Assembly (NCBI RefSeq): GCF_018446385.1
Contig: NC_056000.1
Coordinates: 47,834,722-47,898,721 of the forward strand
DNA from: Zingiber officinale
Taxonomy: Eukaryota; Streptophyta; Magnoliopsida; Zingiberales; Zingiberaceae
Reading direction: 5' to 3'
DNA length: 64,000 bases
In this document: piece after piece, positions 1 through 64,000 of the stretch
How the letters are laid out: every line of letters begins with the position of its first letter
Numbering within the stretch: the stretch's first letter is position 1
Program-made: the position numbers and the translations under genes
Notes under the pieces: model-generated
Databases searched by the model: none
Seen by the model: only the letters and a program-made list of their open reading frames with translations
What the model was told of the DNA's origin: nothing

Positions 1-380
1 CCGAGGGAAGAGGCAACGAAAAGGTCCAAGGAGGCTTGAATTCTCCGCCCGAGCAGACGGCAAGACGTCTAAGGAAGCTACGGAGACGTGCGCCGCTGGA
101 AAAGCGAGGACAGAGGGAGTTTAGTCATAAAAAACCCAGAGAGCGAAAGATCCGCGTGGCGCTATGTTGGCGAGAGCCAAAGCCGCGGCGCCGAGTTCCG
201 CGTGTGGTTTCTCCAGGGTTCGCTATAGGCGAGACATGGATGCGTTGGACGACGGTCGGCGCCGCGCGCGGGTGGCCGGGTTGGCGGGGGCCGCGGGAGC
301 GAGATTTTGATGGTTGGAAAGCGAGGGATGATGAGGTGGGCAGGCGCTGATGAGGAAGAAAGGTAAATCTATCTAGGTAT
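1..380. other. GC-rich segment, possible 5' end of a gene leaving the window on the left
   Basis: This stretch is far richer in G and C than the AT-rich DNA that follows. Open frames run on both strands, but none resembles a protein I recognise and both end quickly. On the minus strand the text reads like a plant 5' UTR and first exon (pyrimidine-rich, GC-rich, then AT-rich promoter-like DNA beyond 380). A minus-strand gene whose body lies left of the window is therefore the best guess. This is inference only. Confidence 0.25.
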
Positions 381-940
381 ATCACATCTCATCAATCTTT
401 ACAATAAAAAACTTTTAAAATATAAAATAAAAATAAATGGTATTTCTCAATTAGAAATTTTCTTTGTCAATAATATCAGGATATGCATAAACAATATTCC
501 AAACCCTACTACCTTTTTGTTTTTTTTTGATTGGATATAGTTCTTGTGATCTAATTCGACTGTCTAATCCGATCACCAACTAAATCTAAAAAATAGAGAT
601 GAATCCTTACTCAGTACGAGATTAATATTGTCTGAAAATCGAACTCTCATTGTATAAGCATACTATCTCACTTCGCACCATGCTCCGGGGCCTATGACCC
701 AAGTTGATGTTACTAAATGGAAATAACATCAAGCAATTAACGTTCCTATGCTTGTAGGTTTGTTCTAATCATCATGAGCTTTCAGCCTCTAAGCGATCGT
801 CGTGAGCTCGTGGCCAAGTTGCAATCCTAAGTGCATTATTATGTTCTGATTTTGAATGGATTGAAAGAAAAAATTCTTAATTTTCATGCATTTCGCCCCT
901 TTTGAAAAAAAAAAAAATCTATTTACCTTTAACCGAAAGT
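381..940. other. AT-rich intergenic DNA
   Basis: I see no coding signal here. At about 630-720, read on the minus strand, there is a weak resemblance to the tRNA-like head of a SINE (a B-box-like GAGTTCGATT). No target-site duplication was found, so it is not called as an element. Confidence 0.4.
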
Positions 941-1472
941 AGGACTGTAAACAAACCGAGTTGAACTTTGGGATGTTCAAACTTGTTTGATAAGGTAATC
1001 AAGCCGAGCCGCTGAGCTTAAAATGAATCAAACTTTTGAAATGAGTGTTCAAGCTTGACTTGGTTTATTTTTTATGAGTCTGAGCTTGTTTGAAGCTTGA
1101 CTTGAGCTTCGTTCGTTTAGATGTTATCAAGCTCTCAATTTAAGCTTGGTTTGAGCTTGGTTCCTTTATATGTTATCAAGTTCTCAATTCAAGGCTACTT
1201 GATTGTTTGAAATTTTTAGTTGTTTGATTGATTATTGAGTTTGATAATTTAAATTTATTTAGCATATTGAAAAGAGTTTTATTAATGAACATGGTTCACG
1301 AACGTTGTTCATAAACGTTAACGAGCTGAACACATATGTGTTCAAACATATTTGTTTAACTTAACGAGCTGTTTGTTTAATTAATTTTATGTATATTGAA
1401 CAAATATAAATAAGCTCTTACCAAGCTAAACACTAAACTTGTTCACGAATGCTTGGTTCATTTACAGCCCTA
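941..1472. mobile_element. hAT-like MITE (non-autonomous DNA transposon)
   Basis: The ends form an imperfect terminal inverted repeat of about 20 bases. The left end reads TAGGACTGTAAACAAACC, and the right end read in reverse complement is TAGGGCTGTAAATGAACC. The interior is about 530 bp, has no ORF, and is full of subterminal inverted motifs (AAGCTTGA/TCAAGCTT and AACGAGCT types). This is the usual build of short hAT-type MITEs. The flanks share only CGAA within the expected 8-bp target duplication, so the insertion is old or the ends are shifted by a base or two. Confidence 0.6.
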
Positions 1473-2490
1473 GTCGAAGCATTTTATTTTTAATTTTTTT
1501 ATGTTATTTATTAGATGAAATATAAATCCTGATACTATGTTCTCTTGGAGGATTACTTTAGAATGAAAGAGGAATTTTAGGAAAATATCATCTATTTATA
1601 GGAATCCATAAATACCTCATTCCAAAAATAAAAAGTTCAAAATAATTAAGATTTTTTACAAAACGAAATCTTCTAAGTTCGATTCTATGAAAAAATTTAT
1701 AAAAGCATTTGATTTACTTCTATTTTATTTTCGGAATGTATCTTAAGTTTTTGAATTAATTCTTTTTCTAACATCAATTCAACTTTTGAACTTAATTTAT
1801 CATGCAATGAGAATTTATATTTTACTTATATTAGACATTTTCTAATATCTACCGAGTTTAAAGATCGCTCCGTGGTTCACCCGTGCTTTCTAAATTTATC
1901 CATGGGCTAAATTATCTACCTTAGAATTAATCGGATCATAAGTACTGAATATGATTTAGAAATAAAATTTTCATTTTTTAAATAAGTTTAATGAGTGAGT
2001 GCAGTATTTTAAAGGATGAATATTATATTCTACTATTACAATATATTTGTTAAACGATGTAAAAAAGTTTCAACAACGTTGACTTTGTAAGTTTTTTGTT
2101 GCTAAATGAACAACATAAACACATCAACCATGACTTGACTATTTCCTCGCACGATAAAAAAATTATACGCTCATTACTTCATTTTAGCCTTTCTATTTTC
2201 GTATCAAGCTACACTATTTTTCAAAAATGACATTTTTTTAAACTTGGTACCATTTTCCCCGCTTAAATTTTTCATCACGAACAATTATATTTTTTTTGTA
2301 ATTTTGGATTGTAGAAGGGTGATGCAGCATAAAAGGTGGCGGATCGAAACCTCCATTGCAATTGATTATTTATTTATTTATTAAATTTTATTTAAAAACT
2401 GGTCTATAGAATTGACTCATCTTCTTCCCAACTCAAGAAACAAAGATCCAAAGAAAGAAAGAAAGGAAGGAAGAAACAAGGTAAGTAAAC
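1473..2490. other. AT-rich intergenic DNA upstream of the CMK-like gene
   Basis: No gene is visible. It ends in a short TTTA-type simple repeat at about 2366-2385 and a purine-rich stretch (GAAAGAAAGGAAGG-like) at about 2450-2480 that probably belongs to the 5' UTR of the gene starting at 2491. No clear TATA box could be assigned. Confidence 0.4.
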
Positions 2491-4494
2491 ATGATAGCCA
2501 ATGCCTCCTCCTTCTTCCTCCTCTTCCCTTCAAGCTCAAGCCGCGATGCCAAGAAATCACACACCCTCTTCAACAAGGCCCCAAAGCCATCACAGGTCAC
2601 TTCTCTCTCTGTTTCTGAGTTTCAATCACAAATTTGCAATCCTCATTCGCTGTGTTCAGATACTGTGCGGCATAAACATAGGAGACTTCAGCCAAGAGTA
2701 TGGAGGAAATGCTAACAGAGCTCTGAGCCTGACCCTTTTCTCCCCCTGCAAGGTTTGTGAAACCACTGGCTTTACTTTATCTTCTTCCTAATGGTGACTC
2801 TTAATTCGGGCTGCAGATAGAGCTGACGGGGGCAGCCAGAAAGCGGCAGGCCGACTCGGTCCCGACGTCTCTGTTCCATGTAAGCCCTGGTGGATGCTAC
2901 TTCACTTGATCTTGTTTTGGATTCATTCGACAGCTCTCTTTGAACTGCACGCAGGCAGTGAGCTTGGGGGACACAATTGAATTCTCTGTGCTGCCGGACA
3001 GGACTAAAGATGAGGTGTTCAATGTTTCCGGTGTCCCGATCGACGAGGCCAATTTGGTACATATGTGAATCTCTTAATCTCCATTCATTCATTCATTCAT
3101 TATCTCTTGAGAATTATATTTTGGAGCTTGTTTTGTTGGCAATTCAGTCTCAGATCAGCAAGGCACTGGACCTCTACAGAAGAAAGACTCGGTCGAAAAC
3201 CTCCTTTTCGGTATGCATCAGGAGAAAAGTGAGAGGTGTGGGAGATGCGAGCAGTAGCAATGCTGCAACTGCCCTTTGGGCTGCCAATGAACTGAGTTGG
3301 GATCCGGTCAGTGAAGATAGGCTTAAGCATTGGTCGAGTGAAGTTGGTCCTCAAGTGCCTTTCTATTTCTCTCATGGAACAGCCTATTGCAATGGCAAAG
3401 GAGAGGTAATTTGGTCTAGTTATTTGCCTAATCATTTCGGTAAAATGGTTCGAAAAGTTAACGAACTCGCGAGATGTTGTGTGAAGGTTGTCGAGGCCAT
3501 CACAACCCCGGTGCCATTCCAGTTCCCTGTGCTGGTGATCAAGCCTAAAGAAGGATGCTCAATTGTGGATGTTTACGATGTGAGTCGAGTTCTATATGCT
3601 ATAACTTTGTTTTAAGAGATGAGATCGAATCACCCATGAACCTGATTGTTTCTCTTGGAGTTTGGGTGTTCTTGTGCAGAGGCTTCGGATGAAGAAGACC
3701 ACTTCATTTGACCCGTGGAGGAGGTTGATTAAGAATGTTGTTCAATATGGACAACAACAGGATGCTCTTATTAATGGTTTAGGCAAGTGTTTTTTGTTTA
3801 ATTGATAACTTTACTAAGCACCCTTTATTTTTCAATTTCGTCAAAAAGGACATCTTCACAGCATAACCGAGTTAATACTTGGATAGTAGATTATTAAAAT
3901 AAAGTGTGTTTTTAGATTTTATGCTGAATATGTATATAATTTAATCAAGACATCCTTGATTCTCATTTTGTAGAGACTCTTGGTTTTGAAGTACTTTCCT
4001 CGCTTAAAATGTTGAGGAAGTTTATGCAAGAAGCCAACCCCGAACGACGCCTCATTGCTTTCGTGAAAGAAAGGTAAGAAAATAACAACAACAACAACAG
4101 CAACAATTCGATAATGACACCATGAATAAACCGTTCAACATCTTTTATTTTATCAAGATCATTGTTGGGCACTAATGGAAGCAAGCTTTTTCTATTACAA
4201 ACAGTGGAAGTACAGTTGTAGGGATCGGCTCATTGGCTCATTCATCAGTCACTGATGAATTCAAGGATGCATTTTTCTCAGGTAAAATTTATCATCAATC
4301 ATTATAAAATACAGTTAGTTATACATCAAAGATGCAATTTTGCCATGCACTTCTATTTTTGTGTTTATCAAATAGAGGCCTGTTTCATAACACGAGAAGA
4401 GAATGAATGGTATGAAGACGTGAATCACCAGTTGCTCAATACATCCTCTACTACTGCAACTTGGGGCGGCACTGACCAACATTTATACATGTAA
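2491..4494 (+). CDS. Divergent 4-diphosphocytidyl-2-C-methyl-D-erythritol kinase-like protein (GHMP kinase family), probable pseudoenzyme
   Basis: Ten exons fit: 2491-2595, 2660-2752, 2817-2879, 2955-3056, 3154-3405, 3487-3579, 3680-3782, 3974-4073, 4205-4281, 4376-4494. All phases agree and give 368 aa, close to plant ISPE/CMK (about 400). CMK phosphorylates CDP-ME in the plastid MEP isoprenoid pathway. Diagnostic matches are LTLFSPCK (about 59-66), SLGDTIEF, SSNAATALWAAN (about 154-166), PFYFSHGTAYC, and SGSTVVGIGS near the C-terminus. Key positions have changed. The Asn two residues after the PCK lysine is Glu (about 68). The Gly-rich ATP loop is reduced to GVGDASSS. The catalytic Asp of the G-x-D-x-P motif is Gln (GPQVP, about 188). 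The first 35 residues are Ser-rich, like a transit peptide. That ATG was chosen because it alone keeps phase with exon 2. Intron 7 would begin with GC rather than GT. It is either a neofunctionalised or inactive paralogue, or a very recent pseudogene. The family call is sure; activity is doubtful. Confidence 0.8.
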
Positions 4495-6029
4495 TAAATA
4501 AATAATTATATATCAAACTGTTCTTGTTGAGATTATAGTGATTATGTTGTTGAACTTGATGGAATTGGATGAGGACTATCAGTGGCTTTCCATTAGTTTT
4601 CTTTATGGGATTTTGTTTCTCCGTAAGATGAGTTTACATGTTAAAGTCGTAATAAATAAATTTGTATAAGGAATTAATTCAATAAAATGATCTACTTATA
4701 GACTGATTTAATAGATGTGGATTGATATTTTATACATATAGAAACTCATTAACTCTTTTTTGTTATTATTAATGATGGAATTTTGAAACTTTATAAAGCG
4801 TTGTGAGAGGTTAGTATGATCTTAGCTTTATTTGTATGATCAAGCCTGTAAATTTGTTTGCTTCTTGATCATTTGACGACTTCGAACCTCGATTCAGATT
4901 CTGAATTATAGTTTTATTTTTTCAGTATTTTATTATTATTTCACAAATTACTATAAATTTAGGATAAAATCCTATATTAAAATTATTTAATTTTTTATGA
5001 TTTATATGTGATAGCTAGATTTATAATTTCTATTTTTATGCCCGAATTATATTTCTGTCATTATCTCCGATTCTATTTAATCGGTGAATCCTCATATCAA
5101 CCCTATTGAAATTAAATTCTCATCCCCATTCTCTACATTAAGGTTTCCCTAATACCGACCTTATAGATATGAAAGGAGGTACATACAAGACGTAGATATA
5201 TGGTGGGATAAACCTCATATCGTTAATTCCTAAGAATCAACCCTTGACCATTATATCAGAGATATCATGCGCTCACTATCTATACTATACCTTGGGAGCT
5301 ATTCTCATTCCTATCCTCATTTCTATTTTAAATATCCATTGTACATTAATTGAGTAAAAAATAAATTTTTATTTTTCAATACCTTTCTTAAAAATATTAA
5401 TAAAAAATCCTATAACATATAAATATTAATATAAAATAATACATACATAATAATATTAATAATTCAAGATAGAAAAATATGAAATTCTATTATTATTATT
5501 ACAAATTTAAAAATTTGGATAACATTTCTATCCTCGTTCAACTATGGAGGTTTAAAAAATCTCTAAAGCCAAACTCATAATAAAAAAATTTTCCAAATCC
5601 GTCTTCGTTTCAAATTAAATGGTCTCCGCCTACATTTCAAAATTTCCCAACGAGCCCGAACCATAGAAAAAATTATCATCCGGTAGCGGTCCGGTCCGAT
5701 TCGAATCCAGCTAAAAATGAATAATTAATTTTTGAAATTGATTTTCAGAGTAGCAGCTTTGACCAAATTCATAAACTGTCGTCAAAATTATTCGATTTAG
5801 TAATCTTTATTTAAAATTGTTATATAATTATTTTTTAATCATTTTATTTATAGCAATTTTAGTCAGATCACTTTGAAATCATTATGAAACTAAAATTATT
5901 ATATGATTATTTTTTATTATTTAATCATTTTAAATTATTTAATAAACATTATATAAAATTATCAGAATGATAATATCCAATTTTACTAGAAGTTTTTTGC
6001 TCAGGCGTAAAGTTTTGGGTTATCTGTTA
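4495..6029. other. AT-rich intergenic DNA
   Basis: An AATAAA-like signal at about 4680 may serve the CMK-like gene. The rest is AT-rich with no ORF of note and no repeat family I recognise. It ends at the GC- and CT-rich leader of the HMG-CoA lyase gene. Confidence 0.4.
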
Positions 6030-6075
6030 AAATCCTCTCTCTCCTCCTCCACCGTGCCGACGTCACCATCGTCGC

Positions 6076-6106
<31 letters not shown>

Positions 6107-6454
6107 TCGACGCCGCCCGATTGCGCCCCCGGTTAACGTCTTCGTTCCCCGACTCCATCAGTCTCCGTCCTCGCGTCCAGCCGTCGCCCAGTCTTCGCCG
6201 TGGCAATCGCAGCCGATTAATAGTGATCGACGAGTTCGTGTAGTCGTGGATCGTTCGTGACAGTGAGAAGGGGTTTTTTGATCGACGGATCGTTGGGGCC
6301 AGTCACCTTCTCCTCACCTCTCTAGGCTGGTGACATTTTATTTTGGGCATTGGATCAAGGGATGCGGCGAGGGTAGTGTTTCTCTTCTTTTGGGCGGCAA
6401 TTTGGGAAAGGATTTTGGGACTTTTGACACCAAGGAAAGGATTTTCCTACTCGT
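6030..6454 (+). promoter_or_regulatory. Probable 5' leader exon of the HMG-CoA lyase gene, with a CT microsatellite
   Basis: A sharp shift from AT-rich to GC- and pyrimidine-rich DNA occurs at about 6030, with a (CT)n run and (CG)n at 6074-6105, as is common in plant 5' UTRs. A good donor (TCGT|GTAAGT) lies at 6455, and an acceptor (CACTGCAG) ends at 7210, just before the first plausible start codon at 7294. A leader intron of about 755 bp is inferred. Transcript data would be needed to fix the ends. Confidence 0.5.
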
Positions 6455-7293
6455 GTAAGTATCGCATCTTGTAAGCAGGGATGCTCAACATTAATCCAGG
6501 CTCGTTTATGTAGAGAGATAAGGTTGAATTCCAAATAAATAATCAAGCGGAAAGTGAAGACGTCCCGTTTTGTATTTTTTACAATTGGAAACTCTCAACT
6601 GGGAAAGTGGGATTAATACGTAGACTCTGGATAAGAGAGTGACTCCTGAGTTATCTGTCGACTTATGTAGGCCTCATCCAAGTTGTGTTCATCGACTTCT
6701 TACATTGGTGTAGGGTTTTCTTAGAAGAAAGTGAATTAGTTAACAGAAAAGCAGCTGAATTGGCTCATGTTTTCTCATGCGATTATAAAATTGGCACTGG
6801 TGTCTGCAAATTCTAACTCTGTCATATTCCTATCTTTGTGTTGTTTTCTTCTTACCTTAGTGGAATTTGAATGACCCTTCTTTCTTGTTAATGGATATAA
6901 TGATCTGCCTAAAGACATGTTTAATCATGCTTTAATGGTATCTTCTAATCATATCGTTGACGGGCACTATAGTCAGTGCCAATGAAGGTTTGTCATTATT
7001 AAACTAGGAATAATTATGTCTAGTTAAAATAAATGAAGGAATTTACTGGAAAATGGTCTCAGTAGAACCGTTTTTCTTCTGCATTTTGTTGACGTGTATA
7101 CCCTATATTTTGCTCTCTGTTAAGTACAAATGTACTTTGTATAATTTTATTTTAATTTGGCAATATTGTTATAAAATGTCTCTGAATGATTTTCTGTATC
7201 TCCACTGCAGAATTTTCCAGTAATCAGGCACTTGAAGAATTGTGTTAGTTTCATCTCGAGTGCTTCAAACTCCCATGCAATCCTTTTGATATA

Positions 7294-10200
7294 ATGCTGT
7301 CTTCGAACATTTTCTCTAAGTGCGGAAGGTGGACTACTTTCTTCTCCATAGCCTTTTCTCCAATTTCTAATTTGACATCTAGTTCAAAGATGCCAACCTT
7401 ACAAGACCCTCTGAGTCTTGACAGCATTCCAAGATCGAGTGACTTAGGTAGGCTTCAAAGGAACACTTCAAAGGTTACTAAAATGGATTTGGGTACTTGC
7501 CTAACTGAGACTAGAGGGTGCAGTCGGTCTAACACCAGCAAGTAAGCTTCATCTTTTACTCAAAATCTATGATCAACCATCCAGCAACACAAATGTTCTT
7601 CATCCAGTTAATGTTTAATAATATTTTTTATGTCGCTGTTGCATTCTCTAAGGATTGTGTTTTCTCTCGAGATATATTTGCTATCAGTTATCTTTATCTT
7701 TAGGTTTAGTAGTATTAAATCTTTTCCTATTCTTTTCATCACACCACATATATTTGGGATTCTAGTACAGTATAGTCATTTGAAGATCTCTCTTGAAGCT
7801 TGTTGTCATCATCTACAGGCCTTTTAAAAATGAGTCCATAGCGTCACATCATCATGCTTCTCAACCACTATACTGATATTATGTTTTTTTGTCATCTCCG
7901 TTGAGTGCCTTTTCAGCTTTTAGGGACTTTATATTTAATGAAAGAAGCTAAACTCAATATTATCTATGTCTAGCTAGCTTAAAAGGATTTTTAGAACTAA
8001 TAAGTTATGTTTTTTATTAATTAGTTAGTGTATTGTTAGAAATTATAGTAATACAAGACAGCCTCATACATAAGGCTATACATAAATCAGTTATAAACTT
8101 ACAATCTCCTTCAGCAAATGATAATATTACAATTTTTTCTTCTCTCAACTAGATTAATATAAGTAATTTAACTTCGATGCTGTTCATTTATTGTGATACT
8201 ATAATGTTGGGTACAATAGAATAACATGTATAAAATATTGTTTGCTATAGTCAGAGTTGTGCGTGTCTACCACAGTTTGTAGTATTTTTCACTATCATTT
8301 TCTCTCAAAATAACATTTCCAGGATATCTTGCCGTAACCAACTGTGTTTTTTTTTCCAGTGAAGAATATAGTCGGAGAAGACAACAAAAGGATATTTTAC
8401 ATGGAGATCTCCTTAGTGGGAAAATATTACACACTAATAGGAATCCAATGATTTTGAACATTTTGTGTGATTCACGGCGTCTGCAAAATTATCAGAATAT
8501 ATCCTATTCCAGCGAATTGGAACTAAAAGGAAAGACAGACAAGGTTGTGCTCAAATTGAACCTCCTTTTTTTCATTCAAATACTCTTGATGGTTTCTTTC
8601 TTGTAAATGGGTTTGTTGGTATCAGTATCAGAAATTGCCGTTTTTAAAATGTCAATATTAAACATGATGCACATTATACATGGCAACTTCTTATATGGGA
8701 GTCAGTTTTTGTGCTACATAAATAAAGATCATTGTCCAAATTATCAATATATGATCATTATCATTTTTGTAACATGGTGAATATGACCTGTATGGCTGTA
8801 TGTGTATATCCTTTGAAATATTAACTAAAATGCAAACATAACTTTATCCATTATGTAAATTCTGAGCTATTTTTGTATGTGTATAGCCAACTAAGTAGAG
8901 TTACTTCCTTCAGGCCTCTTGATGAACATCTACTGAAAATTATGCTCTAAAAAGTTTGGTGTTCTATTTTCATTTATTATTATTCTTATTATTATTATTT
9001 TGTGTGTTCTAACATGAAATACTGTCCTCAAGGTAAAGTGTTAAGAACATTGACTTTGCATGAATGGACAGTTTCAAAAGATTATTGAGATGTTCTAAAT
9101 TGTTTGGATAATGATAAGATCAATGCTTTCGTGCTATCCAAACCTGAGAACATGGATAACATATTGACCATGCAGCATATTATTTGATTATCCGGTGGAC
9201 CTCACTAATGACATGAATTTTTTGCAAATTGCACTAAAGCAATGGATCTCCCAGTTTGTATGGACTGGCAGACACAAGAGAATGTCATAAATGACTTTTT
9301 AAATGCATACCTATTATAATAGGAGGTATGTGGCAGAATGAAGGTTTGAATCTTAGCTTGTTCCCGAGTTTTAGTTTTTAATTGATATGGTACAGTTTCA
9401 ATTTCATGCTGAAGTGTTAATGCATGGTGTTGGTGGCGAGTTAGAGGTGGATAGAGAAAGGAGATGAAGAAGAAAATGAATAAGAAGAGACGTACTTGTG
9501 TGCACAAGATTTAAAGTCCATGTAGGAGTTTAGATCCTCGGCTGTAATTGTTAGGATCGATGATCGCGACTAGAGAGGGGGGTGTGAATAGCCGCCCCAA
9601 ATCGTTCGCGTTTCTTTCTACAAACTAGGGTTAGCGCAGCGGAAATAAGAACAAGAAACGAAAACAAGAAGATCAAACCTCAACGCGTCGATGTAACGAG
9701 GTTCGGAGATAAACTCCTACTCCTCGGCGTGTCCGTAAGGTGGACGAGCCCTATCAATCCGTCGGTCGATGAGTCCCCGGAGAACCCGGCTAATAATCAC
9801 TCCTTCTGGGTGGAGAAACCTCGCCACAATGTCTTGCAACAGCAAGATAAACAGGAGTACAAGAATACAGCAAGAAACTAAGTACAATACACAAATGTAA
9901 TAACCCTAGCTTGCCTTCTTGTCGACTGGTTGAAGCAGCAACTTCACGAGACGCCTGCAACAGCAGGAACACAGTCGGAGAAGTTCACACGAAGCTTCGG
10001 AACTCAGCAAAGCTCAAGAGCACACCAGCAGCTCAGTAGAAAGAAGAGGAAGAAGAAGAAGAGTTGTCAGCAACCCTCGATCTCTTCTTATATCCCCTGA
10101 TATCCTGGCTAACCTGCGAACCTGCAAGCAAAAAGACCAGAACACAGAAGCCCAAAATAACCTAGCCGTTGAGTCACAACGGCTAGGGCTGGACCGATCA

Positions 10201-13200
10201 GTCTTGATCGGTCGGGACCGATCGAGCTTCCTCGATCGGTCCAGGACCGATCATGCTTTTCTCCCGAACTTCTTGCCTCGATTTGTTTCTGATCGGTCCG
10301 CAGACCGATCGAGCAGGGCATAGAATCGTTAAGTTGATCGATCCGTGGATCGATCAGATACCAACAGATCTCCGATCGATCCATCGATCGATCCAGAGCT
10401 TGGTTTTGCCCAAACCAAGTCCTAAACCTTCCAACCAACATCCGGTCAACCTCGACCTATTGGTACATCATGCTTAGCATCCGGTCACTCCCTCGACTTC
10501 TAAGACTCCCCACCAGTGTCCGGTCAATCCTTCGACCCACTTGGACTTGTCTCTTCGTGTCAAGTATCCGGTCACCCTCGACCTACTGACCTTCTCAACA
10601 CCGGATGTCCGATCACCCTCGATCCATCTGGATTTTTCCTGGCTTCACTCACCGTGACTTTCACCTAGCTTCACTCACTAGATTTTCACCGCTTCACTCA
10701 CGAGATTTCAATCGCCTGCTTTACTCACCAGACTTTCCCACCTCGCTTCACTCACCGGACTTTCCCTTTCACCTAGCTTCACTCACTAGATTTTCACCGG
10801 CTTCCTCACCGTGATTTCCAATCTGCCCGGCTCACTCACCAGGACTTTCCCACCGCCTGGCTTCACTCACCGAGACTTTCCCTTTCACCTAGCTTCACTC
10901 ACTAGGATTTTCACCGCTTCACTCACCAGATTTCCAATCTGCCCGCTCACTCACCGGGACTTTCCACCGCCCGGCTTCACTCACCGTGACTTTCCCTTTC
11001 ACCTAGCTTCACTCACTAGGATTTTCACCGGCTTCACTCACCGATTTCAATCTGCCTGGCTTCACTCACCGGACTTTTCCACTGCCTCACTCACCAGGGT
11101 TTTCACAACCGCCTGGCTTCACTCACTGGACTTTCCCACCGCCTGGCTTCACTCACCAGACTTTCCCACCGCCTGGCTTCACTACTTGACTAGGCTCAGC
11201 TTCACTCACCAGGACTTTCCACATCCGGTCCAGAGAACGAGCTACCGAGCCCTCTCTGACCTAGTCCGGAGAACGAGCTACCGAGCCCTCTTCGACTTCC
11301 ACTTCTGGTCCAGAGAACGAGCTACAGAGCCCTCTCTGACCTAGTCCGGAGAACGAGCTACCGAGCTCTCTCCGACTTCCACTTGCCAAGTTCCCATACT
11401 TGGACTTTTCCCGTGTCAGGTCAACTCACCTCGGGTCAACCAGGTCAACCTAGACCTAAGGTTGCACCAACAATCTCCCATCAAAATACAACTCTTTTGT
11501 TCTTGTCAAACATCAAAATACAACTCGAGTCAGGTCAACTCGAGTCGGGTCAACCAGGTCAACCTTGACCTAAGGTTGCACCAACAGTAATGGTATGGGT
11601 TTGACATTGTATTGTGCTGACATTTGTAACACATACATGAAAGCGTGCTGAGACGAACTTTGTGGTTTTTATTCCTTAATAATTTCATTAGTCTATTAAC
11701 TTGTAAAAATAAGGTTATAGAAATTAGATAGTTAATTAAATTAAATTAAATTGTCGTATTATACCATGTGATAGTGCTGAACATTTGTTCAAGCATGTTG
11801 AAATAAGTAATTCATTTCATCTTTTTTCTTAAATAAGTATAGCAATTAGCAATCACAAAAATATTAGTTAAAAATTTAAATACTAAAAAGTTAATCAGAT
11901 TCAATGGCTCCTAGACAGAGCACAACCCATTGCCCCTAACCCCATGCTAGCATAGCATGATTTGTTGCCCATGAACTGGGCCGGCATGAGCACAACTCGG
12001 CATGAGCACAACCCAAAGAAAGTCAACCATGTTCAACCTGTTATGCCTATTGGCGGGCACAACACAACTATTATACTTTCGGGCACAACAACATAGGATT
12101 GAACTAGTATCGGTTTCGATAGTTTACTGAAACAATATGTGTTGACCGTGCCACTTAACATGGTATGAGATTTTGAAGTTCAAATCATGGATCATTCTAA
12201 TAATTTCTCACTAAAGAAAAAATATAGGAGCTATTATGTAGGATGAAGAAACAACATAAATGTACAGGATTTGAAGTTTAGTTTGCCTTTTTGCTAACTA
12301 TCTTCATTAACCACTCAATGACTTTCTTTGTATGATGATTATCCACCAGTTCTTCAAGTTCTCTTAAAATGATGGTTAACTCTGCCAGAGGAAATATCTT
12401 ATGATTGATCAACTGATCAGGTAGTTATTTATAGCTGAATATTGTTCAGATAAGTATCTCATAGTAGACAAGATTTGTTGGGACGATCTTAACCACACCG
12501 TAAAATGGACTTCTATATTGTATTATCTACAGTTTTCCAACATAATTGGAAGATGACGATGAATAGTGTAAGCTATCTAAACCAGTACACTATGATGAGC
12601 TAAATTAGTGTATATCCTCCTTTTTGCATTGTATCATTTGGCTGAAATTGAGAAATCACAACTCTACTGTTAATATCAAGGATCAAAATTACTGTTCCAT
12701 ATCAATTACATATTGTCAGAGATGTCATACGAGTAAATCATGCAGACCATGGTCTTGAATCACCTTTTTCATCTACTTTCAAGGTTTATAATAGAAATCC
12801 AACAACAATCTCTATGATGTATCTCATAATTATGTGTTTGTTGACCAACAGATGCTCAGTCTAGTGGTAAGTGAGATATATCTAGAAGAGTCTTTGTTAA
12901 TATGTGGGTTTGAATCCATATAATGCCATTGTTGTGAGGTATTTAATCTTGTTGCTTCCACCCCAACAGGAATAATCTCACATCCAATGTGGGGACACTT
13001 TGTGGTCAAGACCATAACAACTATGTATTAGTTGAAGCAGTGCCACAGTTCAGTCATGTATGCTAATTTTGCAATGTGCCAACCATTTCCTTTTTATGCT
13101 GATTCATTTGCTATTGCTATCCAATTAAGTAAACCAAATAATTAGAGATTAATTAACTTGTCTTTCAGATCCTCAAAGGTATGCCAAGATTTGTCAAGAT

Positions 13201-16200
13201 AGTAGAAGTTGGTCCCCGAGATGGATTGCAAAATGAAAAACTCATTATACCTACACCTGTAAAAGTTGAATTGATACAAAAGTTGGTTTCCTCTGGACTA
13301 TCTGTTATTGAGGCTACAAGTTTTGTCTCTCCAAAATGGGTACCACAGGTGGAAATCTCTCTCACCATTAAATGATCCTATTTATCTGAAACTTGACTTT
13401 TGAATTTGCTTTTACTTACAATAATCCATTAAGAATTTGAATACAATGGGAATTTGGGTCTCTGGTTGCCTGTGTTTGAAAGTACAGGGTACTAACACAA
13501 CATTGAATTCTCTTCTCTTTCACTAATATAAGAAAGAATATAGCTTAAATCACAGACTATGTGATTGATATTTCAAGAAAGGACTATGGTGAGCTTACAG
13601 GGAGTCAAGTTCAGTTCCCTTCGCTCCAAATTCAATAAAACAAAGGTGTCTTAGTCTCACTTTATATTTATTGCGTTGAGTCACTCCAACATAAACTATT
13701 CGAGTGACAATTTCTTATCCATCTTTCTTTCTTTTATTGTTTAGAGAAGAAATTTAATATGCAAATTCACATATTCTTAGGATAGTAAGCATGAAGAATC
13801 CAAAATTACACTCTTGAATGGTTCATACTTTGAACTTCGATGAAAATTGATCCCAGAACAAAAGATGAATATCTAAATTCTAAACAATATATGATTTCTC
13901 AAGACTCAAGTTATGATATTCTCAATTTTATCATGGTAAACCTAAAAAAATGTCTGTACACATGTTTTTTTGGCATTGTTCTGCTGACAGTTTTTATATG
14001 CCAATCCTTTTAATTCTTCACATTTGCCAATAGCTAGCAGATGCAAGGGATGTCATGCAATCAATTCCACTCATACCTGGTGTCAAATTTCCAGTCTTGA
14101 CTCCAAATCTCAAAGTAGGCTTCTTATTTAGGTGTAACCTAAGCATATGGAATATCTTTATAATTATTGGAGGATGAACTAGTTATTAAGTATTCAGTAT
14201 TCAGGGTTTTGAAGCAGCTATTGCATCTGGTGCAAAGGAAGTTGCTGTCTTTGCATCAGCTTCTGAGTCCTTTTCTGTGTCCAACATCAATTGCAGCATT
14301 GAAGAAAGTCTTGAACGTTACCATAAAGTTGTTTCTGCTGCAAAAGACCTGGCAATACCTGTTCGTGGGTACGATGCCCCTACTTATTTTTCAATAAGCT
14401 TAAGCATACTAGACTGAAATTTCTTCCTTTATTTTTTTTCTTTATTATTTTAGTTGAGGTATCTCTCTAAGAAGGACTTACTTCTTTTTTTTCTCAATCC
14501 AAAATAGTATGCAGCGTAGACTACCTCAATTCTAAAACAATCTCATGGAGTGAAAACAATGTAAAAATGGCGGACAGAGTGTGGATAAGAGGCCAATTGA
14601 TGAAATGAGAGATGTAACCTAGGAGAGTAAATTGAAATAGACAACACAAAGTAAACAGAGAGTATCAGGGAGCTCTGTTGGGAGTGAAGATTCTTTCTAT
14701 TCTATCCTGATTGTAAAGAGTGAATGAAAATTGATTAAAGTTCCAAATTCGAAATAACAGATGATTCCTTCCTTTAGTCCAACTGCCTAATTTGAAAAGA
14801 TATACACTAAGTATTTAACATGAACTTTAATCATAATGCCATGTCATTTTTTGGCCATTGGACTAGGCTTCTATGATCTTTGGTTGTGTTGTGATGTTCT
14901 GATTCACACTAATAGATAAGTGGCTAAGATCAACACAGTAACAGGGCTTTTATACACGTTGTGATAGACTTGTTGAAGTTTTTTATATACAAAATCTCTC
15001 ATATCGTATGATTTTTTATTCTCTTCAACAAGTAGGCTTCACATTATATCACTCTTCTCAATTTTCTTTTATGTTTGTTTTGGGAAAACCTGATCTTGAT
15101 TATGCACGAGATGTTCAGTGTATTGTTTCTACCATGGAGACCAAGAATTTGTTGCATTGTTTTGTAGTGGAAGTGATTTCACATTCTAGGTACATTACTT
15201 TTCAGTTCTATAGGCACAATTTATGGTAGTAGATTTGAGCATCTACTTTATTGGTATTGATTGTATTGGTGATCTTTTATGATGGCATGATCAAAGTGGA
15301 TAATAGAGATTGATTATAGTAGACAAATATGAAAGCTTTTCCCGAAGCTATGGTGTCGCGGTAGGACATCCAGGTTGTCACCCAGGCACCCGCGGTTCAA
15401 TCCTCAGTTATGACGTATTTGTAGGAATTTTTCCTCCAAATGGAGGGCGCAATCAAAGGATGCTGGGCTTCTGGGCTGGCTACTGCATGCGCTTCTTGAT
15501 TTACCCTAGTGGTCGGTGGGAAACTTCTATTGGATCGGGCCAGTCACCCCAAGGGATAGCCAATGAGGCTAATTGACATTATCATTTTTTTGGCTGGTGG
15601 AAAACTTTCGTGGGGTCGGACCGGTCACTCCAGGGATAGTCAGGTTAACTGGGATTCTCATTTTTTTACCTAGTGGCCGGTGGGAAACTTCCGTGGACCA
15701 AAGATAGTCAATGAGGCTAACTAGGATTATAAATAAAGACAAATATGAAAGGGAGAACATAGAGATTTAGTTAATTTAATAAAACTTTATTTGATTTCAA
15801 TATCTTTAGCAGTATAATCTCTTCATAAAATTGGAGTGATAAGTTTCATGTACCTTACCTCTAGTAGTTGGGATAAGTTTGTCTTATGGTGATGGTACCA
15901 ATAAGTGATGTTAGAGTGACCTCAACCCCAAGCTTGTGTTTCCTACTTTGGAAAGAATGAGGGAGAGGAACAAGGTGACGGAAAAGTTGGGCAAGGTCCA
16001 CCTTTTCCTTCGTTCTCTTATGAAGAAATGGAGAGAGGGAAAGGTGCACGAGCAGAAGTGATTCCCCCACCTTTCCTTGGACTCCCATCCAAAGTGTGCA
16101 GAAAGTGACCGATTTGGTTTCAAACATAAAATTTTGCAACAAAAAAATATAAATTATTTTTTTTGAAGTTTATCTATTTAATATTTTTTGTTTTTTAAGT

Positions 16201-19170
16201 AATTGAAATGTAATTTTGACAAAAAAAAATCTTTTCCATTTCCCTCTCCTCCAATAAGTGTGAGGAAGAATTATGCCCTTTGTTCAATCCCTCAAAGTAG
16301 ATACAAGTGAGGAATAATTTCTTTCATCTGTCCTTCCATCTTCTTTCCACTTAGTCAGTACTCTTCCCTAGGTTCTCTTCTTTGCAAGAAATGCGGCCTA
16401 AAAATTCAATTGGTGAAATCAGAATCATATTCATGAGGATCACTAGGTCCATTTTTCACCAGATACCATGGTAGTTATCTGTGGATATGATCAGTTAAAG
16501 ATAAATAAGCATTTTCTAGAGCTATTGTGCTATGATGCTCTCATTAGTTCTCCCAATCGTTTGGACTGTCAATGCTTCCAAGCCATGAAGCCATCCAACA
16601 TGGTCTGATTAACTAAGGAATCTAAAAGATCTACATGTGTTTAGGCTTAATTTGAATGTGTTTGGATGGAGAACCAGAGACATGCTGCCTGTATTGTGTG
16701 TCATGCGTTTCAGTTTGATTTCATAGTAGAAGGCATTGTATGCGGTGAGGCAATGAAAGAAAATGACTGAAGAGGAGAAAAGGTAACCAGAAATGAAGCT
16801 GTACTGACTCAATATTTCCTAATCTGAATCAGATCAAGTGCTATGAAAGAAAAGTTGAGTCTCAATGCAGCTTACATCAAACTTCAAATAGTTTCAAGCT
16901 GAAATGCTGAAGGCCCCAAATTTGAACTGTGATTTGGAAAAATTTGTTTTTGTTTATAGTGCTAATTGTGTAAGTCTATTTCAGTGTTAATTAGTGAAAC
17001 TAGATTTTTACAAGAACATGTGGCCAATTTTCGCAATTTGATTCTTCGACATAAATACAGTGAATTACAAGAACCCCACTTTACACTTGAACCCATCTAA
17101 GTTTCAAAATGCACTAAGTACCTCTGAAGTGTCCCTAAATAACACGAGAAAATGATAATGCCTTGGCTACCCTATCAGTAGAAAATATATATCTATATTT
17201 TTGCTTAAATAAATATCAATTTAGTTCAAGATTCTTTTCAATTTAATTGCCAAGATCATCAAAGTCTCAAAGCAATGCTAGCATCATCAAGACTAATTAG
17301 TCTAGTTGCATTAAGAGTGTTAACTTTAACACTCTTCTGTGTTGGCCCTAGAACGAGTTGGCGGGGGCGCTGGGGGCGAGCGTATTCACCTTTTGTGAGT
17401 GGCTAGTGCATGAGGTATTGCCACCATGAGGTCTGGGGTTCGAATCTTGACATAGCCGAGGTAAATGCCCTCCTTATGTGCTAGTCACTATTCTAAAGGC
17501 TAGTAGCCGCCCGTGATTTACCTCCTCCGTGTTGGCCTTGTGACGGGTTGGTGGGGACGCTGGGGGTGAGTGTATTCGCCTTTTGCCACCATTAAGAGTG
17601 TTAACTTTATTGGGGGACAATGACTCTCTTTGACTTATCCCTTGTTGGGGGTTATTAATTTAAGTGGGCTTCACTGCCATAATTGCTGATGTCTAATCAT
17701 TGGGAATTGCCTTAGGCCCTCTATCAGCACGGTAGACACATGGCTATTCTCTTCTGCTTATGGCTAGGAAGTTATCTTTCCCAACAACTAGAGTTGTGAT
17801 TGGCACATTCACCAATACAGAACATGCATAATTTCAGAACTTCCAAGGGTAATTAGGCCTTATGCAGAGATCCACATAGTTTCTCTATCAAATGTTTTGG
17901 TCATCCTTAATTTGAGTATGATCTTTTCTGGTGTTTGCATATTGGTTGCTAAGCAGATTGTTATTTTGCTTTATAATTTGAAGATCGTTCTTTGTTCCCT
18001 GTAGTTTATATTCTCTACTTTATGAATACTATTATCATTCCTCATGTTAGAAAATTACCATTCATAACACTGGTCTCTTTGTCATGTTATTTTCAAATAC
18101 ATTTTATGGCCTTGTTATTTGGTAAGACAAATCTGACTGATTCTAGGCATTTTAATTGGTAGGTACGTGTCTTGTGTTGTGGGTTGTCCTGTAGAGGGAC
18201 CGGTGCCTCCAAAAAAGGTGGCGCATGTGGCTAAACGGCTTTATGATATTGGTTGTTATGAAATTTCACTTGGTGATACAATTGGAGTTGGTACTCCAGG
18301 TAATATTTGCACACATACATCCGATACTATAGTGATAGTGCAGTCTATGTACAAGATTGGTCGGTCTGCAGTTTCCATGTTTTCATGATATTTATTAACT
18401 CATGAAATTTCAATATCCTTAAACCATTGGTTTCATTCTAATATAACACATGAATCTTTTATTAGAAGTCAGTTAACATCACCATTGTATTTGCTTAAAA
18501 AGGATGGAAAGCTATAAGTTGATTGTTTACAAACTGCAGATTTTTTAAATATAATTTTAGCTATATTTTCCTTTCAGTTTTTCACTACTGTTATCTTGAT
18601 TAGTAATTAGTTCAAAGAAAGCGGGGACATGATTCTCTTCATTTTTTCCTTCTATTTGTTCCTAATAAACAAAAAAATATTCTGTAAATTCTCTCTTTTT
18701 ATTCCTTGTAGGCACCGTAAGTCCAATGCTTGATGCTGTAATGTCTGTCATCCCAGTAGACAAGCTTGCTGTCCATTTCCATGACACCTACGGCCAATCA
18801 CTCGCAAATATATTCGCCGCGCTCCAAGTAAGCAAACAATGATTTTGTCAGGCTATTGGGAATGAATGCCATGCCAAGTTTTCTTTCTGTTTTTCATCTG
18901 ATCCATTGCCATTTGAGACAGATGGGGATCAGTGTAATTGACTGTTCTGTCGCTGGACTAGGCGGCTGCCCATATGCAAAGGGTGCCTCTGGCAATGTCG
19001 CCACTGAAGATGTTGTGTACATGCTTAATGGTCTCGGCGTAACAACAAACGTGGATTTAGGGAAGCTTATGGTTGCTGGTGACTTCATTTCCAAGCACTT
19101 GGGACGTCAGTCTGGATCGAAAGTTGCCATTGCTTTGAGCAGAGTTACCGCAGGGGCCTCCAAGATGTAA
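7294..19170 (+). CDS. HMGCL: 3-hydroxy-3-methylglutaryl-CoA lyase
   Basis: This mitochondrial enzyme cleaves HMG-CoA to acetyl-CoA and acetoacetate, the last step of leucine breakdown. Eight coding exons fit in phase: 7294-7541, 8360-8543, 13169-13348, 14034-14114, 14205-14368, 18163-18299, 18712-18827, 18922-19170. They give 452 aa, near the Arabidopsis length. The catalytic domain starts at about residue 148. The GPRDGLQNE motif has the catalytic Arg and Asp at about 161-162. HFHDTYGQ supplies the metal-binding His pair (about 353 and 355). The family signature [14 protein letters not shown] has the active Cys at about 386. The first 144 residues are poorly conserved, as in other plant copies. 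The start at 7294 adds a presequence-like N-terminus; an ATG at 7390 (MPTLQDPL) is the alternative. Introns 2 (4.6 kb) and 5 (3.8 kb) carry mobile elements. A TAATAAAG-type polyadenylation signal lies at about 19270. Confidence 0.95.
10180..10400. repeat. Cluster of GATCGGTCC/GGACCGATC palindromes in solo LTR F
   Basis: At least eight copies of GATCGGTC, GACCGATC or GATCGATC-type half-sites alternate on the two strands within about 220 bp. They lie upstream, in minus-strand sense, of the TATA-like box at about 10085. The same cluster occurs in the related LTR at 34600-34910. Confidence 0.8.
10630..11220. repeat. Minisatellite-like tandem array inside solo LTR F
   Basis: About 20 imperfect units of roughly 25-30 bp follow the pattern GGCTTCACTCACC then GGACTTTCC, with small variations. 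The related LTR at 34001-35552 carries only a few of these units (35190-35320), so the array expanded in this copy. That accounts for most of the 0.5-kb length difference between the two LTRs. Confidence 0.85.
12845..13022 (+). mobile_element. Old tRNA-derived SINE in HMGCL intron 2
   Basis: A box-A-like stretch (GCTCAGTCTAGTGGTAAGTG) is followed about 45 bases later by a box-B-like GGGTTTGAATCC, the internal pol III promoter of tRNA-derived SINEs. The flanks carry a decayed target duplication (ATGTGTTTGTTGA on the left, ATGTATTAGTTGA on the right, 11 of 13 matching). The body is about 178 bp. The decay suggests an old insertion. Confidence 0.6.
15336..15736 (+). mobile_element. tRNA-derived SINE with repeated 3' modules in HMGCL intron 5
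   Basis: An exact 15-bp target duplication (AGACAAATATGAAAG at 15321-15335 and 15737-15751) frames the element. The head has box-A-like (TCGCGGTAGGACATCC) and box-B-like (GGTTCAATCC) motifs. The rest is about three related modules, each with a form of GGTCGGTGGGAAACTTC and then AGGGATAGTCAATGAGGCTAA. At 401 bp it is long for a plant SINE because of these modules. Confidence 0.8.
17329..17589 (+). mobile_element. tRNA-derived SINE with duplicated head in HMGCL intron 5
   Basis: It is framed by an exact 20-bp duplication, CATTAAGAGTGTTAACTTTA (17309-17328 and 17590-17609). Box-A-like (GTGGCTAGTGCATGAGG) and box-B (GGGTTCGAATC, about 17437) motifs give the tRNA-related promoter. The first 60 bases (GTGTTGGCCCTAGAACGAG onward) recur in diverged form at the end (about 17541-17585), so the element looks like a partial dimer. 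The flanking duplication is unmutated, which argues for a recent insertion. Confidence 0.8.
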
Positions 19171-19536
19171 TACAAAGTATAAACAAAGAAATCCGACTTG
19201 TTCTTTCTGTATTGAAATAATTAATCATGCCTAAATGGCCATCAGTGACTTTAAGTGCATAATTAAACTTTAATAAAGTGAAATATTACAATTTGTTGCT
19301 TTGCTGTTTCTTCAGTGTTTTTTTAGTCTCTTGGCGTAGTTGTTATGCTTCTGTTCTTACAGTTTGGAAACAACTATTGAGAATGCTATTACCTATCTAT
19401 AGTTTGTTCATAGAAAAATAATTTATTTATAATTCTTTTTTAAAATTATTATTTTGTATTATTCAGATGTGTTATTAAAAATTTTTAAAAAATATTTTGT
19501 TGTGTCTTGAGGTCAGACTAATCGCAAAGTAACATA

Positions 19537-19613
<77 letters not shown>

Positions 19614-19633
19614 ACTAATCGCAAAGTAACATA

Positions 19634-19696
<63 letters not shown>

Positions 19697-20400
19697 TTAC
19701 AATGCTTAATATTAATATTTTTAAAAATATTTTTTTAAATAAATAAAAAGGGATAGTTCAGGTATCAAGTTTTTGTCAATAAGCGGTCTTGGAAAGGGTC
19801 AAATCATATGGAGTCGTGTGCAATTTTATCTGGCATTATAAGATGTTTCGTTAATCACAAGCTACATAATAATAATTTTATCAGTGCATTATACTCCCCT
19901 TCAATTTTTTTTTAACAAATATGGGTCAAAATTAAAAAAAGGTGACCATTTTTTTTTTTTAAATCATCATATGAGCGTTGTCTCGTTTTGATTTTTTTTT
20001 TAATCAAAAGGACATCCCATCCATCAATCCCTATAGTTGTATAAACATGACAAGTTCAAATTGTACCAAGTATAAAATTATAGTTGCTATAAATATGGTA
20101 ATAGCTACCGTTTCATAATTATTACAAATGAATGTTATTGAAGAGAACAAGTTTAAATTGTAGCAGTTATAATTTCATAACTGCTATAATATAAATGTTA
20201 AATGAACATATCAAATCCATATTATAATAGGTACAAAATCATAGCTAATATAATATAATTTTAAATAATTAAATATATATTATAGTAACTACGAAATCAT
20301 AACTCTTAAAAATTTATAGCAACTATGTATGATTTCATAGTTGCTAAAATACATACTTAGCCTATTTATACAATTAGCCTATTGGTTTAAGATTTAATAC
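19171..20400. other. 3' flank of HMGCL and AT-rich repetitive DNA
   Basis: After the HMGCL 3' UTR there is AT-rich DNA with no gene. From about 20040 to 20350, diverged units around ATAGTTGCTAT / GTAGCAGTTATAATTTCATA recur about five times in both orientations, forming a loose minisatellite or MITE-like patch. The exact ends cannot be set. Confidence 0.45.
19541..19692. repeat. Duplicated (TA)n microsatellite
   Basis: Two long uninterrupted TA tracts (about 19541-19610 and 19638-19692) are each preceded by the same unique leader, AGACTAATCGCAAAGTAACA. The leader plus tract has therefore been tandemly duplicated as a unit. Confidence 0.9.
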
Positions 20401-21780
20401 GTGTAATAATTGATCCTGTCTGAAATCGAAGGAGATGACTTGCTGGATAGGTGGCGATGTTGTTGACCGGAAGAAGATTTTGAACGAGAGAAGAAGATGA
20501 TGAGCTGGAGCAGGAAAAGGGCTCCGAGTGTCTTCATCCTCTATGCGCACACTCAAATGAACCAACAAAATATTAGAGCAAAAATCAAGGGGTCTTGGTG
20601 TAGGTCCTCCGATACTCAAGTTAGTAAATGATCGAGCGAGAAGTGAAGATGAACTACGGTAAATTTGAGTGAGTGTAATAGAGAGAAATCTTGTGCTCTG
20701 GTAAGTAAAGCGTGTTAAAATGTATCTCCAACGGAAAGAATTCCCCTTTATATTATCTTTGATAACCTCGCAATAATGAGGTGATAAAGAATATTCGATG
20801 TGAATAGTCTTGTGTAATCTCCGCAATAATGATAGAGGTTGTATAGTCACCTTAATTTGTAAGAAGATTCCATTGGATGTATATGTTGTAACCGAAGAAT
20901 ATTCTTTGACGGATAACTATTATTCTAACAATCTGTTGGGATTTCCTACTAATGTTGTCTCTTGCAATATAACCTGGATAGATACATGGACGAACGAGGT
21001 ATACCTACAGTCTCTATGTCTGTTCGGCTTTGTAATGAGAATAATTTTATGTAATTTACCCTTTGAAGAGAGAGTTGAATCCTATAAATACGACTGGCCA
21101 TAAGTCCAGTCGGTAATATGCTCGTAAGCTCATGCTGAAGATCTATTGAGGAGCCAAGTCTCGCAGGTTCGATCAACTTTAGGATCGACCGACCGTATGA
21201 TGAAAGACCGACTATTGGATAACAAGGCGCTCGGACTAGTAGGTATGACTGGCCTTGTGATGGTCTGATTTATACGAGAGGTTGTACTATATTGTAGGAC
21301 GACATTTGTAAAATGGAAGTAATATCTTAGAAGTAGAGCACTGAACTCCATATGCTCAATCAACTTCAGGGTCGTTCGAATTTAGTCTTTATGTCTTGAC
21401 GCTGAATGAAGATATATGCCTATTAAGCCCGCCTAGCTATAAAGATGTTTAGCCAAATATTGAGAGAGAACACTAAGTTTAAATATGGCCAACCGACCTT
21501 TGGAACGATTGGATATATAATAGAATTATACGGTGCGGGTCATAATTTCGACCGGCCTTTGCGTCGGTCGGCTATTCACAAGTGGAGCATTGGATCCTTC
21601 AAACACGACTGACTATCCTTATACTAAAGGCACTAGCATCGAATGAGGAATTAAGCTCTGATGAGGATAACGTCCTGGCTACTATATCATCTTAAATTTG
21701 ACTTTCACCTCACTTATAAGTCCGTTAGTAATATCCCTTACCAATAATAAATAATAATATCTGACAATATACTTGTGGAC
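20400..21780 (-). repeat. Dispersed LTR-like repeat, family G, copy 1
   Basis: This 1.4-kb stretch is clearly related to 24380-25260: the same order of GATTCTGTCTGAAA-type, GGCGGTGT-type, AAAGAAGATGATGAGCTGGAG-like and CCTCCGCAAT motifs. Its distal part, rich in GACCGACC and GGCCATAAGTCC-type motifs, resembles 51630-51940 and 52870-53000. A TATA-like box reads on the minus strand. No coding region or terminal duplication was found, so an LTR identity is inferred. It is old and diverged. Confidence 0.5.
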
Positions 21781-22412
21781 AATTATATAATTTTACGGAG
21801 ATAAATGGAATGGAGTGTCAAGTGTCTTTTGCTTTTTAATAAAAATAAATAAAAAAGATGCCCCCTATCAATAAATTAATATTATTGCCCAACAAATATT
21901 AGCGATAGATAAATAAGTACCAAAAAGTTAAGGGGAGCTTCATTAATTACGGTTAAACACAATCTATAGCAGTGGCGGTTGAATCCGTTAGGTCAAATCG
22001 GTATGCAGAGCTAGATCGCCATAACCGTGGCCATGAAATGCATGCACCATCACGCATCTTTCTTCCTTTTTAACCATCACACAGACACAGTGATGGAGTC
22101 ATGGGCGAAATGATTACCCAAGCAGATCGATTCCTATCTCCATCACTGTCATTCTACTTTTGCTGCAGTTGCATGGTGCAAACCATCATCTCCCAAATCC
22201 ACACCATATCATCATGTGCACGATCGATAATCCTTATCCAACACAAGCAAGCAGAATCCTAAGCAAACAAACCAAAAAACGCCCTTAATTCTTAAGAATT
22301 TCCTGATCTGATCATGCTCCAGCAGAGTCCAGTCCAAGCTAATTAATTAATTAATTAAACAGAGAAAATTAACATAGCTAGCTAGCACTGCTCGATCGTG
22401 ATCTTGCACTAA
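21781..22412. other. Intergenic DNA and 3' UTR region of the HSF gene
   Basis: No coding region is visible. The part nearest 22412 should be the minus-strand 3' UTR of the heat-shock factor. It includes a short TAATTAATTAATT simple repeat at about 22340 and GCTAGCTAGC at about 22378. Confidence 0.4.
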
Positions 22413-23265
22413 TTAAACCTTCCCATGTCCCTGTGCCGCGCAATGCACCCTCTTCTTGCCATGGAGTGTGAAGCCGAAGAGCTTAAAGCTGCTCCCTGGA
22501 TCGTCGCCGAGTGGCGCCGCCTCTGTTCGTTCCGGCGACCTGTTCCTAATTGGGCGCTGAACATGCCTCTGTTCGTGGCTGACATGGTTTTGTATGAAAA
22601 GCACAATGTCGTCGTAGAGCTTCTTCATGTGCGTCAGTTCCGACAGCAGCATGGAGTTCTTCCTCCTCAGTCTCTGGTTGTCCTCAGAGAGCGCCGTCAG
22701 GAACTCTGTTTCGCCGGGGACCGGAAAAGCAGGCTCCGCCGCCCAGGACAAACTCGCTTCGTCAGAGTAAAACGGCTGGTAATGGAAGATCTGAGACGCC
22801 ACCTGAGATGTCTTCCTCCTGTGTATCTCCGAGAGCAGATGCTTCCCTCCTCTCCTGAAATACTCATTCGCGAACTCCCACCTGTCCGCTGCAATCTTCC
22901 TAAAACCCTGAAATCGCTAGCACACACCATGAACGCACTGCGGAAAACTGATAAGAAATCATTTAAGAAGAGGAAGAAGGCGAAGAACGATCTGCGCGTA
23001 CGTAGGTATTGAGTTGTCTGACAAAGCTGGAGAAGTTGTTGTGCTTGAAGAACTTGGGCAGGACGTCCATTGCAAACTCCGACGGCCTCCATACGACGAA
23101 GGTGGTGGCGTCGCCTCCCCAAGACACAATGTGATCGGTGCGAGGATCATCAACCAGCTGATAAGTTTTAGTCAGAAATGGTGCAGGGACTACTGATCTC
23201 GGAGAATCCATGCAAGTCTGCACCATGTCCCTTCCTCTCCTCTCCACCAAAAAAGCCATGAACAT
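22413..23265 (-). CDS. HSFB4: Class B heat-shock transcription factor, HsfB4-like
   Basis: Two exons on the minus strand (23265-23002 and 22907-22413) join in phase at NTY|GFRKI, the intron site conserved in plant HSFs, to give 252 aa. The DNA-binding domain spans about residues 26-118 ([15 protein letters not shown], then [38 protein letters not shown]). A heptad-like oligomerisation region follows ([15 protein letters not shown]). Near the C-terminus is the class B repressor motif in the form KLFGF followed by a basic KKR nuclear-localisation stretch. The HsfB4 subgroup is suggested by the short [10 protein letters not shown]-terminus and the LFG-x-x-L-x-GKKR ending. Class B factors lack an activation domain and act mainly as repressors or co-regulators in the nucleus. 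The usual motif is LFGV, so the Phe is unusual. The start could also be the ATG two codons downstream (23259). Confidence 0.93.
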
Positions 23266-23281
23266 ACAACACCACTCAACA

Positions 23282-23352
23282 ACCCTCTTTGACTCTCTCT
23301 CTCTCTCTGATGATTTTATATATATATATATATATATAAAGAATTTTCTGTA
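23282..23352 (-). promoter_or_regulatory. HSF core promoter: TATA tract, GA repeat leader and a heat-shock-element-like site
   Basis: Read on the minus strand, a (TA)n tract ending TATAAAA (about 23318-23338) precedes a GAGAGAGA leader (about 23294-23310) and then the start codon. Just upstream of the TATA tract, 23341-23348 reads GAATTTTC, a two-unit GAAnnTTC heat-shock-element core, with another GAATTC nearby. HSF self- or cross-regulation is common in plants. Function here is inferred. Confidence 0.5.
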
Positions 23353-24379
23353 GAGAATTCTTGCTAGCTGTTGATGGATTAAGAAAACAACATATATATT
23401 TCATGCATATCCATTCAGCTTTCTGTCATTTGGAGCTTGGGATCTGAGAGTACGATAAAGAAGTAAACTTTAGTCTCCATTCAAACTTCAGATCATTGCA
23501 TTCGCTGCTAGCTAGCTCAAACTCACGGTGATTAATTAGCGAGCATGGATTTGGAGAAGGGGAAACTGCAAGGAACGAGAAGTAGTACTGTCCAAAGAAG
23601 GGACTGTGGAGGACTGCGAGCTGTTCTTAGAACTTGAAAATTATGGAAGATTCTATTCGGATATGACAAGTAATTGCACATGTTATCAGACCTCACATGA
23701 GACCTAACTCTCTCTCCATCAGCATGTGAGTCCCTGCATGGAAGCCAGTCCCTGCCATTGACTCACCAGGCCAGAGAAAGGCTAGCTATTAATCTCGACG
23801 ACAGGGATTGCAGAGCTCAATCCCTTGTCCTCTGCACAAACCTAAATGCATTCATGTGACCAATGAGACAAACTCACACCTTCCTCAAGCATGACTCCAT
23901 GTGACAAAACAATTCCCCTTTTCTTCCTTTATTTCTTTTCTTTTTCCTTTCAGTTCATTGCACTAATTAACTTGCGAGAACAAGAACAGTGGAGCAAACA
24001 GAAGTGATCGGAGTCGAACACATCGAGGAGGGAATATTGTGATGGATGAATTGAAGAGTTAGGGAAAGCAGAAAGGGGAGCTTTTTAATGCTGGAAAAGG
24101 GAGAAAAGACCATCCAAAGTAGGGAGGTTAGCAGACAAAGGAAGCTTTGCAGGCAGCATTTCATTCTTTTGGCACAGTAAGTAGGCCACAGCACTGAGTG
24201 GGAGCTGATTAAAGTGCCTGCATATTCTGCTGCATATAAAGAGGAGATACCAAGGGGAGTGCTAGTGTTACCCATTCCATCCAAACAATACTTTTGATGT
24301 AATTGTGTTGAGTGAACTAACTTCAGTTCGCCCATTGCACTAATTCAGCTTTCTTAGTCTCCTCGTGTGCCATGACCAT
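23353..24379. other. Intergenic DNA upstream of the HSF gene
   Basis: No convincing gene is visible. A minus-strand open frame at 23967-24335 has no recognisable family and lies in promoter territory, so it was not called. A plus-strand TATA-like box (CATATAAAGAGG, about 24234) is present without a recognised transcript. Confidence 0.35.
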
Positions 24380-25274
24380 TTCTTCTCTTTTTCGACTCAA
24401 ATTACTTGCAATTTCACCTTGGAGGACAATGGGCCGGGGTTAACAATGGAGAAGTCGACTCAAGATAGTCAAAGGAACAAACTCTTTAGGAAAACAATTC
24501 ATCTTTGATTCTGTCTGAAAACTAGAAAGATAGTACGTTGGGGCAGGTGGCGGTGTGATTGATTGGCAGAAAACTTTGTGAAGGAAAAGAAGATGACGAA
24601 CTGGAGTAGGAAAAGAGCTCCGAATTTCTTCTCTGCACATACTCAAACGAGCTAACAAAATGTTAGTATCCAAAAATCAGAGAAGGGGCTCCTAGCGAAG
24701 GTTCTCCAATGCTCAAGTCAATATGATGTCCGAGCGGAAGAAGAAGAACAGTGTGAGCAAATAAGACTATTGTAAAAGTATACGTCGCATACCTTGCCAA
24801 CGGAGAAGACTCCTCATTTATATACCACCTTTCATAACCTCCGCAATCATGAGTTGGCAAAGAATGTCAGAGATTATCGAGTAAGGGAAGATGTACAATA
24901 ATTGTCCAAAGAATCTTACGTTACCTATATGTGCACCTTTTTTATCTTTTGTAACTTATGTCATTAATGAGGTGGTTGAAGGAATATGTTGTCATAAGTT
25001 GTCGGCTGATGGGAAATGTAATCACCTTCAAAGAAGGTTCTAGGGAATGCTTATATTATAATAGAAGAATATTCTCTAATAAATGGTTATTATTCTGACA
25101 ATTTGTTATGATTCTCTGACCATGTTATCTGTTGAATGTATCTCGGCCGGATATATAAACCGACCAACTGTATATCTGTCCTTCACTTAAATTGCTCGAA
25201 TATGCACTGGGTGGTGCTGGAGATATGCTTTGGAAGTAATATGAAGCTAAGTCTCTTAGGTCCGGTCGGTTCTA
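24380..25274 (-). repeat. Dispersed LTR-like repeat, family G, copy 2 (left part)
   Basis: It is related to 20400-21000 over most of its length and begins with a motif (CTCTTTTTCGACTCAA) that also starts the copy at about 53340. A minus-strand TATA-like box (GTATATAAATGAGG) lies at about 24820. Retroelement A lies immediately to its right, and similar sequence resumes after A at 51629, so A probably inserted into this repeat. Confidence 0.5.
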
Positions 25275-26360
25275 TAGAAAAGCCCTAGTGAGTGAAACTA
25301 GACAGTGAGAAAGTCCTGGTGAGTGAAGTTAGACAGTTGGGAAATCCTAATGAGTGAAGCTAGGTAGTAAGAAAGTTGTGATGAGTAAAGCCAGATAGTT
25401 GGAAAGCCCTAATGAGTGAAGCTAGGTAGTGAGAAAGTTCTGGTGAGTGAAGTCAAACAGTAGAAATCCAGGTGGATCAAGGTTGACCGGACATTTGGTG
25501 AGTGAAAGTCCAAGTGGGTCAAAGGGTTGATCGGACACTTGATGACTAAGTTCCATCAGATCAAGATTGATCAGATGCTATGCAATGAGGAGTACCAACA
25601 GGTCATGGTTGATCGGATGTTAGACATGGGAACCCTAGACTTGAGCTAAGCAAGTTAGGGTTAGTCAATCGATCAGGTGTATTGGATCGTAAAGACGCTA
25701 GAGGAGGGGTGAATAGCTATCGTCGCTTTTTCGAAAGTCGAGAATATGCAGCAGATAAAAAGTTAAGGAGAAAGAAGTGAGAAAGAAAAAGACAAGCACT
25801 CGCTAACACAAGTAAACTTTTACTTGGTTTGGAGCTTTCGATGACTCTTACTCCAAGACTCGCACTCATTGAGTGATTTCATTGAGCAATCCATTAATAG
25901 TTCAAATAATACAGTAATGAAGTACAAGTGAACTAAAAAGGTTACCAACAACAAAGAAAGTAAGGAGAACTTAATCACCGGTTGTCGGAGGAGTGTTACA
26001 GGTTCATAGGAGTTTTTTCAGAGCAGCACATAGGAATGAAAGTCATAGCACTTGATATTTTGAAGCTACTAGTCGAAGGTTGCTTTTATAGCCCCGTCCG
26101 GGCACATGGATCCCCTCCCGGGCGCTAGACTGTGATGACATGACAAGCTTTCGTTGAAACTTTATCCTTGAAGTTTATCCACCTCCGAGCGCCCGGACCC
26201 CTTCCGGGCAACTGGACAGTTGACGTGGGTTCGGCCAGTCGTTGCGCTCAAACTCAGCTTCTAGATGAATTTTTTGGTCCGGGCGCTTGGACCAACTCCG
26301 GGCGCCTGGACCGCCTGAGTGCCTAACCAGGAACCTCTCCGGGTAAAGCTGGTCTGGGCG

Positions 26361-29135
26361 CTTGGATCCCTTCTCTCGATGATGACGAAATGACATTTAT
26401 GGTAAGAAAATTTAAGAAGTTTTTTAGATCTAACAAATTCAATTAAGTACAGGAGAAGAGCAAGAAAGATAAGATGCTATAACTGTAATAAAAAGAAAAT
26501 GTACATCAAGAATAACTACCCAAAGCTGAAAAATAAGGACAACAGGAAAGAGTCAAGCACAATGAAGCACAAGACATTAAAGGTAATTTCGGACGAGACG
26601 TTATCAGAATCTGAATTAGAGGAATATGATGAACTAGCACTGATGGCCAGTCACCAAGAGGAGAGCATAGATGAAGGGGGGGCCATAACAGAAGAAAGCT
26701 GCAGTGAGGAGAAAGAAATAAACTTCAGAGTAGATCTGGTAAGTGTGGTATGTTTACTACCTCCTGACCAATTATATTCAGGTATTAAATCTATGACTAG
26801 ATCGTTATATAGGCTTAAGTCTAAAAATACTAATTTGAAAAAGGAAGTTTTAGAATTAAGAACAATCTTAATAAATACATGCCCTTTAGAAATATACGAT
26901 GAACTAAAGGATGAAAATGAAAAATTGAAAGACCAAATTAAAAAATCAAAAAATTATGCATGTATTCATCCAAATACATGGAGAAATAATAGAAGTCTAA
27001 ATTAGTACTTTAAATTTCATAAGGGCCAAATTAGAAAAGTATTAAAAAATATGTACCCAAGAAATTTATTGTTAATCATAGATAAAAAAAATTATTTTGG
27101 ATCCCTAAATCTTACTTAGAATAAATAAATAATGATGCATGTATTTTAATTTTACTTGCAAAATTAATTTCATATACTTACTTTTCATAAATTTTGCTAT
27201 TTTTTTTTTGTATTGCAACAATACATAATCTGTTCATATAAAACTTTTTAGGATTTTTCATCAATTAAATATTTTTCTTTTAATTATTGATTGAAAATCA
27301 TATTTTAAATTTTAAATTTTTTTGGAGACTTATTTTAAAAAAATCAGATTATTTTCATAACTACCGTTATATTTTGAACATATATAAATTAGCCAGATTT
27401 TTAGGATAGAAATACTATTTTTAAATATTTATTTTTAAAAATGAATATTATCTGCTTAAAATATTTTTCGTATGAGTTTTTCTAAGAATTTCTTATTCAA
27501 TTTTTTTTTAATAATAGAAAAGTTGGTTCTCTATCTAGAAAATTATTTTTGAAATTTTATGAGAAATAATAAACTTTCTATGGATTATTTACCAAAAGCT
27601 TATTTTTAAAACTAAAACAGCTCGAAAACTTATTTTTGGAAAATTTATTTTTTAATTAATTATGCATTCTGTTCTCTTAAATTTTTTTTTGGAGATTTGT
27701 TTAAATAAAAATATATTTTAAAAATATATTTTATAAAAATTATATTTCTATACAAAATAATTTACTTATGCTAAAATGCTTTAAAATTTTCATAAAATTT
27801 TTTCTGCATATTCATATACTACTGTTCAACTTTAAGAAAAACTTTCAAAAAATTTTAAAGTGTTAAACTTATTTTTAAATTAAATTTGACTAGTGTGATT
27901 ATTAAATCTAAAAAATTCAAATTTTTAGAAAAATATTTTGTAATTTTTTTTACTTTGAATCCTATTTCTTTAACACTTAGAAACAGTTTCATATTTTTAT
28001 CTACTTGTAATTTTTTTTTCCAACTTTATGTTGATACGATCAAAGAGGGAGAATGAGTGAGCTTAAGTCTAGGAGGAGATTATAGTTGTAATTTTACAGT
28101 TTGTAAAATTTTAGTTTTAATTGTCATTTTATTAATTTTATGTTTTTACCCTAACTCTAACTTGAGTTGATGCACATCAAAGAGAGAGAGATTGTAAGTA
28201 CCCAAGGTAGTTTTGATATGGTCAACCTGGTTAAGTTAGGTTCTGTGTATGTTTGATGTCTTGTATCTAAGTGTGCAAAAACTTAGGAGTACAATAAGTT
28301 GAGTAAAAGACCCAACTAGCCAGAAGGATGATAAGAGAGAGAGTCGACAGGCTCGGTGCGTCCGAGGGACGAGTACTGCGGAAGAGTATGCTGGCGGACG
28401 AGAATGAAGCACGCGACGTTTCTGAGGGATGAGAAGTCAGAGTAGAAGATTGCTCGAGGAGAAAGTCGAAAAATGAGTTCAGGTGAGCCCTATTATGGAT
28501 GGACGAAATCACCCAAGAGAAGAAAGCCGGAGTGGAGGAGAAACCGAACAGTAAACATTATGTTGACTGTTCGAGCGCTTGGACCAAGTCCAGGCGCCCA
28601 GACCCCCTGACACCCCTAGGGTTGGTTCCCTTGGCGAGGCTTCGAACGGGCCAATCAGCACGATCCGGGCGTCCGAAGCTGCTCCGGGTGCTCGGACCAA
28701 ATAAGATTGATCCATTATGAGCTGTTGTGAATCGTTATAACATGGATAAAGTTTTATCTACTCCCAGGTGCCCAGAGCTACCATGTCAACAAATGGTCAG
28801 ATTTGACCAACAGACTATAAATAGAGTCCTAATCTCAGTAGTTTAACATAACACTTATACTTAAATTGCTTTTCTGTTTTACTACTTTAATTGTGAGCTA
28901 TCAATATTGTAAGAGACTACTCCGCTCGAAGGAGAATTCTAGTGAGTTTTTCATAGTCTTGATTAGCAATTTTTTTATTGCAAACCAAGTAAATTCTGTG
29001 TCTCTTTCTTTCATTTAATTTATTTCAACTAATTATTTTACAAGCAAGTGTTTCTCTAATTTAGTTTGAAAAGGACAAGAAAGTTTAGTTTTATTTTTCA
29101 GGGCAATTCACCCCCTCTTGTCTGCCGCACTAACA
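26361..29135 (+). mobile_element. Gag-plus-LTR retroelement remnant E (Copia-like)
   Basis: A plus-strand gag fragment (about 26380-27005) holds a zinc-knuckle-like CYNC...NNYP motif and then an acidic, coiled-coil-like stretch. AT-rich non-coding DNA follows. A purine tract then leads into an LTR at 28193-29135 (TGTAAGTACCC ... CACTAACA) with a TATA box (CTATAAATAG) at about 28815. The 5' part and 5' LTR are absent. It lies head-on to element B and replaces the end of B's LTR. It is a broken fossil, and how it reached this position is unclear. Confidence 0.65.
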
Positions 29136-32100
29136 AGGACCTACACTAGGCTCATTTCAAATTCTTATTCCATTAAAGTTATAAATTTTTGCAAAAATTC
29201 TGAGCCGGCTAAACAAAAAATTATATTGTCTGCATATACTTAGACTACGAAGATATCTTGTTTGAGTGATTATACAAATAAAGTTTGATCAATTTAACCT
29301 TGGTTGAATCCTTTAGAAATTAGATAGGAGTTTAACCTTTCACACAAGGACCTAGGTGCTTGTTTAAGACCAAACAAAGCTTTCTTTAGTTTAAACCCAT
29401 GGTCAGGATGATCCAGACTCTCAACCCCAGGTGGTTGACCTATATAGACCTCTTCTTTTATTAACCCACTTAAGAAGGCAGATTTAACATCCATTTAATA
29501 AAGCTTAAATCCTTTATGGGTTGCATAGCTTAGTAGAATTCTAATAGACTCAAGTCTGGCTACTAGAGTATAGGTTTCATCATAGTTAAGTCCCTCTACT
29601 TAACTAAAACCTTTAACAACTAATCTGACTTTGTTTCTAACAATTTTCATTTTCACTTAGTTTATTTCTAAACACTCATTTTGTTTCTATTACCTTTTTA
29701 TTATTAGATAATGGTACTAAATCTAAGACTTTATTTCTTTCAAATTAGGTCAATTCTTCCTACATGGCTATAATCCAGTCTAGGTTAAGTAAGAATTCTT
29801 CTACCATTTTGGGTTCGATTTTAGAAATTAAAGATATTTGACTTAGGTATCTAAAAGATGATCTAGTTTGAATTCTTAGATCTAGGTCACCTATAATTTA
29901 TTTAATTGGGTGGTTTGAGTTGGCTCTTATTGTTCTAGGCTAAGTTTGTTCATTTTCTTGTGGTTGATTTTATTCATCTTCGTATTCGTAATATTGGGTT
30001 TTCACTTGCTCTCCCTAGATTAGTGTTAGCTCTAATAAAATCAATTGGTTGGTATTAAGGTTAAGTTGAGTTAGATTCTTTAGTTATTCCATCAAATTTT
30101 ACATTGGTTGTTTTCTCAATTTTTAGAGTTGTTTTATTATAAACTCTATATCCTCTACTGTTTGGAGGGTACCCTATAAAGATTCCATTTTCTACCTTTG
30201 AGGTAAATTTTCCTAAGTATTCTCTTGTATTTAATATGTAAACAAGATATCTAAATACTTTAAAGTATTTAATATTAGGTATTTATTATAATAAATTTCA
30301 AATGGGGTTTTATTATGTTTCTTATTTATTATTGTTCTATTTTGTACATAATATGCTGTATTAACAACTTCTGCTCAGAAATATTTTGGTAGTTGGTATT
30401 CATTAAGTATTGTCCTAGCAACCTCTTGGAGAGTTCTATTTTTTCTTTCAACTATTCCCTTTGTTGAGGTGTATTAGAACACGACAATTCTTGATGGTGC
30501 CCATTTTCTAAGCAGAATTTAGTAATTTAAACCTATCATTTTTAAATTTTCCACCGTTATCACTCCTAATTCTTTTGATTTCTGAGTCTTTTTCATTTTC
30601 AGTTTGTTTACAAAAATTACTAAATATTTCAAATGTTTCATCTTTATTTTTTAAGAATTTTACCCAAGTAAATTTTGAGTAATCATCAATTATTACTAGA
30701 TAGTATATATTTCCATTAATAGATTTAATCCCGTGTGAGTTAAATAAATCTAAATATAATAATTCAAGTATTGAATTGGTTTGAGTTTGATTAGTGTGTT
30801 TGTTGGTTGATTTGGTTTTTTTTCCTTATTGACAAGCATTACAAATTGTTGAGTCTAAGTTGGATAGTTTTGGTAGTACTATAACTAAGCCATTTAATTT
30901 GGTGAGATTTCTAAAGTGAGTGTGAGACAGTCTTTTATGCCATAGCTAAGTTTCCTCCTTTTGTGTCAAGTGACACTTAAGTGAGGAGCTGACTAAGTTA
31001 ATTATGTAAATATTATTATTCATAAATCCTTTTAATTTTATTGTGAGGTATTTCATATGTTTAATTAAACATTCAGTAGTAGATGTAAATCTAATTTTAT
31101 ACTTTCAATCACATAATTAACTAACATTGAGCAAGTTGAATTTAAAATTTTCAATAAGTAGTACTTTGTGAATAATACAATTAGATTCTAGTTCAATGTT
31201 ACCTATTCCAATTACCTTAAGTTTATCATTGTTTTCAAAGGCAATTGTTCCTAGTCTTTTGAATGTCAGGTTTGTGAACATTATTTGATCTCCGGTCATG
31301 TGTCAGGAGCAACCACTGTCTACTATTCATTTAGATTCCTATAAAAAAAAAAGTAAGAATAAAAAGTTTAGCTTAAGTGTTAACTTAACTTTGTTTATTT
31401 TTATTTTTAATTTTAACTTAAGTTTAAATTTTAATTTAATTTTAAGTTTAAGCTAATTTAATTTAATTTTGTTTGATTTTAATTTAATTTTAAATTTAAT
31501 TTAATTTATCCTCATTCATTTCACGAGTTTAAGTTTTTAGACAAAGGGATCCTATGATTTTGTAAGATGAGTTAAGTTGGATTTCAGGATTTGATTTAGC
31601 TTATGTTAGATTCAAATTTAGCTTTGCGTTTAACAAGCAGACATTCTTTGAATAAACGTCTAAGCTGTGGTGAGTCACCTGTGCATTATTAGAGTAACCA
31701 TGCCTTTAAAATTTTCTAAATAGTTCTGCCTACTGAACTTAGTACAAAATTTTGGTCTAGCTAGTTAGAATTAGTAAGGAGTAGTTTCAGTTAGTTCCAC
31801 TAAGCAAGTGCACCAGGTCGAAGTCATATCTTCTTAGACATGCATAGACAGCTTCCCTAACTTACTATCATCCACATCTTCTCTAGTACCATTTATTAAG
31901 TTAAACTTTTGTCCCTATTTATCCTAGTCCTAATTACCCAGTCAAGTAAATTATTATTTTAGAGGTGTCAACTAATTTGGAGTCTCCCTCTGAATTATTG
32001 ACCTTTAGATTTAGGTTTTAGATTTGTATCGATTTATTTTATAGTTATAATAGATTGGTTATAGTTTGAGTTTAAATTAATTTTATATTTATTTAATTTA

Positions 32101-34000
32101 GGTTTAATTTTTAATTTATTTGATTTGATTTTATTCTTTATGTTAGAATTTAGTTTTGAAGGTTTAATTTTGAGATTAAGGTTGAGTTATTTGGTTCATT
32201 TTGATTTGATTTTAAGTAGTATATTTTATTTTTAGGTACATAGTACTAATTGAGTCCTACTTACTTGGTTGGACAAGCTTTCAGAACTCAAGTTTTAGTT
32301 AGTTTCTTATTTTGGCTTATATGTGATATGCATGCTTTGTTTGTTGAGTTGGACTTGTATTTGAGTTTGGATTTATTATATATAACTTGTTGAGATCCAA
32401 GTATCATGTCTAGATACTTGGATATGGTTGTAAATTTTTCTAACAATTCTTTTAGATTAGTTACTTTAGTTTTTCATTTAGAGTTTTTTTCCTCAAGTTT
32501 TTTGACATAAGTTGGGTTAGTGTTTTTTGTTTGGGAGTTAAGTTGTTCCTTAAGGTGTTGATTTTCCTTAAGGAGTATGTTATTTTATTTTTTAGATTTA
32601 ATTAACTATTTATTAAGATAGGCAATAATTTTAAAAAAATTGCAGTTAAGATAGATTGTACCTCGTCGGAACCATCGGAAATGAGTACGGACTCGTGGCT
32701 TGACTCGTATTTGGACCTCGTCGTCTTGATCCACCTCACTTTTTGATTCGGGCCAGATGCTATCAGCGCAAGGTAGTTGTGATGCTTCCAATCTTCGATG
32801 TTCGATTCTTCGGAAGATGTCTCATCCCAAGTCACCTTTTCTTCTTTCTAAAATTTGATGTTAAGTAATTTATTCAGAGGTGAATCCTTTTCGGTTACCT
32901 TTGCATCATTTGTTCCTTCGTGTAACTCAATGAGTTTATCCCAAAGTTCTTTTGCATTCTTGTGAGGGTCGATATGGTTTAGTTCCTCCTTCATGAGTCC
33001 ACACTAGATTGTGTTCAACGCCTTAAAGTCGGTTTGCACCTTCTTTTTCATCTCTGGATTCTAGTTTTTTGGATCCATTGAAGTTCCAATGTTGTTGTCG
33101 ATCGGAGGCTTGTATTCTTTATGGACGCTGAACCATTGGTCGAAGTCTGTCTTCAGGTACACCTCCATCCGCTTCTTCCAATATGAGAAGTCATCCCTAT
33201 TGAAGAGTGGGAGATGGATGGTGTTGTATCCCTCGTTTTGGGCCATTAATTTTTGAAAGAGAAACTTGATAATGTTGTCAAGACATAGTCTTGGGGTAAG
33301 TAGTGTGGGAGAAAATAAAGACCTGATTGGTATTGCACCAATTCAAGATATTGCAGAAAGAGACGAGAAGACTTGTCCAAAGAGGTAATTGCATAAATTT
33401 GAACTATATCGAAAAGCTCAAAATCGAAAAGAAAGATTAAATGAAGGTTTAAAAGTCACCCCCTGCTTGATTGGTGGTTGCGCCAATTCAGAGCTAACTT
33501 GGCTCTGATACTACTTGTTGAATCATAAAGATGCTAGAGGGGGGGGGGGGGTGAATAGCGATCGTCGTTTTTTTTTTTGAAAGTTGAGAATACACAGTGG
33601 ATAAAAAGTTAAGGAGAAAGAAGCGAGAAAGAAAAAGACAAGCACACACTAACAAAAGTAAATTTTTACTTGGTTTGGAGTCTTCGACGACTCCTACTCC
33701 AAGGCCCGTACTTGTTGAGTGTTTTCGTTGGGCAATCTACTAATAGTTTAAATAATATAGTAATGAAATGCAAGTGAACTAAAAAAGGTTATCGACAACA
33801 AAGAAAGTAAGGAGAACTTGATCGCCGATTGTCAAAGGTGTGTTATAGCTTCGTAGGAGCTTTTTCGGAGTAGCGCGCAGGAATAAAAGTCGTAGCACTT
33901 GATGTTTTGAAGCTGCTGGTCAAATGCTGCTTTTATAGCCCCATCTGGGTGCCTAGATCTCCTCTCGAGCGCCTGGACTGTGATGACGTAGTGAGCTCTT

Positions 34001-35552
34001 TGTTAGAATCGATGGTCGCGGCTAGAGAGGGGGGGTGTGAATAGCCGACCCCAAATCTCATTCGTTTCGTTCTACAAATCAAGGTTAGCGCAGCGGAAAT
34101 AAAACAACGAAACAAAGACAAGAAATCAAACCTTAATACGCGTCGACGTAACGAGGTTCGAAAATGAAACTCCTACTCCTCGGCGTGTCCGTAAGGTGGA
34201 TGAAGCCTATCAATCCGTCGGTGGATGAGTCCCCGGAAACCCGGCTAATAATCACTCCTTCTGGGTAGAGAAACCTCGCCACAATGTCTTGCAACAGCAA
34301 GATGAACAGGAGTACAAGAATATAGCAAGAAACTAAGTACAATACACAAATGTAATAACCCTAGCTTGCCTTCTTGTCGACTGGTTGAAGCAACAACTTC
34401 ACGAGACGCCTACAACAGCAGGAACCCAGTCAAAAAAGCTCACAAGAAGCTTCGGAACTCAGCAAAGCTCAAGAGCACACCAGCAGCTCAGTAGAAAGAA
34501 GAGGAAGAAGACCTTCGAACAGTAGCTCCTCAATCCCTTTTATAACCTGCGAAGAAGACACAGAAGAAACTAGCAGTTGCTCCGCAACGGCTAGGATGTG
34601 GACCGATCAGGCTTCATCCTGATTGGTCCATAACGGTCCTGATCGGTCACAAGACCGATCAGGTCCTTCCCTGATCGGTCCCATGACCGATCAGGCCCTT
34701 TTCCCTCCCGAAGGTGATCTCCTTTTGATCGTCTCCTGATCGGTCTGCAAACCGATCAGGAATTTCACTGTATGCGATCGATCACTGATCGGTCTGCTGA
34801 TCGATCAGATAAGCAACAGAATGCTTCTGTTTGGTTACTGATCGGTCACCAGACCGATCAGATAACCCAGCGTATCACTGGATCGGTTACCAGACCGATC
34901 CAGGTTTAGAGCTCCCAGCCCTAAACCCTACCTCGTCCGGAGAACGAGCTACCGAGCCCTCTCCGACTTCATCCGGTCCAGAGAACGAGCTACCGAGCCC
35001 TCTCTGACCTAGTCCGGAGAACGAGCTACCGAGCCCTCTCCGACTTCGCATGCCAAGCTTCCATACTTGGACTTTTCTCGTGCCAAGCTCCCTGCTTGGA
35101 CTTTTCCGTGCCAAGTCTCCATACTTGGACTTTTCCCAGTGCCAAGTCTCCATACTTGGGCTTTTCCCGTGCCAAGCTCCCTGCTTGGACTTTTCCGTTG
35201 CCTGGCTTCACTCACCAGGACTTTCACTTTCACCTAGCTTCACTCACTAGGATTTTCACCTGGCTTCACTCACCAGGATTTCCCGACTGCCTGGCTTCAC
35301 TCACCAGGACTTTCCGAACTGCCTAACATCCCAGTTAGGACTTCCCAGTCAAGTATCCGGTCAACCTTGACCTACTTGACTCTTCTTCATCCAACCTGAT
35401 CAGACCCTGATCAGTATCTCTCCGCATGGACAACTGTACCTGCATTGTCCATGTCTACATATCTTTCTGTATTGTCAAACATCGAAACCATGACCAAGGT
35501 TTACGCTTGGTCAACTAGGTTAACTTTGACCTACTGGGAATTGCACCAACAC
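34001..35552 (-). mobile_element. Solo LTR D (same family as F), inside the LTR of element B
   Basis: It is bounded by TGTTAGAATCG ... GCACCAACA with an exact 5-bp target duplication, CTCTT (33996-34000 and 35553-35557). Removing it restores continuity with the other LTR of B (CTTTCGTTGAAACTTTATCC at about 26150). A minus-strand TATA-like box (TTATAAAAGGG) sits at about 34540, and a GATCGGTC palindrome cluster lies at 34600-34910. It is 1552 bp and lacks the large tandem array of its relative at 9549-11586. Confidence 0.9.
34600..34910. repeat. GATCGGTC/GACCGATC palindrome cluster in solo LTR D
   Basis: About fifteen half-sites of the form GATCGGTC or GACCGATC are spread over 310 bp, mostly as inverted pairs separated by a few bases. 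This is the same motif as in solo LTR F but in a longer cluster. Confidence 0.85.
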
Positions 35553-36400
35553 TCTTGTCGAAACTTCATCCTCGAAGTTTATCCTCCTTCGAGCACCCAA
35601 ACCCTCTTTGGGCGCCTGGACTATTGACGTGGGTTCGGCCAGTTGTCGCGCTCCAACTCATCTTCTGGATCAATTTTTTGGTCCGGGAGCCTGTACCGAC
35701 TCTGGGAGCTCAAATCGCCTAGGCGCTCGAATCACCCGGTGCCTGGCTAGGCACCCGTCCGAGCAAAGCTGGTCCAGGCGCCCAGATCCCTTCCGGGCAC
35801 TCGGACAACTCTTTTTTAACATCTTCTTTCCTATAAAAAAGAGTTAGTCCAGGTAACCAAAATATATTTATCCTGTAAAATAAAATTAGCACAATACAAT
35901 AAGGTAGTAGTCGTAATTAGATCCTATCTCCTCGAGACCAGAATCTAATTAAGATCTCAGCTTAGATTTCCCAAATGGACCTAAGCTGGACCGACGTAAA
36001 CTATTCTCTCAACTAGGAATATGTCCTCATTGGATCTCTCCTCTAGTTACTTACCTTTTACTTACCAACTGTAGTTGTTTGACTTGACTTTGACTTATCA
36101 GGTCTTTTTGCTAGTTGTCAAGTCCGCAAACCCAACTTGACTTTGGCTGATTGTCAGATCCCATGGACCCAACTGGACTTTTCGTCAGATATTGGATTAC
36201 TCCTTGACCTATCTAGACTTCGCACCAACTATCGGGTCCCACGAACCTAGCTGAATTTTAGCCTGGTGTCAGGTCGTTCAGACTCATCAACTCCTGCATA
36301 CTTTGTAAAATGATTTGATCACAAATACTCTAACTTTAATCCACTTGTCATTCATTAAAATTTGAGTTAGATCATAGTGTAAAATTGCACCAATAAGGTG

Positions 36401-36770
36401 ATCAATTGAGACAGAGCCCAATTGATCAGTTGATCAATTGGGAGAGTGTTGCGAACAAAGGTGGCCCAATCTATCAGATGATCAATTGGGGCTACACCAG
36501 CTGATTGATTGGTAGACATTCTCGCAAGCATAAAAAGGTTCCAATCGATCGATTGATTGATTGGGTTAGGTTTTCTCACGAGATCGCAAGGTAGTCGGAA
36601 TCGATTCTGGGTCTTCTGCGAGAGCACAAAGATCCTCTGAATCGATTAGTTGATTGATTGAAGCCTCCCTAATCGATTCTATTTAGATATGACCATTATG
36701 CAGGTTACAAGTTTTGAACAGTTGTGATCACTGGGATCTGACGTGGTAATCGATTGGGAGTAGATCCAAT
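36401..36770. repeat. GATCAATTGG/GATCGATTGG palindrome cluster, 5' LTR of A
   Basis: Repeated half-sites of the CCAATCGATC...GATCGATTGG type, often as near-palindromes of about 20 bp, lie just upstream of a TATA-like box (GATATAAAG, about 36795). The matching cluster in the 3' LTR is at 50755-51085, before a similar box at about 51170. Confidence 0.8.
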
Positions 36771-37257
36771 CAATTGGGAGCCCTAAAAGTGCAGATATAA
36801 AGACCATAACAAGTTCAAAATGCAACTTCTCTTTTTTGTAACACTTCACTATTCTTCTCCACCATTGTCACTGATTCTTGATGCTTCTTGGAGACAAGTG
36901 TTACTGTACTTCCAAGGTTTAAGAGGTGATTATAAGCTACAAGAGATCAAATGATAAGAGGTTTTATTATATATGTGTACATTTACTTCTTATTTGGAGT
37001 TATATTCTTCTATGAGCTTGTAAGAGGTTTTTCCACCTCTTGATTGTTCCGAGAATGAGTGTTTTCATAGTGGAGAGTGTGCTCAAGTGTGGATCCATAG
37101 ATTAGTCACCTTATCTCGAGGTGAATACCAAGTAAATCATGTGTATCAGCATTGGAGGAGTTTGCTTTATGTTTTTCGCTGTAAATCATCATCAATGAAG
37201 CGAGACGAGCTATTTCCCCCCCCCCCCCCCCCCCTCTATCTCCGGAGTGTCCCAACA

Positions 37258-40200
37258 AGTGGTATAAGAGTGAGAGTGCTCTTCATCGGACTCATCGTCG
37301 GAAAGGACAAAGAGTTAGGGAAAGAAGAAGAAGTTGAAGTTCCAATTTCAATAAAGTCAAATACTTCATCAACAAACTCAACTTCAAGATGGATTTCTAA
37401 GATGAACTTGGATTTGATACACGAGCCCCTCCACCGTACGGATTCCATCTTTGGAAATCAAGGATTGAAAATTTCTTCATAATAGAGATAGAGCAATGGT
37501 TTACTCTAATAGAAGGATTTGAAACTTCAAGGAATAGCAAAGGCAAAATCATCAATAAAAGCAAATGGAGCAAGGAGCAAAACTAAAAATGTGAGGTCAA
37601 TGACAAAGTGACTAAACTATTGGTCAATTTATTGCCTAGTAATATCTTGAGCAAGATAGGAGAATATGAAGATACCAAGGAGCTTTGAAGTAAGTTGGTA
37701 AAGATTCATGAAGATCCCTCCACTATGTCAAATCAAGAAGAATCTAAAGAGGGAACCTCATTGAATCATGAAGAAGAAGATTTGGAGGTTGAGAGATGCT
37801 CATCTTCCAAAGGAGAAGAAATTGAAGAAGATCCATCCTTAAGAGATCACAAAGACAAAGACAAAGACAAAGACAAAGACAAAGGGAGATACTCTTTGTT
37901 TCACATAGATGATGATTCGGAGGTTGAGAGATGCTCAACATCCGAGGATGAAGATGAAGAGGAATTCATCTTAAGGATTGAGGGGGAGCGTTAATCCTTG
38001 TCACTGAATCAAGAAGAAGCCTCCACATCTAGATCAAAAGAAGAATCATGTGTCACCCCTACAAACAAAGAAAGTATAATAATTTTATTTATAAATAATA
38101 AAATTCATATTATTTGCTCTTTTTTTATAATAAAAACACATTATTTGCTTTGGGTGTAGGAAAAGTGGTCATTACAAAAGTAAGTGTTCGAAGTTGACCA
38201 AGAAGAAGGGTCAATTGACACCAAAGGGCAAGGGGAAGCCCAAGGAAGTCAATCCCATTGTACGAAAAGGCAAGGAACATATTGTGTGTTTCTTGTGCAA
38301 CTAAAAAGGGTATTATTGGAGTCAATGTCCTAAGAGGAAGAAACCGATCAAGGTCAAAGGAGGAAGTTCAAATCAAGGGAGAGCTCTCAAGAGCAAACCC
38401 AAGGTATCATTTATTGATTCAATTCCTTTGAGCCATGAAAAAAAGCATGCTAAGTCTAATCTCTATCATTTTAATACTATTTATCATGAAATATAAAGTA
38501 TGATAGAATTAAGAAAAATTATGCAGCATATCATACTAAGACTACCTCACCTAAGGTTAGGAAGGTAGATAACAATTTAGACAAAATATCTAAAGAAATT
38601 AAATATATGCCTAAGAAAAAGAAAACTCAAGGAATGAAAAATCAAAATTTGAGAACTTAAGGGAGGAGAATCAAGCCTTGACGTCAAGACTTGATAAATT
38701 AAAAAGGGCCCTTAAGAAAATGACAAATGGTGCCCAAGGGTCTAAGAATAAAAATTTAGGGATAGATAGACAAGAACTATCCAATGGTAGGGGGTTTTGG
38801 GATACAAACCTAAAGCCAAGAAGGTCACAAGGGAAGTTTTATATAGCTATGGGATTAATCCTAGGTTTAGTGGTCAAGTCAAGGTAACAAGGGAAATTAT
38901 CCCTAGAAGTAATCTTGAAAAGACCAATATGACTAAAGGCTTTTAAGAAGTTTACGAAACTCACTAAGAAGGTCACAAGAGAAGTTATCCCTAGAGTTGA
39001 CCTAAAGGAGTCTAGCATGACCAAAGCTTCTTAGGAAGGTAACTAGGGAAGTTATCCCTAGTGAGTATCTAACACACTCAAGGAGTACCAATAAATTTTG
39101 AGTTCCTAAGATTGTGTTCTCTACACCCTATATGGGTTTAGCTAATGTCAACTCCAATTGGAAGGGTAGTTAATCCAACCTTAATGAAGTTGACACTTAG
39201 AGGTATTTTCAAGGTCGTGTTAACTTTTGAAAATGTAGGTTCAAATGCTTACTCTTTTGGAAGAGTAAAATGTACCAACAATTTAAAAATTTGGACTTAA
39301 TTAAAATTGACACAAATAGGAAGAATAAAAGAAATGCAAAGTTGGGATTTTGACATTCCCTTGAGAGATAAGGGTAAACTTAGGTCGATTCTTTCAATTT
39401 AGCAAATAATTAGGGATACTTAGATAGATAATCTATGTATATTATTTATGCTAAATTACCATGATTGATTGCCCATCATATGCCATGATATCATATTTTG
39501 CATTCATATCATTATAAAAAATATCACATGTCATATCATACATATATCATGTAGTTATAGTATGTTTTCTTTTAAAATTATTTATTTTAATGTATGTCAT
39601 AAATCATCATGCATTATTTTAATTCCTTGCAATTAAGAACAATGACATTAGTTATCAAATGACTATAAGTTGACTTGTATATATTTTAGTGCATATTAGA
39701 TACAAGTGAGATGTTAGGAGAATGAACAAAACTCAAGATATTGATTTAGTAAATCTTTTTGAGTTTTAATCTCATCAAAACACATAGATTATGTATTATC
39801 CAATCATTAGGAAAGCTAGTGTATAAGTCATGTGCATTTAGCCTAAGAAACATGGTTGAAAATTGGCTTTAAAAATCATTTTAAAATGCTTTTGGAAAAC
39901 CTTGGTAAAGGTTATCTCTTGATAGTAATCACTATTGTATAGCTAGACACAAACTAAGAAGAAATATTGAAGTTTTTAATGGTTTCAAGTTTTGTGTCAA
40001 TCTTTAAAAATGGATGTATTTTTCTAGAAAAATATTTTTCCATGATAGTATATGACTTAAATAATGTCTATGCAAAATTTTGTGATTTTTGGAAAATCGC
40101 AGAATTATTTAAGCATTTATAAAATTTGGCTAAAAGTTGATTTTAAAAAAAAATAGAAATCCAGTTGATCCATTGGGGGAGTTCAATCGATTGGTCGATT

Positions 40201-41094
40201 GATTTAACTAGGCTTCATGTGAGTAGAAGCTTGCAGAATCAATCGGGTGATCAATTGACCCCTGCCTAGATTGGTCAGTTGATCGATTCAAATGCTTTTC
40301 TGTGAACACAACCTTGCTGAATCAATCAGTTGATCAATTGAAAGACTTCAATCGATTGAGTCTCAATTTCAATCGATTGGAAAAGTTGATTTTGGATGTG
40401 TTATTTGATTTCAGTCCATTAAGCCATGTTTAGCTGTGTTAACCATCTCTAACTCTAAGAAATTCATTTATGAACATTTAAGGATAATTTTCTTGATGAA
40501 AACAAGAATGGAATGGTTAAGGAGACTCATTTGAAGTTTAGGATGATGTTTAGTTTTAAAGTCGGATTTTAAACCTAAAAACTTCAAATTTTGGGTTCCT
40601 AAAGGTTTAGAAATTCTAAATCATTGTTGGTGCAATGACAAAAGTTTGTAGTATGTTTTGAGGGGGAACTACTCCTTGAAGCCATGATTTTGATTTATTC
40701 CAAAATAATGAAACAATGGAAGGTTGGAAACCTTCATTATGATGAATACTCAACGTTGAGCATTGGAAAACAATGGAAGATTGGATATTTTCATTGTGGA
40801 GTGTGAATGCTCTATGATAGTTTAATGCTCAAGGGTGAGCATTAGAGGTAAAGAAGGGTATGAGACTTTTATTGTGATGTGTGAACAACAAGTGAGGTTG
40901 TAAATAATATATGGATAACTCTTTAGGAGAATGTAGGGTTTAAATTAGGCCTTCATTATCCAAAATGATAAATTACCCTCTTGGAAAGGGGCAGAATGAA
41001 GAAAACTCTCATTTATACTTTGGCATGAAGAAAAGTTGAGGCTATGAGATTAGCTTAACTTAAACATATTGTCAAACATCAAAAAGGGAGAGAT
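37258..41094 (+). mobile_element. Internal region of element A, gag-like only
   Basis: From about 37390 to 38400 the plus strand resembles the gag of a plant Copia lineage: a basic N-terminal domain, an acidic stretch rich in Glu and Ser with a short Lys-Asp run encoded by a (GACAAA)n tract at about 37850-37880, and CCHC zinc-knuckle-like cysteines at about 38150 and 38290. The reading is broken in several places. From about 39060 to the purine tract before 41095 I see nothing coding. No polymerase region fits in the space. Confidence 0.7.
40150..40400. repeat. Extra copy of the GATCGATTGG-type cluster inside element A
   Basis: The same CAATCGATTGG / GTTGATCGATT motifs that mark the LTR of A recur here in the non-coding 3' half of its internal region, outside any LTR boundary that I can define. 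Confidence 0.6.
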
Positions 41095-41720
41095 TATTGG
41101 TGCACTTTCCCTTGGGTTAAGGTTGACCAAGTTGACTAAGATTGAGTTGGCTCAAGCTTAAGTCTTGATATTTGAGTTTCAATGTTTGACAGTATATAGA
41201 TATTGTAGGTGTAATTGTCCATATAAGAGATTGGCGGTCAAAGGTTGACTAAAAGAGGTAAGTAGGTCAAGGTTGACCAAATACTTGATTGAAAGTCCTA
41301 ACTGGAGGTTAGGCAAGAATAAGCCCAACGGGAAGGTAGCAGATGGGAAAAGTCCTAATGAGTGAAGCTAGGTAAAAAGTCCTAGTGAGTGAAGTTAGAC
41401 AGTGAGAAAGTCCTGGTGAGTGAAGCCGTGTAGTTGGGAAGTCCTAGTGAGTGAAACTAGACAGTGAAAAAGTTCTAGTGAGTAAAGTCAGACAGTTGGG
41501 AAGTCCTAGTGAGTGAAGCTAAGCAGTAAAGAAGTTCTGGTGAGTGAAATCAGACAATAGAAATCTAGGTCGGTCAAGGTTAACTAAACATCTGATGAGT
41601 AGAAGTTAAAGTGGGTTATAATGACCGGACATTTAGCACGAGGCGATAAGTCCAAGTGGGTTAAATGGTTGACCGAATACTTAGTAACGAAGTCCTAGCA
41701 GGTCAAGGTAGACTATATGC

Positions 41721-42981
41721 TGTTGGACCGAAAAGCGCTAAAGGGGGGGGTGAATAGCGCTCGCGGCTATTTCGTTCGTTTCGGAATCGTAAAAGCAGTC
41801 GAGTAAATAAACGTAGCAGAATGAAAACAAACACACAAATACAAGGGATTTACTTCGTTCGGAGCCTGTAGCGACTCCTACTCGAAGGCCCGCGATCCTT
41901 GATCGCTTTCCGTGGGCAACAACTATAAGCATGAAATTATTACAAGCTAAATACAATTTAAAACAGAAATTAAAAATACCAACGACACTTAGGAAATATC
42001 AGATTTGGAGCTCCGGGTCATCGGGAAGTATTCGCAACACTTCTGGGTCGTCTCGTTGACAGCACGTTAAAGAAAGGTTGCTTAGAGGAAGTTATCTCGA
42101 GTTGCTGGTCGAGTGCTGCTTTTATACAGTGCTCAAGGCGCCTTGAAAGTCATCCAAGGCGCCTCCAGGAGGGCCGAGTCGCCCGCGTGGATCAAGCCTG
42201 AACTGGTCGTGACTTATCCCTTCAAGGCGCCTTCTGTGCTCTCCAAGGCGCCTTCATCCACCAGTCCAAGGCGCCTTGAGCTTCCTTCAAGGCGCCTCCA
42301 AGCTTGCTTCGTGGGCAGCTCAGCTTTGCATCCGAGGCGCCTCCAAGCTCCATGGAGGCGCCTTGGACACTGTTCATCCGAGGCTAAGTTGTGCTTCTTT
42401 GGTCCTGCAAAAAGTGTTAGTCCCAAACACATACCTTGCAAAACAAAGTTAGCACAAAATAATATAGATATGATAATAGAATATGATGACAGTCTCCAGA
42501 CTGTCCGGGTCTGAGTTCAGATTTCCGACCGGAAACCCTAGGTCGACCCGACGCCTACTACTCCCTCTACGGGGAACACGTCCTCACCTACTCCACTCAG
42601 GAGATTTACCTATTGCCAGTGCGATCCTCCAGATCGACTGGACTTTTGCTCGGTGCTCGATGCTTCCGGACTTTCTGCTGGACTTCTGCTTCCCGGCTGG
42701 TCCAGTCTTTCACCTGGTTCGCGATACCAGGACTTTCCACCTAGGGTTACCCCCTAGGACTTTTGCTTGAAGCAATCGACCTACCAAGACTTTCCGCATA
42801 GAGTTACCACCCCCTATGACCTAGGGTTACTACCCCCTAGGGTTTTCACTTGCCTAACCACAGCTAGAACTTTTCCTGAAACACTTAAACAGACTTGTTA
42901 GATCACAACATAACCTTAACTTTGAATCCTTTGCCATTATCAAAACTTAGGTTCGATCGTCGGATGCTTCCCGCACCAACA
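41721..42981 (-). repeat. 3' LTR of element C
   Basis: This is 1261 bp. It carries a minus-strand TATA box (TATAAAAGCAGC, complement of about 42115-42126) and, upstream of it in element sense, a cluster of GGCGCC-centred palindromes such as CAAGGCGCCTTG at about 42127-42365. Confidence 0.92.
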
Positions 42982-44571
42982 ATCTCCCCCTTTTTTATTA
43001 TGACAACCCAAATTCAAAGTTAAGTAAAACAAATGCATAAATATATTTAAAAGGTTTAAGTGAGCAAGCTTAAGTATATAAATTCAAATACAAGCATAAC
43101 TTAAGCTAACACTTAAACTTTGTGAAGCTCCCCCTTAATACAGGGTTTTCTTTTTGAATCAGACTTTTACTTTTGAATTTCCTACTCTCCCCCTTTGCCA
43201 TTTATCAAAAAATAAGCCAGTTGAAAGCAAGTTTTAAGTTTTCTTAGAAAACAGATTAGGCTTTGAAAGATGTTTGTGTAACACTTAGCTTATAATTAAA
43301 TTTTACTGTAAAAACTGTTAGCTAAGTGAGATAAAGGACTTAAATGGTAAGTTTAAAAAGCTAATATATGATTGACTTCTTTGTTTTTTTGAAAAATACT
43401 TAGCTAAAAAAATTTGGAGCAAAAAAAATCTGTTAAATATTGTTCTTTGAAAAATATTGTTCTTTAAAAATCTATTAGAAGAAAAACTTAGCTAGTTTTT
43501 AAAGAATTTTTGGAGCCAAAAAAAAATTTGAAGTTACTTAGCAGAAATATTTTGAAAGCAATGAGTTAAATATTGCAAGGATATGCTTTTTAATACTTTT
43601 AGCTAAGTAAAGAATGAATCTTAGAGGTAACTTAGAAAAATATTTTAGCAAAAATTTATAAAGTTAGATTTCAAGGTTGGCTAAGTTTGAGAAAGTTAGA
43701 AAGTTGCTATATGAAACATTTAGCTAAGCCTTTTACAAACATTGAATTTTGAAAATGTAGCTTCAGTTTAAAAAGGTACTTAGCTTAACTAAAAAAATTA
43801 AATTTTGAACAAATAGGAGTAAGAACTTGTTAAGTGAATTTTTAGGATGAAGAGAGAGTAACTAGATATTTAATTTAGGTTATTTATTCAAATTTAGTTG
43901 GTCCTTAAGTCCAAGCATGAGTCAAGTTAAATAGTTATTAACTTATTCAAATTATTTTGATCAGGTATCAGAGCCCTAAAGTACAAGCATGCTCAATCTT
44001 AAAATCTCCATTTCCTTCACCAACTGTCTAACCTTTAGTTACTTGCTGATTGCCTAGAGGGCAGCAGCTTTCACTCGGTTAGTCAAGTTAAGTCTTTTGG
44101 TTCAGTTAGATTTGACTAAGGCTGGATGACTTAAACTAATTACTGTTAATAAAGTATTTAACGCTCAGACTCATAATGATGCACAGATATAAGCATACTG
44201 GAGTCCAGGCTGTACCCTATACATCTCACGTCGTTCTATGTATTTCAAACACAAGCAAGGTATACCTAGGTGTTTGTGAGATGCTCTGGCTTAAATCTAG
44301 GGGAACATGATTTCTAGGGTAGAGCATAAACTAAGTCCAACTTTTGAAAATTCTAAGAAAATCGGATTTTAAAACTAATATTTTCCTAGAATTTAAAAGG
44401 TAAGGAAAAAAAATTGTAGGAAACTGATTAAAAAAAACTATTCTACCCAACACATTCTATTTCAGTAAACAACTAAAAACTAATAAACATGAGTAAGTAG
44501 AAGTCAACCAAATACTAATACAGTCTGAGAAGACAAATAGGTGTCTGTCCAAAATACATCAAGTAATAGTC

Positions 44572-45864
44572 TCAGAAGGCAGGATCATCAAGAGCGGGAT
44601 CATCAGCTGGAGGGTCGTCAGTTGGAGGTGGTGCAAGATGCTGCTCGGGTGCTGGCTGAGGCTGTCCCTGGCGTCGTGTCTCACCTCGAAGAGATGCGAA
44701 CCCTGCAGCTATCTCGGATCGGAGAGATCGAAGGAAGCGATGGCTATCTAGCACAGCCTGTCGCGTCTGAATGGACTGGATCTTGAGCCGAGTAAGTCTA
44801 TCCTCGACGGAAGGAGAGGCCGAAGTCAAGGGACCGACGGATGTGGAGGGTCCGGCAGAGGTGGAAGGATCTGCGAAAAAGTCCTCTGCCAGGAAGTCGG
44901 GCCACTCCTCACCCTCACCTGGTACATCCTCGGCCTCTGGAGCACCAGGAGCAGCGACTGGCGGTGGTCGGCCCTTCCAGGCCAGAATCCCCTCGGCAGT
45001 GACCTCTGCACCCGCTAATCTAAGACTACGCTGACCTGACTCATCATAAATGGTAAGTGGGATAAGTGCCCCTCTGGTAATGTCTATCTTAGAGCCGGAG
45101 AATATCTGTGTCAGGATATGGCAGTAGGGCATATGAATCACTCCAGTCGTGACTGTACTAGATGCCTGAATGATGTTATGAAACATATGCAGTGCAATGT
45201 CTATATCTAGGCGCTGGCTAAGGGAGTACAAAAAGAACGAGTAGGATGGTCGCATCTTCGAGACGTCTCGAGATGTGATGGGTAGGATGCATGCTGTCAG
45301 GACTTTGTACATAACATAGTCCTGAACTCGAAGAAGAGTAGACCTGAACTCAGTCAGGCCAAAGAGTCTCTCCTCCCTAAAAAAATACATGTAGATGTCA
45401 TCTAAGGTAATGTGGGAATAGGGATCACCGAAAGGTAGCTCCCTACTCGGGTAACACAAAAATGTACACTGGGACTCCCTAAGCTCTAAGCTAGTGCGAA
45501 ACAGGGAGGGAGTAAACTGAAGGCCAGTGCCACCAACTCTGGTGGAATAGGTGCTATCATCAACCTTTTCAAGGTTATGATAGAACTGGGCACACAGGTC
45601 TTGATTCACTGTAGTGGTGCAGTCAACTAGTTTATCTAGATGATAGTAGTCTATCATCTGGATTGCGGGTAGACAAAATTGGGATAAAAATTCCCTACCA
45701 ATATATCTAGGTTTAATGGACTCAAAGGTGAACCTAACAAAATCTATCCTATGTTGCTCCGAGGGGAATCTAGGGTTCGTGGAAGGGGCCCTAGCTGGTG
45801 TAGGATCCACAATGCGACGATTCCTATTTTTGACATTACACAAGAAAAATAGCAAAACTAGCAC
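44572..45864 (-). mobile_element. Second ORF of element C, plant-transposon-protein-like (430 aa)
   Basis: This long open frame lies downstream of gag on the same strand. The first 270 residues (RFPSEQHRIDFVRFTFESI, then HNLEKVDDSTYSTRVGGTGL) recall the domain annotated in plants as putative plant transposon protein (Transposase_32-like). That protein is common in plant LTR elements and its function is unknown. The last 160 residues are Pro/Asp/Glu-rich with a short helical segment (DRLTRLKIQSIQTRQAVL). It has no polymerase, protease or integrase motif. The family call is from memory of the pattern and is moderate. Confidence 0.55.
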
Positions 45865-46309
45865 GAAATTTATGTAATAGATAATTGAGAAGAGTTTAGA
45901 GTATACCTAGGAGGCATTGCTAAGATTAAAGGAGGAAGTGATGGGTTGAAGGCGCCTTGGTTGGGGAGAAATCACACGAGAACTTCGTGTTGAGTTTCGG
46001 CAGTAAACGAACAGAAGAAGCCTTCTGTTCGTGGCAAAATCGCGGAATGAAGGCGCCTTAAAGGCTCCTTTGGAGGCGCCTTCTTGATGATCCGAGGCGC
46101 CTTAATCAGGTCGGCGGGAGATTTCCCACCGCTGTTGAGGGCGCCTCCCTTGTGTGGGAGGCGCCTTTGTTCAGGCGCCACGTGTGCATTTTTTTTAATT
46201 AATTAATTAATTTATTTATTTATTTATCGTTGAAGAAGTTTATGATTAATTAAGTTTTGAGAGGTTATTAATTTCTATTAACTAGGTTTTTAGATTAAAT
46301 ATTAAAAGT

Positions 46310-46670
46310 TAATTTAATTTTTGAAAAATAATTTTAAGTTAATTAATTTTGAAAAATAATTTTAAGTTAATTAATTTTGAAGAATAATTTTAAGTTAATT
46401 AATTTTGAAAAATAATTTTAAGTTAATTAATTTGAAAAATGATTTTAAGTTAATTAATTTTGAAAAATAATTTTAAGTTAATTAATTTTGAAAAAATAAT
46501 TTTAAGTTAATTTATTTTGAAGAATAATTTTAAGTTAATTAATTTTGAAAAATAATTTTAAGTTAATTTATTTTGAAGAGTAATTTTAAGTTAAAAAATA
46601 ATTTTAAGTTAATTAATTTTGAAAACTAATTTTAAGTTAATTAATTTGAACAATAATTTTGATTACGAAT
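46310..46670. repeat. Tandem repeat of about 27 bp in the spacer of element C
   Basis: About thirteen copies of TTAAGTTAATTAATTTTGAA with AATAATTT between them run head to tail with few differences. A second AT-rich low-complexity tract (TTTAATTTTGAATTT-type) occupies 47200-47490, just after the gag end. Confidence 0.9.
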
Positions 46671-47483
46671 TTAGTTTTGAATTAATTTTAATTACTTAGT
46701 TATCTCACCTGATCTAAATTTTCAATCAGGGAATCCTATAATTTTATGAGATGAATTAGTTTCAATTTAAGAGTTTTGTTTAACTTTGTGTTAGATTTAG
46801 GTTTAGTTTTGGGTTCAACAAGCAGGCGTTCTTTGGATACACTTCTGGGCTATGGTGAGTCATAAGTACATCATTAAAGTAACCATGCCTTCGAGGTTTT
46901 CCAAATAGTTCTACCCATTGAACTTAGTACAAAACCTTGGTCTAACTGGTTAGGATCCATAAAGGGTAGCTTCGGTCAGTTCCACTTAGCCAAATGCACC
47001 AGGTCGAAGCCATATCTTCCTAGACATGTGATGACTAAGTTTCCCCAACGTACTATCATCCAATACTTCACCAGTACCATGGGTCAAGTTAAACCTACCC
47101 TATTTTAATCTAACCCTATTTACCCTGCTGGGTAGGTAAAGTACGGTTACCCAGTCGGGTAGTTTAGTTGGGGGTGCCAACTATTCTGGATCCTCCTTCT
47201 ATTTTTATTTGATTTAAGTTGAATTTTACTTTTAATTTTCAATTAATTTTGAATTTTTAATTAAATTTTTAATTTTTAATTTAATTTCAAATTTTTAATT
47301 GAATTTTGAATTTGAATTTTTAATTTTTAATTTAATTTTTAATTTTTAATTGAATTTTGAATTTTGAAATTTTAATTTAATTTCAAAATTTTAATTGAAT
47401 TTTTAATTTTTAATTAAATTTTGTATTTTGAATTTAATTTTGAATTTTGAATTTTTTATTTAATTTCGAATTGAATTTTGAAT

Positions 47484-49295
47484 TTAGAATAATGTTCGTT
47501 TTATTAATATCGTTTTTCTTTTTGCTCCCCCTGGATCATAGTCTCGATATGGTCTATCGAGGTAGTGTATTTGATCTTTCGGGATCCAATATTGGCCAAG
47601 TCCAACTTGACTAATCAATTTGGACTTGGAGACCCATGCTTGCATTGTTTTTCTATTTGCTCTTTGTACAAGAGATAAATAAGATTTATATTTTTTCTTT
47701 GGTTTAAATCCTAGACCAGTTCTATTGTAAACGACTCTTTGTGTCCCAAGAATTAGGTCAAGATTCTTGGAACCTAAAGAAAACCGTTCTAGTGTTTTCT
47801 CTAGATCCTTGACTTGAATTCTCAGGCTGGAATTCTCTTCTTTAAGTTTTTGGACTTGAGTTGAATTTCCAGTCTGAACTGGTTCAGTCAAAGATTCGGA
47901 GTTAGTCACTTCTTTAAGGACTTCTACTTCCTTTAGAAGTGACTTGACTCTAAGGTTTGATTTAGCTAATTTTCGTAACAAATAATTAATTAAATTATTG
48001 AGTCGAGAGATACTTACAGAGAGATCGGGCCCTTCGGAAACGGATACGGATCCGTGGCTTCGCTCGGACTCGGCCTCCGACTCGCTTTCACTCTCGGACA
48101 GGTTGATTTGGTCCTGGGCCATCAGCGCTAGTAAACTCGCCTGATCGAGTTCGTCGTCGTCGTCTTCTGAGGAAGATTCATCCCATGTCGCCTTCAGGGT
48201 CTTCTTCCTTCTCTTCTTCTTTGCTTCCTTTTGGTTAGGGTAGTTGGCCTTGATGTGCCCCTTCTGGTTGCATCCGTAGCAGATCACCTCAAATTTTACC
48301 TTAGAATTCGGTTGAGCCTCCTTGGATTGGACTGCCTTCTTTAGGTCCCGCTTGTTGAAACCTTTCTTCTTCTTGTAGAGTCTTTTCACAAGGTTCATGA
48401 GTTCAATGGTTAGTTCATTGTCTTCTTCATCTAAGTCGATTTCTGCTTCCGACTCCTGTTCGGTTCTTCGTCGTGATCTTGATTCACGAGCTCCACCGGT
48501 ACCTGCAAGCAAAGCAATTCCTTTCTCAGAAGGCTTTGTATTAGTCTGCTCATGAAGTTCGAATTATGAAAATAGCTCGTCTAATCTAATTGAAGATAAA
48601 TCTTTGGAGACTTTGTAGGCATCTACCATTGATGCCCACAATGTACTCCTAGGAAAAGATGTGAGTGCATACCTTATGATGTCTCTATTCTCGACCTTTT
48701 GACCGATTGCGTGGAGGGAGTTTAGGATGTCTTGTATCCATGCGTGGAGTTGACAGGCCGTCTCATCTTCCTGCATTTTTAGGTTATACAATTTATTAAG
48801 CAACAAGTCACGTTTACTTACTTTTGTGTCGGAGGTTCCCTTGTGGAGTTCGATCAGCTTCTCCCAAAGCTCTTTTGCGCTGGAGAATGGTCCAACTCTG
48901 TTGAGTTCCTCCTTGGTCAGTCTGCATTGGAGGGTGCATGTTGCTCTGGCATCAATTTCCACCTTTTTGATTAGGGTCGGTTCCCATTTTTCGCAGGGTG
49001 TTGGCTTGCCGTTTTCGTCGGATGGTAGTTGTAGTTTGGTCTTGATTATCATCCACGTATCGAACTGAGTCTTGAGGAAGGTTTCCATTCACCCCTTCCA
49101 ATATCCGAAGTCTTCTCCGGAGAAGAGTGGGGACGAACAGTGCTGAAACCTTTTTGTTGGGCCATTTAAAATCCTGAACGACAAAAACAATAAAACCGGT
49201 TCCAAGACTGGGTCTTGGATTAGCAGTGCGGGAGAAATAAGGGAAAACGAGCTCGAGTGGTATTGTACCAACCTCGAGCAAAACCGATTCGACAA
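47484..49295 (-). mobile_element. Gag region of element C
   Basis: The N-terminal part resembles plant Copia gag (UBN2-type, with WEKLIELHKGTSDTK and Leu-rich helical segments). The C-terminal part carries a CCHC zinc knuckle (CYGCNQKGHIKANYP, with Tyr close to the usual final Cys), then acidic Ser/Glu-rich and coiled-coil-like stretches. Treated as a fossil part. It looks close to whole. Confidence 0.8.
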
Positions 49296-49418
49296 AACAA
49301 TTAGAATGTAGCTATTAAGTTAATTCTAATTTGACTCCGAAAAATCTGAAAATACCACGAAAAAAATATTTTGAATAGTGGTTGCACTGATTCAAAACGA
49401 CCCCGCTCTGATACCAAT

Positions 49419-50661
49419 TGTTGGATCGAAAAGCGCTAGAGGGAGGGGGGGTGAATAGCGCTCGCGGCTATTTCGTTCGTTTCGGAATCGTAAAAGCAGT
49501 CGATTAAATAAACGTAGCGGAATAAAAACAAACACACAAACACAAGGGATTTACTTCGTTCGGAGCCTGTAGCGACTCCTACTCGAAGGCCCGCGATCCT
49601 TGATCGCTTTCCGTGGGCAACAACTATAAGCACGAAATTATTACAAGCTAAATACAATTTAAAACAGTAATTAAAAATACCAACGACACTTAGGAAATAT
49701 CAGATTTGGAGCTCCGGGTCGTCGGGAAGTATTCGCAGCACTTCTGGGTCGTCTCGTTGACAGCACGTTAAAGAAAGGTTGCTTAGAGGAAGTTATCTCG
49801 AGTTGCTGGTCGAGTGCTGCTTTTATACAGTGCTCAAGGCGCCTTGAAATTCATTCAAGGCACCTCCAGGAGGGCCGAGTCGCCCGCGTGGATCAAGCCT
49901 GAACTGGTCATGACTTATCCCTTCAAGGCACCTTCATCCACCAGTCCAAGGCGCCTTGAGCTTCTTTCAAGGCGCCACCAAGCTTGCTTCGTGGACAGCT
50001 CAGCTTTGCATCCGAGGCGCCTCCAAGCTCCATAGAGGCACCTTGGACACTGTTCATCCGAGGCTAAGTTGTGCTCCTTTGGTCCTGCAAAAAGTGTCAG
50101 TCCCAAACACATACCCTGCAAAACAAAGTTAGCACAAAACAATATAGATATGATAATAGAATATGATGACAGTCTCCGGACTATCCGGGTCTGACTTCAG
50201 ATTTCCGACCGGAAACCCTAAGTCGACCCGACGCCTACTGTTCCCTCTACGGGGAACACGTCCTCACCTACTCCACTCAGGAGATTTACCTGTTGCCAGT
50301 GCGATCCTCCAGATCGACTGGACTTTTGCTCGGTGCTCGATGCTTCCGGACTTTCTGTTGGACTTCTGCTTCCCGGCTGGTCCAGTCTTTCACCTGGTTC
50401 GCGATACCAGGACTTTCCACCTAGGGTTACCCCCTAGGACTTTTGCTTGAAGCACTCGACCTACCAAGACTTTCCGCATAGAGTTACCACCCCCTATGAC
50501 CTAGGGTTACCACCCCCTAGGGTTTTCACTTGCCTAACCACAGCTAGAACTTTTCCTGAAACACTTAAACAGACTTGTTAGATCACAACATAACCTTAAC
50601 TTTGAATCCTTTGCCATTATCAAAACTTAGGTTCGATCGTCGGATGCTTCCCGCACCAACA
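49419..50661 (-). repeat. 5' LTR of element C
   Basis: This is 1243 bp and nearly identical to 41721-42981 apart from scattered transitions and one indel in the GGCGCC palindrome cluster (about 49833-50045). The TATA box complement is at about 49815-49827. Confidence 0.92.
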
Positions 50662-51628
50662 TATGCTAGGCAATGAGGAGTCCCAACAAGTTATGGTTGA
50701 TCAGATATTGGGCATGAGAACCCTATACTTGTGCTAAGTTATGGTCAGTCAATCAATCAAGTGATTGATTGTGCTAGAGCCCAATCGATCAGTTGATCGA
50801 TTGGGAAAGTGCTATGAACAAAGGCGGCCCAATTGATCAGATGATCTATTAGGGCTAATCGATTGGTAGCCATTCTCACTAGCACAGAAAGGTTCCTAAT
50901 CAATCAACCGATCGATTGAGCTACTCCCCAATCGATCAGTTGATCGATTGAGTTGGGTTTTCTAGCAAGATCGTGAGGTTGCCAGAATCGATTGATCAAT
51001 CGATTTTGAGTCTTCTGTGAGAGCACAGAAGCACTTTGAATCGATCATTTGATCGATTGAAGTCTCCCCAATCGATTCGATTGGGATATGATGATTATGT
51101 AGGTTACGAGCTTTGGACAGCTGTGATCGTTAGGATCTGACGTGACAATTGATTGAAAGCTCTAAAAGCTCAGATACAAAGGCGATAGTGAGTTCAAAAT
51201 ACGACATCACTTCTCCGCAACACTTCATCGATTCTTATCCACCATTGTCGCCGATTCTTGAAGCTTCTTGGAGATAAGTGTTGCTGAACTTCCAAGGTCC
51301 AAGAGGTGATTACAAGCTACAAGAGATCAAGCAAGAAGAGGTTTTATTGTGTTTGTGTACATTTACTTCTTGTTTTGAGTTGTATTCTTGTGTAAGCTTG
51401 GAAGAGGTTTCTCCACCTCCAGATTGTTCCAAGAATGAGTGTTTTCATAGTGAAGAGTGTGCTCGGGTGTGGATCCTTAGATTAGTTGCCTTATCTTGAG
51501 GTAGATACTAACTAAATCCTTTGTGTTAGCATTAGAGGAGTTTGCTTCATGTTTTCCACTGTAAATCATCATTGATGAAGCGAGACGAGCTATTCAACCC
51601 CCTCATCTAGCTCTGGAGTGTCCCAACA

Positions 51629-53460
51629 ACTTGAAGTCCGACCGAGTTTATAAGGAGAGTTGCTTTACACTTATCTTCTGTGCACATGAGAGACGACATA
51701 TTGAACTAGGTAAATCTAATCGGAGTTATTACTGACAGAATATATAAAAGAGGACTGACATATGAGAAAACTCATAGGGTCAACCAGTAGTGGGATCGAG
51801 CGATCATATGCTGAAAGATTTGCATTGAGTGGGAAACTGGGCCCTTTATTCTGGCTAGATTTATGACCGACCTAGTTTGTGATAGGTCAGGCTTCTCTTA
51901 AACTTGGTCGGCTATCGACTGCTCGGATATATGATAGATGCCCTTGTTGAATAAGTGAATGGAGAAGAAATGGAAGAGGAAAGAGGCTCCATTGTGAATG
52001 AGACTTTAGTCCCATATTGAAAGTTTCAAGGCATTTTTATTGGTTTATATTGATTCACATATATTGAGGATGTGAATAAATGCATGGGGAGAGACTCTCT
52101 CTCTCACGCGTGGGTGCGCAGGGGGGTGCAAATCCAGGGACCCGGATTGCACTGAACCAAGTTGACTCGTGTGCCAGCGAGACCTACGCACATGAATGCC
52201 AGACCGGCCGGGGCAAAATTTGCCCAAGTGGAACAACCAACATTATTAGCCTATTAAGATCATTAACTCTGGTCATTGATCCGAGCTCCTATATAAGGAG
52301 GCTCGGATCATAGGCAGAAGACACAACAAGCAAAGCAAAGGCTCGTGCAACTCCTGCTCGGCGGAGTGCCCGTGATAGCAATCGGGTGTCACTCAGTTCG
52401 CCGTGACCACTAGTGCTTGGTGGAGTGCACGGTCAACTTTCCTATTTCAAGGAAACTACGACTCGCAGGCCTTGGTCAGCTCGCCCGGTCGGTTTCTTCA
52501 CCCGACCGTTAGACTTCTTTGCTCGCTCGGGATCTGTCACCCGGTCTGTCTGCTCGACCCGACTGACCACTCTTGCTCGGCCTGACTGCCTCGTCCGACC
52601 GGTCTCTCCTGCTCGGCCAGTCTGCCTCCTCCGACCGGTCTCTCTTGCTTGGCCTGTCTGCCTCATCCGACCGGCCTCACTGCTCGGACGCTCTGCTACT
52701 CAGTCACTCTGAGGTAGGAACTTGGATAAAAACCAGCCCCTGCTGATAGCCTGAGATCATCTACTCAAGTCAACTCAACTGTAAGTTGAATTTAAATTAT
52801 GTGTAATTTTAAATTCAGCTAAGTTCCTAAAATCTCCGACAACAGATTGTTTGTGTCCAACAGTCCTTAATACATTAGGTCTCTTAGGTCCGACTGACTT
52901 ATGGGCCGATCATCCTCATTATGAAGGCCCTAGCGCTGAACGAAGAGTAAAATCCTACTGAGAGTGACACTTTGGCTGCCACCTCCTCTTGATTTTGATT
53001 GCCACGTCATCTTGACATTGACTGCCATGTCATATCCGGGTCCACCCGTAACATCCGATAAAAATCTTGTATATACATATGTTTTGATAACCTGGATATC
53101 CACTTCTTGCGGTCCGACTAGTCCTAGGGTGGAGGACCTTCCCTGCTTTGCCCATTGGATCCTGAGATTCTAACACAAGGTGATTCGGAGATGGCCTTGC
53201 TATGTTTCTAAGTTAATAGACCCTATAGATATCTCATTCGTTGATGATAATACTTTGCTCAACCTCAATAGAACTTCATGTCGCCGTTGTTTGCTTAGGT
53301 TGCATCGACAACGCTAGTTTTTGAGAAATGTATGATAGTCTCTTTTTCGACTCAAGGTATGTGCAATTTCACTTTGAAAGACAACAAGGTTATAACTATT
53401 GAGAAGTCGACTAACAAACTCTTTAGAAAAATAATTCACCTCAAATTTTCAGTCGATGAA
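51629..53460 (-). repeat. Dispersed LTR-like repeat, family G (right part and another copy start)
   Basis: Sequence after element A resumes the GACCGACC / GGTCGGCTAT style seen at 21100-21700. It is interrupted by solo LTR H and continues to about 53000 (AGGTCCGACTGAC, GAAGGCCCTAGCGCTGAACGAAG). A segment at 53340-53455 matches the start of copy 2 (24385-24500). No coding remains were recognised. Confidence 0.45.
51945..52862 (+). mobile_element. Probable solo LTR H
   Basis: Terminal TGTTGAATAAG ... TCCAACA are near inverted repeats. The flanks are GCCCT (51940-51944) and GTCCT (52863-52867), four of five matching. A plus-strand TATA box (CCTATATAAGGAGG) sits at about 52290. Positions 52540-52690 hold about three 42-bp units of the GACTGCCTCGTCCGACCGG type. 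No internal region is present. An alternative right end at CCGACAACA (about 52852) has no matching duplication. Confidence 0.55.
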
Positions 53461-54500
53461 AAAAAAAATATCTCCTTTAATATTTAATCTTTCTCATATA
53501 ATTTCAAAGGAACACTGTACTAGACAAATACTCCTTATGAATGATCACTTTCTAAAATATATAGAACTATTTCATAAGGATAATTAAGTGACGATTTTAT
53601 CTTTACTATAAATAGGTATAAGAGCATTCAGCTTGGGCTTCCAAGGTAGATGACGTGTCAAATAGGATGAGCTCTCTTACAGTAGTGATAGAAGTGACTC
53701 GCCATTCCTTTATATTTTTATATTTTTTAAATGAAATTATTTTATAATTTGATAACAACTCTGTTTTTTTTTTTTAAAAAAAAATCAATAAAATATAAAA
53801 TTAGTGGGATCCGTAAAAATGTTGTTGAAAGGTTTGTTTGATAGAGAGATCAGCGAGATTTTTTACTTTAATTTGTTATTAGAGTTATAAAAAAATTTTA
53901 TCACGAGAGATGCTATATTTTCTTTTGCCCCTAGGATATGCATGGTATGGTACGATGTTAAATGGTAGGATGAAATACCCAATAGTTCGATTTTCTCATA
54001 GAGCATATCAAATGCTTGCGCACGGTGCTTGATTTAGTCATGATGTCGGGCTACCCATATTTAGAATTAATGAAATGACATGAGCTAGGTGCCTCGTTAA
54101 AAAAATGGTACAAGTTTCCGTGATTTTACTTTGGTTTTGATATTTATATTCTTTTTGTTTTTTTAAAAAATATTTTGTAGTGTTTATATTGTTCTATTGT
54201 TTAAGATTTGCAATGATCCTTACCATTTTTTGTTTTCAATTATATTTGTAAATATTTTTAAGATTTTTAAAATATTTTTCTACTTACTTTTTTTGTCATA
54301 GGAAGGCATGCCAATGGAGCCAGCCGTGGCAAGGCCCATTGACACCTGAACCGGCTTGCACTGACCGGAATCACTAGGCCTATTTATTGCTCTCTTGCAC
54401 AGCAAGAAACCCCTTCCTCAAGCCTATTTCCTTCTTCGTCCATTCCTCCCCGTTAGGTTCATCTCCGAGACCTAGCGATCGAAGGAACTAGCTAAGCGCA
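53461..54500. other. AT-rich intergenic DNA and PAG1 promoter/leader
   Basis: No gene or recognised repeat lies in 53461-54300. The stretch from about 54305 is richer in GC and probably holds the promoter and 5' UTR of the proteasome gene (CCTATTTATTGCTCTC at about 54378 is the closest TATA-like stretch). Confidence 0.4.
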
Positions 54501-57500
54501 ATGAGCAGCATCGGCACAGGCTACGATCTCTCTGTCACCACCTTCTCCCCCGATGGGAGAGTCTTCCAGATCGAGTACGCCGCCAAAGCTGTCGACAACA
54601 GCGGGTCCGTTCGATCTACCTTCCCTCCCTTTTTCAGTAGATTTTGCGTCGATCCATTTTAGGGCCTTTTTTTCCCCTTCTACTGTTTTCGGTGTTTAGC
54701 TGCAATAAAGTTGTTTTTTTTTTTGTGTGCGTGTGTGTTTGTTTTCACTGCAGAACTGTGATTGGGATCAAATGTAAGGATGGGATTGTGCTGGTATGGT
54801 TCTTCGAAATTGGTTTTCCTTTCCTGTTCTTATGCTGCTTGCAGTGTAGTAGCTTCATATTTGGTGAAAATTAGGGTGTGGAGAAGCTAATCTCATCGAA
54901 GATGATGTTACCGGGATCTAATCGGAGAATTCATGCTGTTCACCGCCATTCTGGCATGGTAAACTTATGAATATGTCTCCATTACTTTTTTCCCTTCACC
55001 TATAGGCATCTCTCGTTTTGCTTCAGATTGTGATGGTACAATGATTTCATTAACTTTCTTAATCACGCGGCAGTGCAGGGATTATATACTATACAGTTGA
55101 ACTGTGTAGGACTTGAGACTTGGTCTACCATCCCTGCAATTTTTCCAAGAGTTGTGGATATCTTGGATTTATTATTAAGGAGATATTGATGAAAATATCA
55201 TTAATCGAATAATGAATATGTTCTAGATTCTTAATGCGCTGTCTATGTTCCTAGCAAATAGGTTACACATGCTTTTCAGTTGTTTTTTCTTATCATAAAT
55301 AATGGTCTATATACTCATAACAATGTCACACAAATACCAACATACTGTTTCCCTTATTATGGTCATACCCTTAGTTTTAGAATTTTGATTTTATCTCTTA
55401 TTTCCTTTTTGAATGGTATCTTGTAATTGTATTCATATTTTGTTGGGACGATGTTTTATTTCATATTTTCAACATTCATGTGAAAATTAAATTTAGCAGA
55501 GTATTATAGGGAATATACAACATTCCCTAAAGAAATTTGAAAAATTGAAATTTCTTTAGTCACATATTGATATATTGCACAAAGGCTAAATTGTTAATTT
55601 AAAACCTGACCATGAATGCAGGCTGTGGCTGGCTTAGCAGCTGATGGAAGGCAAATTGTTGCGCGAGCAAAATCTGAAGCAGCTAGTTATGAGAGGTCAG
55701 TTATGTGCGATCCTGTGAATTCATTAGACAATAGTTAGATGATCCTTAAAACATAAATAGATTGTATTAATCGATGTTAGCTAATCAGAACTGTTTTTTT
55801 ACTAGTTTGGCATATATTCTATGTTTTGTGATGTACAGAGTATATGGGGAAGCCATACCTGTCAAGGAACTAGCAGATCGTGTTGCGAGTTATGTTCATC
55901 TTTGTACACTCTATTGGTGGCTCAGGTAGGATTGAGGTGCTTTGTATTTGGTGGTGCTTATCTGAAGATTAATGGAAATACTTCCTTCTATTTATTCAAT
56001 TCCATATAACAGGACTATGTTTTATTCAGGCCTTTCGGCTGTGGGATTATTCTTGGTGGTTATGACAGAGAGGGACCTCAGTTATATATGATCGAACCCT
56101 CTGGAATATCATATGTGAGTTCTCATAGTTGTATATTAGTCTTAATTTGAGCCTTGCATTCAATTACAGATTACAATTTTCTCCACAATCCTTTTATGAA
56201 AATTCTCATGGTATATGTTAAATACTGCTCTTTTCATACTTCTAATAGTTTTTCTTTTGAGTGACTCTGTGTGAATGCATTACTGATATTGTTCAACATT
56301 GCCAAATTTATTGAAGTACCTAAAACTTCTATTTGTTGAATGCTTACCTACAGAGATACTTTGGTGCTGCTATTGGAAAAGGAAGACAGGCTGCCAAAAC
56401 GTAAGAAAAATGGCAAATATAAATACTATTCATGAATGGTTTGATTTGCAAGTCATTTGATGAAAATTACTATCTTCATCACCTGTAAATTAACAATTTT
56501 CATAATTAATATATAGGCATTGAACTTTAAGTGGCATCTTACCTGTTTTTTCTGCATTTCCAACCTAACAATATATGCGAAACCCTGCCTTGAAAAAAAT
56601 CAGAACCAGATGGGCTACTAGGTAGGTGCACTTTGAAGATCAGAAATTTAAAAAATGGAAAAACTAGTTTAACCACTTTATATAAATAGTTTTATGAACA
56701 TAAGAATTAAGCGATTAATTGAACTGGTGACCCAAACCTTCATAAACTGCTAAAATTGAGACTTATGTCCTATATTTTATTTGTTGTTGAACAGTTGATA
56801 TGCGCCTATCTACTGTATACTCTGGCTTGTGAAACCTTCCAAGTCCAAATATTATAAGCTACATATTTTAAAACCTCCTTTTCATCATTTTTCAAAATCA
56901 CATATATCGACTCTAGTGGTTCTGATACCATGTGCATCCAGTTTTTCTCTTCAATGTCTCTTTTGCCATGGCATTTATAAATTAGGGCTTGAGATTGGTG
57001 AGTGTGTGCAGATTTTAAAGACAATGGAAGGGAAAGAGAAAGATACAAAGTCCTATGTAATGTAGAATTGTATACAATGAGTGGACAATAAAAAAGCCTT
57101 AGGTATCAATCATTGATTTCATCTGTATTGGGGTACTTATTATTTCAAACTAATAGCAATAAACTAGTTGCTTTTTTTAACTTTTACTGCTTTTATGAAG
57201 TATGTCAGTTTTCTGGATTACATCTTTTGTTAACTATTTTACATTGGCAAAGATTTACTTTGTTAAATTGGTTACTAAATGCTTAATGTTTACTATATAA
57301 TGTTGTTAACTATATGTTTTACTTTTTGGTCAATATTTATTCTTTAGGACCTAGTAAGTTACTCTTTTTGATATTAATTTTAATAATTATGGTTTACATA
57401 TCCAAAATTAAGTACGTTTTTGACTTTCTGTCCTAAATGGTTGTAATAAATATGCAATTGGATCATTAATTGAGAAGGTCCAATTAGTTAGTATGGCCAG

Positions 57501-58854
57501 GCAGATGCCTCAAATTGACCTGCAATTTGGCTACCAACCCATCTAGTGAACTAGTGATCTGGAGCTTGCCCAGTTCAATTTTTTATTTAATTTTTATAAC
57601 TATGCTTAATGTTCCTACTTTTGTTTTACCCAGAGAAATAGAGAAGTTGAAGCTTTCTGAGATGACCTGCAGAGAAGGAGTTATTGAAGTAGCCAAGATG
57701 TAAATTTCCTATTTTCCCCTGTTTTCTCTTAGGATGGTTTAATGATTTCGGCTATTTATCTCAATTAAATACAATACTTTAGGATGCTAGGAGAAAGAAG
57801 TTGTGTAACTACGTTTTGCTCAATGTCCCAAAGGAGGAGATTGAAAGATTTCCTTTCGATTTCTCGATACATTATTCCTCAGTAGAACTTTTACAAATTG
57901 TCTTTTGCCTATCTTCCCTGTTATGGAATGCAGAATCTATGCAGTGCACGATGAAGCAAAGGACAAAGCATTTGAGTTAGAAATGAGTTGGGTCTGCGAT
58001 GAATCAAACCACCAACATCAGAAGGTTATTTTTCTTGATTTATGTAGTACTCTAATGGTGTGTTCCTATATGGAAAAGAAGTCAATTAGGCAATGAAGTG
58101 ACCGATTTTTCCAGATTCACTTTTTTCTATTTCCTTTGATGAAAGAGCGAACTCTTTCCTTCGGTCATAATCTTTTTCTTTTCTACTTTATTCCGTATCA
58201 TATGCTTTACCATGAAATTTTTATGTAGAAAGGTAATTTAGTTTGGTTTCATATCTTGAGAATGTAAATATCAATCTATCAAGTCTTATGTGGAGCAACC
58301 TAGTGAATCTGCCATTGGCTGGCTTAGGTAGTAATAGCAAACTTGTCACCAGTAACAGTAGATACGTTGGTCTGTTAATCAGCTCTCATTGTTTGCCATT
58401 TATTTTTCTATGAAGTTTTATTCAGCGAAAAAGGTGAAACAATTTTGTGAAAACCTTCCTGTTGCTCGCCTGAAGAATACCTAGTGGACTATGCATGTCT
58501 GATGTCTCTTCGTGTTCTTCTTCTTTTTTAAAATACAAGAATGAGCTACAAATTTACTTGTCTGTAATATGTATCCTTCATAGTTCATGTTTGTAGTTAG
58601 TTCTGATGTATTCTATTTGCTTGTTATTCCCTAGTGCACGATGACTGCATGTGAACCAAGCCCCTGTGTTTTTGCTAAATTCTAGTGGAATATTTCTACT
58701 TCATTTCCTTGTTAACTATAGTGAAAATGTTTTGACACGGATTTTTTTTTTGTTTCTCAAACTGTGAAATTTTTTGTCACAGGTTCCAGACGATCTCTTG
58801 GAGCAAGCGAAGGCGGCTGCAAAAGCTGCATTGGAAGAGATGGATGCAGATTAG
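54501..58854 (+). CDS. PAG1: 20S proteasome subunit alpha type-3 (alpha-7)
   Basis: Ten exons fit in phase: 54501-54604, 54754-54793, 54875-54958, 55622-55695, 55839-55925, 56030-56114, 56354-56400, 57634-57699, 57934-58024, 58783-58854. They give 249 aa, exactly the length of the Arabidopsis protein and very close to it throughout. The N-terminus has the alpha-subunit signature ([20 protein letters not shown]), followed by [66 protein letters not shown], and an acidic C-terminus ending EEMDAD. Alpha-7 is one of seven structural subunits of the outer rings of the 20S core that gate the chamber and bind regulatory caps. It has no protease activity of its own. The gene looks fully functional. 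Differences from Arabidopsis are conservative, such as ARAKSEAAS for ARAKSEARS. Confidence 0.97.
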
Positions 58855-59590
58855 GGGCAAGTATTTTGTCAAAATGTATCCACATGTTTCTCAAACATTA
58901 TCAGTTAACTTGATCATTACTGAGGGTTTTGACAAGGAAGAACATTTGCAATTCGTTGTATGTTATCGAATATTTTCGAAACTATTTCAATGGTGTGCTT
59001 TATACACTTGCTCCCAGGTCCCTACGTGATTCAAAATTTCAATGGTGTGCCTGTTTATCCAATATGTAAGGTTAGGAGCTGTTTTTTTTTTTTTAATGTT
59101 TTATTATTAAAAAGAACTTTTTGCACGTAGAATATTGGATGATGCTCGGTATTTGAAAGATTAATTTATATAAAAAAATCATTATTCAATAATCATTTTT
59201 AGCCATTTTCTATTTCTAATATCATCTTTATTTTGATGGTCAATACAATTTTTTTTATCAGTTCGGTTCCAATTAAACAAAAATAATAAAAAGAACTCAG
59301 AATTTCAATCATTTCTTTGTTAAAGATAAGGGTATCTAAAAGTTAATTTTTTGTGAGGTCATGAGTTATGTTTTAAATTTATGTAATAGATTTTAGAATT
59401 AATAAGGTAAAATTTAGATATTTTGATTATTTAAAAAATAAAGAAAAAAAATCAAGTGAAAGAAAAAATATGTATCTATTTATAAAAATTCAAAATCCTG
59501 AAGCCCCGACCCTTTTTTTTTTTTTAAAAAAAAAAAGTATTTTCAAAATTTTTCGAGGGTAAGTTTTGGCATGGAGATATTTTTTACTTA
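58855..59590. other. PAG1 3' UTR and AT-rich intergenic DNA
   Basis: The first 300 bases are probably 3' UTR. The rest is AT-rich with homopolymer A/T runs and shows no gene. Confidence 0.4.
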
Positions 59591-59599
59591 TATTTTATT

Positions 59600-60010
59600 T
59601 TTCTAAAATACTTGCCCGACCGGATCCGGTCCATGTCGGCTCCTAGCCCAACCAAATTTAAACCGGCGGGGGGGGACAAAAACCAAATCCGTCGCCCCGG
59701 TGGAATTAACCAGGATCAAATTAAATTGGCAAGGAATAAAAGAAAATCCAGCCCTCTTCTCGGCTCCAGCTTATACCGTCGCCTCCATTTGCACTTCGGC
59801 AGGGAGCAAGCAGGAGGGCGGCCGCAGCTCATCTCCGCCTCCAAGAGCCCTACTCGTCTCCACTGCCCCTCTGGTGGCCGATTTCCAGATCGGCCGAAGC
59901 GTCGTCGTGTCCTCTCCAGCCTGATACTTCCGTCTTTCCTGTTGTTGGGTGGGTTGGGCTACTTTCCGCCACATTTCTTGAAGCCAAAGATCGGACTTTT
60001 GTAGTGTTTT
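59600..60010 (+). promoter_or_regulatory. Probable promoter and non-coding first exon of the CID-domain gene
   Basis: GC-rich DNA with CT-rich motifs, typical of a plant 5' UTR, appears between two AT-rich regions and precedes the start codon at 61501. A leader intron ending with the acceptor TTTTTGTCAG at 61460 would join it to the coding exon. The donor is not certain. Open frames here match nothing I know. Confidence 0.4.
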
Positions 60011-61460
60011 TTGCCGCCACAGTTAGTTAACTCTTGGAGATAGATGGTTTTTCTTTAGGGAATTTTTGCAATAAGATGTTTCTGAACCAATATTGCTTTC
60101 TTAGGCTTTGTCGTAAACTAGCTAGAGTAGATGGTGGATTTAGAGTTCAGGGATCGGTCTTATTTCAGTATTTTAAGCGCTATACCTTTTCTTGCATGCC
60201 TTTGGTTTTACGAGGTAGCCTTGCTGCTTCAATATGGTAGCACGAGGACGTGATCGATTGCTGAAGTTTAGGGGTTTCTTTGGCCTAGTCCATAACTAAT
60301 AAACTGTAGTAGGAACGCTATGAGTGCAGTGTGAGACAAGATACGGACAACATGTGATGAAAATGGATAACAGAGAAATATCGTTAGGACATGGAGGTAG
60401 AAGGGAGTAATGGGTGATTCTTTTAGAATTTGTACTTTGAGATTTGAATTTCATGAGTGCGTGCTTGTTTTTTGTGCCGTCATTTCTAAAAGTAATACTC
60501 AAATTTTCTTTGAATGTGATGGTTACTCATTTAGGAAGCCAGAAGCATTAACGCATGCTGCTCCATTATTGCTAAAAGCAATATTTAAATTTTCTTTGAA
60601 TGTGATGATTTTTCATTAAGAATTTGGAAGTATTAAGTGACAAAAGTAAATTTATATGAAAGCTCAGTTGGTTTTTCCTATTCCTATGTATGGAATTTTA
60701 GTTTTTCTTTTTTCCTACTTGTGACTCCATTTATATACCTTTTACATAGTGCTGCATACTCAATTTGTCACGATGGACTATTTATTATTATTATTTGGAA
60801 ATAATGATAGCGAATACAAACTGGATTCTTCATGATTATATAGATGACATAAGTGGATATTAATGTCTATGTTGAGAGTGAATGCATTGTTAAGATTTTC
60901 CATATGCGTACAGAAGAGAGTCTCATATAGATCAAGAGATTGAGAATGCCTGAATTACCTAATTTTGATGGCACATTGATGTACTGGAATAGGAATTAGA
61001 TATTGGTTCCATAAAGTTGATTTAAGTTTTATTCATATCGGCATGAGAGTTGATTGATGTTTGTGGAGTTGCATGCTTACCTTTTTCCTAAAGAGCTAAT
61101 GTTTCAACAAAATGACCTTGGTTGCATCCATGGCTTACTTTATACTCAATTCCTTTATTGATTAGGAAAGTCAAATTTCTTTGTCATATATTACTCTACA
61201 ACCCTTATCCTATTTGATTTCAGAAACAGATGTTATGATAATTTTTTAGTTAATCATGATTAGCTAACTTTTCATAGATCAAATGGGCAGTTCATGTTGC
61301 CTTTAATTTTATTTATATTCTCAATATGCGTTTTCATTTTTTACTTCCTTGCATACTAGATTCTGATAGACTTTCATTTTGCTGAGATGAAGGAATTTAG
61401 CTAGTACTTGAATTAATTGCTACTTTCACATGCTGGTTAACTTGTTAACCTTTTTGTCAG

Positions 61461-61576
61461 AAACCTCTTTGATTCAGTGAGCAGTTAGACGTAGAGAGAC
61501 ATGAGCGAGGTTTTCAACAACCAGATGTTACTTGAGAAGCTTTCAAAGCTCAACAATTCACAACAAAGTATTCAAA
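61461..61576 (+). CDS. First coding exon of a CID-domain (RPRD-like) pre-mRNA regulation protein, partial
   Basis: Coding starts at 61501. The 25 residues begin MSEVFNNQMLLEKLSKLNN and continue SQQSIQ before a donor (CAAA|GTATCC) at 61577. This matches the start of plant proteins with an RNA polymerase II C-terminal-domain interaction domain (ENTH/VHS-like fold, RPRD1/Rtt103 type), which continue with TLSHWC. Such proteins bind the phosphorylated polymerase tail and act in transcription termination and 3' end processing in the nucleus. No following exon is seen in the remaining 2.4 kb, so intron 1 is long and the rest lies beyond the right edge. Confidence 0.75.
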
Positions 61577-64000
61577 GTATCCTTTGTTTCAAAGTTGCAG
61601 TGTGTATCTTGTCTATTCATTCAGGTATTGAAATTGAACAATGAAAGCTCAAATATAAGCAAAAGCATGCAGATAACAAGGCTGTTTTTTTATATGAAGG
61701 TTTATGACATACTGCTTTTTTTTGTAATAAATATCAGGGAATTATGTAAGGAATTTCCTCAGGTTTCTGCTGCATTTATCAATGTCCATCTTTGTTTTGT
61801 TTTGTTCATGTCTTCTTGCTAGCCTTGCAAAAATATTGGTTTCGCTTGCATTGAGTGTGCCCCACACCATAGTTTACAAAATTGATTGATCAGATCGTAT
61901 TAGGACAGTTGGATTGAAATCAGCCTTTGTTGATTCAATCTTTTTCAATTTCTAAAGCATAAGACAATAACCATTAGGAATGGAAGTATATTGGAGGGAA
62001 CAATCAAATAACCTTGAATCTACTTGGGGTAATTTGAATTTGGTGGGAGCCAGATGAATTGACCAAACAGTTGAAAATAAGAGTTCACTCAATTTTGGTC
62101 ATATCAGTGATGAATGAGGCAACTAGTGATGACCATTTCTAGAATGTTATCACTAGCTGTGAAAGACCAATAAGAATCATCCCAATAACATGGTTTGGCT
62201 ACATCATTGTGGTCCTCATGCCAAAATTATGTCAATTGCTTCAACTAATGGCTGGTCAGATTGCCCATTGTCATCGCTCACTCACATAGAGTAGGACAAT
62301 CTCATAAGGAACAAGGAACAAGGAACAAGGAAAAGGGATGTTGAAAACCCCTATTAGATCTGCTTTATAAATTTTATAACTTTAGTTGAATTGGTTCAAT
62401 TTAGCTGAAAACAATTCTCTATTTAGCCATGTTTAACCCAATTAATCCTTGGTCCAACCTCAGTCTACCTGTGGTTTAACTTGAATCAACTCATATCAAA
62501 CCCAACTTTACCAAACCCAAATTCACTTGTTGAGTAGGGGAGGATGTGAGTTTGTAGCAAGGTTTGAAGTATCATTATGAGTGGGTGTATGGGTTCCTAG
62601 CCTGAATAATGTTTGTGCTTGTACAGTGCTTGTGTGTCAACTTGTGGTGCATTGAAACGAAGGATGAAGAAATCAGGAAGAGGATGATGAGGAGGAAAAT
62701 AATAAATATGAAAAGAAGTACAAGAAAAGAAGGCAAGGATTTCTTACCTAGATGAAGCGTCACTCTGAACATTGGGAGATTGCCTCGCTCTCATGACTCC
62801 ATGTAGAAGATCATGCCTCATCCTCACATGAGAAGTCTACCTCACTGCTCACAATTCATAAGAAGATTGCACCTCATCCTCGCTTCCTGGTGACCTGTTT
62901 TGTTTGATCGTGAGGAAGCCTCATCTCTGCCACTCACAATTTCATAGATAATGTGCTGTTAGAATTGGTTGACAATTTTTATCTTGCAATATATATGATT
63001 CGCATGCAAACAATACGTTTTTTGTTTTTTTGCATATGAATCAAAATTTAAAAGAATATACACATAAATGCTAATTCCTACTTAGAAAAAGTAAAATCTA
63101 ACCACTGAGGATGTAAGGTAAATCTCATATATTAGGAAAAGTCATTATAAAAGAAGAAAGAATAAATTTTATGTTATACTATAGAAGTATAAATGTCAAC
63201 AATTGATCTCAATGTCAATGATGGCATAAAAGAAGAAAATCTTGTTATGTGGACTGTCTAATTATTGCCAAATTGGATTTGGCACCTAATAATAATTGAG
63301 AAGAATGAATTACATTGATACACAAAATGATAATTTGGGCGAAACTAATGATGACTTTGAATCCATATCATGACAAAGTTGTTCTCCGTCCTCTTTTCAT
63401 ATATCATGGTCATCGTGAGTTGATAGCAAAGGTGTAGTCAAATATGATTTTTTTTAAAAAAAATTCTTATTCATTTGAATAATGCAGTTTGTTTTCATAT
63501 TTTGTAATAAATTTACCAATTCCATTCATCTCATTTGACAACCTTGTTAAACAGTGCTTTAGTGCTTTCTAGTACTTGCAGTATCAAGATATCTCATGAA
63601 GAAAATGAATGAAGAATACAGATCTACTGTAAGTAGTGAACTTGCAACAATATGATATATTTATAATTTGTTCTATAGATTATGATAATAAATATTGATA
63701 GTATGATTTTATGATAACATGGATTATATTAAATAGTAATGATATTACTATACTATTTATGCCCTTAACTAAGGTTGGAACCAAGAAGCTGTCTGGATGC
63801 CTAGCAACTAGCACTAGATGGTACGAAAGAGAAAAAAAAAAACACTGATACTCACTCTGTAACTTAAAGGGAAAACTGTGCTTGTCTCTTTCAATTTGTT
63901 TCTAAAGAGCACGCACAAGGCATTGAAATGTCTAGCAAGACAACTGAGGCAGGAAGGCCAAAAAATAGTAATTGATTTTGGCTTTATAACATTGCATGTG
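61577..64000. other. Probable first intron of the CID-domain gene
   Basis: No exon, RNA gene or clear transposon was found. A short tandem GGAACAAGGAACAAGGAA occurs at about 62310-62330. Positions 62810-62940 hold a loosely repeated CTCATCCTCACATGAGAAG / CACCTCATCCTCGC pattern. The rest is AT-rich. Confidence 0.4.

Follow-up and report, generated by a model that had tools for sequence, protein, structure and literature searches.

Can a plant gene outlive the chemistry of the enzyme it once encoded? The question is raised by a gene resembling CMK/IspE (4-diphosphocytidyl-2-C-methyl-D-erythritol kinase, which serves isoprenoid synthesis in plastids) at 2491-4494 on the plus strand of the window, the 64,000-nucleotide stretch of the ginger (Zingiber officinale) genome analysed here. 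The first-pass annotation of this stretch had described an intact spliced frame together with the loss of conserved kinase residues. We consider the structure, active site, selective constraint and age of the gene, and weigh whether it is kept for something other than catalysis, is dying, encodes a new enzyme or has been modelled wrongly.

Gene structure and family assignment

Rebuilt from the window sequence, the gene comprises ten exons totalling 1107 nt, that is 368 codons and a TAA stop, with no internal stops, which bears out the earlier description of its frame (Table 1). Splice sites are GT-AG in eight introns and GC-AG in intron 7 (AG/GCAAGT). An intact allele is found on the homologous contig (C16), and all nine donor and nine acceptor dinucleotides are identical there, the GC donor included. 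The introns span 64-191 bp, compared with 70-2048 bp in the canonical CMK of the same genome.

Table 1. Exons and altered motifs of the CMK/IspE-like gene, in window coordinates
Feature	Position	Strand	Remarks
Exon 1	2491..2595	+	Start codon, N-terminal region; 35 codons vs 69 modelled in canonical exon 1
Exon 2	2660..2752	+	Ends ...LTLFSPCK; Lys66, the equivalent of E. coli IspE Lys10, is kept
Exon 3	2817..2879	+	21 codons (canonical CMK: 23); lacks substrate-side residues
Exon 4	2955..3056	+	Rebuilt frame; intron comparison with canonical CMK
Exon 5	3154..3405	+	Equals canonical exons 5 and 6; canonical intron 5 expected between 3210 and 3211
Exon 6	3487..3579	+	Rebuilt frame; intron comparison with canonical CMK
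Exon 7	3680..3782	+	Followed by the GC donor, kept in the C16 allele
Exon 8	3974..4073	+	3' end contributes to the third motif
Exon 9	4205..4281	+	With the end of exon 8 encodes the third motif, partly kept (KESGST for SGSGST)
Exon 10	4376..4494	+	Includes the stop; C-terminal tail ACFITREENEWY
Glu68	2820..2822	+	Asn in 66/66 bacterial rows and in canonical CMK (E. coli Asn12)
Asp79-Pro82 (D-S-V-P)	2853..2864	+	Replaces D-G-Y/F-H; Pro82 corresponds to E. coli His26
Former Gly-rich ATP loop, residues 145-156	3223..3258	+	Deletion of PTG, insertion of one residue, GGG replaced; SSNAATALWAAN directly after it kept
Gln188	3352..3354	+	Catalytic residue replaced (Asp141 in E. coli; Asp in 66/66 bacterial rows)

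Eight of the nine introns fall at the same alignment columns and in the same phases as introns of canonical CMK. Canonical intron 5 is absent, and the N-terminal region, where the first intron sits, aligns poorly. Length differences between the two genes amount to whole codons. Processed pseudogenes lack introns, and this gene has nine, eight of them at canonical positions. The canonical gene was modelled with 11 exons and 407 codons, its first donor being one of two in-frame choices. Rice OsIspE (Os01g0802100) is likewise described with 11 exons, including a 96-bp exon 2 (PMC9678938), and because the two agree in number, 11 exons are likely to be the ancestral state for CMK.

The window protein matches the NCBIfam model TIGR00154 (ispE) with E = 1.4e-19 and 70.8 bits, below the curated cut-off of 138.7 that the canonical CMK of the same genome exceeds with 184.7 bits. 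Against Pfam PF00288 (GHMP_kinases_N) it scores 14.1 bits (E = 0.056), again below the gathering cut-off (22.3), compared with 51.8 bits for canonical CMK. The two plant proteins are 50% identical over 286 aligned domain codons (residues 58-345, C11 copy of the canonical gene). The best PDB sequence match of the window protein is 2v2q (E = 9.2e-13), an IspE that we take to be from Aquifex. The significant similarity and the introns shared with plant CMK place the origin of the window gene in IspE by homology, and it is from this homology only that we infer a GHMP fold for its product.

The N-terminus gives mixed signs as to a possible plastid-targeting role: five of the first 35 residues of the window protein are basic and one is acidic, but Ser and Thr make up only 18% of its first 57 residues, compared with 25% of the first 92 in canonical CMK. 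The C-terminal tail is well kept relative to canonical CMK and aligns poorly to bacterial sequences.

The canonical CMK of ginger

The assembly that contains the window, on contig C15, measures 3.09 Gb, and most matches in it occur as contig pairs; the published ginger assembly is reported as 11 pseudochromosome pairs of about 3.1 Gb (PMC8342452). Among the best 52 candidates scored, the CMK-like loci at E <= 0.01 are the window gene, its C16 allele, and canonical CMK on C11 and C12, the last being the canonical gene that the first-pass annotation had proposed to look for elsewhere in the genome. That annotation had also stated that plants normally have one CMK gene. This agrees with the published norm for most land plants, in which MEP genes after DXS are described as resisting duplication, with exceptions such as soybean (PMC7912892). 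A Hedychium transcriptome is reported to contain one CMK gene (PMC4472261).

Canonical CMK is itself tandemly duplicated on both homologues (C11:113463786-113497030 and C12:125452253-125606363; loci L030-L033). The coding sequences of the two C11 copies are identical. One of the C12 copies is complete, and a search for exons 1-3 of the other did not find them. Either a recent duplication or an artefact of assembly could account for the tandem pair. In the C11 copies, intron 9 holds about 1.1 kb (L030:6614-7759), partly CT-rich, with no counterpart in the complete C12 copy.

Loss of active-site residues

To place these changes, 66 bacterial rows (65 open-frame loci and E. coli IspE) were aligned with the two plant proteins. 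The bacterial loci derive from the best 80 of 585 relatives in an alignment-based scan, of which 15 were dropped by an open-frame filter; the 80 were found through patterns over the K-I-N-L and D-G-Y-H motifs, and conservation at these motifs is thus partly by construction. A first scan of other genome contigs with canonical CMK returned no relatives of that protein, and no relatives of the window protein were found in viral contigs.

The three alterations named by the first-pass annotation are all recovered in this alignment. Gln188 replaces the catalytic Asp and Glu68 replaces the Asn after the PCK lysine, each of the replaced residues being present in 66 of 66 bacterial rows. The Gly-rich ATP loop is degraded from PTGAGLGGGSSNAA to RGVGDASSSNAA, with three residues deleted and one inserted, leaving RGVGDASSS in place of the PxGAGLGGGSS pattern. 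The damage extends beyond what had been noted: D-G-F-H has become D-S-V-P, with two residues deleted beside it relative to canonical CMK, and the equivalents of Lys96, Thr181 and Gly239 are changed. The substrate-site Asn and His are both present in canonical CMK.

We further note that canonical CMK matches 26 of the columns with at least 95% conservation across the 66 bacterial rows, and that half of these 26 (13/26) are lost in the window gene. The losses correspond to E. coli Asn12, Leu15, Arg21, His26, Lys96, Pro99, the Gly102 position (Ala in most rows), Leu104, Gly106, Gly107, Asp141, Thr181 and Gly239, while Lys66, the equivalent of Lys10, is kept. Retention is about half both at these strongly conserved columns (13/26) and over all consensus columns (52/103). 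Because the most conserved columns are retained no better than the others, no ligand site is singled out as preserved. In E. coli IspE, Asp141 and Lys10 are described as substrate contacts (PMC11541488), and His26, Asn12 and Asp141 as contacting ligands in the substrate site (PMC12902931). Since residues that contact substrate or ligand have been lost, CDP-ME kinase activity of the window protein appears very unlikely.

Selection on the reading frame

A dN/dS near 1, which the first-pass annotation had named as a sign of a dead copy, is not what we find. Between the window gene and canonical CMK the pairwise ratio is 0.24-0.30, with bootstrap ranges of 0.13-0.34 (NG86) and 0.20-0.40 (LWL85). 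For seven MEP genes, published median ratios range from 0.04 to 0.14 (PMC7912892). If canonical CMK evolves at about 0.1 and dS is shared equally, our own estimate of omega for the window lineage would be near 0.4, a value that fits a protein under relaxed but real constraint.

Comparison of the alleles on C15 and C16, with counts taken from one assembly, points in the same direction. They differ at 14 of 1107 exon sites compared with 33 of 874 intron sites (Fisher p = 0.0003), and the exons are free of gap events (0 in 1107 sites), of which introns and flanks together have 10 over 1831 sites (p = 0.017). The exon differences divide into seven nonsynonymous and seven synonymous (p of 0.02-0.08 against the neutral expectation, varying with the transition rate), and three of the seven amino-acid changes are in exon 1. 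The resulting dN/dS is 0.0082/0.0285 = 0.29 by NG86 and 0.0097/0.0201 = 0.48 by maximum likelihood, below 1 again in a test that is weak alone: the allelic counts have little power because the control, a pair of canonical CMK alleles (L030 and L032) differing by six codons, also gives four nonsynonymous and two synonymous changes (NG86 0.0043/0.0069). Between C15 and C16, stretches of the neighbouring heat-shock-factor and HMG-CoA-lyase genes show identities of 97.0%, 98.6% and 99.6%, figures that pool exons and introns and say little.

The earlier argument that an intact frame is unlikely for an old pseudogene agrees with a simulation of decay that took canonical CMK as ancestor and assumed the active-site losses to be neutral. 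Drifting to 13 losses in 26 columns required about 0.33 substitutions per site and left a mean of 7 stops, with 1 of 300 runs stop-free, whereas the window gene carries none; about 48 indels are expected under the same drift at the non-coding indel ratio. With neutrality assumed for only 6 of the losses, 16 of 300 runs stayed stop-free, and for only 3 the number rose to 71, so that a partly adaptive, recent loss is compatible with the stop counts alone. These comparisons of sequence support the view that purifying selection on the frame would have continued after the catalytic constraint was gone.

Age and origin of the duplicate

Over residues 58-345, the window gene and canonical CMK differ by a dN of 0.38 and a dS of 1.58 (NG86), with dS estimated at 1.25 by LWL85 and 1.41 by maximum likelihood. 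Bootstrapped dS spans 1.16-2.84 for NG86 (median 1.56; 294/300 draws usable) and 0.95-1.88 for LWL85 (median 1.26; 298/300 usable), and the corrected fourfold transversion distance (4DTv) is 0.48 over 68 fourfold sites. The literature gives a Ks of 0.3 to the Zingiberaceae duplication and of 0.7 to the separation of ginger from banana, which is placed at 63.57 million years (PMC8342452), and the corresponding 4DTv values are about 0.125 and about 0.25 (PMC8342452, PMC10285302). An origin in the recent Zingiberaceae duplication is rejected because the lower bounds of dS (0.95 and 1.16) and the 4DTv exceed the values for both events, an argument that a faster local rate would weaken. By our own arithmetic on this clock, which uses the two bootstrap medians, assumes one rate and carries a wide error, the copies would have parted roughly 115-140 million years ago. 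The window gene thus looks like an old duplicate, its age being read from synonymous divergence only.

A whole-genome-duplication origin was sought through synteny and set aside, two neighbouring genes having revealed no shared block, although so small a probe may have missed one. The closest paralogues of the HMG-CoA-lyase-like gene are on C19/C20 and C21/C22, and the closest heat-shock-factor paralogues among the matches listed are on C1/C2, in neither case beside canonical CMK on C11/C12. The only heat-shock factors within 2 Mb of canonical CMK among the matches listed are 58% identical and lie about 1.9 Mb away (C11:111586816 and C12:123539470). They count as no evidence because the family is so large.

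A candidate pseudoenzyme and its alternatives

The window gene has lost catalytic residues beside a canonical paralogue and shows purifying selection on its protein, for which the allelic counts by themselves are marginal. We therefore regard it as fairly probable, judging from the sequence, that this is an old, intron-bearing CMK duplicate without CDP-ME kinase chemistry that has been kept as a pseudoenzyme. Such a pseudo-CMK would act by binding a protein partner and not by catalysis. The partner would most plausibly be canonical CMK, a neighbouring enzyme of the MEP pathway or another plastid protein, and might be bound through the surfaces that are still well kept; agreement with canonical CMK is good at SSNAATALWAAN, in the YC-G-GEVVE segment and in the C-terminal TREENEWY tail. 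Through such binding the pseudo-CMK may tune the amount or activity of its partner, in the manner of PDX1.2, TSB-like and prozyme. A more specific proposal, rather unlikely as it stands, is that the pseudo-CMK has served the plastid MEP pathway as a non-catalytic subunit or as a brake since before the ginger-banana split. If true, it would make CMK an exception to the rule that post-DXS MEP genes rarely keep duplicates, and the CMK step might be a point at which terpene-rich gingers exert control.

Several of the observations above can be read differently. Half of the most conserved residues are gone, at the same rate as elsewhere in the protein, which looks like lifted constraint and would be expected of a dying gene that spent most of its history as a working or moonlighting CMK, lost its function rather recently and has stops and frameshifts yet to come. 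The allelic ratio of only 7:7 measures current selection weakly, and the 71 stop-free genes among 300 simulated with only 3 of 13 losses neutral fit this history as well. Drift to the observed loss nevertheless brings stops in 299 of 300 runs and many expected indels, and the alleles differ less in exons than in introns and show no exon indels, and we consider a dying gene unlikely, if a serious contender. The retention of the E. coli Lys10 equivalent and of the SSNAA segment in a copy that is old and constrained would also suit a new enzyme, in which the GHMP fold is kept for a new substrate or chemistry. This has a small chance of being right: the Gly loop has gone along with the catalytic Asp and the Asn and His of the substrate site, no substitute motif is seen, and the protein fails the GHMP_kinases_N cut-off that canonical CMK passes.

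The gene model itself could be at fault, with real transcripts that, for instance, retain an intron or use another donor at intron 7, and with no 368-residue protein made. The model requires the GC donor of intron 7, and the window has GT at +5 and +7 of this intron; splicing at +5 would cause a frameshift, and the GT at +7 is common to both alleles. However, both alleles share the GC donor and the GT at +5 is missing from the C16 allele, and the agreement of eight of nine introns with canonical introns in column and phase also speaks for the model, which makes this explanation highly improbable.

Relation to known systems

Plant CMK/IspE, represented by the C11/C12 copies and rice OsIspE (Os01g0802100), shares with the window gene homology along the domain, the eight intron positions and phases, and the C-terminal tail. 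The window gene differs in having no catalytic Asp, substrate Asn and His, Gly loop or canonical intron 5, in its shorter N-terminus, and in scoring below the ispE cut-off.

The pseudoenzyme reading has parallels in other pathways. PDX1.2 (PMC6829848) and TSB-like (PMC12727527) are non-catalytic paralogues that stand beside an active relative in plant metabolism, and TSB-like is reported to activate its partner allosterically (PMC12727527). Prozyme, a catalytically dead paralogue of Trypanosoma brucei AdoMetDC, forms a functional complex with its active counterpart (PMC5201418). In contrast, these are other enzymes in other pathways, prozyme's being unrelated to CMK, and for the window gene any partner or complex would be a prediction.

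The GHMP-kinase fold has also been reused outside catalysis, as in XOL-1 of C. elegans, for which no ATP binding was detected; the same paper counts yeast Gal3, an inducer of GAL genes, among the GHMP proteins (PMC11349215). The fold of the window protein comes from homology only, and XOL-1, unlike a plant metabolic paralogue, controls sex in a nematode. We know of no derivation of XOL-1 or Gal3 from IspE.

No plant pseudo-CMK was described among the matches listed in the literature on CMK/IspE pseudokinases, inactive or CMK-like genes and Zingiberaceae CMK, as judged by titles and the starts of abstracts. For Arabidopsis, one study of MEP genes reports that no pseudogene remnants were found, and dominant-negative harm by mutated duplicates is offered there as one reason (PMC7912892). 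An old, catalytically dead yet protected duplicate would directly serve to test this idea: either dead copies can be tolerated and used, or the window copy is harmless because the binding targets of canonical CMK are no longer bound by it. The window gene is, on its sequence, a candidate regulator of isoprenoid supply in a family of spice and medicinal crops.

Other features of the window

Exons of the HMG-CoA-lyase-like gene (Pfam HMGL-like) lie at about 13181-19167 on the plus strand, and a heat-shock-factor gene (Pfam HSF_DNA-bind) with open exons in both homologues lies at 22416-23211 on the minus strand, presumably of class B. A GC-rich stretch with repeated translation units occurs at 10100-11600 and at 34925-35326. 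Among the best 40 of 2926 candidates, 301 bases of this stretch match all 40 scored places (its own included) at 96% identity or more, and many of the matches form pairs spaced by about 5 kb, an arrangement expected of retrotransposon long terminal repeats. On the minus strand, an open frame at 44572-45906 bears a weak, below-cut-off resemblance to a plant transposon protein, and another at 48564-49088 resembles a copia-type gag.
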